Of a stretch of DNA of 64,000 bases, positions 1 to 64,000 are shown in pieces. Position numbers and translations under genes: made by a program. The notes under the pieces are model-generated. The model was not told where the DNA came from. It did no database searches and was given only the letters and a program-made list of their open reading frames with translations. The stretch is taken from positions 2,496,001 to 2,560,000 of the forward strand of contig NZ_CP084930.1 in assembly GCF_023822065.1 (NCBI RefSeq). Reading direction: 5' to 3'. Source of the stretch: Sphingomonas morindae (GTDB taxonomy: Bacteria; Pseudomonadota; Alphaproteobacteria; Sphingomonadales; Sphingomonadaceae). The first letter of the stretch is position 1. Each line of letters opens with the position of its first letter.

Positions 1-1521
1 GGCCTTGCGGTGGCGGGGGCGATCGCCTTCGTGGCGTGGAGCATCTATCACGATGCCGCGCAGGCCGGCGTCCATGCCACGGCCATCCTGCCGTTCGCGA
101 TGCTCTTCCTGGCGCTGCTCATCGCGCTCGCCTTCGAGTTCGTGAACGGGTTTCACGACACCGCCAATGCCGTGGCGACGGTGATCTACACCCATTCGCT
201 GCCCGCGCACCTCGCCGTCGTCTGGTCGGGCTTCTTCAACTTCCTCGGCGTGCTGCTGTCGAGCGGGGCGGTGGCCTTCAGCGTGGTGTCGCTGCTGCCG
301 GTGGAACTGATCCTCAAGGTCGGCTCCGATGCCGGCTTCGCCATGGTGTTCGCGCTGCTCTTCGCCGCGATCATCTGGAACCTCGCCACCTGGTATTGGG
401 GCATCCCCAATTCCAGCTCGCACACGCTGGTCGGCTCGATCATCGGCGTCGGGCTGTGCAACGCGCTGCTCCACGGCCGCGCCGGCACCACGGGGGTGGA
501 TTGGACCCAGGCACGCAGCATCGGTTATGCGCTGCTGCTCTCGCCCGCGCTGGGCTTCATCCTGTCCGCGCTGCTGTTCCTGGCGCTGCGGCTGGTGGTG
601 CGCAACGAGGCCCTGTTCCGCGAGCCCGATCAGGCCGGCCCGCCGCCCTGGTGGATCCGCGGCCTGCTGATCTTCACCTGCACCGGCGTCAGCTTCGCGC
701 ATGGCTCCAACGACGGCCAGAAGGGCATGGGGCTGATCATGCTGATCCTGATCGGCACGGTGCCGACCGCCTATGCGCTCAACCGCGCCGTCCCCGCGCA
801 ATATGAGCAGCAATTCCACGCCGGCTCGCGCAGCGCCGTGGCGGCGCTGCACCAGGTGGATGGCGGCGCGGCGGCGCCGGCCGATGCGCGCGGCGTGGTC
901 GTCGCCTATCTCGCCGACCGCAAGGCGACGCCCGCGACCGTTCCCGCGCTGGGCGTGCTGGTGCAGGAAATCGATCATCAGGTTGCGGAATACGGTTCCT
1001 TGCGGCAGGTACCGGCGGCTGCCTCTAAGAATATGCGCAACGACATGTATCTGGCCTCGGAAGCGATCAAGCACCTGACCGGCGGGGATCATCCCCGCAT
1101 CACGGGCGCCCCGGCGGGGCCGCTCGGCGCCTATAAGGGCCTGCTCGACAAGGCGACCCGCTTCATCCCGACCTGGGTCAAGATGGCGGTGGCGCTGGCG
1201 CTCGGGCTGGGCACCATGGTCGGCTGGAAGCGGATCGTCGTCACCGTGGGCGAGCGCATCGGCAAGTCGCACCTCACCTATGCGCAGGGCGCCTCGGCCG
1301 AGCTGGTGGCTATGGCGACGATCGGCCTGGCGGATGGCTTCGGCATGCCGGTGTCCACCACCCATGTCCTCTCCTCGGGCGTCGCCGGCACGATGGCGGC
1401 GAGTCGGGCGGGATTGCAGATGGCGACGGTGCGCAACCTCGTCGCCGCCTGGCTGGTGACGCTGCCGGTGGCGATGCTGCTGGCCGGCACGCTCTTCTTC
1501 CTCTTCTCGCGGCTGATCTGA
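1..1521 (+). CDS. Pit-family low-affinity inorganic phosphate transporter, 5' end outside window
   Basis: This is a multi-pass inner-membrane permease of the PHO4/Pit family, which imports phosphate or metal-phosphate with protons. The frame is open to the left edge, so the true start lies upstream; the first in-window start codon is GTG at 10. Counting from there, the Pit signature NGFHDTANAVATVI is at residues 46-59, a NSSSH-type loop at about 134-138 and HGSNDGQKG at 231-239. A second copy of the SSTH-like motif (MPVSTTH) lies near the C terminus, reflecting the internal duplication of the family. A hydrophilic stretch of roughly 130 residues separates the two halves. The next gene starts 7 bp downstream, so the two are probably co-transcribed. 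PitA and related metal-phosphate symporters cannot be told apart from sequence alone. Confidence 0.9.
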   Translation, partial: GLAVAGAIAFVAWSIYHDAAQAGVHATAILPFAMLFLALLIALAFEFVNGFHDTANAVATVIYTHSLPAHLAVVWSGFFNFLGVLLSSGAVAFSVVSLLPVELILKVGSDAGFAMVFALLFAAIIWNLATWYWGIPNSSSHTLVGSIIGVGLCNALLHGRAGTTGVDWTQARSIGYALLLSPALGFILSALLFLALRLVVRNEALFREPDQAGPPPWWIRGLLIFTCTGVSFAHGSNDGQKGMGLIMLILIGTVPTAYALNRAVPAQYEQQFHAGSRSAVAALHQVDGGAAAPADARGVVVAYLADRKATPATVPALGVLVQEIDHQVAEYGSLRQVPAAASKNMRNDMYLASEAIKHLTGGDHPRITGAPAGPLGAYKGLLDKATRFIPTWVKMAVALALGLGTMVGWKRIVVTVGERIGKSHLTYAQGASAELVAMATIGLADGFGMPVSTTHVLSSGVAGTMAASRAGLQMATVRNLVAAWLVTLPVAMLLAGTLFFLFSRLI

Positions 1522-1528
1522 GGGCGCT

Positions 1529-2530
1529 TTGGACGAAGGGCGGACCGCCACGCCGCGGGAGACGGTCCGCCAGCCCGGCCTGATCTGGTGCTATGAGAAG
1601 CCGGCGGCCGGGCCCGCCCGGCTGGGCGAGACGCTGGCGCCCGAAGGCTGCGCCTTCCGCTGGCTTCACCTCAACCTCTCAGACCAGCGCAGCCTGCGCT
1701 GGCTGGAGGAGGGGGCCGGTCTGCCGCTGGGGGTGCGCGCGCTGCTGCTCTCGCGCGAGCCGCACCAGCGGTTCGTCGTCGATGGCGACGCGGTCGGGCT
1801 GATCCTGCAGGATTATGAGCGCGATTTCGATCCGACCATGATCGGCCGGATCGGCAGCCTCCATGTCGCGCTGCGACCCGGGCTGGTGATCACCGGCCGC
1901 TACCGGCCGCTCCACAGCGCCGATCTGTTCCGCAACCGGCTGGAGGCGGGGCAGCCTGTCGAGGAGACCGCGGCGGCGCTGACGCTGCTGCTGGCGACGC
2001 TGATTGACAGCCTCGCCGCGCTGGTGCTCGATCTCTCTACCGATATGCTCGAGGTCGAGGAGGCGCTGCTCACGCATGACGAGGCGCCCGACATTGGCGA
2101 GCTGGTCGGCGCGCGGCGGCGGAGCGCGCAGCTCCACCGGATGATCGGCGGCATGCGCGTGATGCTGCAGCGGCTCGAGCGCCATCCGCGCCTGCCCCCC
2201 GCGCTCGCCGAAGCGGCGGTGGCGGTGCTGCCGCGGCTCGGCGCGCTGGATGGCGATATCGTCTCGGTGCAGAACCAGTTGAAGCTGCTGCGCGACGAGC
2301 TGGATCTGCAGGCGGCGCAGCGCACCAACGCCAATATCTACCTGCTCTCCATGCTCACCGCGCTGATGATGCCGGCGACGCTGGTCACGGGCTTTTTCGG
2401 CATGAACACCGGCGCCTTGCCCTTCGCCCATGGCGAGCATGGCACGGTAATGGCGGCGCTGGTGATGCTCATCTCGGCCGGGGCCACCTATCTGCTGCTG
2501 CGCATGATGGGCCTGGCGCGCCGCCAATAG
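1529..2530 (+). CDS. CorA/ZntB-family divalent metal ion transporter
   Basis: This 333-residue protein has the CorA-family layout: a soluble N-terminal domain, a long helical stalk (about 150-260) and two C-terminal membrane helices (about 271-290 and 306-325). The family signature GMN is at residues 291-293, directly after the first helix. The sequence after GMN (TGALPF) resembles the ZntB branch, which moves zinc or other divalent cations, but the ion cannot be assigned by eye. The start is TTG at 1529, the only in-frame start near the N terminus of the domain. It lies 7 bp after the phosphate transporter, suggesting a two-gene transport operon. A hairpin follows the stop. Confidence 0.88.
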   Translation: MDEGRTATPRETVRQPGLIWCYEKPAAGPARLGETLAPEGCAFRWLHLNLSDQRSLRWLEEGAGLPLGVRALLLSREPHQRFVVDGDAVGLILQDYERDFDPTMIGRIGSLHVALRPGLVITGRYRPLHSADLFRNRLEAGQPVEETAAALTLLLATLIDSLAALVLDLSTDMLEVEEALLTHDEAPDIGELVGARRRSAQLHRMIGGMRVMLQRLERHPRLPPALAEAAVAVLPRLGALDGDIVSVQNQLKLLRDELDLQAAQRTNANIYLLSMLTALMMPATLVTGFFGMNTGALPFAHGEHGTVMAALVMLISAGATYLLLRMMGLARRQ

Positions 2531-2541
2531 GGCACAAAAAA

Positions 2542-2566
2542 CCCCGGCATCCGATGGATGCCGGGG
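2542..2566. terminator. Bidirectional Rho-independent terminator between convergent genes
   Basis: An 11-bp perfect stem (CCCCGGCATCC / GGATGCCGGGG) with a 3-nt loop sits between the CorA gene and the convergent porin gene. Six A residues precede it on the plus strand (2536-2541), so on the minus strand the stem is followed by a T run. This makes it a strong intrinsic terminator for the porin. In the plus direction it is followed only by CCTTT, so termination of the CorA transcript may be weaker. Confidence 0.85.
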
Positions 2567-2593
2567 CCTTTCGCGCCCGTTCGGCCGCGAGGC

Positions 2594-4300
2594 TCAGAAC
2601 GGATAGTAGCGGAAGGAGAGGAAGCCGATATTCTGGGTGGCGCGCGGCGCGAAGCCGAGCCCGTTGGCGCCGAGCCCGTCGAAGGATTCGCGCCGGGTGA
2701 GGCTGTACTGCGCGCCGACCTGCGCGCGGCCGAACGAGCCCTGATACAGCTTCTGCCAGAAACCGAAGGTGATCTGCTTGATCGCCCGGGTGTTGCCGTT
2801 GCAGACGCCCGAACCCTCGGTGTAGCAGCCATAGTTGGTGTAGAGCGGGTTGCCATAGCCATAGAGCTGGCCCGCCGCCGTGGTGAAGTAGCGGCCCTTC
2901 GAGATTTCCTCGCCCGCGAAGCCGTAGATGTCGAGCATCTTGGTGGCGTGCAGCGTGGCGCCGGCGAGCAGCATATATTCGCGGATCGCCGAGATGCGGC
3001 CATCGGGGCCGAAGGTCACGTCCGGGAGCTGCGAGGTGCCGTAGCGGCCCACGCCCTTGCCGTAGAGGCCCGAGAATTGGGCATCGAGCACGCCCGGCAC
3101 GAGCTGCGCGACGATGCCGCCGCCGACGCCCCAGCCGGTCACATCCTGGTTGGAGCCGCTCACGCGATCGTAGAAGTCGCGATAGATGCCGAAGCCCTCG
3201 AGATGGACGCCATGGCCGCCGAGCGAGGCCTCATAGGCGATCTTGCCGATCACGTCGGGGACATGGTTCAGCGAGAAATTGTTGTTCGGGTCGAAGCCCG
3301 AGCCGCCGGCGATATTGTTGGTCAGGCTGGCCGGTAGCGGCGCGGCGGTGCCGTTGCTGCCCACCATGGCGCCCTGGCCGGTGCCGTTGGTGAAGAAGGT
3401 GGTCTGCGGGTTCTCGACCGCGACGGCGAGCCACAGATGCTTGTCGAGCAGATCGGCGGTCAGGCGCACGCCGGGCTGGCGGGTCCAGACGAAGCCCGGA
3501 ACATATTGGGCGTCGATCTGCGGCGGCGTCAGCTCGTTGCGCGGCGTGATGCCCTTGCTGTTCATCGTCGCCAGCGACCAGTTCTGGCCGGCGAGGAAGT
3601 GCAGGCCATTGCCGTTGGCGAGGCGCCAGTCGACCGTGCCGTACAGGTTGCGGATGCGCGGGTTGAACGAGTTCGATTCGTTCGAGTTGGCGGTGCGCGC
3701 CGCGCCCTGGAAATCGAACTCGCCATACATGGCGAGATGGACGCGCTTGTTGGCGTCGCCCTCGGCGAGCAGCGAGACGCGGCTCTGGCGGGCGGTGAAG
3801 CGCGCCTCCTGCGTATAGCCCGTCCGCGTGTTCGGATAGGGAATCGAATTGAAGCCCGTGGCGATGTCGTTCGCCATCTGGTGCTGGCGGTAGATGCCCG
3901 CGAGTTCGAGGAAGCCGCCGGGCGTGATGGTGATGCCCTTGAAGGCGAACTTGTCGGGATGCTCGACCTTGTCGACCCGCTTGGAGATTTCCGCCTGCTG
4001 CTGCGCCACCTGGGTGACGCTGGTCTGGACCTGCGCCTGCTGCGCCTGGATGGCGCTCTGCACCTGGGCCTGCTGCGCCTCGACCTGCGACTGGGTCGCG
4101 GCCTGCTGCGTGGCCTGGCCGTCGAGCCGCGTCTGCAGCGCTTCGACCTGCGCGCGCAGCGCGCGGACCTGATCCATCAGCTCGCGCGTGGTGGCCGACG
4201 AGCCGCCGCTGGCGCGGTGCTTGGGCGCCGCGACGGCGGCGTTGGCGGACATGAGCGCCATGGTGGCGGCACCCGCAAGTACCCAGCTTCGCACAGACAT
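2594..4300 (-). CDS. DcaP-like trimeric outer-membrane porin with N-terminal coiled coil
   Basis: The 568-residue precursor has a Sec signal peptide (about 1-24, cleavage after AVA-A). A Gln/Ala-rich heptad region follows (about 40-110) and is predicted to form a periplasmic coiled coil. The rest is a beta-barrel ending in the aromatic residue F (RYYPF), the usual signal for outer-membrane insertion. The TPPQIDAQYVPGF region and overall plan match the DcaP porin family, known for uptake of small, often dicarboxylic, anions. The start is ATG at 4300 with AAGGGG about 8 nt upstream. The gene ends at the strong hairpin at 2542-2566. The substrate is unknown, and nothing in the adjacent genes fixes it. 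Confidence 0.82.
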   Translation of the reverse strand: MSVRSWVLAGAATMALMSANAAVAAPKHRASGGSSATTRELMDQVRALRAQVEALQTRLDGQATQQAATQSQVEAQQAQVQSAIQAQQAQVQTSVTQVAQQQAEISKRVDKVEHPDKFAFKGITITPGGFLELAGIYRQHQMANDIATGFNSIPYPNTRTGYTQEARFTARQSRVSLLAEGDANKRVHLAMYGEFDFQGAARTANSNESNSFNPRIRNLYGTVDWRLANGNGLHFLAGQNWSLATMNSKGITPRNELTPPQIDAQYVPGFVWTRQPGVRLTADLLDKHLWLAVAVENPQTTFFTNGTGQGAMVGSNGTAAPLPASLTNNIAGGSGFDPNNNFSLNHVPDVIGKIAYEASLGGHGVHLEGFGIYRDFYDRVSGSNQDVTGWGVGGGIVAQLVPGVLDAQFSGLYGKGVGRYGTSQLPDVTFGPDGRISAIREYMLLAGATLHATKMLDIYGFAGEEISKGRYFTTAAGQLYGYGNPLYTNYGCYTEGSGVCNGNTRAIKQITFGFWQKLYQGSFGRAQVGAQYSLTRRESFDGLGANGLGFAPRATQNIGFLSFRYYPF

Positions 4301-4739
4301 GTGTAGACCCCTTATCCCCGACTTGTGGTTTATCCTGCGTCGTGCTCGCTAGATATGCGCCGTGACGGTTCGGTTACAGGCGAGACACACGGAGTGCGAA
4401 CTCTGACGCGCCGTTCATGCGGGCGGGCTGGTGTGGAGGGGCCGGCGGGTTTAGCGATGGCCGCGAAACCCCGGTTGCCGGCATATTTCGCCGCAGACTG
4501 GCTTTGATCAAACATGACAAAGAGTTAATCAAGCCGATGACGAAGATCCCGCGTTCCGTGCCGCGCCGCTCGGCGCATTTGCCGCGCGCAGCAGCCCGCT
4601 TGGGTGCGGCGGACTTGATCCGTCGCCTCCTGGCGCCGCCCAGACACGGGCTCCGGTGGCCCGCGCGGACCATGTGCGGACCGATCATGCAGCTTCGCAC
4701 CGCCAGGGGCCGGACCGCAGTCCGCCGGGCCGCGCGCGC
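4301..4739. other. Divergent intergenic region between porin and guanine deaminase
   Basis: These 439 bp carry no convincing gene: the short open frames here lack ribosome sites and have no family features. The region must hold the divergent promoters of the porin (minus) and guanine deaminase (plus). A relatively AT-rich patch contains TTGAT (4504-4508) and its complement ATCAA (4528-4532), which could mark a regulator site, but I see no good sigma-70 hexamer pair. Confidence 0.5.
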
Positions 4740-6038
4740 ATGAGCCGCCACGGCTTTCGCGGCGAGATCCTGTCGGTCCCGCGCGATCCCCTGCGCCATG
4801 ACGATGCGATCCGCCATCTCGCCGATGGCCTGCTGGTGGTGGAGGGGGGCCGCGTCTGCGCGATCGGCCCCTATGCGACGCTCGCCCCGCGCTTCGCCGG
4901 GCTGACGATCGAGCCGCTGGCCGGGCTGATCGTGCCGGGCTTTGTCGACACCCATGTCCATTATCCGCAACTCGGCGCCATCGCCGCGCATGGCGGCCAG
5001 CTGCTCGAATGGCTGGAGCGCCATATCTTTCCGGCCGAAGCGGCGTTCGCCGATCCCGACCATGCCGCCCGCATGGCGCGGCTTTTCTGCGATGCGCTCT
5101 TGCGTCATGGCACCACCAGCGCGCTCGTCTTCGCCACCGTGCATCCGGGCTCGGTGGAGGCGCTGTTCCGCGAGGCGCTCGCCCGCGACATGCGGCTCAT
5201 CGCCGGCAAGGTGCTGATGGACCTCGGCCCGGATGGCCTGCGCGACGGGGCGGAGAGCGGCCTTGCCGAGAGCGCGGCGCTGATCGCGCGCTGGCGCGGG
5301 CGCGGCCGGCTTGGCTATGCGGTGACGCCGCGCTTCGCGCTCACCTCCAGCCCGGATCAGCTCACAGGCGCCGGCGCGCTGCTCGCGCGGCACCCGGACA
5401 TTCTGCTCCACACCCATATCGCCGAGAACAGGGCCGAGATCGACGCGGTCGCCGCCGCCTTTCCCCAGGATCGGGATTATCTCGCCGTTTATGAGCGGTT
5501 CGGGCTGGTCGGCCCGCGTTCGGTGTTCGCGCATGGCGTCCACCTGGCGCCGGACGCCATGGCTCGGCTCGCCGCCGCCGGCAGCGGCATCGCCTTCTGC
5601 CCCTCGTCCAACCTGTTCCTGGGATCGGGCCTGTTCGACCTGGCGGCGGCCGATGCGGCGGGCGTGCGGGTGGGGCTGGGCAGCGACATCGGAGCGGGGA
5701 CGAGCCTGTCGATGCTCGCCACCTGCGGCGAGGCCTATAAGATCGGCCAGCTGCGCGGCGACACGCTCGATCCATTCCGGGCCCTGTACCTCGCCACGGC
5801 GGGCGGCGCCGCGCTGCTCGGCCTGGAGGATCGGATCGGTGGCCTGCGGCCCGGCCAGGACGCCGATTTCGTCCAGCTCGATCCCGCCGCGACGCCGCTG
5901 CTGGCGCTGCGCACCGCCGGCCGGCCGCTGGCCGAGCGACTCTTCGCGCTGCACGTGCTCGGCGATGATCGCGCCGTCGCCGCCACCTTCCTCGCCGGCC
6001 GCCGCGCCGCGACGCGCGAGACCGGCGCGTTCCGCTAG
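4740..6038 (+). CDS. guaD: Guanine deaminase
   Basis: This is an amidohydrolase that converts guanine to xanthine and ammonia in purine salvage or catabolism. The 432-residue protein shows the metal-binding THVH at 71-74. It also has HTHIAEN in the middle, AHGVHL, and the SDIGAGTSLSM segment typical of guanine deaminases, in which the D is a metal/catalytic ligand. The length matches the family (about 430-450). ATG at 4740 was chosen because the amidohydrolase N-terminal strand begins right after it; an open frame extends upstream to 4656 but has no family similarity. No clear Shine-Dalgarno is visible. No other purine genes (for example xanthine dehydrogenase) are nearby. Confidence 0.9.
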   Translation: MSRHGFRGEILSVPRDPLRHDDAIRHLADGLLVVEGGRVCAIGPYATLAPRFAGLTIEPLAGLIVPGFVDTHVHYPQLGAIAAHGGQLLEWLERHIFPAEAAFADPDHAARMARLFCDALLRHGTTSALVFATVHPGSVEALFREALARDMRLIAGKVLMDLGPDGLRDGAESGLAESAALIARWRGRGRLGYAVTPRFALTSSPDQLTGAGALLARHPDILLHTHIAENRAEIDAVAAAFPQDRDYLAVYERFGLVGPRSVFAHGVHLAPDAMARLAAAGSGIAFCPSSNLFLGSGLFDLAAADAAGVRVGLGSDIGAGTSLSMLATCGEAYKIGQLRGDTLDPFRALYLATAGGAALLGLEDRIGGLRPGQDADFVQLDPAATPLLALRTAGRPLAERLFALHVLGDDRAVAATFLAGRRAATRETGAFR

Positions 6039-6134
6039 ACGCGGGCCGCAGGCTGTGTGCGGAGACGGGCGCATCGATCACTCGACAGGATGCGGTCTCT
6101 GCGGTCATGCTGCCGGCAGCAGGGAGGAAGGCGC

Positions 6135-6455
6135 ATGGGTGACATGGTGATCGTGGCCTATCGGCCGAAGCCGGGCAAGGAGGAGGCGCTACTGGCGCTC
6201 ACCCGCGCGCATGTGCCCGAGCTACGCCGGCTCGGCCTCGCCACCGACCGGGCGGCCCTCGCGAAGCGGTCCAAGGAGGGGATCATCCTCGAGGTGTTCG
6301 AGTGGCGGGAGGGCGCCATCGACGCGGCCCACAGCAATCCGGACGTGCTGGCCATGTGGGAACGCTATGCGGCCGTCTGCGACTATGTGCCGCTCCAGAC
6401 GCTGCCCGAGGCGCGCGACATGTTCGCCCAGTTCGAGCCGCTCGAGCTGGGCTAA
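6135..6455 (+). CDS. Small ABM-like (dimeric alpha-beta barrel) protein
   Basis: This 106-residue protein has the size and pattern of the antibiotic biosynthesis monooxygenase-like dimeric ferredoxin fold. A first strand (VIVAYRPKPGKEE) leads into a helix, then a strand ILEVFEWREG, and then a helix beginning with AHSNPDVLAMWERY. Such proteins are often heme- or quinone-related monooxygenases, or stress proteins of unknown function. ATG at 6135 follows a good GGGAGGAAG ribosome site, which decides the start against an upstream in-frame ATG at 6057. It lies about 100 bp after guanine deaminase on the same strand. The biochemical role is unknown. Confidence 0.7.
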   Translation: MGDMVIVAYRPKPGKEEALLALTRAHVPELRRLGLATDRAALAKRSKEGIILEVFEWREGAIDAAHSNPDVLAMWERYAAVCDYVPLQTLPEARDMFAQFEPLELG

Positions 6456-6597
6456 GCCGCCGGCGCGGGATCCCAATGGCGATCCTCGGCGGCACGGCGG
6501 CTGCCGCCGCCTTCGTCCGCGATCGGCGCGGGCGCGGCGCCGCTTGGCATAGGCCGACCGATGCGGGCTGGAGATCAGAAGCTTGGGGGACGCGGCC

Positions 6598-6690
6598 TGG
6601 CGGAGACGGAGGGATTCGAACCCTCGGTAGGAGTAATCCCCCTACGGCGGTTTAGCAAACCGCTGGTTTCAGCCACTCACCCACGTCTCC
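6598..6690 (-). tRNA. tRNA-Ser (anticodon GCU)
   Basis: Read on the minus strand, the sequence starts GGAGACG (6690-6684) and ends CGTCTCC, discriminator G, CCA, giving a 7-bp acceptor stem with CCA encoded. The anticodon loop reads TTTGCTAAA, so the anticodon is GCU and it reads AGC/AGU serine codons. A long variable arm (GTAGGGGGATTACTCCTAC) marks it as a class II tRNA, and the T arm contains GGTTCGAATCC. It lies between the ABM gene and eipA, both on the opposite strand. Confidence 0.97.
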
Positions 6691-6852
6691 GGGCCGGCGT
6701 TGGGCGGCTATAGCGATGGCGGGTGCGGGTGACAATGGCCGATCGCATGGCTCGTTCGATCGGATCGGCCGGGGGTGTTCATTGCGTCGCAAGGCCATTC
6801 CCGCTTAAACCGGAGCGAGGCCGGCGAGGCCGGACGTGGGCGAGGGAAGAGC

Positions 6853-7584
6853 GTGGCGGTGCAGCGGATCGGGATCGGTATCGGGTTGGCGGCGCTGGTG
6901 GCGGCGCCGGGCATGGCGCAGGTGCGCACCGTCGATCCCTCGTCGCCGCAGGTCCGCTCCGATCTCGCGCCGCCGGGATCGGGCCAGCCGGAGACATCGG
7001 GCGAGACGCCGCCGCCGCCGCCCGCTCCGGCGGCCGCCGCGCCCCCGGGCAGCGACATGGCGGCGCCGCCCGCCACCGCCGCCTCGCGCGCGCCCGACAC
7101 GCAGACCTATCAGGAAGGCGATGTGCTGGATGCCGCCGAGGGCGTGTTCGGCAAGGGCGCCGAGGGGCTCGCCAAGATGATCGAGCGGGTGCTGCGCGAT
7201 CAGGGCCGGCCCACCGCCTATATCGCCGGGCGGGAGGCGAGCGCGGCCTTCGCGGTGGGGCTGCGCTATGGATCGGGCGTGCTGCACCACAAGATCGAGG
7301 GCGATCGCCCGGTCTATTGGACGGGGCCGTCGCTCGGCTTCGATATCGGCGGCAATGCCTCCAAGACCTTCGTGCTGGTGTATAATCTCTATGACAGCCA
7401 GGATCTCTACCACCGCTTCCCGGCGGCGGAGGGCACGGCCTATCTGATCGGCGGCTTCACCGCGAGCTATCTGCGGCGTGGCGACGTGGTGCTGATCCCG
7501 ATCCGGCTCGGGGTCGGCTGGCGGCTCGGCGCCAATGTCGGCTATATGAAATTCACCGACAAATCGCGCTGGCTGCCCTTTTGA
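6853..7584 (+). CDS. eipA: EipA family (DUF1134) secreted envelope protein
   Basis: This 243-residue protein has a signal peptide (about 1-22, ending GMAQ), a Pro/Ala-rich linker (about 50-85) and a C-terminal DUF1134 domain. Family-typical segments are FAVGLRYGSG, YWTGPSLGFD, GGNASK and ASYLRRG. In Brucella and Caulobacter this family (EipA) is a periplasmic factor supporting cell-envelope integrity. GTG at 6853 follows AGGGAAGA and puts the signal peptide at the N terminus; an ATG at 6775 would add 26 residues ahead of it. It is a single gene with no obvious operon partner. Confidence 0.82.
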   Translation: MAVQRIGIGIGLAALVAAPGMAQVRTVDPSSPQVRSDLAPPGSGQPETSGETPPPPPAPAAAAPPGSDMAAPPATAASRAPDTQTYQEGDVLDAAEGVFGKGAEGLAKMIERVLRDQGRPTAYIAGREASAAFAVGLRYGSGVLHHKIEGDRPVYWTGPSLGFDIGGNASKTFVLVYNLYDSQDLYHRFPAAEGTAYLIGGFTASYLRRGDVVLIPIRLGVGWRLGANVGYMKFTDKSRWLPF

Positions 7585-7652
7585 GGGCGTGCGTTAAACA
7601 GTGCTAAAGCATTGAATGGGAGAGGATACGCACCTGTACGGAGTGTGCGTGG

Positions 7653-8060
7653 ATGATCCGGCTTACCTATATCAGCACCGCTCGGCGCGGGATCGAACCG
7701 GCCGAGATCGAAGCCATTCTGGCGGCCTCGCGGCGCAACAATCGCCGCGACGGCATCACCGGCATGTTGTTGTTCGACGGCCTGCGCTTCCTCCAGGCGC
7801 TGGAGGGGCCGCCGGGAGCGGTGGTGGAGGCCTATGCGCGGATCCGCGCCGATGCGCGCCATCGCGCGTGCGTCCAGCTGCATAGCGACACCATCGCCAG
7901 CCGCGCCTTCGGCGCATGGGACATGGCGTGGCAGGCGATCGGCTCGGTGATCCCGCGCGAACAATTGGCCGAACAGGTGGACGCCATGGTCGCCGCGGTC
8001 GAGGATAAGACGGTGCGCGCGCTGTTCACCAGCTTCGCACGGGTCGAGCGCGCCGCCTGA
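7653..8060 (+). CDS. Stand-alone BLUF-domain blue-light photoreceptor
   Basis: This 135-residue protein is a BLUF (blue light using FAD) domain plus a short C-terminal helical cap. The photocycle residues line up with AppA at a constant offset of 15: Tyr6 (AppA Tyr21), Asn30 (Asn45), Gln48 (Gln63), Trp89 (Trp104) and Met91 (Met106). This is strong evidence for a functional flavin photosensor. There is no fused EAL, GGDEF or DNA-binding domain, so it must signal through a separate partner. No obvious partner is adjacent; a diguanylate cyclase is about 25 kb away. The start is ATG at 7653. Confidence 0.93.
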   Translation: MIRLTYISTARRGIEPAEIEAILAASRRNNRRDGITGMLLFDGLRFLQALEGPPGAVVEAYARIRADARHRACVQLHSDTIASRAFGAWDMAWQAIGSVIPREQLAEQVDAMVAAVEDKTVRALFTSFARVERAA

Positions 8061-8091
8061 GCGACGGCGCGCCCGCGCCCCGGGCCGTGGC

Positions 8092-8700
8092 TCAGCCCGC
8101 CTTCTCGAAGGCGCCGGCGATGGTCAGCTCGACATGGTCGGAGACGACCGGCACATATTTCGCCACGCCGAAGTCGCTGCGGTTGAACCCCAGCCGGCCG
8201 TCAAAGCCGATCGTCTGCGCCTTGGACATGGGGTTGGTGCCGGCGCCGTGGAAATGCACCATCATCGTCGCCGGCTTGGTGACGCCATGCAGCGTCAGCG
8301 TGCCCTCGACGCGCGCGGTGTTGTTGGGGCCGGGATTGATCTTGGTCGAGACGAAGCTCGCCTGCGGATAACGCTGCGCGTCGAGCCAATCCGACGAGAC
8401 CAGCTCCTCGTCGAGCTTGGCGGAGGTCGTCTTCACCGAGGCGGTCGGCACCGTCACCGAAAGCGCGGTCTTGGCGATGTCGGCGGGGTCGAGCGTCAGC
8501 GAGCCCGACGCGCCCGAAAAGACGCCCCGGAAGATCGAGAAGCCCATATGATCGACCGCGAAGACGATCTGGGTGTGGCCGGGCTCGACCTTGTAGGTGC
8601 CGGCCGTCACCGCCTTGGTATCGGGCGACCCCGGGATCGGGGCCTGGGCGGTGGCGGCGCCGGCGATCAGCAGCGCGGCGAACAGGGGCAGGGGGCGCAT
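8092..8700 (-). CDS. YceI-family periplasmic lipocalin-like protein
   Basis: The 202-residue precursor has a signal peptide (about 1-20, ending ATAQA) and a YceI domain. The domain is recognisable from YKVEPGHTQIVFAVDHMGFS near its start and LHGVTKPATM in the middle. YceI proteins are isoprenoid-binding lipocalin-like barrels of the periplasm, and their physiological role is unclear. Three consecutive ATG codons (8706, 8703, 8700) follow AAGGAG (8712-8707). The third has the best spacing (6 nt) and is used here. The gene converges on the BLUF gene with 31 bp between them. Confidence 0.85.
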   Translation of the reverse strand: MRPLPLFAALLIAGAATAQAPIPGSPDTKAVTAGTYKVEPGHTQIVFAVDHMGFSIFRGVFSGASGSLTLDPADIAKTALSVTVPTASVKTTSAKLDEELVSSDWLDAQRYPQASFVSTKINPGPNNTARVEGTLTLHGVTKPATMMVHFHGAGTNPMSKAQTIGFDGRLGFNRSDFGVAKYVPVVSDHVELTIAGAFEKAG

Positions 8701-8801
8701 CATCATCTCCTTGGGCGAAGATGAGCATCGTGCCGATGCGCCCGCCAACCGCAAGCCGCGAATGTTCGGACGCGGCTTTTCAACCGCGTCGAACAGTGGC
8801 C

Positions 8802-10766
<1,965 letters not shown>

Positions 10767-10767
<1 letters not shown>

Positions 10768-12524
10768 CACACCAGCGCCTTCGCCTCGTCGCTCGCCTCG
10801 CCGATCACTTCCTCGGCGTGGAGGATCATCTCGGTATGGGCGGCGCCGCTCGGGATCATGGGGAAGCAATTGGCGAGCTGCGCGACGCGGCAATCCACCA
10901 TCACCGGGCCGGGCGTGTTCAGCATCGTGTCGATGCCCGCATCCAGCGCGTCCAGCGCTTCGATGCGGAGCCCCGTCCAGCCAAAGGCATCGGCCAGGCG
11001 CACGAAATCGGGCAGCGATTCCGAATAGCTTTCGGAATAGCGGCTGGCATAGATCAGCTCCTGCCACTGCCGCACCATCCCCATATATTGATTGTTGAGG
11101 ATGAAGATCTTGATGGGCAGCCGATATTGCGTGGCGGTCGTCATCTCCTGGATGTTCATCAGCACCGAGGCATCGCCCGAGACGCCGATCACCAGCCGAT
11201 CGGGATTGCCGACCTGCGCGCCGACCGCGGCGGGCAGGCCGTAGCCCATGGTGCCGAGCCCGCCGCTGGTGAGCCAGCGGTTCGGCCCCTCGAAGCCGAA
11301 ATGCTGCGCGGCCCACATCTGGTGCTGGCCGACCTCGGTGGTGACGATGGGATCGAGATGGCGCGTTGCCGCATAGAGGCGGCGGATCGCCTCCTGCGGC
11401 ATGATCTCATGCTCGGCGGCGGGAAAGCCGAGCGAGTTGCGCGCCCGCCAGCCATCGATCCGCGCCCACCATTCGCCCAGATCCGCCATGCGGTGGCCGC
11501 GCGCGTCCCATTCGGCGATCATCGCTTCGATCGCCACGCCCGCATCGCCGATCACCGGCAGATCGACCCGGACATTCTTGTTGATCGAGGAGCGGTCGAT
11601 ATCGACATGGATCTTGCGCGCGCCCGGGGCGAAGGCGTCCAGCCGTCCGGTCACCCGGTCGTCGAAACGCGCGCCCAGGCAGAGGATGAGATCGGCCTGG
11701 TTCATCGCCATATTGGCCTCGAACGTGCCGTGCATGCCCAGCATGCCGAGCCAGGCCGGCCCGCTCGACGGATAGGCGCCCAGCCCCATCAGCGTGGAGG
11801 TGACGGGCGCGCCCAGCCGCTGCTGCAGCGCGCGGAGCGCGGCCGAGGCCTGCGGCCCCGCATTGATGATCCCGCCACCCGTGTAGAGCACCGGGCGCCT
11901 GGCCTCCGCCAGCATCGCCACCGCCGCTGCGATCGCCTGGGGATCGGGCTCGCTTTGGGGACGATAGGTCTTGTGGCGCAGCGGCCCGGTCGGGCGGGTG
12001 TAGCGGCCGGCGGCGATCTGCACATCCTTGGGCAGATCGATCACGACGGGCCCGGGCCGGCCCGAGGTGGCGATGTGAAAGGCCTCATGCACCACCGCCC
12101 CGACCTCGGCCGGATCCTTCACCAGATAATTATGCTTGGTGCAGTGGCGCGTGATGCCCACCGTGTCCGCCTCCTGAAAGGCGTCGGTGCCGATCAGATG
12201 GGTCGGCACCTGGCCGGTGATGCAGACCAGCGGGATCGAATCCATCAGCGCGTCGGCGAGGCCGGTGACGACGTTGGTCGCCCCGGGCCCGGAGGTGACG
12301 AGCACCACGCCCGGCTTGCCGGTGGAGCGGGCATAGCCTTCGGCGGCATGGGCGGCCCCGCCTTCCTGCCGAACCAGCACGTGGCGGATGCGCTTCTGCT
12401 TGAACAGCGCATCATAGATGGGAAGCACGGCGCCGCCGGGATAGCCGAACACGACCTCCACCCCGAGATCGCACAGGGCCTCGACCAGAATCTCCGCGCC
12501 GCTCTTCTCGATCACCGTCGTCAT
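10767..12524 (-). CDS. ilvB: Acetolactate synthase large subunit, biosynthetic
   Basis: This ThDP-dependent enzyme condenses pyruvate with pyruvate or 2-ketobutyrate, the first common step of branched-chain amino acid synthesis. The 585-residue protein has the catalytic Glu54 ([15 protein letters not shown]), the FAD-binding middle domain and the ThDP/Mg motif starting [11 protein letters not shown] and ending [12 protein letters not shown]. The MVRQWQ segment matches the biosynthetic rather than catabolic enzyme. Its stop overlaps the ATG of the small unknown gene by one base. The upstream 72 bp to miaA contain no obvious terminator or leader peptide, so transcription may also come from miaA. 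Confidence 0.96.
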
Positions 12525-12596
12525 GGGTCCGTCCGTAGCATATCAGCCGCCATGCCGGGCAGGGGGCGGCGGAGCAGGGCAGCTACTGGCAACAAA

Positions 12597-13532
12597 CTAG
12601 CGTGTCAACCCATCAACAAGTAATCTTGTTGCGAATTCCTTAGCCTGGGAATCACTTAGTTGCTCGGTGCGCGGCCATTCGGCCGGGCTTTGGTGGCGGA
12701 ACCAGGTGCGTTGCCGCTTGGCGTAGCGCCGGCTCGCCGCCTGGGCGGACGCCACCGCCGTCGCCCGATAGATCCGGCCGGCGCGCCAGGCGGCGATCTC
12801 CGCCACGCCGATCGCGCGCATCGCGGGCAGCGCCGGATCGAGCCCGCGCGCCACCAGCGCCTCCACCTCGGCGACCGCGCCCTCGGCGAGCATGGCCTCG
12901 AACCGCCGGTCGATGCGCGCCGCCAGCGCCTTCGCCTCGGGCAGCAGCAGCAGCGGCACCAGCCGCACCGCCCCGCCGATCCCGCCGACGCGATGCGCCT
13001 GCCAATCGGCCAAGGAGCGGCCGCTGCTCCGCACCACCTCCAGCGCACGGGCGAGGCGGCTCGTGTCGCTCGGGCGCAGCCGCGCGGCGACGCCCGGATC
13101 CTCGCTGAGCAGCGCGGCGTGCAGCGCGGGGGCGTCGAGCGCGCGCACCGCCGCGCGGATCGCCGGGTCGATCTCCGGCACCGGGGCGATGCCGTCGATC
13201 AGGGTGCGCAGATAGAGGCCGGTGCCGCCGACCAGCAGCGGTACGCCGCCTTGCGCGTGGACGGCGGCGATGGCGGCGCGCGCTTCCTCCGCCCAGGCGG
13301 CGACATTGTGCGCGACCGCGGCATCGATATGGCCGAACAGGCGGTGCGGCACGGCCGCTTCCTCGGCGGCGCTGGGGCGGGCGGTGAGGATGCGCAGATC
13401 GCGATACACCTGGCTCGCATCGGCGTTGATGATGGTGGCGCCGGTCCGCTCCGCCACGCGAAGCGCAAGACCGGTCTTGCCGCTCGCCGTCGGCCCTGCG
13501 ATGAGGCCCAGCGGCGGGAGATCAGGGTTCAT
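12597..13532 (-). CDS. miaA: tRNA dimethylallyltransferase
   Basis: MiaA adds a dimethylallyl group to A37 of tRNAs that read codons starting with U. The 311-residue protein has the P-loop GPTASGKT at 13-20, then [12 protein letters not shown], and the VGGTGLY element of the family. ATG at 13532 places the P-loop at the usual distance from the N terminus. A longer open frame extends upstream but is just the antisense of serB. The start codon overlaps that of the divergent serB gene within the tetranucleotide CATG (13530-13533). miaA is followed 72 bp later by ilvB on the same strand. Confidence 0.95.
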
Positions 13533-14412
13533 GTTCACGGCCACGCTGATAGCAGCCGGCGCGCTGGGGCGCGGCGAAATTTCCACGGCGTCGGACGCGC
13601 TGGCTGCGGCCGGCTGCGTACCGGAGGCGCCGCACTGGCTGGATGCGGGCGATGCCTGCGATCTCGGCTTCACGGGCGATGCCGGCGCCGCGCGCGCCGC
13701 GCTGGAGGCGGCGCTGCCGGCGGTGGACAGCGTGGTGCAGCCGCGCGTGGGCCGGGCCAAGGCGCTGCTCGTGGCCGATATGGATTCGACGATGATCACC
13801 GTCGAGTGCATCGACGAGCTTGCCGATTTCGCGGGGATCAAGGCGCAGGTCGCCGCCGTCACCGAGGCCGCCATGCGGGGCGAGCTGGATTTCGGCGCGG
13901 CGCTGGATGCGCGCGTGGCGCTGCTGCGCGGGCTGCCCGCCACCGCGATCGATCGCTGTCGCGCGGAGCGGGTGCGGCTGATGCCGGGCGCGCGCACGCT
14001 GGTGCGCACCATGCGCGCGCGGGGCGCACGGAGCGTGCTGGTGTCGGGCGGCTTCACCGTCTTTGCCGAGCCCGTCGCCGCCGAGATCGGCTTCGATCAT
14101 GTCATCGCCAACCGGCTCGGCATAGAGGATGGCGTGCTGGACGGGCGCGTCGCCCGGCCGATCGTCGATGCCGCGACCAAGCTCGAGACGATCGTGGCCG
14201 AGCGCACGGCGCTGGGCCTGCCCGCCGGCGCCACGCTGGCGGTGGGGGACGGCGCCAACGATATTCCGATGATCCAGGCCGCCGGGCTGGGCGTCGCCTA
14301 TCACGCCAAGCCGCGCACCGCCGCCGCCGCTCAGGCGCGCATCGCTTATGGCGATCTCACCGCCTTGCTCTGGGCGCAGGGCTTGGCGCGGCGGGAGTGG
14401 GTGCAGGCGTGA
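13531..14412 (+). CDS. serB: Phosphoserine phosphatase
   Basis: SerB performs the last step of serine synthesis, hydrolysing phosphoserine. The 293-residue protein has an N-terminal ACT-like region (about 1-75) and a HAD catalytic domain with nucleophile motif DMDST at 83-87. It also has the second motif Ser (VSGGFT) and the Mg-binding [12 protein letters not shown] at 13531 gives the usual length; an in-frame ATG at 13501 would extend it by 10 residues into miaA. Either way there is no intergenic space to miaA, so its promoter must lie inside the miaA coding sequence. Confidence 0.95.
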
Positions 14413-14460
14413 TCCGCGCCCGGCGCATGCCGATCGAATAGCTGCGGCCTCGCGCCGCGA

Positions 14461-14486
14461 GGGACCGGCCGCGCGCGACCGGTCCC
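14461..14486. terminator. Hairpin between convergent serB and thiolase genes
   Basis: GGGACCGG (14461-14468) and CCGGTCCC (14479-14486) form an 8-bp GC stem with a 10-nt loop in the 84-bp space between two convergent genes. Its position fits a bidirectional terminator, but there is no T run on either side. Confidence 0.4.
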
Positions 14487-14496
14487 GCTCAGCGGG

Positions 14497-15669
14497 TCAG
14501 CGCTCGACGCAGAGCGCGATGCCCATGCCGCCGCCGATGCAGAGCGTGGCGAGGCCCTTCTTGGCGTCGCGCCGGCCCATTTCGTGGAGCAGCGTGGTGA
14601 GCACCCGAGCGCCCGAGGCGCCGATCGGATGGCCGATGGCGATGGCGCCGCCATTGACGTTGGTCTTCTCCGGATCGAAGCCCAGTTCCTGGCAGACCGC
14701 GATCGCCTGGGCCGCGAAGGCCTCGTTGGCCTCGATCAAATCGAGTTCGCCCACGGTCCAGCCGGCCTTTTCCAGCGCGCGGCGGCTGGCCGGCACCGGG
14801 CCGATTCCCATCAGCGCGGGATCGACCCCGGCCGAGGCCCAGCTCGCCACCCGCGCCAGCACCGGCGCGTTGCGGCGGGCGGCCTCCTCGGCGGTCATCA
14901 GCACCAGCGCGGCGGCGCCGTCATTGAGGCCGGAGGCGTTGGCGGCCGTGACCGATCCGTCCTTCTTGAAGGCCGGGCGCAGGCCCGCCATCGCCTCGAT
15001 CGTGGCGCCGGTGCGGATATATTCGTCCGCATCGACGGTCGTGTCGCCCTTGCGGCCCTTGATGGTGACGGGCGCGATCTCGTCCACGAAGCGGCCGGCG
15101 GCGCGCGCCTGCTCGGCCCGGTTCTGGCTGGTCACGGCGAAGCCGTCCTGCGCCTCGCGGCCGATCTGGTATTTCTCGGCCAGATTCTCGGCGGTGATGC
15201 CCATGTGATAGGCGTTGAAGGCATCGGTGAGGCCGTCGACGATCATGGTGTCGACGAGGCTCAGCGTGCCCATCTTGGTGCCGGCGCGCATCGCCTGGGC
15301 GTGCGGCGCGAGCGACATGCTCTCCTGTCCGCCGGCGACCATGATCGCGGCATCGCCATTGGCGATCGACTGCGCCGCCAGCGCCACCGCGCGCAGGCCC
15401 GAGCCGCACACCTGGTTCACGCTCCACGCGGGCACTTCCTTGGGCACGCCCGCCGCCATCGCCGCCTGCCGCGCCGGGTTCTGGCCCTGCGCCGCCGTCA
15501 GCACCTGGCCGAGGATGACTTCGGACACCTCCTCGCCCGCGACACCGCTCGCCGCCAGCGCGGCCTCGATCGCGACACGGCCCAGTTCATGGGCCGGCGT
15601 GGTCGCGAAGCTGCCGAGAAAGCTGCCGACCGGCGTGCGCTTGGCAGCGGTAATGACGATATCGGGCAT
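14497..15669 (-). CDS. Acetyl-CoA C-acetyltransferase (thiolase)
   Basis: This is a biosynthetic-type thiolase condensing two acetyl-CoA to acetoacetyl-CoA, for polyhydroxybutyrate or related pathways, or the reverse reaction. The 390-residue protein has the acyl-accepting Cys88 ([10 protein letters not shown]), the thiolase signature [19 protein letters not shown] with the catalytic His, and the C-terminal catalytic Cys in CIGGGMG. The start is ATG at 15669; a longer open frame to 15771 lacks homology. No phaB or phaC lies beside it, so the pathway (PHB versus fatty-acid or ketone metabolism) is open. Confidence 0.93.
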
Positions 15670-15731
15670 AGGGGCTCCGTTTTGAGTCGGATCAGAAGAA
15701 GCCTGCCCGATAGCATGGGCCGCCGCCAATC

Positions 15732-17816
15732 TCACCCGCCACGCGGGTTTCCGTAGCGGAAACTGATCCATATCGTGCGGGGCGTCGCCCGCTCCACCGT
15801 GCCGTCGGACGAGAGCGCCGCCATTACCAGCGTGTTGGTGAGATTTTCGGCGCGCAGCTCCACCGCCGCCGCGCGGCTCAGCGGCAGGCGCAGGCTGCCG
15901 TCCAGCGTGACCGCGCCGCGCAGCACCAGGCTGTTCTGATCGTCCTCGAACTGCGGCCCGACATAGCGCAGCGTGGCGCTCGCGGCGACGCCCTGGCGCC
16001 GCTGCCAGCCGAGCGTGGCGGAGGCGGCGTGACGCGCCGTCTGCGCGGGCCGCAGCCCGTCCAGCGGGCGGGCGGCGCCGCTGGCATGGACGCGCGCATC
16101 GGTGAAGGCATAGGAAGCGGACAGCGCCCAGGCGCCGAGCGCGAGCCGCGCATCCAGCTCCGCCCCGCGCGAGACGATCGCGTCGAGATTTTCCCGCATC
16201 TGGTAGCGGCCGGCGGCGGAGACGCTGCCGACCTGCGGGAAAATGCCCGGGCCCGGCGCCAGCGTGACATTGGCGATCGCGTCGCCCAGCCGGTTGGCGA
16301 AGAGCGTGGCGGCGAGGTGCAGCGTCGGCAGCGGATCATAATCGATCCCGCCATCCACGCCCTTCAGCCGCTCGGGCGCGAGCGCCGGGTTGGCGGCGAT
16401 GGCGTCGGCACCGACGCGGTAGAGGCGGTACAGCTCGTTGAGCGTCGGCAGCCGCCAGCCGAGATAGGCCGCGGCGCGCAGCGTCACCGGGCCATCGGCG
16501 GGCTTCCAGGCCACGCCGCCGCGTCCGGTCGGCCGCCAGCCGGCGCGATCGGCGAAGCGGTTTGCATCGAGCGTGGCGCCTGTGGCGAGCTGCTGCTGGT
16601 TGAGGAAGCCGTGCGACAATTGCCAGTGATCGATGCGGCCGCCGGCGGTGAGGCTGAGCCCCTCCGCCGCGTCCCAGCTCGCCTCGGCGAAGCCGCCCAG
16701 CGTGGCGGCGCGGCCGCCCGCCTCGCGGCGGCGGGTGGGGACGGTCGCGACATAGGAATAGAGTTCGTCGGTCTCGCCGGAGACGAAGCGCCCGTCCGCG
16801 CCCAGCCGGAGCGTCAGCCGCTCGGCGATCGGCGGGCGGATCTCCAGCCGGCCGCCGCTGCCCATCGAGGGCACGCCATATTGATCCAGCGTCGCGGTGG
16901 CGCGGGTGCGGCCATCATCGAGCGAGGCGAACCCGGCCGCGAAGGTGCGCGCCTGGAGATAGGCGAGCGCCTCAAAGCCCCACCGGCCACGGCCGACGAG
17001 CCGGAGGCTGGCATCCTCGCCCTCGGTGCGGTTGGGGGTGAAGGCGGTGCCGCGCGTGCGCCGGTCGGTGAAGACCAGCCCCGAGGCCTGAAGCTCGACC
17101 TCGGCGGCGATCGGCAGCACCGCGCGGCCCGCCACGCTGATCTGGCGATAGGGCGCCGCCATGTCCGCCGGCCCGCGCGTGGCCTGGCTGATCGGGACGA
17201 AGCCGTCGCCGGCGGCATAGCTGGCGGTGAGGAAGGCGAAGCCGCCCGCCATCGCGCCGGACAGGCCGGCCTCCGCCTCGCGCGAGGCGCGGCTGCCATA
17301 GCCGGCGCGCAGCCAGGCCGGCGCCAGCTGTTGCGGCGTGGCGCTGCTCAGTTCGATGGTGCCGGCGAGCGCGCCCGGCCCGGCGGCGCCGGCGCCGCCG
17401 CCGCGCGTCACCCGCACCAGGCCCAATCGCTCGGGATCGATCGCCGCGAAGCTGATCCAGCCGCCAAAGGGATCGCTAAGCGGTACGCCGTCGAGCAGGA
17501 CCAGCGCGCGGCTGGCGGCGTTGCCGCCCAGCCCCCGCAGCGTGGCGCCCTGGCTCGTCGGTTGCGCCGAGCGCGAATCCGAGCGGCGATATTGGGCGAA
17601 GCCGGCGACGTCGCGGAGGATATTCTCCAGCCGCCCGCTCGCCTCGTCGGTCAGTCGGTCGCGATCGATCACGGCCACGTCATAGGCCGCTTCGCCCGGC
17701 GGCCGGGCGAGGCTGGCGCCGGTGACGATGATGGGCGGCGGATCGCCGCCCGATTGGGCAAGGGCGGGCGCGCCGACGAGCATCGGCGCGGCCCGGAGCA
17801 GACGAGCAGGGCGCAT
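15732..17816 (-). CDS. TonB-dependent outer-membrane receptor
   Basis: The 694-residue receptor has a short signal peptide (about 1-21, ending ALAQ), a plug domain and a beta-barrel. The plug contains [18 protein letters not shown] and the [20 protein letters not shown] element. The barrel ends in [12 protein letters not shown] rather than in a terminal aromatic residue. The [15 protein letters not shown] segment resembles receptors for cobalamin or other organic ligands, but the substrate cannot be fixed. The start is ATG at 17816, directly before the signal peptide. No transport or regulatory partner is adjacent; upstream is an unrelated SDR gene on the same strand, 44 bp away. Confidence 0.85.
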
Positions 17817-17860
17817 GGCGCGCGACCCTAGCCGCGCGCGCACCGCGCCGGAAGCGCCGC

Positions 17861-18637
17861 TCAGCGGTCCGAGCCGGGCTCGGCCATGCCGCGATGCTCG
17901 TGCGCGAGCAGCGAGGCGGGCAGGACATGGGCGGCGGCGACCTGGAGCTTGTTCTTCCAGCCGGACACGATGTGCGGCTTGCCCGCCATCAGCGCATCCC
18001 ACCCATCCCGCGCGACCTTGGCGGGATCATCCTTGCGCGCCGTGCCCACCGAGGTGTCGTCCATCTCGGCGCGGTCGAAGAATTCGGTGTCCGTCGGTCC
18101 CGGCATCAGGTTGGTGAGGGTGACGCCGTCGCTATCCTTGATCTCGTCGCGCAGCGCGTCGGTGAAGCTGTCGATAAAGGCCTTGGTGCCGTTGTACACA
18201 GCCTGGAAGCTGCCGGGGATGAAGCCCGCGATCGAGCCGGTGACGAGCACCCGCCCGGCATTGCGCGCCGTCATCTCCTTGAGCACGCGCTGCAGCAGAT
18301 ACAGGGTGCCGACGATGTTGGTATCGACGACGCGGCGCCACTCGGCCACGGGCTGCTCGAGAAAGCCATGGCCGAGGCCGCGCCCGGCATTGGCGCAGAG
18401 CAGGTCCACCGGCCGTCCGTTGGTGGCGGCGAGAAGCCGGTCCACCCCGTCGATGGTCGACAGATCGGCCTCGACCGACGTGACGCTGACGCCCTTGGCG
18501 CGGATATCGGCCGCCGCGCTCTCGATCAGCGGCTCGTCGGCGGCGATCACCAGATCAAAGCCGGCATCCGCCGCGAGATGGGCGAGTTCGAAACCGATGC
18601 CGGTGGAGGCGCCGGTGATGATGGCGAGCTGGGCCAT
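17861..18637 (-). CDS. Short-chain dehydrogenase/reductase (classical SDR)
   Basis: This 258-residue NAD(P)-binding oxidoreductase has the cofactor motif TGASTGIG at 8-15, NAG at 83-85 and catalytic Ser135, Tyr148 and Lys152 (YNGTK). It is the third gene of an SRPBCC/alcohol dehydrogenase/SDR run on the minus strand, 9 bp after the dehydrogenase. The substrate is unknown. The C terminus (HVLPASLLAHEHRGMAEPGSDR) is extended relative to minimal SDRs. A detoxification or stress role is an inference from the operon context only. Confidence 0.88.
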   Translation of the reverse strand: MAQLAIITGASTGIGFELAHLAADAGFDLVIAADEPLIESAAADIRAKGVSVTSVEADLSTIDGVDRLLAATNGRPVDLLCANAGRGLGHGFLEQPVAEWRRVVDTNIVGTLYLLQRVLKEMTARNAGRVLVTGSIAGFIPGSFQAVYNGTKAFIDSFTDALRDEIKDSDGVTLTNLMPGPTDTEFFDRAEMDDTSVGTARKDDPAKVARDGWDALMAGKPHIVSGWKNKLQVAAAHVLPASLLAHEHRGMAEPGSDR

Positions 18638-18646
18638 AAATGCTCC

Positions 18647-19828
18647 TCAGGCGGCCATGCCGGGCTTGAGCACGATCTTGGTGACCGTGTTCTGCTCGTC
18701 ATGGAACATGCGATAGCCTTCGGCCGCCTGTTCGAGCGGCATCCGGTGCGAGATCAGGAAGGTGGTGTCGATCTTCTCCTCGAGGATCGCGGTGAGCAGC
18801 CCCGGCATATAGTGCTGCACATGGGTCTGGCCGGTGCGCAGCGTGAGGCCCTTCTCCATGAAGGCGCCCAGCGGGAACTTGTCGACGAAGCCGCCATAGA
18901 CGGCGGGCATGGACACGCGGCCGCCCTTGCGGCAGGCGAGGATCGCCTGGCGGATCGAGTGCGGGCGATCGGTGGCGAGGAAGGTCGAGGCCTTGATCTG
19001 GTCCACCACATTGTCGACGAACAGGCCGTGCGCCTCGAGCCCGACCGCGTCGATGCAGACATCGGGGCCGATCCCGCCCGTCATCTCCATCAGCGCCTCA
19101 TAGACCGCGCTCTCCTCGAAATTGATCGTTTCGGCGCCGAACTTGGCGGCGAGTTCGAGGCGGCGCGGGAAATGATCGATCGCGATCACCCGCTCGGCGC
19201 CCATGAGAAAGGCCGATTGCACCGCGAACAGGCCGACCGGGCCGCAGCCCCAAACCGCCACCGTGTCGCCGGGCTCGATATCGGCCTGGTCCGCCGCCTG
19301 CCATCCGGTGGGAAGGATATCGGAGAGGAACAACACCTTGTCGTCGTCGATCCCGTCGGGGATGACGATAGGGCCGACATCGGAGAAGGGCACGCGCACA
19401 TATTCGGCCTGGCCGCCGGCATAGCCGCCGGTCATGTGGCTATAGCCGAACAGGCCCGACATCTCCTGGCCGTAGAGCGTCTGCGCGATATCCTGATTGT
19501 CCGCCGGAAGCCCGTTGGGGCAGGCGGAGAATTGGTGCTTGCCGCAATGGTAGCAGCTGCCGCAGGCGATGGTGAAGGGCACCACCACGCGCTGGCCCTT
19601 CTTGAGCGTGGATTGCGCGCCGGTCTCGACCACCTCGCCCATGAATTCGTGGCCGAGAATATCGCCCGCCTGCATGGTGGGGATATAGCCATCGTAGAGG
19701 TGAAGATCGGAGCCGCAGATCGCTGTCGAGGTGATCTTGATGATGGCATCGCGCGGATTGACGATTTCGGGATCGTCCACGGTATCGACGCGGACATCAT
19801 GTTTGCCGTGCCAGGTCAGCGCGCGCAT
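18647..19828 (-). CDS. Zinc-dependent alcohol/formaldehyde dehydrogenase-like protein (MDR family)
   Basis: This 393-residue medium-chain dehydrogenase has catalytic-zinc residues Cys38 (ICGSD), His60 and Glu61 (GHE). The structural-zinc cysteines are 89, 92, 95 and 103, and a Rossmann motif reads [10 protein letters not shown]. The long insertion between the catalytic and cofactor domains and the overall length resemble the glutathione-independent formaldehyde dehydrogenase subgroup. Its start ATG overlaps the stop of the SRPBCC gene in TGATG, and the SDR gene follows after 9 bp. The natural substrate is unknown. Confidence 0.88.
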
Positions 19829-20418
19829 CAGCGTCCCTCCTCTTCAAGCTGGGTCTTGTTCATGGCGTTGGTGGCGATCTCGCCGGTTTCCATCAGCTGC
19901 TTGAAGCGGCGGAGATCGCGGCGCGCCTGAATGGCGGGCTCGCGCTGGAAGATCTTGGCGATCAGCTTGCCGACCATCCCGGCCGGCGGATCGTAGAGGA
20001 TCTCGGCGGTCACCACCGTGCCGCGCTTGCCGGCATCGGCGAAGGTGATGCGGCCGCTGTTCGGCACGTCCGCGCCGGGTTCGCTCGTCCAGGCGATCAG
20101 CCGGTCCGGCACATCCTCGGTGATGCGCGCGTCCCATTCGACCGACCCGCCGCCGGGCGCCTTGACCACCCAGTGCGAACGGGTGTCGTCCAGCACGTCG
20201 ATGCGCTCGACATTCTCGAGGAAATCGGCGAGCCGCGCGAAATCGCGCCAGGCGGCGTAAAGTTCGGCGGCGGGGCGCGCGATCGTTACCGAGCGGCCGA
20301 CGAGATGGTCGCCCTTGGCTTCGATCAGCGCCTCGGTGGCGGCGTCGCGGCCGGCGCTCGATTTCGCGGCCGCGGCCGGCGCGTCGTCGCCGCGCGGCGT
20401 GGCGATGGTATCGCTCAT
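19828..20418 (-). CDS. SRPBCC (START/polyketide cyclase-like) family protein
   Basis: This 196-residue protein has an SRPBCC ligand-binding fold, recognisable from [18 protein letters not shown] at the start of the domain (about residues 43-60), [16 protein letters not shown] and the terminal helix region. The first 40 residues are Ala- and charge-rich and probably disordered. It leads the operon with the alcohol dehydrogenase (TGATG overlap) and SDR. Such proteins bind hydrophobic ligands; no enzymatic residues can be assigned. An upstream receiver-domain gene is on the same strand 124 bp away. Confidence 0.8.
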
Positions 20419-20542
20419 GAGTGGCGCTCCTTTCCTGCGTGGAACAAGAAACGCCCGGCACCGCCGTCCGATCAGCGGAGTTTTTTTCCTTTCATCGCGA
20501 AGTCGGCACGGCTCGCGCGACAGTCATAACGCAGATCATCTT

Positions 20543-20941
20543 TCAGTCCCCGGAGCGGTCTCGCGGACCTCGATCGGCGTGAAGATCGAGAAGCGCCTGC
20601 ACCATCGATTTGGAATCGACCGGCTTCTGGTAAAGCGGCACATCGGCGAAGTCGTCGGCGATGATCGTGTTGTCATAGCCCGTGGCGAAGACAAAGGGGA
20701 TGCCCGCATCCCTGAGATAATGGGCGAGCCGGAAATCCGGACCGTCCATCAAATTAATGTCCACTACCGCGCAATCCACCATCTTCTCGGCCACCAGCGC
20801 GCGCGCCTGCTCCATGGTGCCAACCGGTCCCACGACGATCGCGCCGCAATCGTCGATCATCGAGGCCAAATCGGCAGCCAGAAAATACTCGTTTTCTACA
20901 ACAAGAACCCGCGTTCCCGACGCAGTTCCCTCCGAAACCAT
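20543..20941 (-). CDS. Single-domain response regulator, FAT-GUY type receiver
   Basis: This 132-residue receiver domain has no output domain. The phosphoacceptor is Asp61 (VVDINLMDG), the switch Thr87 lies in FATGYD and the conserved Lys is 106 (QKP). The FATGYD motif is the FAT-GUY signature of receivers that work with HWE/HisKA_2 kinases in alphaproteobacterial stress signalling. The first acidic pair reads E16-N17 instead of E/D-D, so one usual Mg ligand position is Asn. ATG at 20941 follows GAGGGG; a GTG at 20956 is an alternative start. It is divergent from the Crp/Fnr and HWE kinase pair 107 bp away. Confidence 0.88.
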   Translation of the reverse strand: MVSEGTASGTRVLVVENEYFLAADLASMIDDCGAIVVGPVGTMEQARALVAEKMVDCAVVDINLMDGPDFRLAHYLRDAGIPFVFATGYDNTIIADDFADVPLYQKPVDSKSMVQALLDLHADRGPRDRSGD

Positions 20942-21048
20942 CACGCGACCCCTCACAAAGACCCTTGCCGCCCTCGTAATGCCTCAAATTTTGCTCCAAA
21001 CAACATAAGTAAGTTTAGTTTTGACGGGGACGCGCCTATCATCATGCG

Positions 21049-21813
21049 ATGCAGCCCGGAGGCGATATCCTGGCGCGTCGCCTCGCGGCGCTCGCGCCGC
21101 TCAGCGAAGCCGAACGGCGGATGCTGGCGGTCGATCCGTCGCAGCGCGTGCGGCGCACGCCGGCCCGCGCCGATATCGTGCGCGAGGGCGATGCGCCTGG
21201 TGATCTGCGCCTGCTGCTCTCGGGGTGGGCGGCGCGCTACAAGATGCTGGACGATGGCCGGCGCCAGATCGTCGGCCTGTTGCTGCCGGGCGATCTCTTC
21301 GATCTCCACATGACGGTGCTCCACGAGCTGGACCATTCGATCGCGGCGCTCACCGATCTGCGTCTGGTCGAGATTCCGCACGAACGGCTGGATCAGGTGC
21401 TTCGCGGCAGCGGGGCGATCGCGCGGGCGCTGCGCCGCTACACGCTGATGGGGGCCGCGATCCAGCGCGAATGGCTGCTCAGCCTCGGCCAGCGCACCGC
21501 CTTCGAGCGGCTGGGCCATCTGCTGTGCGAGATCCATATCCGGCTGTCGATGGTCGGCCTCACCAATGGCAATGCCTGCGACATGCCGATGACGCAGACC
21601 GAAATGGCCGATGCGACCGGGATCACGCCGGTGCATGTCAACCGCACCCTCCAGGAGATGCGCGCCCGCGGGCTGATCGTGCTCAAGGGCCGCATTCTCG
21701 AGATCCCGGACCTCGATCAGCTCAAGCAGGTCTCGCTCTTCTCGGATGCCTATCTCCAGTCGCTGGGCGCGCGCCGTCCGCCAGGGCAGGTGGTGGCGCT
21801 GGGCGCGGCATGA
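21049..21813 (+). CDS. Crp/Fnr-family transcriptional regulator
   Basis: This 254-residue protein has a cyclic-nucleotide-binding-like sensor domain (about 20-140) followed by a dimer helix. Its winged helix-turn-helix contains MTQTEMADATGITPVHVNRTLQEMRARG. It lacks the N-terminal cysteine cluster of oxygen-sensing FNR, so an Fe-S cluster is unlikely. Its stop overlaps the HWE kinase start in ATGA, so both are made from one mRNA. The start is ATG at 21049; another ATG at 21044 is out of frame. The signal and targets are unknown. Confidence 0.9.
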   Translation: MQPGGDILARRLAALAPLSEAERRMLAVDPSQRVRRTPARADIVREGDAPGDLRLLLSGWAARYKMLDDGRRQIVGLLLPGDLFDLHMTVLHELDHSIAALTDLRLVEIPHERLDQVLRGSGAIARALRRYTLMGAAIQREWLLSLGQRTAFERLGHLLCEIHIRLSMVGLTNGNACDMPMTQTEMADATGITPVHVNRTLQEMRARGLIVLKGRILEIPDLDQLKQVSLFSDAYLQSLGARRPPGQVVALGAA

Positions 21814-22493
21814 TCGACGAGGAGAGCGAACTCCACGCGCTGCGCGTCGCGCTGGCGGCGGCCCGCCGTCGCGAGGCGGTGCTGGCGGCGGATCTGCTCG
21901 CCGCGCGGCAGGAATTGCAGCACCGCGTGCGCAACACGCTCGCCATCGTCCGCTCGATCGCGCGCCGCTCGGCCGAGAGCGTCGAGACGGTGGAGGATTA
22001 TCAGCAGCATCTCGATGGGCGGCTGGCCGCGCTGGGGCGGGTGCAGGCGGCGCTGGTGCGCGCGCCGGGGCTGGGCGTGGATCTGGGCTCGCTCATCACC
22101 GACGAACTGTCGACCGTGGGCAGCCTGCCGATCGGCACCATCGAGCTTTCCGGGCCCGAGATCCGGCTCAAGGCCAAGCCGGCCGAGCTGATCGGGCTCG
22201 CGGTGCACGAGCTTGCCACCAACGCCGTCAAGTTCGGGGCGCTGGCGGCGGCTGCCGGGCGGATCGCGATCGGCTGGTCGCTGGATCGCCAGGGCGGCGC
22301 GCCGGGCATCCTGATCGCGTGGCGCGAGCAATGCGACGTGCCGCTGGTCGCCGCCGGGCGGCGCGGCTTCGGCACCGAGCTGCTCGAAAACGCGATCGCC
22401 TACGAGCTTTCGGGCACCACCTCGCTCGATTACCGCCGCGAGGGGCTGGCCTGCCAGATCCGGCTGCCCCTCGATTGCCGCATGTCGGCCTGA
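21810..22493 (+). CDS. Sensor-less HWE-family histidine kinase
   Basis: This 227-residue kinase consists of an N-terminal coiled helix, the phosphoacceptor His38 (ELQHRVRNTLA) and the HWE ATPase domain. His134-Glu135 and Asn139 lie in the N box (VHELATNAVKFGAL) and Trp172-x-Glu174 completes the HWE hallmark. There is no PAS, GAF or membrane sensor region, so input must come from another protein. It is translationally coupled (ATGA) to the Crp/Fnr regulator. The divergent FAT-GUY receiver is the likely phosphotransfer partner. Confidence 0.92.
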   Translation: MIDEESELHALRVALAAARRREAVLAADLLAARQELQHRVRNTLAIVRSIARRSAESVETVEDYQQHLDGRLAALGRVQAALVRAPGLGVDLGSLITDELSTVGSLPIGTIELSGPEIRLKAKPAELIGLAVHELATNAVKFGALAAAAGRIAIGWSLDRQGGAPGILIAWREQCDVPLVAAGRRGFGTELLENAIAYELSGTTSLDYRREGLACQIRLPLDCRMSA

Positions 22494-22562
22494 GCCGCTA
22501 GCCTGGATCAGCGGCGGCGCCGCGCGCGTCCGCTATGCCCGTGCGACAATAGGGAGCATGGC

Positions 22563-23141
22563 ATGGGCGAGGAGGAACGGACATCGGCGACGGCGCTGCT
22601 GATCATCGACATGATCAACGATCTCGCCTTCGAGGGCGGCGCGGCGCTGGCGGAGACGGTCGCGGCGATACTGGCGCCGCTCGAGACGCTCGTCGAGGCG
22701 GCGCGCGCGGCGGACGTGCCGATCGTCTATGTGAACGACAATTTCGACCAGTGGCATTCCGATCGCGAGCGGATCGTCGAGCATTGCCTGCGCGACGACA
22801 GCCGGGGCCGCGCCATGGTGGCGCGGCTGCGGCCACGCTCGGAGGATTATTTTGTCATCAAGCCGCAATTTTCGGGCTTCTACGCGACCAACCTGCCGGT
22901 GCTGCTGCCGAGGCTCAATGTCTCGCGCCTGATCCTCACGGGGATCGCCGCCGATATCTGCGTGCTGTTCACCGCCGCCGATGCGCATATGCGGCACTAT
23001 GATCTCTGGGTGCCGCGCGACGTGGTGGCGAGCGAGGAGGCGCCGCATCGCGACTGGGCGCTCGGCGTCATGGAGAAGACGATGGGCGCGGACACCCGCC
23101 CCAGCAGCGCCGAGACGCTGGCGGCGTGGCTCAGGCGGTAA
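22563..23141 (+). CDS. Isochorismatase-like cysteine hydrolase
   Basis: This 192-residue protein has the catalytic triad of the cysteine hydrolase family: Asp16 (IIDMIND), Lys100 (VIKPQFSGF) and Cys133 (GIAADICV). The fold covers isochorismatases, nicotinamidases and ureidoacrylate amidohydrolases, and this branch is not assignable further. The start is ATG at 22563. The 3' end overlaps the convergent Rieske gene by 11 bp. It is distinct from the nicotinamidase at 27.3 kb, which carries the metal-binding residues absent here. Confidence 0.85.
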   Translation: MGEEERTSATALLIIDMINDLAFEGGAALAETVAAILAPLETLVEAARAADVPIVYVNDNFDQWHSDRERIVEHCLRDDSRGRAMVARLRPRSEDYFVIKPQFSGFYATNLPVLLPRLNVSRLILTGIAADICVLFTAADAHMRHYDLWVPRDVVASEEAPHRDWALGVMEKTMGADTRPSSAETLAAWLRR

Positions 23142-23490
23142 GGACCGCGTCGCCCGCGATCCGCACCGGCCAGGGGGTGAGGCGCTGCCCCGTGCAGGGC
23201 CCGCCGACGCACAGCCCGTCCTCGATGCGGAACAGCGCGGCGTGCCAGGCGCATTGGATCAGCGTGCCATCCGGGGTGAGATAGGCATCCAGCGTGCGCA
23301 CCAGCGGAAGCCCGGCATGGGGGCAGCGATCGACATAGCCCTGCACGCCCTGCGCGGTGCGGACGACAAAGCCGTGGAAGCGGCCCGCGCGCATCTGCAG
23401 CACGAAGCCGCGCGCCGCGCCGGCCGGGAGCGCGGCGAGATCGATCAGGCGGACGCCGGGCGGCGTTTCGAACAGGCGCGTGTCGGACAT
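23131..23490 (-). CDS. Rieske [2Fe-2S] ferredoxin-like protein
   Basis: This 119-residue protein is essentially one Rieske domain. Cluster ligands are Cys56-x-His58 (CPHAG) and Cys80-x2-His83 (CAWHA), the standard spacing for a soluble Rieske ferredoxin. Such proteins donate electrons to oxygenases or act in nitrite-reductase small-subunit-like roles, but no oxygenase gene is adjacent. The start is ATG at 23490. Its 3' end overlaps the convergent cysteine hydrolase by 11 bp, and a radical SAM gene lies 28 bp upstream on the same strand. Confidence 0.88.
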   Translation of the reverse strand: MSDTRLFETPPGVRLIDLAALPAGAARGFVLQMRAGRFHGFVVRTAQGVQGYVDRCPHAGLPLVRTLDAYLTPDGTLIQCAWHAALFRIEDGLCVGGPCTGQRLTPWPVRIAGDAVLTA

Positions 23491-23518
23491 GGCCGCCGCG
23501 CTAGCGCCGCCGCGCCGC

Positions 23519-24592
23519 TCAGAACAGCGACATTTGCGTGCCGGGCAGCAGCGGCGGCCGGAAGCGATCGGTGCGGAGCATGATCCGCTCGCGGCCGAGG
23601 CCGTGCCGCCGCGCCGCCACCGTCACGCGCTGCGCGATCAGCGCCGCCCACGGCCCCTGGCCGCGCATCCGGCTGTGGAAGCCGGGATCATTGTCGCGCC
23701 CGCCGCGCATCGCCTGGATCACCGCCATCACCTTGGCGGCGCGATCGGGATAATGCGCATCGAGCCAGGCGCGGAACAGCGGCGCGACCTCGTGCGGCAG
23801 GCGGACGGGGATGAAGCCGATGCCGCGCGCGCCCGCCGCCGCCGCCGCCGCGACCAGCGCCTCGATCTCGTGATCGGTGATCTGGGGCACGATCGGCGCG
23901 ATCGACACCTGCACCGGCACGCCGGCCTCGGCCAGCCGCCGCACCGCCGCGAGCCGCCGCGCCGGATGCGGCGCGCGCGGCTCGAGCGTGCGCGCGGTGC
24001 GGGGATCGAGCGAGGTGATCGACAGGCAGACCGACACCAGCTCCTGCCGCGCCATGGCGTGGAGCAGATCGAGATCGCGCAGCACCCGATCGGACTTGGT
24101 GGTGATGGTGACGGGATGCCCCGTCTCGGCGAGCAGTTCGAGACAGGCGCGGGTCAGCCGATGGTCGCGCTCGATCGGCTGATAGGGATCGGTGTTGGTC
24201 CCGAAGGCGATCGGCTTGCAGACATAGCCGGGCGCCGCCAGCTCGCGCCGCAGCAGCGTCGCGGCCTCGGGCTTGGCGAAGAGGCGCGTCTCGAAATCGA
24301 GGCCGGGCGAGAGATCGTGAAAGGCGTGGGTCGGGCGCGCGAAGCAATAGATGCAGCCATGCTCGCAGCCGCGATAGGGATTGATCGAGCGATCGAAGCC
24401 GATGTCGGGCGACTGGTTGCGGCTGATGATGGTGCGCGCCCGCTCCGGCGTGACGCTGGTGCGCAGCGGCGGCGCCGCGCCGTCCAGCGAGTCGCGCGCG
24501 TCCAGCCAATCGCCATCCGCCTCGCGCGCGGGGAGGGCGAAGCGGGCGCTGCCCTGGTTGACGGTGGCCCCTCGGCCCGAAATCGCGGACAT
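23519..24592 (-). CDS. PA0069-type radical SAM protein
   Basis: This 357-residue radical SAM enzyme has the 4Fe-4S motif CxxxCxxC at Cys76, Cys80 and Cys83 (RGCEHGCIYC). The segment NPYRGCEHGC and the following YCFARPTHAFHDLSPGLDF are typical of the PA0069/Rv2578c group. Its reaction is unknown, although relatives resemble spore photoproduct lyase-like DNA-repair enzymes. ATG at 24592 follows AAGGAG. The frame stays open further upstream, but that part is antisense of the VOC gene. The Rieske gene follows 28 bp downstream on the same strand. Confidence 0.87.
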   Translation of the reverse strand: MSAISGRGATVNQGSARFALPAREADGDWLDARDSLDGAAPPLRTSVTPERARTIISRNQSPDIGFDRSINPYRGCEHGCIYCFARPTHAFHDLSPGLDFETRLFAKPEAATLLRRELAAPGYVCKPIAFGTNTDPYQPIERDHRLTRACLELLAETGHPVTITTKSDRVLRDLDLLHAMARQELVSVCLSITSLDPRTARTLEPRAPHPARRLAAVRRLAEAGVPVQVSIAPIVPQITDHEIEALVAAAAAAGARGIGFIPVRLPHEVAPLFRAWLDAHYPDRAAKVMAVIQAMRGGRDNDPGFHSRMRGQGPWAALIAQRVTVAARRHGLGRERIMLRTDRFRPPLLPGTQMSLF

Positions 24593-24715
24593 GGCTTGCT
24601 CCTTCTCCCGCCCGGTAAGCGCGAACATAGCAGGAACACGGACGTCACGCACGGCCTTGACAAACGCGCCCCGATATGAGAACAAACTGGCAACAGGGCC
24701 GAGGGGGGAATCAGC

Positions 24716-25042
24716 GTGGCGCGGATCAACTATGTCGAGCTGGGGGCGGGCGATGTCGCCGCCGCGCGGGCCTTTTACGAAGCCGTGTTTGGGTGGCGGA
24801 TGCAGGCGTTCGGGCCGGACTATGCCGCCACCGTCAGCGGCGATGTCGATCTCGGGCTGGATGGCGCGGGCGGCGCGGCGCCGCTGCCGGTGATCGCGGT
24901 GGCCGATCTCGCCGCGGCCGAAGCGGCGGTGGTGGCGGCGGGCGGGGCGATCGTGCGCCCGGCCTTCTCCTTCCCCGGCGGCCGGCGCTTCCACTTCCGC
25001 GATCCCGCCGGCAACGTCCTGGCCGCCTGGGTGGAAGAATGA
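24716..25042 (+). CDS. VOC-superfamily (glyoxalase-like) protein
   Basis: This 108-residue protein starts with the VOC motif INYVELGAGDVAAARAFYEAVFGW and ends RFHFRDPAGNVLAAWVEE, matching a two-module glyoxalase/bleomycin-resistance fold. One expected metal ligand position at the N terminus is Glu8 (YVEL) and the C-terminal strand has no obvious second acidic ligand, so catalysis is uncertain. GTG at 24716 follows a strong GAGGGGGGAA site. The stop overlaps the DUF3224 start in ATGA. Confidence 0.82.
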   Translation: MARINYVELGAGDVAAARAFYEAVFGWRMQAFGPDYAATVSGDVDLGLDGAGGAAPLPVIAVADLAAAEAAVVAAGGAIVRPAFSFPGGRRFHFRDPAGNVLAAWVEE

Positions 25043-25443
25043 AGGCCGAGGGCGCCGCCCCGGCGCGGGCGGAAGGCGCGTTCGACGTGCAGCGCACGCC
25101 GCTCGCCGAGGCCGTGGGCGGGCTGGAGCGGGCGGCGATCAGCAAGATCTACACGGGCGATCTGGCGGGCGGGAGCCAGGGCGAGATGCTGAGCGTGATC
25201 GACGCGGCGGCCGGCAGCGGCGGCTATGTCGCGCTCGAACGTGTCACCGCGACGCTGGGCGGGCGGCGCGGCGGCTTCGTGCTCCAGCACAGCGGCACGC
25301 GGTCGCACGGGGCGCAGAGCCTGGCCGTTCAGGTGGTGCCGGGTTCGGCGACGGGCGCGCTGGCGGGCCTTGCCGGCACGATGACCATCCGCCTCGAGGC
25401 GGGCGTGCATCGTTACCGGTTCGACTATGGGTTCGAGGCGTGA
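25039..25443 (+). CDS. DUF3224 family protein
   Basis: This 134-residue soluble protein has the DUF3224 pattern: SKIYTGDLAGGSQGEML, GGYVALERVTATLGGRRGGFVLQHSGT and the terminal HRYRFDYGFE. The fold is a small calycin-like barrel of unknown function. It is translationally coupled to the VOC gene upstream (ATGA) and overlaps the convergent GNAT gene by 19 bp at its 3' end. I see no catalytic residues that would define an activity. Confidence 0.82.
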   Translation: MKAEGAAPARAEGAFDVQRTPLAEAVGGLERAAISKIYTGDLAGGSQGEMLSVIDAAAGSGGYVALERVTATLGGRRGGFVLQHSGTRSHGAQSLAVQVVPGSATGALAGLAGTMTIRLEAGVHRYRFDYGFEA

Positions 25444-25901
25444 GGGGCGGCCTCGTCCGAGCCCTGGGGCTCGCCAGCCGGGGCGAGCCAGCGCGCCATG
25501 ATCCGGCGCGGCGTGTCCTCATAGCCGAGCGCGGCGTAGAAGCCGGCGACCGCCGCATTGTTTGGCCGGATCATCAGCTGCACCTTGGGAACGCCCTGGG
25601 CCGCCAGCCATGCCTCGCCCGCGGCGATGAGCGCGCGGCCCAGGCCCCGGCGGCGCCAGGCCGGCGCGGTCGCGACATAATAGAGCCAGCCGCGATGCCC
25701 GTCATGGCCGACCATCACGGTGCCGATCGGCGCCGCGTCCGCCGCCACCAGCACGCAGGAGGCCGGCCCCGCCATGGCGAAGCGCAGGTCGCGCAGCGGA
25801 TCATTATAGGCGGTGGTGAGCCCGCAGGCCTGCCACAGCGCCACGATCGCGGCCTCGTCCTCGGGACGGGCGGGCCGGATCGGCGGGAGCGGCGCCGTCA
25901 T
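25425..25901 (-). CDS. GNAT-family N-acetyltransferase (YpeA-like)
   Basis: This 158-residue GNAT protein has the acetyl-CoA-binding motif RRRGLGRALIAAGEAWL at about 83-99 and the downstream NAAVAGFYAALGYE element. The pattern resembles YpeA, an uncharacterised acetyltransferase. It lies 1 bp downstream of the nicotinate phosphoribosyltransferase gene on the same strand, so the two are likely co-transcribed. Its 3' end overlaps DUF3224 by 19 bp. The acceptor substrate is unknown. Confidence 0.87.
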   Translation of the reverse strand: MTAPLPPIRPARPEDEAAIVALWQACGLTTAYNDPLRDLRFAMAGPASCVLVAADAAPIGTVMVGHDGHRGWLYYVATAPAWRRRGLGRALIAAGEAWLAAQGVPKVQLMIRPNNAAVAGFYAALGYEDTPRRIMARWLAPAGEPQGSDEAAPHASNP

Positions 25902-25902
25902 G

Positions 25903-27207
25903 TCAGACCTCCACCGCGGCGCGCTGGTGGCCGCGCGCGCCGAACACCCGCAAATAGCGGGCGATGGCCTCGGGATCGCCGGTCGCCTTTTCCGGATTGT
26001 CGGAGAGCTTCACCGCCGGCCGTCCGTCCACCTCGGTGACCTTGCAGACCAGCGAGATCGGATCCAGCGCATGGCCGCCTTCGGGATCGCAGCCGCGGAA
26101 ATCATTGGTGAGGTTGGTGCCCCAGCCGAAGCTCAGCCGCACCCGCCCGGCGAAGTGGCGATAGCAGGCCTCGATCGAATCGACGTCCATGCCATCGGAG
26201 AAGATCAGCAGCTTGGTGCGCGGATCGCGGCCCCGCGCCTGCCACCAGGCGATGATCTGCTCGCCCGCCGCGATCGGCGGCAGGCTGTCGGGGCGGAACC
26301 CCGTCCAATCGGCCACCCAATCCGGCGCATGCTCCAGAAAGGCGGTGGTGCCGAAGGCATCGGGCAGCGCGATCAGCAGATTGCCGCCATAATGGGCCTG
26401 CCACTGGCGCAAGACGCGATAGGGCGCCCCGGCCAGCGCGGCATCATCCTCGGCGAGCGCCGCCTCGACCATCGGCAGCTCATGCGCATTGGTGCCGATC
26501 GCCTCCAGATCCGCGTCCATCGCGAGCAGCACGTTGGAGGTGCCGATGAAGCGCTCGCCCAGCCCTTCCTTGCACGCCTCCACGCACCAGCGCTGCCAGA
26601 GAAAGCCGTGGCGCCTGCGCGTGCCGAAATCGGTGAGGCGGAGATCGGGCAGCTGGCGCAGCCGCTCCACCTTCTCCCACAGCTTGGCCTTGGCGCGGGC
26701 ATAGAGCACGTCGAGCGCGAAGCGGCCGCGATCGCGCGTCGCGGCGCGCGCGCGCAGCTCGTTGATGATCGAGAGCGCCGGGATCTCCCACATGCTGCTA
26801 TGGGTCCAGGGGCCGTGGAAATGCAGCTCATACTGGCCGTCGACGCGACGCAGATCATAATCGGGCAGACGGAATTCGGCGAGCCAGGCGAGGAAATCGG
26901 GCGCGAACATCCGCGCCTGCCCATAGAAGCTGTTGCCGGCCAGCCAGATCAACTCCTTCTTGGTGAAGCGCAGGCTGCGCGCGTGATCGAGCTGGGCGCG
27001 AAGCTCGGCTTCGTCGATGCAATCGGCCAGCCGCACGGCGCGGCTGCGGTTCATCAGCGAGAAGGTGACGGGCAGATCGGGATGCTGGTGGCGGATCATC
27101 TGCAGCATCAGCAGCTTGTAGAAATCGGTATCGAGCAGGCTGCGGACGATCGGGTCCAGCCGCCAGCTATGATCGTAGGTGCGCGTCGCGATATCGGTCA
27201 CGGCCAT
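25903..27207 (-). CDS. pncB: Nicotinate phosphoribosyltransferase
   Basis: PncB joins nicotinate to PRPP with ATP to give nicotinate mononucleotide for NAD salvage. The 434-residue protein carries [13 protein letters not shown] near the N terminus. It also has the region around [16 protein letters not shown] that includes the phosphorylated His, DFGTRRR, and [10 protein letters not shown]. The length is normal. The start is ATG at 27207, divergent from the nicotinamidase gene with 49 bp between. The pair gives a complete two-step nicotinamide salvage branch. Confidence 0.95.
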
Positions 27208-27256
27208 GCTGGTGCAGCACAGCAGCCGCGCCTATGTGTCAAGCAAGGAGAAGCGG

Positions 27257-27841
27257 ATGCGGTCCTTTATCGTGGTCGTCGATACCCAGCGCGACTTCAT
27301 GGCGGCCGATGGCGCGCTGGCCGTGCCGGGCGCGGAGGCGCTGGTGGCGCCGATGCGCGACTGGCTCGCCGCGCGCACGCCCGCCGATACCGCCGGCATC
27401 CTCTTCACCTTCGATACGCATGACCCAGAGGCCTATGCCGCCTCGCCCGAGGCCGCCGAATTCCCGCCGCATTGCCTGAAGGACACGCCGGGCTGGGCGA
27501 ACATGCTGGCGGTGGACGGGATCGATCCCGCCATCCCCGTCTGGCGGCTGGAGAAGTCGGTGTTCGCGATGTGGGCCGAGCCCCTTGTGCGGATCGAGGA
27601 TGCGCGCGATGCGGCGGCGCCTGCGATCGAACGCGAAGCCTTTTTCGCGGCGCTCCGCGCGCAGGGCATCGACACGGTGACGGTGATCGGCGTCGCCGCC
27701 GATTATTGCGTCCGCTGGGCGATTGAAGGGCTGATCGCGCGCGGCTTCCGTGTCGTGGTGCCGCGCGCGCTCACGCGCGGCATCGCGCGGCCGATCGAGG
27801 CGGTGGCGGCGACGCTGGGACCGGCGGTGGCGCTCGTCTGA
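27257..27841 (+). CDS. pncA: Nicotinamidase-like cysteine hydrolase
   Basis: This 194-residue protein has catalytic residues Asp9 (VVVDTQRDF), Lys100 (LEKSVF) and Cys151 (VAADYCVRW). The metal ligands typical of nicotinamidase are also present: Asp53 and His55 (TFDTHDPEAY) and His72 (FPPHCLKDTPG). These support deamidation of nicotinamide to nicotinate rather than isochorismate hydrolysis. ATG at 27257 follows AAGGAG with 6-nt spacing, better than upstream in-frame codons. It is divergent from pncB, matching an NAD salvage role. Confidence 0.88.
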   Translation: MRSFIVVVDTQRDFMAADGALAVPGAEALVAPMRDWLAARTPADTAGILFTFDTHDPEAYAASPEAAEFPPHCLKDTPGWANMLAVDGIDPAIPVWRLEKSVFAMWAEPLVRIEDARDAAAPAIEREAFFAALRAQGIDTVTVIGVAADYCVRWAIEGLIARGFRVVVPRALTRGIARPIEAVAATLGPAVALV

Positions 27842-27848
27842 TCCGGGA

Positions 27849-28796
27849 TCAGAGGCGCAGCCCGGCGGTCTCGGGCAGGCCGGCCATGAGATTGAGATTC
27901 TGCACGGCGGCCCCGCCGGCGCCCTTGCCGAGATTGTCGAGCGCGGCGACCAGCCGGACATGGCCCGCCGCCGGATTGGAAAAGACGAACAGCGCCAGCC
28001 GATCGGTGCCGGCGACATGCTCGATCCGCAGCGCGGCGCGATCGAGCGCCTGATCGCGCGCCACCTCCACCACCGGCGAGCCGGCATAGGCGGCCTCCAG
28101 CGCGGCCTGGATGCGCGCGGGCGTGGCATCGGCGCTGCACAAGGCGAGGTGGAGCGGCACCTCCACGATCATGCCGCGATAGGTGCGCGCCACCGCCGGC
28201 GCGAAGATCGGCGCGAGCGTGAGGCCGGCATGGCGCTGCATCTCGGGCACATGCTTGTGGCTGAGCGACAGGCCGTAGGTGTGGAAGGCGGTATCGGTCG
28301 CATCGGCGACGCCGGCCTCCTCGAAGGCCGCGATCATCGCCTTGCCGCCGCCCGAATAGCCCGAGGTGGCGTGGACGGTGAGCGGCGCGCCGGCGGGCAG
28401 CAGCCCCTCGCGTACCAGCGGCGCGACCAGCGCGAGGAAGCCGGTGGGGTAGCAGCCGGGATTGGAGACGCGCCGCGCCCCCGCGATCCGCGCCGCATGG
28501 CCGGGCGCGAGTTCCGGAAAGCCGTAGGTCCAGTCCGGATCGACGCGATGCGCGGTGGAGGCGTCGATGAAGCGCACCGGCAGCGTCTCGGCCAGCGCCA
28601 CCGCCTCGCGCGCCGCCTCGTCGGGCAGGCAGAGAATGGCGATGTCGGCTTCGGCCAGCGCATCGGCGCGCGCGGCGGCATCCTTGCGCCGCGCCTCGTC
28701 GAGCAGGTGCAGCGTTATGTCCGGGCGGCCGGAGAGGCGCTCGACGATCTCGAGACCGGTGGTGCCGACGCTGCCGTCGACAAAGACCTTCACCAT
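27849..28796 (-). CDS. argC: N-acetyl-gamma-glutamyl-phosphate reductase, type 2
   Basis: ArgC reduces N-acetylglutamyl-phosphate to the semialdehyde in arginine synthesis. The 315-residue length and GSVGTTGLEIVERL N terminus mark the short type 2 form. The catalytic Cys115 is in SNPGCYPTG. The start is ATG at 28796 with GGAGA upstream; the NlpC/P60 stop at 28790 overlaps the first 7 bp. No other arginine gene is nearby. Confidence 0.94.
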   Translation of the reverse strand: MVKVFVDGSVGTTGLEIVERLSGRPDITLHLLDEARRKDAAARADALAEADIAILCLPDEAAREAVALAETLPVRFIDASTAHRVDPDWTYGFPELAPGHAARIAGARRVSNPGCYPTGFLALVAPLVREGLLPAGAPLTVHATSGYSGGGKAMIAAFEEAGVADATDTAFHTYGLSLSHKHVPEMQRHAGLTLAPIFAPAVARTYRGMIVEVPLHLALCSADATPARIQAALEAAYAGSPVVEVARDQALDRAALRIEHVAGTDRLALFVFSNPAAGHVRLVAALDNLGKGAGGAAVQNLNLMAGLPETAGLRL

Positions 28797-29719
28797 GTCG
28801 GGCGTCTCCTGGCGATGATGGACGCGCCGGCGGGGAGCCGTGCGCAGATATCGGCGAGCGGTTCGCACAGCGTCGCCATCCAATGGGCGTTGGCGTGGAC
28901 CATATGATCCGGGTCCGCCATCAGGCCGACATGGCCGGGGAAGAAGATCAGATCGCCCCGCGCCGCCGGCTCGTCCGCCTCCAGCGCGCGGCCGATCGCG
29001 GCGCGCTGCTGATCGCTGTCGCGCGGCACCGCCTGGCCGCAGGCGGCGAAGGCGAGCTGGACCAGGCCCGAACAGTCGATCCCGTCGCCAGAGCGCCCGC
29101 CCCAGCGATAGGGCGTGCCGACCAGCCGCAGCGCCACCGCGACCGGATCGGTCTCGACCCGATCGATCGGCGCGACATGGCGGCGGTGGACGAAGCCCTG
29201 ATCGACGCGGAGGAAATCGCCTTCCTCGACCCCCGCGAGCTGGGCGCCGATCGGCAGGCGGGCGCGCACCGGGCTCTTGATGTCCGCCGCCGCGAACAGC
29301 AAGGCGGCGAGCGCGGTGACGCGATGCGTCGGCTCGATCACCGCGCCGAGCGCGGCGGCCGGCACATAGCCGACATAATGATCGTGGCGGCTGAAGCCCC
29401 ACATCCAATCGCCGCCCGCATCCACCACGGCGAACCGCTCGCCCAGCAAAAGCTCGGACACCGCCGCGGCGTCGCTGCCGGGCGCGGCGCGCATCGTCAC
29501 GCGCGGCTCGCGGCAGCCATGGTCGAGCGGCAGCGCATAATGGGGGGCAAAGACATGATCGGCCAGCGCCACATCCGCGACATCGCGGCGCACGGCGTGG
29601 ATGCGGGGATCGAGCGGCCGGGAGGGCCCGGCCAGCCGAATGCGGTCAGGCCTGTTCCGAGCGGACGAGCTGGGGGCGCCGCCTCTCCTTGCCGGCAATG
29701 CACCGCCTGAAGCCTTCAA
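28790..29719 (-). CDS. NlpC/P60 family cell-wall peptidase
   Basis: This gene encodes a peptidoglycan peptidase cleaving stem peptides, with an N-terminal SH3-like region and a C-terminal NlpC/P60 domain. Counting from the first start, the catalytic residues are Cys216 (DGIDCSGLVQ), His263 (PGHVGL) and a third polar residue at about His275. No signal peptide is visible. The start is uncertain: the frame begins at TTG 29719, preceded by GGAG, which would overlap the upstream MarR gene by 74 bp. Family similarity is evident only from about LDPRIHAVRRD (residue 36), and no ATG lies between. It overlaps argC by 7 bp. Confidence 0.8.
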   Translation of the reverse strand: MKASGGALPARRGGAPSSSARNRPDRIRLAGPSRPLDPRIHAVRRDVADVALADHVFAPHYALPLDHGCREPRVTMRAAPGSDAAAVSELLLGERFAVVDAGGDWMWGFSRHDHYVGYVPAAALGAVIEPTHRVTALAALLFAAADIKSPVRARLPIGAQLAGVEEGDFLRVDQGFVHRRHVAPIDRVETDPVAVALRLVGTPYRWGGRSGDGIDCSGLVQLAFAACGQAVPRDSDQQRAAIGRALEADEPAARGDLIFFPGHVGLMADPDHMVHANAHWMATLCEPLADICARLPAGASIIARRRPTW

Positions 29720-30026
29720 GGAACTCCGCTCCCAAATTGGTGCGCGTCACGAAGATGTTGCGCCGGTCACGCTCGTCGCGTTCGCGGCGCAGATAGCCGA
29801 GACGGCCGAGCGTGTTCAAGGCGCGCGTGATAACCGGTTTCGAGACGCTCAGCGTGCCGGCGAGGCCGCGCACGGTATGCGGTCCGTCGGTGCGATACAC
29901 CAACAGGAGCAGCGCCATCTGGCGATTGGTAAGGTCTGGCTGGCCGGAGCGGACATAGGCGACCAACGCCTCCATCCAGCTCCCGAGAGAATCTGTCCGC
30001 ACGCCGCATCCATCCTCTTGCCGCAC
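29646..30026 (-). CDS. MarR-family winged-helix regulator
   Basis: This 126-residue DNA-binding protein has a MarR-type winged helix: TNRQMALLLLVYRTDGPHTVRGLA leads into the recognition region SKPVITRALNTLGRLGYLRRERDERDRRN. The short length leaves little room for a ligand-binding dimer extension. The start is given as GTG at 30026; a GTG eight codons later is equally possible. The gene precedes and probably overlaps the NlpC/P60 gene, so it may regulate or simply be co-transcribed with it. Confidence 0.82.
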   Translation of the reverse strand: MRQEDGCGVRTDSLGSWMEALVAYVRSGQPDLTNRQMALLLLVYRTDGPHTVRGLAGTLSVSKPVITRALNTLGRLGYLRRERDERDRRNIFVTRTNLGAEFLEGFRRCIAGKERRRPQLVRSEQA

Positions 30027-30124
30027 TTATTGTCCGGTCTTGAGCAGAACACGCGGGCGGCGCGATCGTTTCATCATCGACCAAAAGACTTGGCCCGAAG
30101 CCGCAGATTTACGCGGGAAACACT

Positions 30125-30160
30125 GGCGGGCCGCGCGGCTTCTACTAGCGGCGGCCCGCC
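30125..30160. terminator. GC-rich hairpin downstream of the M17 peptidase gene
   Basis: GGCGGGCCGC (30125-30134) and GCGGCCCGCC (30151-30160) are perfect 10-bp inverted repeats with a 16-nt loop, starting 6 bp beyond the peptidase stop at 30166. It is probably a transcription end or mRNA 3' structure for that minus-strand gene; no T run follows. Confidence 0.45.
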
Positions 30161-30165
30161 CTGTC

Positions 30166-31563
30166 TCAACCCGCCGCCGCCGGCGCGAAGCGCGCCCGCA
30201 GCAGCGCCCAGGCGGCGCGCAGCCCCAGCGCCTCGCCGCCCTTGGGCCGGCCCGGCCGCGCCGTGGGCATCCAGGCGAAGGTGTCCAGATGCGCCCAGGG
30301 CGTGCCGGCGGGCACGAAGCGCTCGAGGAACAAGGCGGCGGTGATGCTGCCCGCGAAGCCGCCCTCGGGGGCGTTGTTCAGATCGGCGACATCGGATTTG
30401 AGCATGTCGCGATAGCCGGGCCAGAGCGGCAGCCGCCAGAGCGGATCGGCCGCCGCGGTGCCGGCGGCGAGCAGCGCCTCGGCGAGGCCATCGTCATTGG
30501 CGAAGAGCGCGGGCAGATCGGGGCCGAGCGCGACGCGCGCGGCGCCGGTCAGCGTCGCGAAGTCGAGCATCAGCGCGGGCGCGGCCTCGGCGGCGCGCGC
30601 CAGCGCATCGGCGAGGATCAGCCGGCCCTCGGCATCGGTATTGGCGATCTCCACCGACAGGCCCTTGCGCGAGCGGAAAATGTCGCCGGGCCGCATGGCA
30701 TCGCCGGCGATCGCATTCTCCACCGCCGGGATGAGCAGGTGCAGCCGCACCGGAAGGCGCGTGCGCATCACCAGCTCGGCCAGCGCGAGCGCATGGGCCG
30801 CGCCGCCCATATCCTTTTTCATCAGCCGCATGCCGCTGGCGGGCTTGATGTCCAGCCCGCCGCTGTCGAAGCAGACGCCCTTGCCGATCAGCGCCACGCG
30901 CGGGTGCGCGGCATCGCCCCATTCCAGCTCGATCAGGCGCGGACCGCGCGCGGCGCCGGCGGCGCGGCCCACCGCCGCGATCAGGGGAAAGTCGCTTTCC
31001 AGCGCGTCGCCCCGCGTCACCCGGGTGCTGGCGCCGCAGGCATTGGCGACGCTTTCCACCGCCGCCTGCAATTCGGCCGGTCCGAGATCATTGGCCGGCA
31101 TGTTGACGAGATCGCGGACGCGCGCCACCGCGCCGGCGAGCGCCAGCGCCTCGTCGATATGGGCGGCGTCCTGGGTCAGCAGGGCGCGCGGGGCGGCGGG
31201 CTCGGCCTCGCTGCGATAGCGATCGAAGCGATGCTGGGCGAGCAGCCAGCCCAGCGCGGCGCCGGCCGGCAGCGGCTCGGAGAGGCGATAGCTGCCCTCC
31301 GGCAGCCGCGCGGCGGCGGCGGCGAGATCGAAGGGATCCGGCGCCTCGCCCACGCCGAGCACGGCGGACCATTCCTCGGCCTTGAGCCCCGGCAGGATCG
31401 CGAACTCGCCCGGCTTGGCCTTGAAGCCGGCGGCGCCGGTGGCGGCGCGCACGCGCTCGGGCTGGGTGCCGAGCCATTCCTCCAGCTGGGCGGCGCGAAC
31501 GAGTTGGATGACATGGGCGGCCTGCCCGCGATCGGGCAGGAGGAGCGCGGAAAAATCGGTCAT
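30166..31563 (-). CDS. M17 leucyl aminopeptidase family protein
   Basis: This 465-residue metallopeptidase has the M17 two-metal site: Lys228 and Asp233 (GKGVCFDSGGLDIK), Asp251 (KKDMGG) and the signature NTDAEGRL at 308-315, whose Arg is catalytic. These enzymes remove N-terminal residues from peptides and act in the cytoplasm. ATG at 31563 is preferred because the conserved N-terminal domain starts there; an ATG at 31602 adds 13 residues. It lies just after rimO on the same strand. Confidence 0.92.
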   Translation of the reverse strand: MTDFSALLLPDRGQAAHVIQLVRAAQLEEWLGTQPERVRAATGAAGFKAKPGEFAILPGLKAEEWSAVLGVGEAPDPFDLAAAAARLPEGSYRLSEPLPAGAALGWLLAQHRFDRYRSEAEPAAPRALLTQDAAHIDEALALAGAVARVRDLVNMPANDLGPAELQAAVESVANACGASTRVTRGDALESDFPLIAAVGRAAGAARGPRLIELEWGDAAHPRVALIGKGVCFDSGGLDIKPASGMRLMKKDMGGAAHALALAELVMRTRLPVRLHLLIPAVENAIAGDAMRPGDIFRSRKGLSVEIANTDAEGRLILADALARAAEAAPALMLDFATLTGAARVALGPDLPALFANDDGLAEALLAAGTAAADPLWRLPLWPGYRDMLKSDVADLNNAPEGGFAGSITAALFLERFVPAGTPWAHLDTFAWMPTARPGRPKGGEALGLRAAWALLRARFAPAAAG

Positions 31564-31605
31564 AGGCCAGTGGTAACGCGCGAAATCGCCGGCGTCATCC
31601 ATGGC

Positions 31606-32937
31606 TCAGGCGCGCGGCACTCCATAAAGATCGTGCTCGTCCGCATCCTCGATGCGGACCGGCACGATGGCGCCCGGCGCGAGATGCCCCGCATCGCGCA
31701 GATGGACCTCGCCGTCGATCTCCGGCGCATCGGCCTTGGAGCGGCCGCTCGCCCCGTCGCCATCGACGCGATCGATGATGACGTCGAGCGTGCGCCCCAC
31801 CTTGGCCCGGAGCTTGGCGGCGGAAATGGCGGCGGTCTTCGCCATCAGCCGCGCATAGCGCTCCTCCTTGACCGGCTCGGGCACCGGATCGGGCAGGGCG
31901 TTGGCGGCGGCGCCGGCGACGGGCTCGAAGCGGAAGGCGCCCACACGATCCAGCTGCGCCTCGTCCAGCCACTCGAGAAGATATTCGAAATCGGCCTCGG
32001 TCTCCCCCGGAAAGCCGACCACGAAGGTGGAGCGCAGCGCGATATCGGGGCAGATCGCGCGCCACGCGCGGATCCGATCCAGCACCTTGGCATCATTGGC
32101 CGGGCGCTTCATCCGCCGCAGCACCGCCGGGGCGGCGTGCTGGAAGGGGATATCCAGATAGGGCAGCACCAGCCCCTCGGCCATCAGCGGGATCAGCTGA
32201 TCGACATGGGGATAGGGATAGACATAATGGAGCCGCACCCAGGCGCCGAGCCCGCCCAGCGCGCGGGCGAGATCGGTGAGATGCGCGCGCACCGCGCCGC
32301 CGCCCTTCAGCGGATAGTCGGCATGGCGCAGATCGAGGCCATAGGCGGACGTATCCTGGCTGATCACCAGCAGCTCGCGCGTGCCGGCGGCGACCAGCTT
32401 CTCCGCCTCGCGCAGGATCGCGTCCGGCCGGCGGCTGGCGAGATCGCCGCGCAGCGCCGGAATGATGCAGAAGCTGCAGCGATGGTTGCAGCCCTCCGAG
32501 ATCTTCAGATAGCTGTAATGCCGGGGCGTGAGCTTGAGATCGCGCTCGGGCACGAGATCGACAAAGGGGGAGGGTGGCACCGGCGCCGCCTCATGCACCG
32601 CGCCCACCACCTGCTCATATTGATGCGCGCCGGTGACGGCGAGCACCTGCGGGAAGCGGCTGCGGATCACCTCGGCCTCGGCGCCCATGCAGCCGGTGAC
32701 GATCACCCGCCCATTCTCCGCGATCGCCTCGCCGATCGCCTCGAGGCTTTCCTCCTTGGCGCTGTCGAGAAAGCCGCAGGTGTTGACCAGCACCACGTCC
32801 GCGCCGGCATAATCCGGGGACAGGGCATAGCCATCGGCGCGGAGCTTGGTGAGGATGCGCTCGGAATCGACGAGATTCTTCGGGCAGCCGAGCGAGACCA
32901 TGCCGACTTTGGGCGGGAGGGGAAGTTCACGTGCCAT
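31606..32937 (-). CDS. rimO: Ribosomal protein S12 methylthiotransferase
   Basis: RimO is a radical SAM methylthiotransferase that modifies Asp of ribosomal protein S12. The 443-residue protein has the N-terminal UPF0004 cysteines 18, 54 and 83 (LGCPKN, NTCGF, TGCMG), which bind the second cluster. The radical SAM cluster is Cys150, Cys154 and Cys157 (CNHRCSFC), followed by a C-terminal TRAM domain. The [12 protein letters not shown] start and the QDTSAYG segment separate it from MiaB. The start is ATG at 32937; eight residues upstream in frame are unlikely to be translated. Confidence 0.95.
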
Positions 32938-32988
32938 GGGAGCGCGCGCACATAGGCGCATGAACGCGATTTTGCGAGTCTTGCCGCG

Positions 32989-34152
32989 TCAGGCGATGCT
33001 GACCCGGTTGCGGCCTTCCGTCTTGGAGCGGTACAGGGCGGTATCGGCCTGATCCTCGGCCTGGGCGAGCAGCGCGCCGCAGGGTTCGTCCCGGTCTAGC
33101 CGGATCTCGGCCACCCCGAAGCTGGTCGTCACGGTCAACGGCAGGTCGAGCGCGGGATGGCCGTTCATGATCTCGGCGCGGATCGCCTCCACCGTCGCCT
33201 CGGCCGTCTCGGCGGAGCGGCCGAGCAGCAGCAGCGCGAATTCCTCGCCGCCGACGCGCGCCACGATATCGCCCTGGCGCAACCCGACGCTGAGCCGGTC
33301 CGCGACATAGCGCAGCGTGCGATCACCGGCGCGGTGGCCGTGGCGATCGTTGATCGCCTTGAAATGATCGATATCCGCCACCGTCAGCACGGCACGGCCG
33401 CGCGCCCGCGCGGCGGCGCCGAGCGCGCGCGCCGCGGCCGCCTCGAACCCGCGCCGGTTCAGCAATCCCGTCAGCGGATCGCGCGCCGCCTGGTGGCGCA
33501 GCTCGCGCGCGAGATCGGAGGCGAGCAGCAGCACCGTCGCGACGCCCACGCAGATCACGCCCGGCGGCAGCGCCATGGCGAGCAGCCCGACATAGAGCAT
33601 CGCGATCCCCGCCGAGGCGGGCCAGCTCACCGCGAGGAAGGTGAGCAGGCTGGTGGCCAGTTCCAGCGCCGCGAGCAGCCCCATCGCCGCCATGGTCGCG
33701 CGCTCGGCGGCATCGGCGGCGCGCGCCTGCGGCCGGATCGCCCACAAGGCCGTGAGCAGGCAGAAGGCCGAGAAGCTGGTGGCGCTGGCGAGGCCGATCG
33801 CCTTGAGCCCGGGCACCGGCACGGTCGCGGCGATGAACAGCGATTCGATCAGCGCGGCGGCGGCGAGGCGCCACGGCCGGACCGGGCGGCAGGCCCGCTG
33901 CCGCGCCCCGGCCACCACCAGAGGCCCGGGCAGGACGACGAGCACGAAGCTCAGGATCACCAGCGGCACGGGCCGGCCGATCGCGATATCGATCAGATTG
34001 ACCACGCTCTGCACCGCGCTCAGCCCATAAGCGAGGCCCCAGCTCGCCGCATGGCGCGGGCGGCCGAAACTGATCCAGCCGAGCAGCATCGCCGCGCACA
34101 TGACGAGGCTGGCGAAGAACAGCGCGCCCAGCGTGAGCAGCGGCGTCGCCAC
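32989..34152 (-). CDS. Membrane-bound diguanylate cyclase (GGDEF)
   Basis: This 387-residue protein has an N-terminal membrane region of about six helices (1-215) and a C-terminal GGDEF domain. The active site reads GGEEF at 301-305. The inhibitory I-site RxxD (RQGD, 292-295) sits five residues before it, so it should both make and be product-inhibited by cyclic di-GMP. DPLTGLLNRRG begins the domain. The start is GTG at 34152, 6 bp after the NlpD-like gene. Possible c-di-GMP effectors in the window include the PilZ protein at 39.3 kb and the exopolysaccharide locus. Confidence 0.92.
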   Translation of the reverse strand: MATPLLTLGALFFASLVMCAAMLLGWISFGRPRHAASWGLAYGLSAVQSVVNLIDIAIGRPVPLVILSFVLVVLPGPLVVAGARQRACRPVRPWRLAAAALIESLFIAATVPVPGLKAIGLASATSFSAFCLLTALWAIRPQARAADAAERATMAAMGLLAALELATSLLTFLAVSWPASAGIAMLYVGLLAMALPPGVICVGVATVLLLASDLARELRHQAARDPLTGLLNRRGFEAAAARALGAAARARGRAVLTVADIDHFKAINDRHGHRAGDRTLRYVADRLSVGLRQGDIVARVGGEEFALLLLGRSAETAEATVEAIRAEIMNGHPALDLPLTVTTSFGVAEIRLDRDEPCGALLAQAEDQADTALYRSKTEGRNRVSIA

Positions 34153-34158
34153 CGGCGA

Positions 34159-35244
34159 TCAGCCGCGCGCAGGGAGATAGCGCAGCGGATCCACCGGGGT
34201 GCGCTTGGCGCGCATCTCGAAGTGGAGCTGCGGGCGATTGACCGAGCCGGTGGCGCCGGCATGGCCGATCACCTCGCCGCGTTTCACCGCCTGGCCGCGC
34301 GTGACGAGGATATCCTCGGCATGGCCATAGGCGGTGATCCAGCCATCGCCATGCTTGAGCAGGATGAGGCCGCCATAGACGGCGATCGCCGACCCCGCAT
34401 AGGCGACCACGCCATCGGCGGCGGCGCGGATCGGCGTGCCGCGCTCGGCGGCGATGTTGATGCCGTCGTTGCGGCGGCCATCGCCGGCGGGGCCGAAGCG
34501 GCCGATGATGGCGCCGGTCAGCGGCCAGTCGAAGCGGCCGGCGAAGCGGCTCGGCTCGGCCACGGCCTTGCTGGTCGGCACCGGGCGCGCGGGCGAGGCG
34601 CTGGGCCGCGCGGGCGCCTCGCTGGGCGCGATCGCCGGCTCGGACCCGGTGGCGAGATCGTCGATGTCGAGCTGGAAGGCGCGGGCGCGATCCTCGAGCG
34701 ACATCGCCGCCACCTCGCGCGCGCTCGGCAGCTGCAGCCGCTGGCCGGTGCGTAGAATGTAGGGCGGCTGCAGATCGTTGATCGTCGCCACGTCGGACCA
34801 GGACACGCCATAGGCGCGCGCGATCGCGACGCCGCTCTCGCCGGCGCGGACGAGATGGTAGCGGCCGCCGGGGATGGTCAGCCGCTGGCCGGTGCGGACC
34901 AGGAAGGGCGGGGCGAGATGATTGGCGCGCGCGATCGCCTCCGAGCCGGCGCCGGTGCGGTTGCCGATGCTGCGCAGCGTATCGCCGGCGCGCACGACAT
35001 AGACGGAGTCGGGAATGGTCGCGGCGTCGGGCGTCACCGGCCGCGTCGCCCAGGCGGGGGCGGGCTGGCGGACGGTGCGCGGCGACGCCCGATGGGGCGG
35101 CGGGCTGGGCGGAGGCGCGGAGGGCGGCGGCGCGGGCGGGGGCGGCACCGGCCGATAGGGACGATCCCCGCCCATCTGGGGGATGCAGCCGCTCACCAGC
35201 ATGGCGGCGGCGAGCGCGGCCACTCCGCGCGAGACTGACGCCAT
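34159..35244 (-). CDS. NlpD-like lipoprotein with two LysM domains and degenerate M23 domain
   Basis: The 361-residue precursor has a lipoprotein signal with lipobox LVSGC (Cys20) and a Pro-rich linker. Two LysM peptidoglycan-binding modules follow (about 80-126 and 127-175), then an M23/LytM domain (about 245-355). In the M23 domain the usual first His-x3-Asp zinc motif reads NDGIN, so two metal ligands are missing, whereas GHAED and LHFEMR remain. NlpD has the same kind of degeneracy and acts as an activator of division amidases. The start is ATG at 35244. It follows serS on the same strand. Confidence 0.86.
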   Translation of the reverse strand: MASVSRGVAALAAAMLVSGCIPQMGGDRPYRPVPPPPAPPPSAPPPSPPPHRASPRTVRQPAPAWATRPVTPDAATIPDSVYVVRAGDTLRSIGNRTGAGSEAIARANHLAPPFLVRTGQRLTIPGGRYHLVRAGESGVAIARAYGVSWSDVATINDLQPPYILRTGQRLQLPSAREVAAMSLEDRARAFQLDIDDLATGSEPAIAPSEAPARPSASPARPVPTSKAVAEPSRFAGRFDWPLTGAIIGRFGPAGDGRRNDGINIAAERGTPIRAAADGVVAYAGSAIAVYGGLILLKHGDGWITAYGHAEDILVTRGQAVKRGEVIGHAGATGSVNRPQLHFEMRAKRTPVDPLRYLPARG

Positions 35245-35310
35245 GCTACGACCCCCCACCCACAGGTGCGGCGTGTGTAGCGATCGCGGCAAGGGCTGCC
35301 AACCGCCCGC

Positions 35311-36591
35311 TCAGGCCGGGATCAGCGCCTCGACCCCGCCCATATAGGGGCGGAGCATCTCGGGCACGCGCACCGCGCCATCGGCCTCCTGGTAATTTTC
35401 GAGCACCGCGACGAGCGCGCGCCCCACCGCCAGCCCCGAGCCGTTGAGGCTGTGGAGGAAGCGCGTGCCCTTGGTCTCGCCGGCGGGGCGGAAGCGCGCA
35501 TCCATGCGCCGCGCCTGGAAATCGCGGCAGGTGGAGCAGGAGGAAATCTCCCGATAGCGGCGCTGGCCGGGGAGCCACACTTCGAGATCATAGGTGCGCG
35601 CGGCGGAGAAGCCCATGTCGCCGGTGCAGAGCAGCATGCGGCGATAGGGCAGGCCGAGGGCTTCGAGCACGCTCTCGGCGGCGGCGGTCATCCGCTCATG
35701 CTCGGCATCGGAGGCATCGGGGGTGGTGAGCGAGACCAGCTCCACCTTGTCGAACTGGTGCTGGCGCACCATGCCGCGCGTATCCCGGCCCGCAGCGCCC
35801 GCCTCGGCGCGGAAACAGGGGGTGAGCGCCACGAAGCGGAGCGGCAGCTCGGCCTCGCTCAGCAGCTTGCCCGCGACATAATTGGTGAGGCTCACCTCGG
35901 CGGTGGGGATCAGCCAGCGATCGTCGGTGGTGTGGAACAGATCCTCGGCGAATTTCGGCAGCTGCGCGGTGCCGTAGAGCGCGTTGGCGCGGACCAGCAG
36001 CGGCGGCGCCACCTCGGTATAGCCGTGCCGCTCGACCTGCCAGTCCAGCATGAACTGGCCGAGCGCGCGCGCCAGCCGCGCCACCTGGCCCTTGAGATAG
36101 ACGAAGCGCGCCCCGGCGATGGCGGCGGCGCTGTCGAAATCCATGCCGAGCCGCAGGCCGAGCGCATCATGCTCGCGCGCGGGAAAATCGGGCTCGGCGG
36201 GCGTGCCCCAGCGTTTCTGCTCGACATTCCCCGCCTCGTCGGCGCCCTCGGGAACGCCCTCGGCGGCGCTGTTGGGCAGCGTTTCCAGCAGCGTCTTCAG
36301 GGACTCGGCGGCGGTGGCCTCGTCGGCTTCGGCGGCGGCGATGGCATCCTTGAGCCGCGCCACCTCGCCTTGCAGCGCCTCGCCCGCCGCGCGATCGCCG
36401 CCGGCAAAGGCCTTGCCGATCTCCTTGGACAGGCGATTGCGCTCCGCCTGCGCGGTCTCGGCGGCCTGGGCGGCGCGGCGGCGGCCGCTGTCGAGCGCGA
36501 CGAATTGCTCGACATCGAAGGCGGCGCCGCGCCGGGCCATGGCGGCGGCGAAGGCGGCGGGATCGTCGCGGATCGTGCGGATATCGTGCAT
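35311..36591 (-). CDS. serS: Seryl-tRNA synthetase
   Basis: This class II aminoacyl-tRNA synthetase charges tRNA-Ser. The 426-residue protein has an N-terminal antiparallel coiled coil (about 25-105) that binds the long variable arm. Class II motif 2 contains [25 protein letters not shown] and motif 3 [21 protein letters not shown] at 36591 starts the conserved MHDIR N terminus; the frame remains open further upstream without homology. The NlpD-like lipoprotein gene follows 66 bp downstream. Confidence 0.97.
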
Positions 36592-36913
36592 GGGATGGCT
36601 ATGGCGGCGGCGGAAGAGCCGCGCAAGCCTGACGGCCCGGCCCCGAGGGGCGGCGTTTCGCACGGCCGCAGCGCGCGCCGCGGCGGTTGTTCGCGGGGCG
36701 GGCGCAGGCGGCGGAGCGGCTTCGGGGCGGGGGCGAGAAAAACCGGGCGTTCCGATGGCGTCCGGCAGGATGAACAGGCACAAAACCATGTCTGCGTCCG
36801 CACAAGCGGCGCAACTCATCCCCTTTCCCGCACAATTCGTCCACAAAGCGCGTGCACATACTGATTTGAATGCGTTTTTAGATCCTCGGATTATTCGCAA
36901 GTGGGAGCGACAC
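36592..36913. other. Divergent intergenic region upstream of serS and the repeat protein
   Basis: These 322 bp hold no convincing gene. The half nearest serS is GC-rich and its open frames look like shadows. The half nearest the repeat protein is more AT-rich and contains the promoter candidate listed separately. Confidence 0.5.
36866..36894 (+). promoter_or_regulatory. Candidate sigma-70-type promoter for the secreted repeat protein
   Basis: A TTGAAT hexamer (36866-36871) and a GATTAT hexamer (36889-36894) are separated by exactly 17 bp in an unusually AT-rich patch. The predicted start point is near 36901 and GGGAG precedes the ATG at 36914. This would leave a very short leader. It is a sequence-based guess only. 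Confidence 0.45.
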
Positions 36914-37531
36914 ATGACCAAGACGACCATTCTGGCGGCTGCCAGCGCCTTTGGCTTGATCGCCGCGACGCCGTTGTTCGCGCAGACCGCGCCCGCCGCG
37001 GCGCCGGCCGATGGCGCGGCGACCAGCGCCCCCGCCGTGGCGCAGGGCGCGACCGTCTATGATCCGCAGGGCGGCACGGTGGGCACGGTGGAAAGCGTGG
37101 ACGGCGATTTCGTCGTGCTGGCGACCGCCGCCAACAAGGTGCGGCTGCCCAAGTCCAGCTTCGGCACCGGCCCCAAGGGGCCGATGATCGCGATGACGGC
37201 GGCGCAGCTGGATCAGGCGGCGGCGCAGGCCATGCCGCAGGGCGCGGCGGCCGCGGGCGCGGCGGCCGGAGCGACGGCCTCGGCGAACACCCAGCCCAAC
37301 GTCGCCAAGGGCGCGCAGGTGACGGATACGCAGGGCGGCGCGGTCGGCACCGTCGCCGAGGTGGACAGCCAGTTCGCCACGGTCGAGCTTGCCACCGGCG
37401 GCAAGGTGCGGCTGCCGGTTTCGGCGTTCGGCGCGGGCCTGAATGGCGGGCTGCGCGTGGCGATGACGGCGCAGCAGCTCAGCGCGGCGGCCTCGGCGGC
37501 CGGTGGCGCGGGCAAGCCCGGCGCCAGCTGA
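36914..37531 (+). CDS. Secreted hypothetical protein with two PRC-barrel-like repeats
   Basis: The 205-residue precursor has a clear signal peptide (about 1-23, ending LFAQ). The mature part contains two similar units of about 60 residues, at roughly 44-103 and 130-190. Each has the pattern GA-x-V-x-D-x-QGG-x-VGTV, a strand pair, KVRLP-x-S-x-FG and MTA-x-QL. An Ala-rich linker joins them. The unit resembles a PRC-barrel-like small beta domain, but I cannot name the family with certainty. The start is ATG at 36914 with GGGAG 7-8 nt upstream. It is convergent with the candidate PEP-CTERM gene. Confidence 0.8.
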
Positions 37532-37570
37532 GGCGAGGCGATCGGCGGCGCGGCGCGGCGCCGCCGGCGC

Positions 37571-38395
37571 TCAGGAGGATTTGCGCGCGCGGCGCCCGGC
37601 CCAGATCCCGCGCGCCAGAATGGCGGCCGCGCCGCCGCCGAACAGCAGCAGCATGGGCGGGGCGGGCACGTCGGTGGGCGGCCCGTTGGGCGGCGGCGGC
37701 CCGCTCGATCCCGACGAGGTCGAGCCGGTCGAGCCGGTGCTGGAGCCGGTCGAGGTGGAGCCGGTGGAGCCGGTGCTTGAGCCCGACGAGGTCGAGCCGG
37801 TGCTCGATCCCGACGAGGTCGAGGTGGAGGAGCCGGTGCTGGAGCCGGTCGAGGTGGAGCCGGTCGAGCCGGTGCTGGAGCCCGACGAGGTCGAGGTCGA
37901 GCTGGACGAACTCGTGCTCGACCCCGAGGATGTCGAGGTTGACGAACTCGTGCTTCCGCCGTTCGAGGTCGAGGAGCCGGTCGAGCTGGAGCCGCCGGAC
38001 GTGGTGACGATCACGCCGCTCGACGTGCCGCCGCCCCAGAAGCCGCCGCCGCCGAAGAAGGAGCCGAAGGCGCCGCCGATCGGTGCCGCCGCCGCGAGCG
38101 GCGTTCCCGTCGCGACCGGGGCGACCGGCGCCACCGCGCCGCCCGCGATCGGCGCGGCGACCGGATCGGTCAGCGCCACGGTGGTGGGCAGGCAGGTGGT
38201 GGTGGTCGTGACGGTGCGTCGCACATGCGGCGCGGGATGGCCGGCATAATAGGCCGCGTGCGGCCTGGGCGCGACCTTCTTGTACGAGACGCGGGCGACG
38301 GGCGGGCGCTCGGCATAATGAACCGCGCCGCCGCCGACCAACGCGCCACCGGCGGCGCAGGCCGTCAGTTTCGCGAGCGCCATACGTACCGACAT
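37571..38395 (-). CDS. Candidate PEP-CTERM (exosortase substrate) protein with Ser/Thr/Gly-rich body
   Basis: This 274-residue protein has an N-terminal hydrophobic export segment (about 8-23) and a basic His-rich region. A Gly-rich stretch is followed by about 100 residues of almost pure Ser, Thr and Gly (about 135-240). The C terminus has the three-part layout of a sorting tail: VPAPP, then hydrophobic MLLLFGGGAAAILA, then a basic end with RRARK. This resembles the VPAP-type PEP-CTERM tail of sphingomonads, processed by XrtA, which is encoded at 57.9 kb. The body is a likely O-glycosylation target. The start is ATG at 38395. Confidence 0.75.
   Translation of the reverse strand: MSVRMALAKLTACAAGGALVGGGAVHYAERPPVARVSYKKVAPRPHAAYYAGHPAPHVRRTVTTTTTCLPTTVALTDPVAAPIAGGAVAPVAPVATGTPLAAAAPIGGAFGSFFGGGGFWGGGTSSGVIVTTSGGSSSTGSSTSNGGSTSSSTSTSSGSSTSSSSSTSTSSGSSTGSTGSTSTGSSTGSSTSTSSGSSTGSTSSGSSTGSTGSTSTGSSTGSTGSTSSGSSGPPPPNGPPTDVPAPPMLLLFGGGAAAILARGIWAGRRARKSS
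37700..37975. repeat. Low-complexity degenerate tandem repeat inside the PEP-CTERM-like gene
   Basis: The region consists of short imperfect units of the type GAGCCGGTGCTGGAGCC, GTCGAGGTGGAGCC and CCCGACGAGGTCGAG (plus strand), which on the minus strand encode GSSTGST and TSTSSGS runs. Such repeats can change length by slippage, in steps that keep frame when multiples of three are gained or lost. All visible units here are multiples of three. Confidence 0.7.
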
Positions 38396-38672
38396 CGTTT
38401 CTTGCCCCTTGCCATCGCCCGATCGCCCCGGTTCCACCGGCTGTGCCCCCGGGACTATCTCCACCAATGCGAATTATCTCTTAATCGCAAGCGGCTGCAC
38501 TCAAGTCGCGAGTGAGTGCCGTCCCGATTTGGGGCCAAGCGCGGCGGCGGCGCGGCGTTCCTGGCCAGCTTGTGCGCGCTGCAACCGGCCGGTATAGGCG
38601 CCGCGGGGCAACGGGGCGTCCCAATGGCGGCGTGTAGCGCCGTCGGTCGGGCGTGAGTGGCGCGGAGGCGAC

Positions 38673-39131
38673 ATGGCGACGGCAGTGGAAACGATGGATG
38701 ACGGGGCGAAAGGCGACAGCGTCTTTCTTCCCGACGATTACCGACCGAGTGACGACGAGCCTTTCATGGGTCCGCGCCAGCAGGCCTATTTCCGGCGCAA
38801 GCTTTTGATCTGGAAAGACTCGATTCTTGAGGAGGCGCGCGGCACCCTGGCCCAGCTGCAGACGGATTCGCTGCGCGAGCCGGACATCACCGACCGCGCC
38901 TCGAGCGAGACGGACTGGTCGATCGAGCTGCGCACGCGCGACCGGCAGCGCAAGCTGATCTCCAAGATCGATGCGGCGCTGCGCCGGATCGAGGAAGGCG
39001 AATATGGCTATTGCGAGGTGAGCGGCGAACCCATCTCGCTCGCCCGCCTCGAGGCGCGGCCGATCGCGACGATGACGGTGGAAGCGCAGCAACGGCACGA
39101 GCGAAACGAGAAAATCACGCGCGACGACTGA
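38673..39131 (+). CDS. dksA: DksA-family RNA polymerase-binding regulator lacking the zinc finger
   Basis: DksA binds the RNA polymerase secondary channel and, with ppGpp, adjusts initiation. The 152-residue protein keeps the coiled-coil tip residues Asp71, Asp74 and Ala76 (DITDRA), at the same positions as in E. coli DksA. The zinc site is mostly lost: Cys114 remains (YGYCEVSG), but the positions of Cys117, Cys135 and Cys138 are Ser, Thr and Ala. The fold-supporting LEARP is intact. It should therefore work without zinc and be less sensitive to oxidation. The start is ATG at 38673. Confidence 0.92.
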   Translation: MATAVETMDDGAKGDSVFLPDDYRPSDDEPFMGPRQQAYFRRKLLIWKDSILEEARGTLAQLQTDSLREPDITDRASSETDWSIELRTRDRQRKLISKIDAALRRIEEGEYGYCEVSGEPISLARLEARPIATMTVEAQQRHERNEKITRDD

Positions 39132-39285
39132 TTTCGGGACGGGTGGCGCGCGGCGCGGTGGTGAGGCCCCGGCCTGCGTGTTAGGGCCGGGAAGAGCCTG
39201 GAGAGGGTGCGCGGCGCACGCGGCCCGCACCGGCCAGGCGGCGACAGGCGAAGAGGCGGCGCCCGTGACGGGAAGCGCGAGGATT

Positions 39286-39687
39286 ATGATCGTTGATGAC
39301 ACCGCCGGCAGCGGCCGCGCGTCGGACAGCAGCGATTCGCAGCGGCGGGACGAGCGCGACAGCCTGCTCATCCTGGCGCGGCTCCAGCCGGACCAGGGCG
39401 GCGCGGTCGCCACGGTGCGGGTCCGCAACGTCTCGTCGGGCGGGCTGATGGCGGAAGCGCCGGACGGCTACCACCCGGGTACGCGCGTGCTGGTGGAGCT
39501 GGACGGGATCGGCGTGGTGGCGGGCGCGGTCGCCTGGGCCGAGGCGGGGCGGATCGGCATCGCCTTCGACCACCCGATCGACAAGGCCCGCGCGCGCAAG
39601 CCGGTGGCCGGCGCCACTGCGCCGACGGAGTCCGGCCTTTTCCGTCCGGTCACCGATTTCCGGCGGCCGGCGGTCAAGCCGCGCTGA
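39286..39687 (+). CDS. PilZ-domain protein (candidate cyclic di-GMP receptor)
   Basis: This protein of about 133 residues is a single PilZ domain. The c-di-GMP-binding RxxxR is seen as RRDER, followed by VRNVSSGGLMAEAP, corresponding to the D/N-x-S-x-x-G motif (here N-V-S-S-G-G). The remaining barrel strands include VAWAEAGRIGIAF. ATG at 39286 is preceded by GAGG; a GTG at 39265 with GAAGAGG upstream is an alternative that adds 7 residues. It lies after dksA on the same strand. Effector targets could include exopolysaccharide or motility systems. Confidence 0.82.
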   Translation: MIVDDTAGSGRASDSSDSQRRDERDSLLILARLQPDQGGAVATVRVRNVSSGGLMAEAPDGYHPGTRVLVELDGIGVVAGAVAWAEAGRIGIAFDHPIDKARARKPVAGATAPTESGLFRPVTDFRRPAVKPR

Positions 39688-39744
39688 ACGGGGGTTGCGC
39701 ACGGCCGGTGGTCCCGGCCGCGCGTCGTCACCGCGAGCGGAGGA

Positions 39745-39900
39745 TCAAAGCCGCGCGAGCGCTTCCTTGATCTTGAGCTTCTGCTTCTTCAGCTCGGCGA
39801 TGATGCCCTGATCCGGACTGGGTCGGCGCGTCTCCTCGGCGATTCGCGCATCAAGCCCGGCATGACGGGCCTGCAGGCTGGTGGAATACGAATTCTGCAT
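39745..39900 (-). CDS. Small DUF465 (YdcH-like) protein
   Basis: A 51-residue open frame starts with ATG at 39900 behind a strong AGGAGG ribosome site (spacing about 5 nt). The product is highly charged and helical: it begins with MQNSYSTSLQARHAGLD, has PDQGIIAELKKQKLKIKEAL near the end, and matches the DUF465/YdcH pattern of two short helices. The function is unknown. It is divergent from a second, longer DUF465 gene about 200 bp away. Confidence 0.8.
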   Translation of the reverse strand: MQNSYSTSLQARHAGLDARIAEETRRPSPDQGIIAELKKQKLKIKEALARL

Positions 39901-40102
39901 TCGATCCTCCTCGCTTTTTGATCGAGGCGGACGAGTAGATCACGCTTTGGCGAGTCTGTCGCCATGACTCGTGGTCGAATGCGTCGGGCCGTGGCGGGGG
40001 CCGCGATGATCCGCCGCCGGCGCCCGGGCGCGTGGTAAGGGCTTGCGTGCCCCCGCGCGGCAAGGCAAGCGGGGGCTCTCGGTTTCGCTGGGGGCGACGG
40101 CG

Positions 40103-40300
40103 ATGGATGGTGATGAGGGCGAACGCCGGCTGGCCATGCTGCGCGCGGAGCATCGGGATCTCGACGATGCCATCCAGGCGCTGGGCGCGCTCGGCCAGCC
40201 CGACCAGATCCAGATCGCGCGGTTGAAGAAGCGCAAGCTCCGCCTCAAGGACGAAATCGCGGCGCTCCAGGATTCGATCATACCCGACATCATCGCCTGA
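40103..40300 (+). CDS. DUF465 (YdcH-like) protein
   Basis: This 65-residue helical protein has the DUF465 arrangement: LAMLRAEHRDLDDAIQAL, a short turn with Pro, then IARLKKRKLRLKDEIAALQ. ATG at 40103 starts the conserved part; the frame is open upstream without homology. The C-terminal half resembles that of the 51-residue protein encoded divergently (AELKKQKLKIKEAL), so the two are probably paralogues. The function is unknown. Confidence 0.82.
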   Translation: MDGDEGERRLAMLRAEHRDLDDAIQALGALGQPDQIQIARLKKRKLRLKDEIAALQDSIIPDIIA

Positions 40301-40345
40301 CCGTCAGAGGCGGCCACCATGAGTGCAACTGCGAACGCACCGCAT

Positions 40346-40363
40346 TGACATGATATAAAGTCA
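40346..40363. promoter_or_regulatory. Inverted repeat upstream of the ZnuD-like receptor (candidate operator)
   Basis: TGAC (40346-40349) and GTCA (40360-40363) flank an AT-rich core ATGATATAAA, about 43 bp before the receptor start. An AT-rich dyad in otherwise GC-rich DNA fits a metalloregulator or promoter site. A TTGACA hexamer overlaps its left half. No regulator is assigned. Confidence 0.4.
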
Positions 40364-40405
40364 CATGCCAAAGCGGCGGGGCATTTGCGGTGGAGACGAG
40401 CGAGC

Positions 40406-42493
40406 ATGCGGCATTTTCTTACGGCGGCGGCGACGATGACGCTGCTGCTGCCCGGCGCGGCATGGGCGGCCGACAGCGAGGCCAAGGCGGCCGCGGCGCC
40501 CGCCGACGGCCGGCACGAGACCGTCCCGACCGATATCGTGGTGACGGCCAATGCCCGCAGCCGGAAGGATATTCTCTCCAGCGTCACGGTGCTGAGCGGG
40601 GAGACGCTGCAGGAGATCAAGCGCGCCTCGATCGGCGAGACGCTCGCCAGCCAGCCGGGCGTCTCGGCGACCAGCTTCGGCCCGACCGCCTCGCGCCCGA
40701 TCCTGCGCGGCCTGGGCGGGGATCGTATCCGCGTGCTCACCGACGGCATCGGCTCGTTCGACGCCTCGGCCACCAGCGCCGATCACGCGGTGGCGATCAA
40801 TCCGCTCACCGCCGATCGCATCGAGGTGATTCGCGGCCCGGCGGCGCTGCTCTACGGCTCCTCGGCGATCGGCGGCGTCGTCAATGTCATCGATTCGCGC
40901 ATCCCGCGCCGCGTGCCGCAAGAGCCCATCCATGCCGCGCTCGACGCCGGCTATGGCAGCGCCGCGCAGGACCGCAATGTCGCCGGCGCGGCGGATCTGC
41001 CGATCGGCGGCCATTGGGTGGCGCATGTCGATGGCAGCTTCGACAAGAGCGGCGATCTCGAGACCGGCGGCTTCGTGCTCAGCGCGCCGCTGCGCGCCCA
41101 GGCGGCCGCCTCCGACGATCCCGCCATCCGTGCGCTCGGCGGGCTGCGCGGCAAGATCCCCAACACTCAGGCGCGCAGCTGGTCGGTCGCGGGCGGGCTC
41201 GCTTATATCAACGATGGCGGTTCGATCGGGCTGGCGGTGACGCGCACCGCCAGCCTCTATGGCGTGCCGATCCGCTACAGCCTGGATCCCGCGATCGAGG
41301 ATGAACAGCCCCGCATCGATCTGCGGCAGACCCGCGTCGATTTCCGCGCGGAGCTGACCCCGCACGGCCCCTGGCTGGATACGCTGCGGCTGCGCGCGGG
41401 CTATGCCGATTATCGCCATGACGAGCTGGAGCCCGATGGCGCGATCGCCACCACCTTCCTCAACAAGGGGATGGAGGCGCGGCTCGATTTCGTTCAGGCC
41501 AAGCGCGGCGCCTGGAGCGGCGAGAGCGGCGGCCAGATCCTCACGCGCGATTTCAGCGCCATTGGCGACGAGAAATTCCTGCCGCCGAGCCATGCCGAGC
41601 AATATGGCCTGTTCACGCTGCAGCGGCTCGGGCTGGGCGCGCTGAAGCTGGAGGCGGGCGGCCGGATCGAGCATCAGGACGCCAACGCCGCCGCCGACGC
41701 CACGCTCGGCAACCCCCGGCTGGAGCGGCGACTCACCACCTATTCCGGATCGGTCGGCGCCGGTTACACGGTGGCGCCGGGCTATCGGCTGGGCCTCAAC
41801 CTCACGCATAGCGAGCGGGCGCCTTCGGTGGAGGAGCTGTTCTCCAATGGGCCGCATGGCGGCACCCAGGCCTTCGAGGTGGGCGATACCGGGCTCGGCA
41901 AGGAGAAGAGCAACGGCGCCGAGCTGACGGCGCATGGCGGCGGCACCGGCTATTCGATCGATCTCTCCGCCTATTACAACCACTTCTCGAACTTCATCTA
42001 CCAGACGCCGACGGGCGAGGTGCGAGACGATCTGCCCGTCTACGCCTATCGCAGCGGCGCCGCGAACCAATGGGGATTCGAGGCGGCGGGCGAGGCGACG
42101 CTGGCGCGACTCGCCGGCTTCACGATCAAGGCCGACGGGCAGGCGGATTATGTCCGCATCACCATCCGCCAGGTCGGGCCGGCGCCGCTGATCCCGCCCT
42201 TGCGGCTGCGCGGCGGCCTTTCGGCCGGATCCGACCATTGGGACCTGCGGGGCGAGGCGGAACATGCCTTCCGCCACGATCGCATCGCCGAGAACGAGAC
42301 GGAAACGCCCGGCTATACGCTGGTGAACGCCGCCATCGCCTATCGCCCGCGCGGCACCGAGTCGCCGATCACGCTGCGGCTCCAGGCCAATAATCTGTTC
42401 GACGTGGTGGCGCGCCGCTCCACCTCGCTGCTCAAGGATTATGCGCCGCTCGCGGGGCGCGATATCCGGCTTGGCGTGTCCGTGCGGATCTGA
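40406..42493 (+). CDS. TonB-dependent receptor, ZnuD-like
   Basis: The 695-residue receptor has a signal peptide (about 1-23), a TonB-box-like segment (TDIVVTANA), a plug (IGETLASQPGVSATSFGPTASRPILRGLGG) and a barrel ending in LGVSVRI. The plug wording and the YNHFSNFIYQ segment resemble the ZnuD-type zinc receptors, but there is no strongly His-rich loop, so zinc is only a suggestion. ATG at 40406 places the signal peptide correctly; TTG at 40385 is upstream in frame. An AT-rich inverted repeat precedes it. It lies 61 bp before trxB on the same strand. Confidence 0.82.
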   Translation: MRHFLTAAATMTLLLPGAAWAADSEAKAAAAPADGRHETVPTDIVVTANARSRKDILSSVTVLSGETLQEIKRASIGETLASQPGVSATSFGPTASRPILRGLGGDRIRVLTDGIGSFDASATSADHAVAINPLTADRIEVIRGPAALLYGSSAIGGVVNVIDSRIPRRVPQEPIHAALDAGYGSAAQDRNVAGAADLPIGGHWVAHVDGSFDKSGDLETGGFVLSAPLRAQAAASDDPAIRALGGLRGKIPNTQARSWSVAGGLAYINDGGSIGLAVTRTASLYGVPIRYSLDPAIEDEQPRIDLRQTRVDFRAELTPHGPWLDTLRLRAGYADYRHDELEPDGAIATTFLNKGMEARLDFVQAKRGAWSGESGGQILTRDFSAIGDEKFLPPSHAEQYGLFTLQRLGLGALKLEAGGRIEHQDANAAADATLGNPRLERRLTTYSGSVGAGYTVAPGYRLGLNLTHSERAPSVEELFSNGPHGGTQAFEVGDTGLGKEKSNGAELTAHGGGTGYSIDLSAYYNHFSNFIYQTPTGEVRDDLPVYAYRSGAANQWGFEAAGEATLARLAGFTIKADGQADYVRITIRQVGPAPLIPPLRLRGGLSAGSDHWDLRGEAEHAFRHDRIAENETETPGYTLVNAAIAYRPRGTESPITLRLQANNLFDVVARRSTSLLKDYAPLAGRDIRLGVSVRI

Positions 42494-42554
42494 CCAAGGT
42501 TGAGCGTGGCGCCCGCTCTGCCTATCTGCGGCGCAACTTGCAGATAAGGGCCAG

Positions 42555-43535
42555 ATGATGAGCGCCACCCATTCCACCCGCATGTTGATTCTCGGTTCCG
42601 GCCCGGCGGGGCTGTCGGCGGCCATTTACGGCGCCCGCGCCGGGCTCGCGCCGATCGTGGTGCAGGGCATCCAGCCCGGCGGCCAGCTCACCACCACCAC
42701 CGATGTCGAGAATTATCCCGGCTTCAAGGAGGTGATCCAGGGCCCCTGGCTGATGGAGCAGATGCAGGCCCAGGCCGAGCATGTCGGCGCCACGATGATG
42801 TGGGACACGATCGTCGAGGTAGATCTCAGCCAGCGGCCGTTCCGGCTGATCGGCGATGGCGGCCATGTCTATCTTGGCGACACGCTGGTGATCGCCACCG
42901 GCGCCCAGGCCAAGTGGCTGGGGCTGGAGAGCGAGACCAAGCTGCGCGGCCAGGGCGTGTCCGCCTGCGCCACCTGCGACGGGTTTTTCTTCCGGGGCAA
43001 GAAGGTGGCGGTGATCGGCGGCGGCAACACCGCCGTCGAGGAGGCGCTCTACCTCACCAACCACAGCCATGACGTGACGCTGATCCACCGCCGCGATTCG
43101 CTGCGCGCCGAGAAGATCCTCCAGGAGCGGCTGTTCAAGCATCACGGCGTGACGGTGCTGTGGAACAAGGAGGTGGAGGAGTTTGTCGGCGGCGAGGGGA
43201 CGGCGGGCCTCGTCGCGCTGCGGCTGCGCGACACGCAGACCGGCGAAACGAGCCGGCTCGATGTCGAAGGCGGCTTCGTCGCGATCGGCCATCATCCCGC
43301 GACCGAGCTGTTCCGCGGCCATGTCGCGCTGGACGAGGATGGCTATATCGCCGTCACGCCGGGCACCACCCACACCTCGGTGCCGGGCGTCTTCGCCTGT
43401 GGCGACGTGATGGACAAGGTCTATCGCCAGGCGATCACCGCCGCCGGCACCGGCTGCATGGCCGCGCTCGATTGCGAGCGCTTCCTCGCCGAGGCCGATT
43501 ACGAGGATGAGCGCGCCGTCATCGCTGCCGAATGA
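42555..43535 (+). CDS. trxB: Thioredoxin-disulfide reductase
   Basis: This FAD/NADPH enzyme reduces thioredoxin. The 326-residue protein has the FAD motif GSGPAG at 14-19 and the redox-active Cys138-Ala-Thr-Cys141. The NADPH motif is GGGNTAVEEAL, and the C-terminal FAD-binding GVFACGDVMD is present. The length is typical. The start is ATG at 42555 (two consecutive ATGs). Its 3' end overlaps the convergent hydrolase gene of the exosortase locus by 17 bp. Confidence 0.96.
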   Translation: MMSATHSTRMLILGSGPAGLSAAIYGARAGLAPIVVQGIQPGGQLTTTTDVENYPGFKEVIQGPWLMEQMQAQAEHVGATMMWDTIVEVDLSQRPFRLIGDGGHVYLGDTLVIATGAQAKWLGLESETKLRGQGVSACATCDGFFFRGKKVAVIGGGNTAVEEALYLTNHSHDVTLIHRRDSLRAEKILQERLFKHHGVTVLWNKEVEEFVGGEGTAGLVALRLRDTQTGETSRLDVEGGFVAIGHHPATELFRGHVALDEDGYIAVTPGTTHTSVPGVFACGDVMDKVYRQAITAAGTGCMAALDCERFLAEADYEDERAVIAAE

Positions 43536-44286
43536 GCGCGCTGAGCGCGGCATAGCCCGCCGCATCGGCGAAGCTGTGCGAGGCGGTGGCGATCCGCAGC
43601 AGCGGCACCGCCGGCGGCGCGGGCCGCAGCGCCGCCCAGGCCGAAGCGAAGGCCTGGGCGGTGCCGTCGTCCTCAGCCAGCACCAGCCGGCTGCCGGCGG
43701 TCAGGCCGGCGGCGATGCGCGCGGCGAGCGGGCTCGTCTCGCGCGCGGCGCCGCGCACCAGACCGCGCGCGAGCCGTCGCAGATCGACGCCGCCGCCCAC
43801 CAGCCGCGCCCAGGCGGCGGGATCGGCGAGCCGCCGGGCATAATGGCCGCGGATCGCGGCGGCGGGCGGAAGATCGTCGCGCGGCGGCACCGCCCAGGGA
43901 TTGGCGAGCAGCAGCGGCCCGATGCCGGCGGCGCGGCCGTGCAGCGCGAGCGCCGTGGCGCCATCGCACAGGCCGAAGCCGCGCACCTCCTCCAGGCCCG
44001 GCGCGAAGCCGCGCAGGGCGGCGCCCGCGGCCGCGATCTCCGGCGCGCTTTCGGCGAAGCCGGGATCATCGCCGGGGCTGTCCCCCACGCCGCGCCGATC
44101 GAAGCGGATCACGGCCTCGCCCTGCGCGCCGAGTTCCGCCGCCAACCGCGCATAGAGGCGATGCGGGCCGGCGCGGATCTGCGTGCCGCCGGTTACGAAC
44201 ACCCAGCCGCGCCGCGCCGTGGCGGGGCCATCGAGGCTGGCCATGATCCAGCCCGTGCCGCAGGGTATGGGTTGCAGCCGCCTCAT
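43519..44286 (-). CDS. Exosortase A system-associated hydrolase 1 (alpha/beta hydrolase)
   Basis: This 255-residue alpha/beta hydrolase belongs to the group found only beside exosortase A. The nucleophile elbow reads GLCDGAT with Cys107 in place of the usual Ser, then an acidic residue in VLAEDDG and a His in TASHSF complete a triad. The RFDRRGVGDS segment resembles the oxyanion region of the family. Its ATG overlaps the stop of hydrolase 2 (ATGA). It ends the minus-strand arm of the locus and overlaps trxB by 17 bp. A thioesterase or acyltransferase role toward the ACP is an inference. Confidence 0.88.
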   Translation of the reverse strand: MRRLQPIPCGTGWIMASLDGPATARRGWVFVTGGTQIRAGPHRLYARLAAELGAQGEAVIRFDRRGVGDSPGDDPGFAESAPEIAAAGAALRGFAPGLEEVRGFGLCDGATALALHGRAAGIGPLLLANPWAVPPRDDLPPAAAIRGHYARRLADPAAWARLVGGGVDLRRLARGLVRGAARETSPLAARIAAGLTAGSRLVLAEDDGTAQAFASAWAALRPAPPAVPLLRIATASHSFADAAGYAALSALIRQR

Positions 44287-44924
44287 GCCCGCGCCCAGGC
44301 GCGGATATCCTCGGCCATGGCGGCGAGGAGATCGGCATCGGCCGCCGGCTCGGCGCGGCGCCAGAGCGGCGCGCCGGCGAGGCGGACATCGGCGGGCGCG
44401 GGATCGTCGCGCAGCCGCGCGGTGCGCGCCGCGCCCTGCGGCGTGGCGGCGGCGAGCGGCGCGGCGAGCGTGGGCGCGAGGGGATGATCCTCGCCCGCGC
44501 CGTCGCCGAGCCGGGCGGCGCGCGCGCGATCGCGCAGCAGCGCGGCGCCGTCGGCGGGGCTGAGCCGCCAGCGCGCCACGCCGATGCCATCGAGCAGCGC
44601 GCCGCCGCGCAGCGCCACGGTGCGCGGCGGCCGGCCGCTGGACGCGGCGACATGGGCGGCGAGCGCCGCGCACAGGGCCTGCCAGTCCGCCCAGCCGATC
44701 CTGTCCAGCGCGGCGGGGCTCTCGCCCGTTCCCGGCAGATCGGGCAGCCACAGGCCGAAGCCGTCCTGCGCCAGCGCGCGCGCCAGCCCGGCCAGCAGCG
44801 CGCGGCAGCGATTGGCCTCCTCGAACAGGGGCTGGAGCAGGATCAGCGGCGGCGCGGCGGGATCGCCATAGTGGAGCACGAAGGCCGCGCCCAGTTCGAG
44901 GACGCGCGGCGCCGCCGGGATCAT
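44283..44924 (-). CDS. Exosortase A system-associated hydrolase 2-like protein, shortened
   Basis: This 213-residue protein shows the alpha/beta hydrolase start (LILLQPLFEEANRCRALL, LWLPDLPGTGES) of the hydrolase 2 family linked to exosortase A. Known members are usually longer, and I see no convincing nucleophile: the elbow region reads LRGGALL without Ser or Cys. It may be a non-catalytic partner of hydrolase 1. Both ends are coupled: its ATG overlaps the ACP stop, and its stop overlaps the hydrolase 1 ATG, both as ATGA. Confidence 0.78.
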   Translation of the reverse strand: MIPAAPRVLELGAAFVLHYGDPAAPPLILLQPLFEEANRCRALLAGLARALAQDGFGLWLPDLPGTGESPAALDRIGWADWQALCAALAAHVAASSGRPPRTVALRGGALLDGIGVARWRLSPADGAALLRDRARAARLGDGAGEDHPLAPTLAAPLAAATPQGAARTARLRDDPAPADVRLAGAPLWRRAEPAADADLLAAMAEDIRAWARA

Positions 44925-45190
44925 GCGTCCAGCTTGGCGCGCACGAAGCGGGCGAGGCTGCCGAAGCTCTCCAGCAGCGCGCCGTCTACCTCGTCATCCT
45001 CGATCAGGATGCCGAGACGATCCTCGATCTCGGTCAGCAGCCCCGCGACCGCCATGGAATCGAGTTCCGGAAGCACGCCGAACAGCGGCGTGTCGGCGGT
45101 GAGCGCGGCGGCGCGGGCGGGGGCGAGACCCAGCGTATCGGCAAGGATGGCGCGCAGCTGATCATCGACGGTAGGGGCGTCAATCGACAT
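44921..45190 (-). CDS. Acyl carrier protein of the exosortase A locus
   Basis: This 89-residue acidic helical protein has the phosphopantetheine attachment Ser45 in ELDSMAVAGLL, followed by the acidic helix TEIEDRLGI. It should carry an acyl or aminoacyl group as a thioester in the cytoplasm. ATG at 45190 follows AAGGAG with 6-nt spacing. It sits between a FemAB/GNAT-like gene and two hydrolases; the AMP-ligase on the other arm is the natural loading enzyme. Confidence 0.9.
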   Translation of the reverse strand: MSIDAPTVDDQLRAILADTLGLAPARAAALTADTPLFGVLPELDSMAVAGLLTEIEDRLGILIEDDEVDGALLESFGSLARFVRAKLDA

Positions 45191-45210
45191 GGCAATCTCC
45201 TTGCGCGCGC

Positions 45211-46158
45211 CTATCGCAGGCCGGCGCGGCGGGCAAGGCGGCCGGTCAGCGCGCGCACCAGCCCGGCGGCGCCGCGGGGGCGGAGCGGGCGATAGGCGTC
45301 CAGCCGCCACACGGGTTCGGCGCGATCCAGCCAATCGCCCTTATAGGGCTCGTCGCCGAGGCCGAAATCGATCCGCCGGACGCGATCCACGTCGATGACA
45401 TGGCGGAACAGGGCATGGCTGAGCAGGGTGCCCGGCGAGCCGGCGCGCTGGTCCTCGCGATGGGCGAGCTTGTGGATCACCGCCTCGCCGCCCTCGACCA
45501 GCCAGAATTGCGCGGCGACGGGCTGATCGCCGCGCCACGCCAGCCCCAGCCGGAGCGTGCCGGCCGCGCCCTCGCGCGCCGCCAGCGTGCGGAGCAGCGC
45601 CGGCGCCCCTTCCTCGGGCTTCCAGCTCGCCCGGTAGACGGCCTCATAGGCCTGCCAGGCGGGCGCGGCGAAGCGGTCGAGTATCTCGATCCGCACCGGA
45701 TGGCTGCGCGCGCGCCGCGCCACCAGCGTGCGCAGGCGGCCGGGGCGCGCCGCCCAATAGGCGTCGAACGGCACGCCCTCGAGCGTGCTCAGCCAGCGCG
45801 TCGACTGGCGGTGGAGAAGCACGCGCCAGCCGGCGGCGCGCAGCCCGGCGATCAGCGCGGCGCGGCGATCGGCGCGCACCGGCAGCAGCGTGAGCCGATC
45901 GAAGCGCGTCGCGGCGGCGGCGAAGAGCGCGGGCAGCAGCCGGTCCGGGCCGATCGGCGCGAAGGCGAGGCTGTACCAGCAGGCGAGCGGCGCGGCGCGG
46001 CGGCGCCCCTGATCGGCGAGGAAGAGGAACGCCTCCTCGCCGCCATCCGTCACCCGCAGCACGCGCGGCGCCAGCGCGGGATCATGCGCGGCGACGAGGC
46101 GGAACCAGTCGAGCCGCTCGAACAGCGGCCGGGGGCGCGCCAGCGCGGGCGCCGCCAT
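45211..46158 (-). CDS. GNAT/FemAB-like acyltransferase of the exosortase A locus
   Basis: This 315-residue protein has two tandem GNAT-like halves. The second half contains the typical FemAB/CelD-type segments WQAYEAVYRASWKP, LAWRGDQPVAAQFWLV, HKLAHRED, GTLLSHALFRHVI and DFGLGDEPYKGDW. Such enzymes transfer acyl or aminoacyl groups to polysaccharides or peptidoglycan precursors. ATG at 46158 is 42 bp from the divergent AMP-ligase start. It leads the minus-strand arm, 20 bp ahead of the ACP gene. It is separate from the FemAB protein encoded at 55.7 kb. Confidence 0.82.
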   Translation of the reverse strand: MAAPALARPRPLFERLDWFRLVAAHDPALAPRVLRVTDGGEEAFLFLADQGRRRAAPLACWYSLAFAPIGPDRLLPALFAAAATRFDRLTLLPVRADRRAALIAGLRAAGWRVLLHRQSTRWLSTLEGVPFDAYWAARPGRLRTLVARRARSHPVRIEILDRFAAPAWQAYEAVYRASWKPEEGAPALLRTLAAREGAAGTLRLGLAWRGDQPVAAQFWLVEGGEAVIHKLAHREDQRAGSPGTLLSHALFRHVIDVDRVRRIDFGLGDEPYKGDWLDRAEPVWRLDAYRPLRPRGAAGLVRALTGRLARRAGLR

Positions 46159-46200
46159 GGTCTCCAGATCCAGCCATTCCCCCAAGACCAACCTCGCGTT

Positions 46201-47745
46201 ATGGGCGGGCCCGCTGTGCCGCCGAAGGACTGGATTTTGCAAGAGCGCTCGCCCGATGCCACCCCCTGCCGGCTGGACTGGCTGGCGCGGCGGGGCGCGC
46301 GCGCGGCGCCCGCGCTCGCCGATCGCGCGGGCACGCTGGACCATGCGGGGCTGGACGCGGCGGTGGGCGCGCTCGCCGCGCATCTGGCGGAACGCAGCGC
46401 GCCGGGCGATCGCATCGCCAGCTGGCTTCCCAAGACGCGGCTCGCCTGCCTTTTGCCGCTCGCCTGCGCGCGCGCCGGGCGGGTGCATGTGCCGATCAAC
46501 CCGCTGCTCAAGCCGGGCCAGGTCGGCCATATCCTCGCCGATGCCGAGGCGGCGCTGCTGATCAGCCAGCCCGCGCGGCTGGCGCTGTTGCCGCCGGGCG
46601 GGGCGATGCTGCCCGAGGCGGCGCTCGCCGCCGGGCATGACGCCGCGCTGCCGCCCTCCACCGGCGATGCCGGCGCGCTGGCCGCGCTGCTCTACACCTC
46701 GGGCTCGACGGGGCGGCCCAAGGGGGTAATGCTGAGCCACGCCAATCTCTGGCTCGGCGCGCTCTCGGTCGCCCACTATCTCGCGCTCGCGCCCGATGAT
46801 CGCACCCTGGCCGTGCTGCCGCTCAGCTTCGATGCCGGGCTCAACCAGATGCTCGCCAGCTGGGCGGCGGGCGCGATGATCGCCCCGCTCGATTATCTGG
46901 TGCCGGCCGATGTGGTGAAGGCGGTGGAGCGCCACGCCATCACCGTGCTGACGGGCGTGCCGCCGCTCTGGATCCAATTGGCCGAGGCGCGCTGGCCCGA
47001 GGCGACGGCGGCGCGGCTGCGCACCATCGCCACCACCGGCGGCCGCCTGCCGGTGGCCGTGGTGCGGCGGCTGCGCGCGCTCTTTCCGGCGGCGCGGCTG
47101 CACCTGATGTATGGCCTGACCGAGGCGTTTCGCGCCACCAGCCTCGATCCGGCGCTGGTCGACGCGCATCCCGATGCGATCGGCACCGCCATCCCCTTCG
47201 CCGAGGTGCTGGTGCTGCGTCCCGATGGCCGCGAGGCCGCGCCCGACGAGCCGGGCGAGCTGGTGCAGGCGGGCCCGCTGGTGGCGCAGGGCTATTGGCG
47301 CGATCCGGCGCGCACCGCGCTGCGCTTCCGCCCGGCGCCGGCGGCGGCGCGGGCCGGGGGCGTTGCGGTTTGGTCGGGCGATACGGTCGTGCGCGGGGCG
47401 GATGGGCTGCTCCGGTTCGTCGGCCGCGACGACGAGATGATCAAGGTCTCGGGCAACCGCATCAGCCCCACCGAGATCGAGGAGGCGGCGATCGCCAGCG
47501 GCGCCGCGCGCGAGGCGGTGGCGCTGGGGGTGGCCGATGCCCGGCTCGGCCAGGCCATCCTGCTGCTGGTGCGCGGCGCGCCCGATCAGGATCCGGACGC
47601 GGCCGACGCCGTGCTCCGCGCCTTTCTCAAGGCCGAGCTGGCCGGCTTCCAGCAACCCGGCACGATCCGCTGGGTGGCGGACTTTCCCCGCAATCCCAAT
47701 GGCAAGCTCGATCGCGCCGCGATCCGGGCGGAGGCGCTGCGATGA
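46201..47745 (+). CDS. Acyl-CoA ligase (AMP-forming), exosortase A system-associated
   Basis: This 514-residue adenylate-forming enzyme has the ATP-binding motif LLYTSGSTGRPKG at 164-176, the MYGLTEAFR motif, and the C-terminal hinge with catalytic Lys in PNGKLDR. It belongs to the ligase group tied to exosortase A loci, with unknown substrate. The natural acceptor is likely the divergently encoded ACP. ATG at 46201 is used, although no clear ribosome site precedes it and GTG at 46216 is possible. Its stop overlaps the decarboxylase start in ATGA. Confidence 0.9.
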   Translation: MGGPAVPPKDWILQERSPDATPCRLDWLARRGARAAPALADRAGTLDHAGLDAAVGALAAHLAERSAPGDRIASWLPKTRLACLLPLACARAGRVHVPINPLLKPGQVGHILADAEAALLISQPARLALLPPGGAMLPEAALAAGHDAALPPSTGDAGALAALLYTSGSTGRPKGVMLSHANLWLGALSVAHYLALAPDDRTLAVLPLSFDAGLNQMLASWAAGAMIAPLDYLVPADVVKAVERHAITVLTGVPPLWIQLAEARWPEATAARLRTIATTGGRLPVAVVRRLRALFPAARLHLMYGLTEAFRATSLDPALVDAHPDAIGTAIPFAEVLVLRPDGREAAPDEPGELVQAGPLVAQGYWRDPARTALRFRPAPAAARAGGVAVWSGDTVVRGADGLLRFVGRDDEMIKVSGNRISPTEIEEAAIASGAAREAVALGVADARLGQAILLLVRGAPDQDPDAADAVLRAFLKAELAGFQQPGTIRWVADFPRNPNGKLDRAAIRAEALR

Positions 47746-48974
47746 AGCCCAAAGGCCCGATCCCGCCCTATTTCGAGGCCGGCGCCGCCGGCCGTCTGGC
47801 GATCGGCGGACAGGATGCCGAGGCGATCGCGGCCGAGGCGGACACGCCCTGTTTCGTCTATGATGCCGGCATCATCGCGACCCGCCTCGCCGCGCTGCGG
47901 GCCGCGATGCCCGCCGGGCTCGGCATCCATTATGCGATCAAGGCCAACCCCTTTCCGCCGCTGCTCGCGTGGATGGCGGGGCGGGTGGACGGGTTCGACA
48001 TCGCGTCCGGCGGCGAATTGCGGCGCGCGCGCGCGGCCGGCATGGCGGCGGCGCGGATCAGCTTCGCCGGGCCCGGCAAGCGCGCGCGCGATCTCGAAGC
48101 GGCGATCGCGGCGGGGGTGACGCTCAACCTCGAATCCGAGGGCGAGGCGCGCCGCGCGCTGGCGATCGGAGAACGGCTGGGCGTGGCGCCGCGCTGCGCG
48201 GTGCGGATCAACCCCGCCTTCGAGCTGCGCGGCTCGGGCATGCGGATGGGCGGCGGCGCCAAGCCCTTCGGCGTGGACGAGGCGCGGGTGCCGGCGCTGC
48301 TCCGCCACCTGATCGCGGCGGGCGCGGACTATCGCGGGCTGCACATCTACGCGGGCTCGCAGGCGCTCGACGCGCAGGCGATCATCGACGCGCAGCGCCA
48401 GGCGGTGGCGCTGGCGCGGCGCCTGGACGAGGCGCTGGGCGCGGCCGCGCCGCTGGTGAATCTGGGCGGCGGCTTCGGCGTGCCCTATTTCGCGGGCGAT
48501 GCCGCGCTCGACATCGGCGCGATCGGCGCGGCGCTGGCCGAGACGGTGGCGGGCGAGGCGGCGCGCTTCGCGATCGAGCTTGGCCGCTGGATCGTGGCCG
48601 AGGCGGGCGTCTATCTCACCCGCGTCGTCGATCGCAAGCTGAGCCACGACCGGCTCTTCCTCGTCACCGATGGCGGGCTCCACCACCAGCTGGCGGCATC
48701 GGGCAATTTCGGCACGGTGGTGCGGCGCAACTATCCCATCGCCAATGCCAGCCGCTTCGAGGCGCCGGAGGCGGCGGTGGCGACGGTCGTCGGATGCCTC
48801 TGCACGCCGCTGGACCGGCTCGCCGACGAGGTGCTGCTGCCCGAGACGGCGGAGGGCGATCTGATCGCGGTCTTCCTGGCCGGAGCCTATGGCGCGAGCG
48901 CCAGCCCGGCGGCCTTTCTCGGCCATGAGCCCGCCGCCGAACGCCTGCTCGGCGCCGCGCCGGAGCGTCCCTAA
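47742..48974 (+). CDS. PLP-dependent decarboxylase, exosortase A system-associated
   Basis: This 410-residue fold-type III enzyme is related to diaminopimelate and ornithine decarboxylases. PLP-binding Lys67 is in HYAIKANPFP. HIYAGSQ, NLGGGFGVPY and ELGRWIVAEAG provide phosphate and cofactor contacts. The partner-site Cys is in GCLCTPLDRL, where classical enzymes have CESGD, so the substrate pocket differs. It is translationally coupled to the ligase. A basic or diamino acid is the likely substrate; the product may be an amine used on the carrier or polysaccharide. Confidence 0.9.
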   Translation: MKPKGPIPPYFEAGAAGRLAIGGQDAEAIAAEADTPCFVYDAGIIATRLAALRAAMPAGLGIHYAIKANPFPPLLAWMAGRVDGFDIASGGELRRARAAGMAAARISFAGPGKRARDLEAAIAAGVTLNLESEGEARRALAIGERLGVAPRCAVRINPAFELRGSGMRMGGGAKPFGVDEARVPALLRHLIAAGADYRGLHIYAGSQALDAQAIIDAQRQAVALARRLDEALGAAAPLVNLGGGFGVPYFAGDAALDIGAIGAALAETVAGEAARFAIELGRWIVAEAGVYLTRVVDRKLSHDRLFLVTDGGLHHQLAASGNFGTVVRRNYPIANASRFEAPEAAVATVVGCLCTPLDRLADEVLLPETAEGDLIAVFLAGAYGASASPAAFLGHEPAAERLLGAAPERP

Positions 48975-49018
48975 CCCAATCTTCACCTGTGCTTGGCTAG
49001 GGCTTGCTGGAGATGACC

Positions 49019-49036
49019 CCATTCCGGCCGGAATGG
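49019..49036. promoter_or_regulatory. Perfect 18-bp palindrome upstream of the polysaccharide export gene
   Basis: CCATTCCGGCCGGAATGG is identical to its reverse complement. It ends 10 bp before the AAGGGG ribosome site of the export gene (ATG 49060), in the only sizeable gap (85 bp) of the plus-strand operon. With no loop and no T run, an operator for a dimeric regulator is more likely than a terminator; an mRNA hairpin affecting translation is also possible. Confidence 0.5.
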
Positions 49037-49059
49037 TGCGCGCAGTAAGGGGTTTTGCA

Positions 49060-49695
49060 ATGCGGACTTTGGCTCGGAGTGCGGCATCGGCGCTGGCGCT
49101 GCCGCTGGCGCTGATCGGATGCGCGACCGCCAAGGGCCCGCCGCTGCCGCCCGCCACCTTCGTCTCCACGCAGGAGGCGCCAGGCGAGGAATATGCGATC
49201 GGTCCGCTCGATCAGCTCTCGATCTTCGTGTGGCGCAATCCCGAGCTTGGCGCCAAGGTGCAGGTCCGCCCCGATGGCCGCATCACCACGCCGCTGATCG
49301 CCGACCTGCCCGCGCTGGGCAAGACGCCGAGCCAGCTCGCGGCCGATATCAAGGCGCGCCTCTCCAAATATGTGAACGACCCGCTGGTATCGGTGATCGT
49401 CGAGAATTTCTCGGGCACCTATGCCCAGCAGGTGCGCATCGTCGGCGCCACCGAAAAGCCGGCGAGCCTACCCTATCGCGCCAACATGACGCTGCTCGAC
49501 GCGATGATCGCGGTTGGCGGCCTGTCCCAATATGCGGCGGGGGACCGGGCCAAGCTGGTGCGATTCAACAAGGTGACGGGTAAGCAGCAGGAATATCCTC
49601 TGCAAATCTCCAAGCTGCTGAAGCGTGGCGATGTTGCCGCGAACGTCAAGCTGGAGCCGGGCGACGTGATCATCATCCCCGAAAGCGCGTTCTGA
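49060..49695 (+). CDS. XrtA-associated polysaccharide export lipoprotein (Wza/EpsE-like)
   Basis: The 211-residue precursor has a lipoprotein signal with lipobox ALIGC (Cys21). A Poly_export domain follows (YAIGPLDQLSIFVWRNPEL, VRPDGRITTPLI), then an SLBB-type domain (VRIVGATEKPASLPYRANMTLLDAM) and EPGDVIIIPES. It should form the outer-membrane export channel of the exopolysaccharide. ATG at 49060 follows AAGGGG. It begins the export/regulation block and is preceded by an 18-bp palindrome. Confidence 0.92.
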   Translation: MRTLARSAASALALPLALIGCATAKGPPLPPATFVSTQEAPGEEYAIGPLDQLSIFVWRNPELGAKVQVRPDGRITTPLIADLPALGKTPSQLAADIKARLSKYVNDPLVSVIVENFSGTYAQQVRIVGATEKPASLPYRANMTLLDAMIAVGGLSQYAAGDRAKLVRFNKVTGKQQEYPLQISKLLKRGDVAANVKLEPGDVIIIPESAF

Positions 49696-49717
49696 GCGCG
49701 GCGCAGGCATAGCTCCG

Positions 49718-51253
49718 ATGCAGGCTCTTCTCGAAGAAGCGCGGATCGCGCTCCATCTCGTCTGGCGCGGGCGCTGGCTCGCGCTCGGCATCGCCTGGAC
49801 GATCGCGCTCGCCGGATGGCTGGTGGTGGCGCTGATCCCCAATGCCTATCAGTCCACCGCGCGGCTCTATGTGCAGCCCGGCTCGATCCTGCCGCAGGCG
49901 GTGGGGATCAGCAGCAACGACCAGCAGGCCGGGATCGACGATGTGCGCCAGTCGCTGCTCTCGGACGAGACGCTGGGGCAGGTGGTGCGCGCCACCGATC
50001 TCGCCCGCGAGGCCGGCTCGCCGCGCGATCTCGCCGCGCAGGTCGCGCGGCTGCGCAAGGCGGTCGACATCAAGACCACGCAGGACAATCTCTACGCGCT
50101 GTCGGTCACCCTGTCGGGCGGCGGCTTCTCGGACCGGCAGAACGCCCGGCTCGCCCAGCAGGTGGCGCAGGCACTGACCGATCGCTTCGTGTCGCGCAGC
50201 AGCCAGGGCGATATCGCCGACGCGCAGCGCTCACTCAAATTCATGGACCAGCAGCTGGCCGAGCGCGGCGCGCAGCTTCAGGAGGCGGATGCCAAGCGGG
50301 CGGCGTTCGAGCAGCGCTATTTCGGCGCGCTGCCCGGCAGCGGCTCGATCCAGGACCGGATCGGCCTGGCGCGGTCGCAGCTCGCCGATCTCGACGCGCA
50401 GCTCGGCGCGGCGCGCGGCGCGGCGGCGGCGATCGGGGGCCAGATCGCGGCGACGCCCGCCACCATCGCCGGCCCCGCGGCCGCCGCGGGTGGCGGCAGC
50501 GCGCGCGATCGGCTGGCGACGCTGCAGGCGCAGCTTGCCGCCGATCAGGCGCAGGGCTGGACGGATCAGCATCCCGATGTGGTGGCGCTGCGCGCGCAGA
50601 TCGCGCGGCTGCGGGTCACGGCGGCGGCCGAGCCGCAGGGCGGCGTCAGCGGCCAGCCCAACCCCGCTTATGGATCGCTGCGCGCGATGGCCGCCGAGAA
50701 GAGCGCCGCCGCCGCCGCGCTCGCCGCGCGCCGGGCGCAGATCCAGGGCGATCTCGACAATTTCAGCCGGCTCCAGACCGAGCAGCCGCAATTCGCGGCG
50801 CAGCAGGCCGAGCTGAGCCGCAATTATGACGTGCTCAAGGCGCAATATGACAAGCTGCTCTCGGATCGCGAGCAGGTGAAGCTGCGGGTGGACGCGCAGG
50901 CCCAGGCGGGCACGGTGCAGGTCCGCGTGATCGATGCGCCGGCGCTGCCGCGCGTGCCGGCCAAGCCCAAGCGGCTGCTGCTGCTCAGCCTGGTGCTGAT
51001 CGTGGCGGCGGGGGCCGGCGCGGGCGGGGCGTGGCTGCGCGCCCGGCTGCGCACCAGCTACGCCACGCCGGGCGCGCTCGCCGCCGCGAGCGGCCTGCCC
51101 GTGCTGGGCGCCGTCGGCTTTGTCACCGGCCCGCGCCAGCGCGCCGCCGCCGCCCGCCAGCTGCGCTGGTTCCTCGGCACCGGAGGCGCTCTGCTGGGCG
51201 CCTATCTCCTCCTCGTCGCGGCCGAATTCGTGCAGCGCGGGCTGATGGCGTGA
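49718..51253 (+). CDS. XrtA system polysaccharide chain-length determinant (Wzz-like)
   Basis: This 511-residue inner-membrane protein has an N-terminal membrane helix (about 20-42) and a Wzz domain (AYQSTARLYVQPGSILP). A long periplasmic coiled coil (about 175-390) is followed by further helices (about 420-440 and 480-500). It is the co-polymerase that sets chain length and works with the adjacent tyrosine kinase. The kinase start is 7 bp after its stop. The length fits the PEP-CTERM-linked Wzz group. Confidence 0.92.
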   Translation: MQALLEEARIALHLVWRGRWLALGIAWTIALAGWLVVALIPNAYQSTARLYVQPGSILPQAVGISSNDQQAGIDDVRQSLLSDETLGQVVRATDLAREAGSPRDLAAQVARLRKAVDIKTTQDNLYALSVTLSGGGFSDRQNARLAQQVAQALTDRFVSRSSQGDIADAQRSLKFMDQQLAERGAQLQEADAKRAAFEQRYFGALPGSGSIQDRIGLARSQLADLDAQLGAARGAAAAIGGQIAATPATIAGPAAAAGGGSARDRLATLQAQLAADQAQGWTDQHPDVVALRAQIARLRVTAAAEPQGGVSGQPNPAYGSLRAMAAEKSAAAAALAARRAQIQGDLDNFSRLQTEQPQFAAQQAELSRNYDVLKAQYDKLLSDREQVKLRVDAQAQAGTVQVRVIDAPALPRVPAKPKRLLLLSLVLIVAAGAGAGGAWLRARLRTSYATPGALAAASGLPVLGAVGFVTGPRQRAAAARQLRWFLGTGGALLGAYLLLVAAEFVQRGLMA

Positions 51254-51260
51254 GGCGTTC

Positions 51261-52172
51261 ATGAGCAAGCACGATCCCATTCATCCCGATCCCGCGAACG
51301 GCCGGCGCCGCGCCGGCTCGCTGGTCGAGCGCGCGGCGCGCGCCTATGGCTTCGAGGCGGCGGGCCGGGTGCCGCCGCTGCGCGACGCCGAGCCGCTGGC
51401 GGCCGCGCCGGCGGCGCCGCTGCCCAATGAGCGGGCGCTGGCGCCGCTGTTCCGGGGCCGCGCCGGCACGGTGCAGCGCGCGCGGCTGGCCGAGGCCGGC
51501 TTCATCCTGCCCGGCCAGGCGCCGAGCGCGCTGTCCGAGGAATTCCGGGTCATCAAGCGGCCGCTGCTGACGGCGGCGGCCGATGGCGGCGCGCTGCGCA
51601 CCATTCTGGTCGCCTCGGCGCGGCCGGACGAGGGCAAGACCTTCTGCGCGATCAATCTCGCGCTCAGCCTCGCGGCGGAAACCGAGATCGAGGTGGTGCT
51701 GGTGGACGGCGACGTGGCCAAGCCCGACATCGTCGCGACCTTGGGGCTGGAGGATGGGCCGGGGCTGCTCGATGCGCTGGCCGATCCCGGCTGCGCGGTC
51801 GAGACCTGCCTGATCCGCACCGATATTCCGCACCTCTCGGTGCTGCCCGCCGGCGCCGCGCGGCACGAGGCGACCGAGCTGCTCGCCTCGGCGCGCACCC
51901 GCGCCTTGTTCGAGACGCTGCGCGCGCAGGATCCGCGCCGCATCCTGGTGATCGATTCGCCGCCTGCGCTGGCGGCCTCGCCGGCGGGGGTGCTGGCGGC
52001 GCTGGCCGGCCAGGCGGTGGTGGTGGTGCGCGCCGACCGCACCGGCGAGGCCGATCTGCGCCACGCGCTGGAGCTGCTCTCCGCCTGTCCGCGCCCGCAG
52101 CTGCTGCTCAACGGGGTGGAGTTCCGCCCCGGCGCGCGCCGCTTCGCCGGCTATTACGGGATCGAGGCGTGA
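51261..52172 (+). CDS. XrtA-associated bacterial tyrosine autokinase (EpsG/Wzc kinase-like)
   Basis: This 303-residue soluble BY-kinase has Walker A ARPDEGKT (120-127), Walker A' VVLVDGDVAKPD (145-156) and Walker B ILVIDSPP. The N-terminal 100 residues form a linker with the RVIKRPLL segment that contacts the membrane partner. The usual C-terminal tyrosine cluster is small: only two adjacent Tyr residues near the end (AGYYGIEA). It should control chain length with the Wzz protein. Its stop overlaps the GTG of the next gene (GTGA). Confidence 0.9.
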   Translation: MSKHDPIHPDPANGRRRAGSLVERAARAYGFEAAGRVPPLRDAEPLAAAPAAPLPNERALAPLFRGRAGTVQRARLAEAGFILPGQAPSALSEEFRVIKRPLLTAAADGGALRTILVASARPDEGKTFCAINLALSLAAETEIEVVLVDGDVAKPDIVATLGLEDGPGLLDALADPGCAVETCLIRTDIPHLSVLPAGAARHEATELLASARTRALFETLRAQDPRRILVIDSPPALAASPAGVLAALAGQAVVVVRADRTGEADLRHALELLSACPRPQLLLNGVEFRPGARRFAGYYGIEA

Positions 52173-53764
52173 TCGCGCGGCGGGCAGGTCTGGCGGGCGG
52201 CCTCGTGCTGGCGCTGGCCGCGCCCGCCGCCGCGCGCGTGACGGTCCAGCCCTATATCGAGGCGCAGCAGGTCTTCTCGGCCGATCTGTCGGGCAATGGC
52301 GATGCCGTGACCTATACCGGCGTCGGCGCCGGCATCGACGTCGCCGCCGAGAGCGCGCGCTTTCGCGGCCAGCTCAGCTATCGCTATGATCATTATTTCT
52401 CCTGGTCGCGCCGCTATCCCGATGGCGACATCCATAACGGCCTGGCGAGCGGCAGCTATCGGCTGGGCGACGGGTTCAGCCTGGATGGCGCGGCGATCGC
52501 CACCCGCTCGCGCGGGACGCTGGCGGCGAGCAGCCCGGGCCTGCTGCTGGGCTCGTTCAGCAACACGCAGCAAATCTATGGCGGGCAGATCGGGCCGAGC
52601 TTCCGCCGCAGCTTCGGCGATCTCAACGCCGCGGCCGATTACCGCTTCGGCTACACCCATGTCGATCAGGGCAGCGGCGCCTTCAGCCTCGGCCCGGGGC
52701 AGACGCTGCTCGATCCCAGCTTCGATACGCTGAGCCACAGCGCGCAGGCGAGCCTGGGCGCGCGGCCCGGCCATGGCCTGCCCTTTGGCTGGCAGCTGGG
52801 CGGCGGGCTGATCCACGACGAGATCCATCTTCTCGATCAGCGCTATGACGGCCGCTATGTGCGGCTCGACCTGACCCAGCCGATCGCCCCCACGGTCGCG
52901 CTGGTGGGGGGCGTGGGCTATGAGACCAACCGCGCCAGCCAGCGCCCCGTGCAGCTGGACAGCGCGGGCGCGCCGGTGATCGCGCATGGCCGGCTCGTGC
53001 CGGACCGCGCCGCGCCGCGCCTGCTCGTCTATGATCAGGACGGGCTCCTGTGGGATGTGGGGGTGCTGTGGCGGCCCAGCACGCGCTTCGAGCTGGAGGC
53101 GCGCGGCGGCCGCCGCTATGGCGACTGGGCGGCGACCGGCCATCTGCTCTGGCGCCCCAGCGCGACCGCGACGGTGCAGGTGGTGGCCTATAACGACATC
53201 CAGAGCTTCGGCCGCCAGCTGACCGGCGGCATCGGCGCGCTGGGCGACAGCTTCACCGCCTCCAACATGCTGATCCCGGTGAGCCTGGGCGGCTGCGTGT
53301 TCGGCGCCAATGGCGGGCAGGGCGGCTGCCTGCCGGCGCTGTCGTCGATCGCGGCCAATTTCTACCGCTCGCGCGGGATCTGGGCGCTGGTCTCGGCGAC
53401 GCATGGCCGATGGACCTATGGCCTGGGCGTCAACTACGATCATCGCCGCTATCTCGGCGTGGCGACGCCCGGCGTGGCGTCGCTCGCCGGGGTGGCCGAC
53501 GAGACGGTGACGGTGAACGGGCTCGTCGCGCGCCAGCTCAGCGCCCGCTCCACCCTGTCGGGCACGCTCTATATCGGCTGGTACGACAGCGGGCTGGCGG
53601 GCGCGGTGCGCTATACCAGCTATGGCGCGACGGGCACCTATAGCCACGCCTTCGGCCGGCGGCTGCTCGGCCAGGCGGCGATCAGCGTCTATTCCGGGGC
53701 GGGCGGCGCAATCGATCAGGATGTGATCGGATCGGCGCTGCTCGGCCTGCGCTACCAGCTTTAA
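52169..53764 (+). CDS. XrtA-associated outer-membrane beta-barrel protein
   Basis: The 531-residue protein has a signal peptide (about 1-22, ending APAAA) and a repeated beta-strand pattern of the outer-membrane barrel family found in PEP-CTERM polysaccharide loci. The C terminus ends in LGLRYQL. Segments such as ARFRGQLSYRYDHYFSW and GGVGYETNRASQ are family-typical. The start is GTG at 52169, overlapping the kinase stop. The role is probably export or anchoring of the polysaccharide at the outer membrane; the exact function is unknown. Confidence 0.85.
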   Translation: MIARRAGLAGGLVLALAAPAAARVTVQPYIEAQQVFSADLSGNGDAVTYTGVGAGIDVAAESARFRGQLSYRYDHYFSWSRRYPDGDIHNGLASGSYRLGDGFSLDGAAIATRSRGTLAASSPGLLLGSFSNTQQIYGGQIGPSFRRSFGDLNAAADYRFGYTHVDQGSGAFSLGPGQTLLDPSFDTLSHSAQASLGARPGHGLPFGWQLGGGLIHDEIHLLDQRYDGRYVRLDLTQPIAPTVALVGGVGYETNRASQRPVQLDSAGAPVIAHGRLVPDRAAPRLLVYDQDGLLWDVGVLWRPSTRFELEARGGRRYGDWAATGHLLWRPSATATVQVVAYNDIQSFGRQLTGGIGALGDSFTASNMLIPVSLGGCVFGANGGQGGCLPALSSIAANFYRSRGIWALVSATHGRWTYGLGVNYDHRRYLGVATPGVASLAGVADETVTVNGLVARQLSARSTLSGTLYIGWYDSGLAGAVRYTSYGATGTYSHAFGRRLLGQAAISVYSGAGGAIDQDVIGSALLGLRYQL

Positions 53765-53801
53765 CCCATCGACCCGCGGCCACGGCCCCTCGGAGACGAT
53801 C

Positions 53802-54848
53802 ATGTACGACGAGTTTTACGGCTTGAGCGATCGGCCCTTCCAGCTCACGCCCGATCCGCGCTTCTGGTTCGAGAGCCGCACCCACCGCGCGGCCATGGCC
53901 TATCTCGGCTACGGCCTGGCGCAGGGCGAGGGCTTCATCGTCATCACCGGCGAGGTGGGTTCGGGCAAGACGACGCTGGTCGGCCATCTGATGGCGGGGA
54001 TCGACCGCGAACGGCTGGTCGCGATCAAGCTCGTCTCCACCCAGGTGGAGGGCGAGGATATGCTGCGGCTCACCGCCCAGGCGCTCGGCCTCGGCACCGA
54101 GGGGCTCGCCAAGGCGCAGCTGCTGGAGCGGATCGAACGCGCGCTGCGGCAGCAGGCGCTGGAAGGCCGGCGCACGCTGCTGATCGTCGACGAGGCGCAG
54201 AACCTTCCGCTGTCGGCGCTGGAGGAGCTGCGCATGCTCTCCAACTTCCAGAGCGGCGGCCAGGCGCTGCTGCAGATCTTCCTGCTCGGCCAGCCTGAAT
54301 TCCGCGACCGCTTCCAGCGGTCGGAGCGTCTGGAGCAGCTGCGCCAGCGCGTGATCGCCACCCATCATCTCACCGCCATGGAGCCCGAGGAGATCGAGCC
54401 CTATGTCCGCCACCGGCTGGCGCTGGTGGATTGGCAGGGCCGGCCCGGCTTCGATCCGGGCTGTTGGGAGGCGCTGTACCGCCATTCGGGCGGGTTGCCG
54501 CGCCGCCTCAACCTGCTCGCCGGGCGAGTGCTGCTCCATGGATCGATCGACGGGCTGGAGCGGATCGACGCGGCCACGGTGGAGATGATCGCCGAGGACA
54601 TGGCCGCCGACGCCGCGCCGGAGGCCCGGCCCGAGCCGCCGCAGCCGCGCCGTCGCGCGTCCGACGCCGCCCCGCCCGGCGAGGCCGGCGCGCCGCTGCC
54701 GGCGCGCGCGCCCGATCCGGCGCTGGCCGATCGCATCGCCCGGCTGGAAGAGCGGATCGACGAGCAGGAGGCGGCGATCCGCCGCGTGCTCGGCCTGCTG
54801 ATCGATTGGGTGGAGGGCGAGCCGGCGGCCGCCCCCTCGACGCACTGA
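53802..54848 (+). CDS. XrtA/PEP-CTERM system-associated ATPase (ExeA-like AAA)
   Basis: This 348-residue AAA ATPase of the ExeA/GspA type has Walker A GEVGSGKTT (50-58), Walker B TLLIVDEAQNL (about 128-139) and sensor regions. The C-terminal 60 residues are Pro/Ala-rich and charged. It begins MYDEFYGLSDRPFQLTPDP, a near-invariant start of this subgroup. Its exact task in the locus is unknown. The deacetylase gene starts 1 bp after its stop. Confidence 0.92.
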   Translation: MYDEFYGLSDRPFQLTPDPRFWFESRTHRAAMAYLGYGLAQGEGFIVITGEVGSGKTTLVGHLMAGIDRERLVAIKLVSTQVEGEDMLRLTAQALGLGTEGLAKAQLLERIERALRQQALEGRRTLLIVDEAQNLPLSALEELRMLSNFQSGGQALLQIFLLGQPEFRDRFQRSERLEQLRQRVIATHHLTAMEPEEIEPYVRHRLALVDWQGRPGFDPGCWEALYRHSGGLPRRLNLLAGRVLLHGSIDGLERIDAATVEMIAEDMAADAAPEARPEPPQPRRRASDAAPPGEAGAPLPARAPDPALADRIARLEERIDEQEAAIRRVLGLLIDWVEGEPAAAPSTH

Positions 54849-54849
54849 C

Positions 54850-55686
54850 ATGGCCGGACCGGTCAACGCCCTGTCGGTGGACGTGGAGGATTGGTTCCAG
54901 GTCGGCGCGTTCGAGCGGGTGATCGCGCGCGACAGCTGGAGCCATCTCGAGCCGCGCGTCCAGCGCAACACCGATGCGGTGCTCGATCTCTTCGCGCGGG
55001 CCGGGGTGAAGGCCACCTTCTTCACGCTGGGCTGGGTGGCCGAGCGCAGCCCCGCGCAGATGCGGCGGATCGTCGCCGAAGGCCATGAGATCGCCAGCCA
55101 TGGCTGGGATCATCAGCGCGTCTTCACGCTCACCCCCGCGCAGTTCCGCGCCGATCTGCGGCGCGCGCGCCACGCCATCGAGCAGGCGAGCGGCGTGGCG
55201 GTGACGGGCTATCGCGCCCCCAGCTTCTCGATCGACGCGCGCACGCCCTGGGCGCACCAGGTGCTCGCCGAGGAAGGCTATGGCTATTCCTCCTCGGTCG
55301 CGCCGGTGAAGCACGATCATTATGGCTGGCCCGAAGCGCCGCGCTTCGCCTTCGTGCCCGTGCCGGGGCTGATCGAGCTGCCGGTGACGACCGCGCGCTT
55401 CGCCGGCCGCACGCTGGCGGCGGGCGGCGGCGGCTTCTTCCGGCTGCTGCCCTATCGCTTCTCCACCTGGGCGATCCGCCAGGTGAATGCGGGCGATGCG
55501 CCCGCCGTCTTCTATTTCCATCCCTGGGAGATCGATCCCGGCCAGCCGCGCGTCGATCATGCGCCGCTGCGGTCGCGGCTGCGCCATTACAGCCGGCTGG
55601 GCGCGATGGCGGGCAAGCTGGAGCGGCTGATCGCCGCCTTCGCCTGGGATCGGGTCGACCGCGTCGTCGCCTGCCTGCCGCGATGA
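54850..55686 (+). CDS. XrtA system polysaccharide deacetylase
   Basis: This 278-residue NodB-type deacetylase has the DVEDWF motif (Asp11 and Asp14 near the N terminus), metal-binding His84 and His88 (SHGWDH), and GYRAPSFS. It is of the DUF3473 group associated with exosortase loci. It should remove N-acetyl groups from sugar residues, exposing amines. The start is ATG at 54850. Its stop overlaps the FemAB start in ATGA, so the two are coupled. Confidence 0.92.
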   Translation: MAGPVNALSVDVEDWFQVGAFERVIARDSWSHLEPRVQRNTDAVLDLFARAGVKATFFTLGWVAERSPAQMRRIVAEGHEIASHGWDHQRVFTLTPAQFRADLRRARHAIEQASGVAVTGYRAPSFSIDARTPWAHQVLAEEGYGYSSSVAPVKHDHYGWPEAPRFAFVPVPGLIELPVTTARFAGRTLAAGGGGFFRLLPYRFSTWAIRQVNAGDAPAVFYFHPWEIDPGQPRVDHAPLRSRLRHYSRLGAMAGKLERLIAAFAWDRVDRVVACLPR

Positions 55687-56726
55687 GCGTGGCGGTCGAG
55701 ATCGCGCGCGCCGATGAGGGCGCGGCGGTGGATGGCTATGTGCGCGCGCATGCCGAGGGCAGCGTCTTCCATCGGCCCGCCTGGATCGAGGCGGTGGCGC
55801 GCGGCACCGGCCAGCGCGGCCTGATGCTGACGGCGCGGCGCGGGGGCGCGATCGTCGGCGTGCTGCCGCTCACCGAGGTCCGCTCGCGCCTGTTCGGCCG
55901 GGCGCTGGTGTCCTCGGGCTTCGGCGTGGGCGGGGGCGTGCTGGCCGATGATGCGGCGGCGGCCGCCGCGCTCTCTGCCGAGGGCTGGCGGCATGCCGGG
56001 GCGCGGGGCTTTCCCAGCCTCGAGCTGCGCGGCGGCTCGGCGCCCGACGATCCCGCCTGGCACGCGCAGAGCGGCCATCATGCGGGCTTCGCGCGGCCGC
56101 TCGCCGCCAGCGACGAGGCCGAGCTGGCCGCCGTGCCGCGCAAGCAGCGCGCCGAGATCCGCAAGGCGCTCGCGGCGCCGCTGACGGTGGAGATCGGCCG
56201 GGACGAGGCGGCGGCGCGCGCCCATTACCGCGTCTATGCCGAAAGCGTGCACAATCTCGGCACGCCCGTCTTTCCGCGCCGTCTGTTCGACGCGATGCGC
56301 GCGCAATTCGGCGAGGATGCGGACATTCTCACCGTGCGGCACGAGGGCAAGCCGGTTGCCAGCGTGCTCAGCCTGTACCACAACGGCACCGTGCTGCCCT
56401 ATTGGGGCGGCGGGACCTGGGGAGCACGGGCCTTGCGCGCGAACGAACGCCTGTATTTCGCGCTGATGCGCCACGCCCGGGCGCGCGGCTGCGCGCGGTT
56501 CGATTTCGGTCGCTCCAAGCTCGGCACCGGCGCCTTCGCCTACAAGAAGAATTGGGGGTTCGAGCCGGAACCGCTCACCTATTGGATGCGCACCGCCGAA
56601 GGCCACGCGCCGCGCGCGATCAACCCGCTCGATCCCAAATATCGGCTGCAGATCGCGCTGTGGAAGAAGCTGCCGCTCTGGCTGGCGACGCGCGCCGGGC
56701 CGCTGCTGGCGCGGGGGCTGGGCTGA
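55683..56726 (+). CDS. FemAB-family XrtA/PEP-CTERM system protein
   Basis: This 347-residue FemAB-like acyltransferase has tandem GNAT-like folds, recognised by SVFHRPAWIEAVARGTG, VPRKQRAEIRKAL, YHNGTVLPYWGGG and RFDFGRSKLGTGAFAYKKNWGFE. Classical FemAB proteins add amino acids from aminoacyl-tRNA to peptidoglycan. Here it probably decorates the polysaccharide, perhaps at amines exposed by the deacetylase whose gene overlaps it. Its stop overlaps the glycosyltransferase ATG (TGATG). Confidence 0.9.
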   Translation: MSVAVEIARADEGAAVDGYVRAHAEGSVFHRPAWIEAVARGTGQRGLMLTARRGGAIVGVLPLTEVRSRLFGRALVSSGFGVGGGVLADDAAAAAALSAEGWRHAGARGFPSLELRGGSAPDDPAWHAQSGHHAGFARPLAASDEAELAAVPRKQRAEIRKALAAPLTVEIGRDEAAARAHYRVYAESVHNLGTPVFPRRLFDAMRAQFGEDADILTVRHEGKPVASVLSLYHNGTVLPYWGGGTWGARALRANERLYFALMRHARARGCARFDFGRSKLGTGAFAYKKNWGFEPEPLTYWMRTAEGHAPRAINPLDPKYRLQIALWKKLPLWLATRAGPLLARGLG

Positions 56727-57898
56727 TGGCGGATCTGCTCTTCCTCGCCCATCGCATACCCTTTCCGCCCGATCGCGGCGACAAGATCCGCTCCTATCAC
56801 ATTCTCCGCCACCTCGCCGCGCGGCATCGCGTGCATCTCGGCGCCTTCGCCGACGACGAGGCCGATCTCGCCCATGCCGAGGCGCTGCGGCCGCTGGTGC
56901 ATCGGCTCCATGTCGAGATCCATCGGCGCGGCAAGGGCGCCTCGCTGCTGCGCAGCCTGATCACGCGCACCCCCGCCTCGGTGGCGGCGCTGGCGAGCCG
57001 CACCATGGGCCAGTTCGTCGACGATGTGCTGGCCACCGAGCCGGTCGGCCGCATCTATGTCTTTTCCGGGCAGATGGCGCAGTTCGCGCCCGAGGACCGG
57101 CCGTTCATCATGGACTTTGTCGATATCGATTCGGAGAAGTTCGCCGATTACGCCCGCACCGCGACGGGGCCCGTGGCGGGGCTGTGGGCGCGCGAGGCGC
57201 GGCGCCTCGCCGCCTTCGAGCGCGAGATGGCGGGGCGGGCCGTGGTCTCGCTCTTTGTCAGCGAGGCCGAGGCGGCGCTGTTCCGCAGCCGCACCCGGCT
57301 GCCGGCGGAGAGCGTGCAGGTGCTGGAGAACGGCATCGATCTCGAGCGCTACGCGCCCGCGCCCTATCCCGAACCGGGACCGCCGCTGATCCTCTTCACG
57401 GGCCAGATGGATTATCCGCCCAATATCGAGGCGGCGACGGGCTTTGCGAGGAACGCGCTGCCGCTGATCCGGGCGCGGCACCCCGAGGCGCGCTTCGCCA
57501 TTGTCGGCCGCCGCCCCGATCCCGGCCTGTACCGCCTGGGCGAAGGCGTAGAGGTGACGGGCGAAGTGCCGGATACGCGCCCCTGGCTGGCACGCGCGCA
57601 TGTCGTCGTCGCGCCCCTGCGGCTGGCCCGGGGCGTGCAGAACAAGGTGCTGGAGGGCATGGCGATGGCGCGCCCGGTGGTGGCGAGCCCGCAGGCGCAT
57701 CAGGGCATCGACGCCGCGCCGGGGCGCGATCTGCTCGTCGCCGAGGGCTGGTCGGCGGAGGCGCAGGCGGTGAGCGGGCTGCTGGACGATCCGGCGCGCG
57801 CGGCGGCGATCGGCCTGGCGGCGCGGCGCCAGATCGAGGCGCGCTATGGCTGGGATGCGCGGCTGGCGCCGTTGGACGAGATGCTGACCCATATATGA
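56726..57898 (+). CDS. XrtA system glycosyltransferase (TIGR03087/Stp1-like)
   Basis: This 390-residue GT-B glycosyltransferase begins with FLAHRIPFPPDRGDKIRSYH, typical of the PEP-CTERM-linked group. The C-terminal half has the GT4-type segments GQMDYPPNIEAA and GVQNKVLEGMAMARPVV, with the conserved Glu in KVLEGMA. It is coupled at both ends, to femAB by TGATG and to xrtA by ATGA. It is the only glycosyltransferase in the visible part of the locus; a polysaccharide repeat unit would need others elsewhere. Confidence 0.93.
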   Translation: MADLLFLAHRIPFPPDRGDKIRSYHILRHLAARHRVHLGAFADDEADLAHAEALRPLVHRLHVEIHRRGKGASLLRSLITRTPASVAALASRTMGQFVDDVLATEPVGRIYVFSGQMAQFAPEDRPFIMDFVDIDSEKFADYARTATGPVAGLWAREARRLAAFEREMAGRAVVSLFVSEAEAALFRSRTRLPAESVQVLENGIDLERYAPAPYPEPGPPLILFTGQMDYPPNIEAATGFARNALPLIRARHPEARFAIVGRRPDPGLYRLGEGVEVTGEVPDTRPWLARAHVVVAPLRLARGVQNKVLEGMAMARPVVASPQAHQGIDAAPGRDLLVAEGWSAEAQAVSGLLDDPARAAAIGLAARRQIEARYGWDARLAPLDEMLTHI

Positions 57899-59403
57899 GC
57901 GCGGCGGCGACGTTCGGCGCGGCGGCACCGGCGCGGCCGCGCGCAGCGGCGGCGCCGTGGCGCGGCACCGGGCTGGCGCTCGCCGCGCTGGCGCTGCTGC
58001 TGCTCGCGCTGTTCGCGCGCGACGCGGGCGCGATGGCGGCGATCTGGTGGACGAGCTCGACCTACGAACATTGCCTGGTGCTGCCGCCGCTGATCGCCTG
58101 GCTGGTCTGGGAGAGGCGCGCGGCGCTGGCGGCGGTGCGGCCGACGGCGTGGCTCTGGCCGCTCCCCTGGGTGGCGCTGGGCGCGCTCGCCTGGCTGGCC
58201 GGGGCGGTGGCCGAGGTGGCGGTGGCGCGCCATTGCGGGCTGGTGATGATCGCGCAGGGTGCGATCGCCGCGCTGATCGGCCCGGCGGCGACGCGGATCC
58301 TGCTCTTCCCGCTCTTCTACGCCTTCTTCCTGGTGCCGGCCGGGGATGCGCTGGTGCCGCCGCTGCAAAGCCTCACCGCGCGGCTCTGCCTGCTGCTGCT
58401 GCACGCGACGGGCGTGCCGGCGCGGCTCGACGGCGTCTTCCTCACCACGCCGGGCGGCTGGTTCAAGGTGGCCGAAGCCTGTTCGGGCGCCAAATTCCTG
58501 ATCGCGATGCTGGCGCTGGGCGCGCTGGTGGCGGCGCGCGGCTTTCGGGGATGGCGGCGGCGGCTGCTCTTCCTCGCCGCCTGCGCGCTGGTGCCGGTGC
58601 TCGCCAATGCGGTGCGCGCCTTCGCCACCATCTGGATCGCGCAGCGGACCGGGGCGGCGGTGGCGGGGGGCGTCGATCATCTCGTCTATGGCTGGATTTT
58701 CTTCGCGCTGGTGATCGCGCTGGTGCTGGCCGGCGCCTGGCCGCTGTTCGATCGGCCGGCGGGCGGGCCGGCGGTGGCGCCGGAGGCGGTGGCGCGCGCG
58801 GGCCGGCTGGGCGGACGTCTCTCGCTGGGCCAGGCCTGGGCGGGCGCGGCGCTGCTGGCGGCGGCCGCGCCGCTGTTCGCCGCCGCGCTCACCGGCGCGA
58901 CGCGGCCGCTGCCGCCGGCGGCGCGGCTGCCCGATCTCGGCCCCGCCGCGCCGGCGGGCCCCGGCCCCGCCTGGCATGCGCATTTCGCCGGAGCGGACCG
59001 GATGCTGACGGCGCGGATCGGCACGGTGGACGTGGCGGTGGCGCTGTTCCGCGGCCAGGGACAGGGGCACGAGCTGGTCGGCTATGGCCAGGGCGCGATC
59101 GATCCCGAGGGCGTCTGGTCGTGGACGGCGGACCAGCCGGCGCCCGCGCCGTGGCGCGCGGCGCGGATCACCGCGCCCGGCCCGGCGACGCGCACCGTCT
59201 GGACGGTCTATCGCGTCGGCGCGCTGGTCGGCGGCGATCCCCGCGCGGCCAAGGCGGCGACGCTCGCGACGCGGCTGGCGGGGGGCGATCCCCGCGCGGC
59301 GGCGCTGCTGCTCGCGGGGCCGGATCCGGCGGCGGTGGCGGCGCTCGCGGCGCGCCTCGGGCCGCCCGAACGGCTGCTCGATCCCCTGCTGGGGCGGCGC
59401 TGA
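57895..59403 (+). CDS. xrtA: Exosortase A fused to an EpsI domain
   Basis: This 502-residue inner-membrane protein has an exosortase domain with about eight helices and the catalytic triad Cys196 (EACSGAK), Arg241 (NAVRAF) and His262 (VDHLVYGW). The C-terminal region after about residue 315 is a periplasmic EpsI-like domain (DUF3485), recognised by a final part with DGxx/RVGAL-type strands; its boundaries are approximate. Exosortase A cleaves PEP-CTERM tails, presumably transferring the protein to another anchor. The start ATG overlaps the glycosyltransferase stop. Confidence 0.93.
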   Translation: MSAAATFGAAAPARPRAAAAPWRGTGLALAALALLLLALFARDAGAMAAIWWTSSTYEHCLVLPPLIAWLVWERRAALAAVRPTAWLWPLPWVALGALAWLAGAVAEVAVARHCGLVMIAQGAIAALIGPAATRILLFPLFYAFFLVPAGDALVPPLQSLTARLCLLLLHATGVPARLDGVFLTTPGGWFKVAEACSGAKFLIAMLALGALVAARGFRGWRRRLLFLAACALVPVLANAVRAFATIWIAQRTGAAVAGGVDHLVYGWIFFALVIALVLAGAWPLFDRPAGGPAVAPEAVARAGRLGGRLSLGQAWAGAALLAAAAPLFAAALTGATRPLPPAARLPDLGPAAPAGPGPAWHAHFAGADRMLTARIGTVDVAVALFRGQGQGHELVGYGQGAIDPEGVWSWTADQPAPAPWRAARITAPGPATRTVWTVYRVGALVGGDPRAAKAATLATRLAGGDPRAAALLLAGPDPAAVAALAARLGPPERLLDPLLGRR

Positions 59404-59405
59404 CC

Positions 59406-61301
59406 ATGTGCGGCATCGCCGGCATCTTCCATCTGAGCACGCCCAAGCCGGTCGATCCCGCGCGAGTGCGGCTGATGATCGACGCGATCGCGCATCGCGG
59501 CCCGGATGGCGAGGGCGTGTGGACCGGGCCGGGCGTGGGGCTGGGCCATCGCCGCCTGTCGATCATCGATCTTGCCGGGGGCGACCAGCCGATGGCGAGC
59601 GCCGATGGCCGGCTCGTCACCGTCTTCAACGGCGAGATCTACAATTATCGCACGCTGCGCGCCGAGCTGGAGGCGCTCGGCCATGTCTTCCGCACGCACA
59701 GCGACACCGAGTGCATCCTGCATGGCTGGCGCGCCTGGGGCGCCGCCTGCCTGGACCGGTTCACCGGCATGTTCGCCTTCGCGCTCTACGATGCCGAGCG
59801 GCAGAGCCTGGTGCTCGCGCGCGACCGGCTCGGCGTGAAGCCGCTCTTCTACGCCGAACTCGCCGATGGCACGCTGCTGTTCGGCTCGGAACTGAAGGCG
59901 CTGCTCGCCCATCCCCGGCTGCGGCGCGCGCCCGATTTCACCGCCGTCGAGGATTATCTCGCCTTCGGCTATGTGCCGGACGATGCCTGTCTGGTCGCCG
60001 GGGTGAAGAAGCTGGCGGCGGCGCATCTGCTGGTCGCGGATCGCGGCCGTCCGCTCGGCCGCCCGCAGCGCTGGTGGGACATCGCGTTCAGCGCCGGCGC
60101 GCGCGGCACCACCGCCGCGCTCGAGGAGGAGCTGGTCGATCATATGCGCGAGGCGGTGCGCTCGCGCATGATCGCGGACGTGCCGCTCGGCGCCTTTCTG
60201 TCCGGCGGGGTGGACAGCAGCAGCGTCGTCGCGCTGATGGCGGAGGCGAGCCGCCAGGCGGTGGAAACCTGCTCGATCGGGTTCGACGTCGCGGCGCTCG
60301 ACGAGACGGACTATGCGCGCCAGATCGCCGCGCGCTTCGCCACCGCGCATCGCGAGCGGCTGGTCTCGCCCGACAGCTACGGCCTGGTCGACGCGCTCGC
60401 CGCCGCGTTCGACGAGCCCTTCGCCGATGCCTCGGCGCTGCCCGGCTACAGCCTCTGCGCGCTCGCCCGCGAGCGGGTGACGGTGGCGCTCTCGGGCGAT
60501 GGCGCCGACGAGGCGATGGCGGGCTATCGCCGCCACCGTTTCTTCGCCGCCGAGAACCGCGCCCGCGCGCTCCTGCCCGAAGGCCTGCGCGCCGGCGTGT
60601 TCGGCACGCTCGCCCGCCATTATCCCAAGGCCGATTGGGCGCCGCGCCCGCTCCGCGCCCGCGCCACCTTCGAGGCGCTGGCGCGCGATCCGGCCGAAGC
60701 CTATGCGCGCGCGGTGGGCGTCACGCCGCCCGAGATGCGCGCGCGGCTCTATACGCCGGGCGCGCTCGCCGCGCTCGCCGGCCATCGCGCCGAGGATCGC
60801 TGGGTGAAGACGATGCGCCACGCGCCCGCCGAGGATTGGCTGGGCCGGGCGCAATATGCCGATCTCATGGTGTGGCTGCCGGGCGACATCCTCACCAAGG
60901 TGGATCGCACCAGCATGGCGCACGGCCTCGAGGTGCGCGAGCCGCTGCTCGATCACCGGCTGCTCGCCTTCGAGGCGAGCCTGCCGGCCGCGCTGCGGCT
61001 TCGCGGCGGACAGGGCAAATGGCTGATGAAGCGGGCGATGCGCCGCTATCTGCCCGATCCCATCCTGTATCGGCCGAAAATGGGCTTCGTCACGCCGATC
61101 GCCCAATGGTTTCGCGGCGCGCTGGCGGGCGAGGCGGAGCGGATCGCCCAGGGCGCGCGCCTCGGCGCCACCGGCTGGTTCGCGCCCGACGCGCTCGCCG
61201 CCATCGCCGCCGAACACCGCGCCGGCCGCCGCGACCATGGCCGGCTGCTCTGGCAGCTGCTGATGCTGGAAAAGGCGCTGGGGCGCCTGTTCGGCGTCTA
61301 G
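59406..61301 (+). CDS. XrtA/PEP-CTERM system amidotransferase (asparagine synthetase-like)
   Basis: This 631-residue protein has an N-terminal glutamine amidotransferase class II domain with Cys2 as nucleophile (MCGIAG) and the conserved RHRGPDG-like AHRGPDGEG. An asparagine synthetase-type domain with the pyrophosphate loop SGGVDSSS follows. It is longer than AsnB of E. coli and matches the group next to exosortase A. It could amidate carboxyl groups on the sugars (uronic acids). It ends the operon, with its stop codon overlapping that of the convergent truA. Confidence 0.92.
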
Positions 61302-62086
61302 CCGGCCGGCGGTCGATCCTCGGCGCCGGCGCCGCTCGGCGCGGCCTCCGGATAGCGGGCCTCGACGAAATAGAGGCCGTCGGGCGGCGCGTTGAGGCCG
61401 AGCGCGGCGCGATCGGCGGCGGCGAGGGCGGCGACGAGATCGGCCTCGCGCCACTGGCCGCGCCCGACCAGCGCGAGGCATCCCACCATCGAGCGGACCT
61501 GATGGTGGAGGAAGGAGCGCGCCGCCGCCTCCACCGCGATGCCGCCCTCCACCCGGCGCACCGCCAGCCGGTCCAACGTCTTGACCGGGCTTTCCGCCTG
61601 GCAGTGCGCGGATCGGAAGGTGGTGAAATCGTGCTGGCCGACCAGCCGCTGCGCCGCCGCATGCATCGCCTCCGCATCGAGCGGCGGCGGCACGCGCCAG
61701 GCGCGGCCACGCTCCAGCGTCAGCGGCGCGCGGCGATCGACGATGCGATAGACATAGCGGCGGCCGAGGCAGGAGAAGCGCGCATGCCAATCGTCCGCCA
61801 CCTCGGCGCAGGCCAGGATCGCCACCGGCGCCGGACGCAGGCGCGCGTTGAGCGCCTCCATCAGCCGGAAGGGGGTGATCGGCCGCGCGACATCGACATG
61901 GGCGACCATCGCGGTGGCATGCACGCCGGCATCGGTGCGGCCGGCGGCATGGACGACCGCCGCTTCGCCCGTCACCGCCGTCACCGCTGTTTCGATCGCC
62001 TGCTGCACGCTCGGCCCGTGCGCCTGGCGCTGCCAGCCCATGAAGGGCCGGCCGTCAAACTCCACCGTCAGCCGGAACCGCGTCAT
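61298..62086 (-). CDS. truA: tRNA pseudouridine(38-40) synthase
   Basis: TruA converts uridines 38-40 of tRNA anticodon stems to pseudouridine. The 262-residue protein has the catalytic Asp52 in GRTDAGVHA and the typical segments [37 protein letters not shown] and [12 protein letters not shown]. The start ATG at 62086 overlaps the fmt stop (ATGA). Its stop shares the CTAG tetranucleotide (61298-61301) with the convergent amidotransferase stop. Confidence 0.96.
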
Positions 62087-62988
62087 GCCAGCATCGTGCC
62101 CGGAGGAATGGCGAAGCCGCGCAACAATTCCTCGGGCGTCATCGCGGCGCGGCCGGCGCGGCGGACGCGCAGCGGGCGGATCGCGCCGGTGGCGCAGGCG
62201 ATCGCCAGCCCGGCGTCCAGCACCGTGCCCGGCACGCCGCCCTCCGCCAGCACCGTCGCCGCGAGGATCTGCACGCGCTCGCCCCGCCATTCGAAATAGG
62301 CGCCGGGCGCGGGATTGAAGGCGCGCACCTGCGCCTCCACCAGCGCCGCCGGCCGGCCGAAATCCAGCCGCGCCTCGGCCTTCTCGATCTTGGCGGCATA
62401 GGTGACGCCGTCTTCCGGCTGGGCGCGGGGCGGATAGGCGGGAAGATCGGCGAGCACGCGCACCATCAGCGCCGCGCCCTCGGCCGCCAGCTCGGCGCTG
62501 AGATCGCCCGCCGTCTTGCCGGCGATCGGCACCCTGATCTCGGCGCGCATCGGCCCGGTATCGAGGCCGCGCTCCATCTGCATGATGGTGACGCCCGTCT
62601 CGGCATCGCCCGCCAGGATGGCGCGCTGGATCGGCGCCGCGCCGCGCCAGCGCGGCAGCAGCGAGGCATGGACGTTGAGGCAGCCGAGCCGGGGCGCGGC
62701 GAGGATGGGGGCCGGCAGGATCAGCCCATAGGCCGCCACCACGCCGACATCCGCCGCGAGCGCGGCGAACAGCGCCTGATCGGCGGGATCGCGCAGCCGT
62801 TCCGGATGGCGCACCATCAGCCCCAGCGCTTCGGCGCGCGCCTGGACGGGCGAGGGGGTCAGCGCCTTGCCGCGTCCCGCCGGGCGCGGCGGCTGGGTAT
62901 AGACACAGGCGATGTCATGCCCCGCCCGGTGCAGCGCCTCCAGGCTGGGCACGGCGAATTCGGGCGTTCCGAGAAAGACGATGCGCAT
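62083..62988 (-). CDS. fmt: Methionyl-tRNA formyltransferase
   Basis: Fmt formylates initiator methionyl-tRNA. The 301-residue protein has [19 protein letters not shown] at the N terminus and the catalytic region [17 protein letters not shown] with Asn105 and His107, followed by GLDTGPM carrying the catalytic Asp. A C-terminal OB-like domain contacts tRNA. ATG at 62988 follows GGGAGG. The deformylase gene, its functional partner, is on the other strand 0.7 kb away. Confidence 0.97.
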
Positions 62989-63043
62989 CGCGCCTCCCAA
63001 GCCGCTGGCGTCGCGCCACGCAAGCCCCTATCTCACAGGCGAC

Positions 63044-63643
63044 ATGGCATCTTCCGAGATCGAGGCGCTGACCCAGGCGCTTGCCCGACTGCCCGGCCTG
63101 GGCCCGCGCTCCGCCCGGCGCGCCGTGCTCCACCTGCTCAAGCGCCGCGAATCGGCGCTGACGCCGCTGCTGCGCGCGCTGGAGACGGTGAATGCGCGGC
63201 TGCGCGAGTGCAGCCAGTGCGGCAATGTCGATACCGCCGATCCCTGCGCCATCTGCACCGATCCCCGTCGCGATACGCGCGCGCTGTGCGTGGTGGAGGA
63301 GGTGGCCGATCTCTGGGCGCTGGAGCGGACGCGGCTCTTTCCCGGCCGCTTCCATGTGCTGGGCGGGCGGCTTTCGGCGCTGGACGGGGTGCGTCCGGAG
63401 GATCTCACCATCGATCGGCTGGTCGCCCGCGTCCAGGGGGGCGGCATCGACGAGATCGTGCTCGCCACCAACGCCACGCTCGAGGGACAGACCACCGCCC
63501 ATTATATCGCGGAGCGGCTCGACGGCCTGCCGCTGCGGCTGACGCGGCTCGCCCATGGCCTGCCGGTGGGCGGCGAACTCGACTATCTGGACGAGGGCAC
63601 GCTCGCCCAGGCGCTGCGCGCGCGCCGGCCGCTCGACGGATGA
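63044..63643 (+). CDS. recR: Recombination mediator protein RecR
   Basis: RecR works with RecF and RecO in loading RecA at gaps. The 199-residue protein has the helix-hairpin-helix [14 protein letters not shown], a zinc finger with Cys56, Cys59, Cys68 and Cys71, and a Toprim domain ([14 protein letters not shown]). ATG at 63044 gives the usual length (about 200). It is divergent from fmt with 55 bp between, and is followed 44 bp later by the deformylase gene. Confidence 0.97.
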
Positions 63644-63687
63644 CGGACCTTGACGGAACGGGGCGCGAACCATAGCTCTGCCGGGCT

Positions 63688-64000
63688 ATGGCCATTCTCC
63701 CCATTCTCGAGGTGCCCGATCCGCGGTTGCGCCAGATCTCGACGCCGGTCGAGACGATCGACGGCGATGTGCAGCGCCTGATCGATGACATGTTCGAGAC
63801 CATGTACGACGCGCCCGGCATCGGCCTCGCCGCGATCCAGGTCGGCGTGGCCAAGCGGCTGCTGGTGATCGATCTCCAGGAAGAGGGCGAGGGCGTGAAG
63901 AACCCGCGCGTCTTCATCAATCCCGAATTCTCCGAGCCGTCCGAGGAGATGGGGCTCTACAATGAGGGCTGCCTCTCCATCCCCGAGCAATTCGCCGAGG
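63688..64000 (+). CDS. def: Peptide deformylase, 3' end outside window
   Basis: Deformylase removes the formyl group from nascent peptides. The first 104 residues are visible: motif 1 GIGLAAIQ at 44-51 and motif 2 EGCLS at 93-97, whose Cys95 is a metal ligand. The HExxH motif lies beyond the window edge. ATG at 63688 gives the canonical N terminus ([15 protein letters not shown]). It follows recR by 44 bp. Confidence 0.96.

Follow-up and report, generated by a model that had tools for sequence, protein, structure and literature searches.

A putative carrier-bound amino acid decarboxylation module at the exosortase A locus of Sphingomonas morindae

A stand-alone AMP-forming ligase, a small acyl carrier protein (ACP) and a PLP decarboxylase encoded near exosortase A (XrtA) in Sphingomonas morindae may constitute an ACP-tethered decarboxylation pathway of the VinN-VinL-VinO/BtrK type, whose product would be moved to the exosortase-A-linked exopolysaccharide (EPS). 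Based on the sequence evidence presented below, a probability of roughly 65% is given to this reading. In the pathway that we infer, the ligase would first adenylate an acidic alpha-amino acid at its side-chain carboxyl and then load it onto the phosphopantetheine of the ACP; with the substrate still on the ACP, the PLP enzyme akin to BtrK would take off the alpha-carboxyl, giving a beta-alanyl-type (omega-amino) acyl-ACP, and the acyl group would pass to the EPS, probably to a sugar amine or hydroxyl. This order follows the one given for VinN-type reactions in the excerpted text of PMC11284099. L-aspartate is favoured as the substrate at about even odds, glutamate or a substituted aspartate being the other options.

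Organization of the locus

The window, that is, the whole stretch of 64,000 nucleotides that was analysed (contig NZ_CP084930.1, positions 2,496,001 to 2,560,000), contains the six open reading frames that the original prediction had placed at 43519-48974, with the boundaries then claimed; the ATGA coupling, the 42-bp divergent gap, Ser45 of the ACP and the decarboxylase motif GCLCTPLD were each seen as well. The features, in window positions, are:

43519-44286, minus strand: hyd1, alpha/beta-hydrolase with a Cys107-Asp207-His237 triad; TIGR03100-like, under the cut-off
44283-44924, minus strand: hyd2, alpha/beta-hydrolase fold with Arg106 at the nucleophile elbow; weak TIGR03101
44921-45190, minus strand: ACP, stand-alone acyl carrier protein; PF00550; phosphopantetheine Ser45
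45211-46158, minus strand: GNAT, GNAT-fold protein (PF13480), candidate transferase
46159-46200, no strand: divergent gap of 42 bp between the two arms
46201-47745, plus strand: ligase, AMP-forming, TIGR03098-like, with VinN-type code Asp / Thr(Ser) / Arg
47742-48974, plus strand: decarboxylase, PLP fold-III, TIGR03099, BtrK-like, motif GCLCTPLD
49060-49695, plus strand: XrtA-system exopolysaccharide export protein, TIGR03027 (context gene)
54850-55686, plus strand: XrtA-system polysaccharide deacetylase, TIGR03006 (context gene)
55683-56726, plus strand: FemAB-family XrtA-associated protein, TIGR03019 (context gene)
57976-58752 (contig 2553976-2554752), plus strand: exosortase A (XrtA) core, TIGR03109, 305 bits
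59406-61301, plus strand: XrtA-associated asparagine-synthetase-like amidotransferase, TIGR03108 (context gene)

ATGA overlaps join hyd2 to hyd1, the ACP to hyd2 and the ligase to the decarboxylase, and 20 bp separate the GNAT gene from that of the ACP. The GC3 of the six genes (0.82-0.92), together with their family matches and conserved order, argues that they are more than chance reading frames. Four of the proteins correspond, in family and in neighbourhood, to TIGR03098, TIGR03099, TIGR03100 and TIGR03101, which NCBIfam labels hypoth_equivalog and exosortase-A-associated and for which it names no specific reaction. Against the curated cut-offs the decarboxylase passes, while the other three (ligase, hyd1 and hyd2) fall below.

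Substrate of the decarboxylase and the ligase

The decarboxylase scores 531 bits against TIGR03099 (cut-off 478.45). Its closest solved relative is BtrK (231 bits, E 1.9e-67), the best DAPDC reaching 135.9 bits; reciprocally, TIGR03099 is the best NCBIfam model of BtrK (374.9 bits vs 263.8 for lysA), although BtrK itself remains below the cut-off of that family (374.9/478.45). In a phylogenetic tree the 14 TIGR03099 rows form one clade (97/99), with LysA separate (100/100) and BtrK outside the TIGR03099 clade, and the motif CTxxD is present in 31/31 BtrK-like rows, CE[ST]xD in 3/3 LysA rows. The enzyme of the window has CTPLD and no CE[ST]xD, Cys354 is present, and Lys67 is presumably the PLP lysine of the family. 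The reciprocal best family and the CTxxD motif assign it to the BtrK type, and the CTPxD form common to BtrK agrees with the earlier proposal that this site points to a substrate other than DAP.

A role of the ligase and the decarboxylase in lysine or polyamine metabolism has a negligible probability. The fold-III decarboxylase does match lysA (TIGR01048) at 225.7 bits, but this is below the cut-off of 297.9, and a separate LysA (L002) is encoded in the genome; it scores 428.4 bits with lysA, over the cut-off, and 198.5 with TIGR03099. The low lysA score, the CTPLD motif and the separate LysA led us to reject this explanation.

BtrK is an L-glutamyl-[ACP] decarboxylase that converts BtrI-S-glutamate to BtrI-S-GABA in butirosin biosynthesis, according to the available part of PMC7857480, which also describes BtrK relatives with other conjugates as substrates, namely citryl amino acids (FigC, SbnH, AcsE) and a microcin C intermediate (MccE). 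In incednine biosynthesis, IdnL3 decarboxylates beta-glutamate in a reaction described without a carrier (PMC11284099, in part). Given these cases, kinship with BtrK alone is no proof of an ACP-bound substrate.

The ligase scores 590.9 bits against TIGR03098, 1.5 bits below the cut-off of 592.35, and its gene order and residue code fit that family despite this score. Over the full length, 3wvn (VinN) and feruloyl-CoA synthetase 8wev score almost the same (168.1 vs 166.5 bits), so that it is the residue code that ties the ligase to VinN. When the comparison is confined to the specificity region, 3wvn is the top match, with a wider lead (48.3 vs 34.9), and 5jjp is second among distinct proteins. 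Equivalents of Asp230 and Arg331 (VinN numbering) are found in 105/105 module ligases, and the position of Ser299 is occupied by Ser in 98 and by Thr in 7, the window ligase having Thr; the aligned rows (105 and 107) were chosen by score or length and all come from the module. A more distant ligase set has Ala at position 299 in one of 23 members (L048). Among 33 other AMP-binding enzymes taken as control, none had both Asp and Arg. These residues read the alpha-amino and alpha-carboxyl groups of the substrate, as described in the excerpts of PMC7756342. By its aligned residues the ligase carries a VinN-type acidic amino-acid code, suggesting that an acidic amino acid would be activated at its side chain. 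Six AMP-binding matches were detected in the whole genome, one of these being the module ligase.

The ACP (PF00550; best structure 2lki, E 5e-13) keeps Ser45 (..PELDSM..) in 89/89 aligned ACPs. The original prediction of a carrier-protein pathway that activates and decarboxylates an amino acid thus appears supported by the BtrK kinship, the ligase code and the presence of this ACP beside ligase and decarboxylase in 57/57 full-length loci, within the closest 80 of at least 577. It had left open whether the product is an amine or an aminoacyl group; the residues point to tethered decarboxylation and would favour an aminoacyl-ACP over a free amine.

The same set of stand-alone AMP ligase, ACP and PLP decarboxylase occurs in VinN-VinL-VinO (vicenistatin), in FlvN/fluvirucin and in the proposed BolO-BolC-BolN (bolagladin), BolN being described as BtrK-like in the excerpts of PMC7756342. 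The module ligase shares with VinN the residues reading the alpha-amino and alpha-carboxyl groups and differs from it at Lys330, where Phe is found in 105/105 module ligases. Unlike the vicenistatin genes, the module lies in an exosortase/EPS locus; VinO is likened to its decarboxylase by gene set, the sequence comparison being with BtrK only. No VinM-type second ligase is present among the six genes (one AMP ligase), VinM and VinK counterparts were not seen, and no PKS or NRPS models matched the proteins scanned. The partner ligase of BtrK is an ATP-grasp enzyme, and the module has an AMP ligase instead.

These precedents raise the alternative that the trio makes a beta-aminoacyl-ACP for a small molecule, lipid or peptide and that the exosortase context is secondary, which we consider doubtful. 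Sets of the VinN/VinO type serve, or have been proposed to serve, in the biosynthesis of macrolactams and lipodepsipeptides (PMC11284099 and PMC7756342, both in part), and related ligase-decarboxylase-ACP sets stand beside GGDEF, DUF362, ferredoxin-type and HlyD genes in locus L046 and beside an aquaporin-family gene in L052. However, an XrtA export gene is found near the orthologous trio in 45/57 full-length loci (within the closest 80 of at least 577), and even the trio of G107, a genome considered below, is in an EPS-like locus.

Conservation of the module and its association with XrtA

Among the closest 80 of at least 577 related loci, 57 of which are full-length, the 4-base overlap between ligase and decarboxylase is present in 75/80 and the ACP is on the strand opposite the ligase in 71/71 loci in which both were found; the full-length loci contain hyd1/hyd2 in 48/57 and GNAT in 42/57. 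The six genes had been presented as a single set, an idea that had to be reduced to a core of ligase, decarboxylase and ACP; the absence of hyd1/hyd2 and GNAT from some loci rules out one obligate unit. In 18 more distant BtrK-like loci the ligase was of the module type in 10, all with a small ACP, and the remaining eight had neither ligase nor ACP within the stretch examined. Of 20 loci picked by their ligase within the class of G102, the decarboxylase was found in 17 and an ACP in only eight, five of the stretches being shorter than 20 kb.

TIGR03099 and XrtA occur together in 12/14 genomes either way among 249 (Fisher p 9e-17, uncorrected for kinship), which largely bears out the co-occurrence with xrtA expected beforehand. 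The exceptions are the decarboxylase genomes G107 (no XrtA match) and G155 (a weaker exosortase, 127.7 bits) and the genomes G007 and G015, which have XrtA with neither decarboxylase nor ligase over the cut-off. Strict dependence on XrtA is rejected on these grounds. The same association, together with the finding of hyd1 (at least 166 bits) in 11 of 15 genomes searched, each with both XrtA and TIGR03099, could be explained if the PEP-CTERM protein itself received the aminoacyl group or amine, or if the amine were the nucleophile by which the XrtA acyl-enzyme is resolved. This is unlikely, as the four exceptions break the pairing in both directions and XrtA sorting as such would be independent of the module.

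A further alternative, that the ACP and the ligase activate fatty acids for long-chain N-acyl amino acids by the TIGR03694 acyltransferase route, is very improbable. A 2011 article by Craig and colleagues reportedly ties, in its title, the N-acyl amino acid route to PEP-CTERM systems. TIGR03694 is over its cut-off in 5/16 genomes examined, all outside the family of the window's genome, and lies 267 bp from hyd1 in G019, and 2.5 kb and 6.5 kb from the ligase in G102 and G126, respectively; because of this proximity in three genomes the explanation is retained, though disfavoured for S. morindae. Against it, TIGR03694 had no match in this genome or in nine others of its family, and the ligase has an amino-acid code absent from the 33 control ligases.

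The trio of G107 is surrounded by glycosyltransferases, a polysaccharide deacetylase, a WsaF-like protein, a GFO/IDH/MocA oxidoreductase and a DegT aminotransferase. Since the trio thus sits in a polysaccharide-type locus of a genome that has no XrtA match, polysaccharide is a likelier acceptor of the module product than the PEP-CTERM anchor. Four other neighbours of the G107 trio had no family match.

Candidate transferases and biological meaning

In the preferred pathway to EPS, transfer would be performed by the Cys hydrolase hyd1 with its presumably dead partner hyd2 and/or by the GNAT or FemAB protein. Hyd1 scores 156.7 bits against TIGR03100 (cut-off 168.45), so its orthology is taken from synteny. 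C107 is conserved in 72/73 sequences (Gly in L116), and D207 and H237 in 73/73. In the predicted structure (pLDDT 90.9) C107 is placed between strand 100-106 and helix 108-116, D207 follows strand 200-204 and H237 follows strand 229-232, an arrangement that agrees with the nucleophile-acid-His triad of catalytic alpha/beta hydrolases and makes hyd1 a candidate acyl-transfer or thioester-processing enzyme. Hyd2, with 213 aa vs a model of 266 positions, scores 42.1 bits against TIGR03101 (cut-off 202.75); in 73/73 sequences its nucleophile elbow is occupied by Arg (Arg106 here) and has no Ser, Cys or Asp nucleophile; its predicted structure (pLDDT 92.7) places Arg106 between strand 101-105 and helix 106-111, and it is predicted to be a pseudo-enzyme acting as non-catalytic partner.

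The FemAB/GNAT-like protein proposed earlier has the GNAT fold (PF13480) and is distinct from the TIGR03019 FemAB protein of the locus (55683-56726); it had no match in the NCBIfam scan. The FemAB protein may be an alternative transferase, and the TIGR03006 deacetylase might supply free sugar amines. We know of no report of EPS composition for these strains. The logic resembles the D-alanylation of teichoic acids by DltA/DltC, in which a small-carrier-bound amino acid puts amines on a surface polymer; Dlt has no decarboxylase, which the module does have, and activates D-Ala at the alpha-carboxyl. No DltB-type family is among the family matches of the six genes.

It is conceivable, but quite unlikely, that the module makes the amine used by XrtA: hyd1/hyd2 and the FemAB protein would place the beta-aminoacyl group on the EPS, where its primary amine would receive PEP-CTERM proteins from XrtA, much as sortase A uses an acceptor built by Fem proteins and as an amine head group has been proposed to serve archaeosortase. 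Two of the 14 XrtA genomes are without the decarboxylase, so the group would be one among several XrtA acceptors; if this were true, protein sorting and slime polysaccharide would be covalently linked.

The earlier suggestion of undescribed chemistry was too strong, as antibiotic biosynthesis already offers precedents for it in VinN/VinL/VinO and BtrK. No report of ACP-bound decarboxylation at an exosortase locus was found among the open-licence papers that the searches listed. The founding PEP-CTERM paper (PMC1569441) mentions no ligase, decarboxylase, hydrolase or acyl carrier in its text. In the parts available, the study of Sphingomonas sp. LM7 EPS (PMC11340318) names an exosortase-associated amidotransferase and neither decarboxylase nor acyl carrier, that of Aquincola floc (PMC9850573) has no decarboxylase and T4 DNA ligase as its sole "ligase", PMC2907700 has exosortase and decarboxylase only in unconnected sections, and the account of BtrK and its kin (PMC7857480) does not mention exosortase.

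Altogether, a specific reaction is proposed for two of the four NCBI exosortase-A-adjacent families and their ACP, and one annotated "hydrolase", hyd2, is flagged as probably dead. For one class of polysaccharides, found in biofilms and flocs, a particular amine decoration is thereby predicted. If the proposal is true, an antibiotic-type beta-amino-acid pathway would operate in cell-surface chemistry, and it would offer a way to approach the acceptor to which exosortase A joins its proteins.

Gene content and the exosortase locus

Translation of the window bore out the original prediction of six adjacent genes (43519-48974) with its boundaries and overlaps: two hydrolases (hyd1, hyd2), an acyl carrier protein (ACP) and a GNAT protein on the minus strand, and a ligase and a decarboxylase on the plus strand. 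NCBIfam assigned the ligase, decarboxylase, hyd1 and, weakly, hyd2 to the exosortase-A-associated families TIGR03098, TIGR03099, TIGR03100 and TIGR03101, respectively, all of type hypoth_equivalog, the cut-off being exceeded by the decarboxylase only. According to Pfam, the ACP belongs to PP-binding and the GNAT protein to Acetyltransf_6. Downstream of the module, profile searches detected an exosortase A (XrtA) exopolysaccharide locus with the following members:

export protein
chain-length determinant
tyrosine autokinase (below cut-off)
ATPase
polysaccharide deacetylase
FemAB protein
glycosyltransferase
asparagine-synthetase-like amidotransferase
57976-58752, XrtA

The outer-membrane protein gene of this locus (52169-53764), conserved in position in several relatives, matches TIGR03016 weakly (30.9 bits vs a cut-off of 90.85). 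A gene overlapping the end of hyd1 (42555-43535), which we label a putative thioredoxin reductase, has a counterpart near hyd1 in the related loci L040, L042, L044 and L045.

Decarboxylase, ligase and carrier

In the proposed core mechanism, to which we give a probability of about 0.8, an acidic amino acid would be loaded through its side chain on the ACP and then decarboxylated there. PMC11284099 describes such a route for vicenistatin, in which 3-MeAsp is loaded onto VinL by VinN and then decarboxylated by VinO, thioester formation being a prerequisite; it also gives Asp as the substrate of FlvN and reports that IdnL3, from incednine biosynthesis, is a PLP enzyme decarboxylating beta-glutamate. 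Each type of component in the VinN-VinL-VinO route has a counterpart in the module.

By sequence, the closest solved relatives of the decarboxylase were two entries of BtrK, the butirosin decarboxylase (231 bits), with the best diaminopimelate decarboxylase far behind (135.9 bits). The match is reciprocal, as the top NCBIfam model of BtrK is TIGR03099 (374.9 bits), followed by lysA (263.8); for the LysA of the window's genome the order is reversed (lysA 428.4 vs TIGR03099 198.5 bits). In a 35-row tree, whose root is unsure because the outgroup, labelled by us as ODC-like, has a very long branch, the 14 TIGR03099 rows formed a single clade (97/99), LysA was separate (100/100) and BtrK joined three further non-XrtA relatives (90/88, short of the starred level). 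CTxxD was present in 31/31 BtrK-like rows, BtrK included (CTPED), vs CE[ST]xD in 3/3 LysA rows; Lys67 and Cys354 were conserved in 107/107 TIGR03099-type rows. The ranking, the tree and the motifs together indicate that GCLCTPLD, predicted to hint at a distinct substrate, indeed marks one other than diaminopimelate; judged by sequence, this site is that of BtrK. BtrK is an L-glutamyl-[BtrI acyl-carrier protein] decarboxylase, and PMC7857480 groups it with DAPDC and with enzymes acting on further amino acid conjugates (FigC, SbnH, AcsE, MccE), so not all of the BtrK branch is carrier-bound. The FslC citryl-ornithine model gave only 32.8 bits with the window decarboxylase (NCBIfam).

BtrK-like decarboxylases with the motif GPLCTGAD (TIGR03099, about 270-304 bits) occur in many genomes of one family (f24), many of them small MAGs. 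Four examples (L059-L062, from genomes G052, G104, G025 and G009) cluster together in the tree, and ligase or ACP of the module type were not found in the fetched stretches of the f24 loci.

The best single-domain solved match of the whole-length ligase was 3wvn (168.1 bits), which we take to be VinN, the residue numbering being in agreement, followed by feruloyl-CoA synthetase (166.5); the higher ranking of five gramicidin-synthetase chains comes from adding up two domains, no single one of which exceeds 142.9 bits. For the specificity region alone, 3wvn was first (48.3 bits), ahead of 5jjp (46.0), 4-coumarate ligase (37.4) and feruloyl-CoA synthetase (34.9). Regarding the code residues Asp230, Ser299 and Arg331 (VinN numbering), a first set of 23 ligases, distant ones included, had Asp and Arg in 23/23 and Ser/Thr in 22/23 (Ala in locus L048), and 105 module ligases, selected on score or length, had Asp and Arg throughout (105/105 each) with Ser in 98 and Thr in 7. 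The Arg is missing from the aligned CmiS6, the substrate of which lacks an alpha-carboxyl according to PMC11284099. None of the three residues occurs in 4-coumarate ligase, and 33 other AMP-binding enzymes from three genomes (36 loci fetched of 53 matches, minus three module ligases) had Asp in 4 and Arg in 0.

The best solved match of the ACP was 2lki (E 5e-13), titled "putative uncharacterized protein" and presumably a Nitrosomonas ACP; Ser45 was conserved in 89/89 sequences.

Conservation of the module and the two hydrolases

The related loci compared were the 80 top-scoring ones among at least 577 relatives, named as sphingomonads or, in a few cases, only as Alphaproteobacteria, Proteobacteria or bacterium; the family of the window is presumably sphingomonad. 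In the 57 of these 80 spanning at least 21 kb, where the decarboxylase is present by construction, tblastn with the window proteins detected ligase and ACP in 57/57, hyd1 and hyd2 in 48/57 each, GNAT in 42/57 and the export gene in 45/57. Across the best 80, hyd1 and hyd2 always occurred together (55 and 55). Among 18 more distant BtrK-like loci, ten had a module-type ligase, all ten with a small ACP in the fetched stretch; caution is due, as the remaining eight had neither there.

In the class of genome G102, presumably Gammaproteobacteria, TIGR03098 exceeded the cut-off in 34/274 genomes, and 20 stretches fetched from these 34, five of them shorter than 20 kb, contained decarboxylase in 17, ACP in 8, hyd1 in 9 and hyd2 in 8. 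In G102 itself the decarboxylase and ACP are not by the ligase but elsewhere in the genome (locus L036), the decarboxylase about 1.9 Mb away.

Further ligase-decarboxylase-ACP sets with the Asp and Arg of VinN were observed at L046:11725-14605, L048, L049 and L051-L057, and are candidate beta-amino-acid pathways; profile searches of these loci found no export, deacetylase or XrtA genes. The L046 set adjoins GGDEF, DUF362, ferredoxin-type and HlyD genes.

The best Foldseek matches of both hydrolases were alpha/beta hydrolases. In hyd1, Cys107 (72/73 rows not gapped at this position; Gly in locus L116), Asp207 and His237 (73/73 each) occupy the fold's three classical positions in the AlphaFold model (pLDDT 90.9), and a Cys nucleophile would fit acyl transfer from a thioester. 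In hyd2, Arg106 (73/73) lies at the nucleophile elbow of the model (pLDDT 92.7) and no His conserved at 93% or more was found in the alignment, suggesting that hyd2 is probably a non-catalytic partner of hyd1.

Link to exosortase A and the acceptor

Across 249 genomes of the phylum, XrtA and the decarboxylase each exceeded their cut-off in 14 and both did so in 12 (Fisher p 9e-17, uncorrected for kinship, ten genomes being of one family). A search for ligase and hyd1 in 15 genomes, excluding the window's own, showed that the ligase tracks the decarboxylase, not XrtA: the 13 with decarboxylase had a best ligase stretch of at least 516.9 bits (12 over cut-off, G126 below at 548.7), and the two XrtA genomes without it reached 246.5 and 233.1 bits at best. 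Hyd1 scored at least 166 bits in 11/15, all with both XrtA and decarboxylase, and at most 58.1 bits in the four having only one of them (G107, G155, G007, G015). In G107, where a profile search of the genome found no XrtA match, the trio of ligase, decarboxylase and ACP is surrounded by glycosyltransferases, a polysaccharide deacetylase and sugar-enzyme families. The simplest reading of these contexts is a trio that acts for a polysaccharide, with hyd1/hyd2 as its adaptors to the XrtA polysaccharide. An argument against a polysaccharide-serving trio is that G019, G102 and G126 each have a TIGR03694 acyltransferase close to module genes, so that a link to N-acyl amino acids is possible there.

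These acyltransferases lie near loci L033, L180 and L043, respectively; the first is 267 bp from hyd1, and the other two are 2.5 and 6.5 kb from the ligase. The G155 locus (L039) is a reduced XrtA-type locus retaining decarboxylase, ligase, ACP, ATPase and polysaccharide deacetylase, in a genome where hyd1 scores reach at most 22.7 bits and XrtA does not exceed its cut-off; the gene at L039:5742-6707 matches a crotonase family and, below cut-off, RpfF.

Taken with a surface-glycan destination in some form, the core mechanism is still probable, a polysaccharide as the acceptor is only slightly favored, and the conversion of aspartate to a beta-alanyl group stands at even odds. Searches of open-licence papers found none connecting chemistry of the BtrK or VinN/VinO kind to the exosortase A families; the chemistry itself is already known, and it is the setting that would be new.
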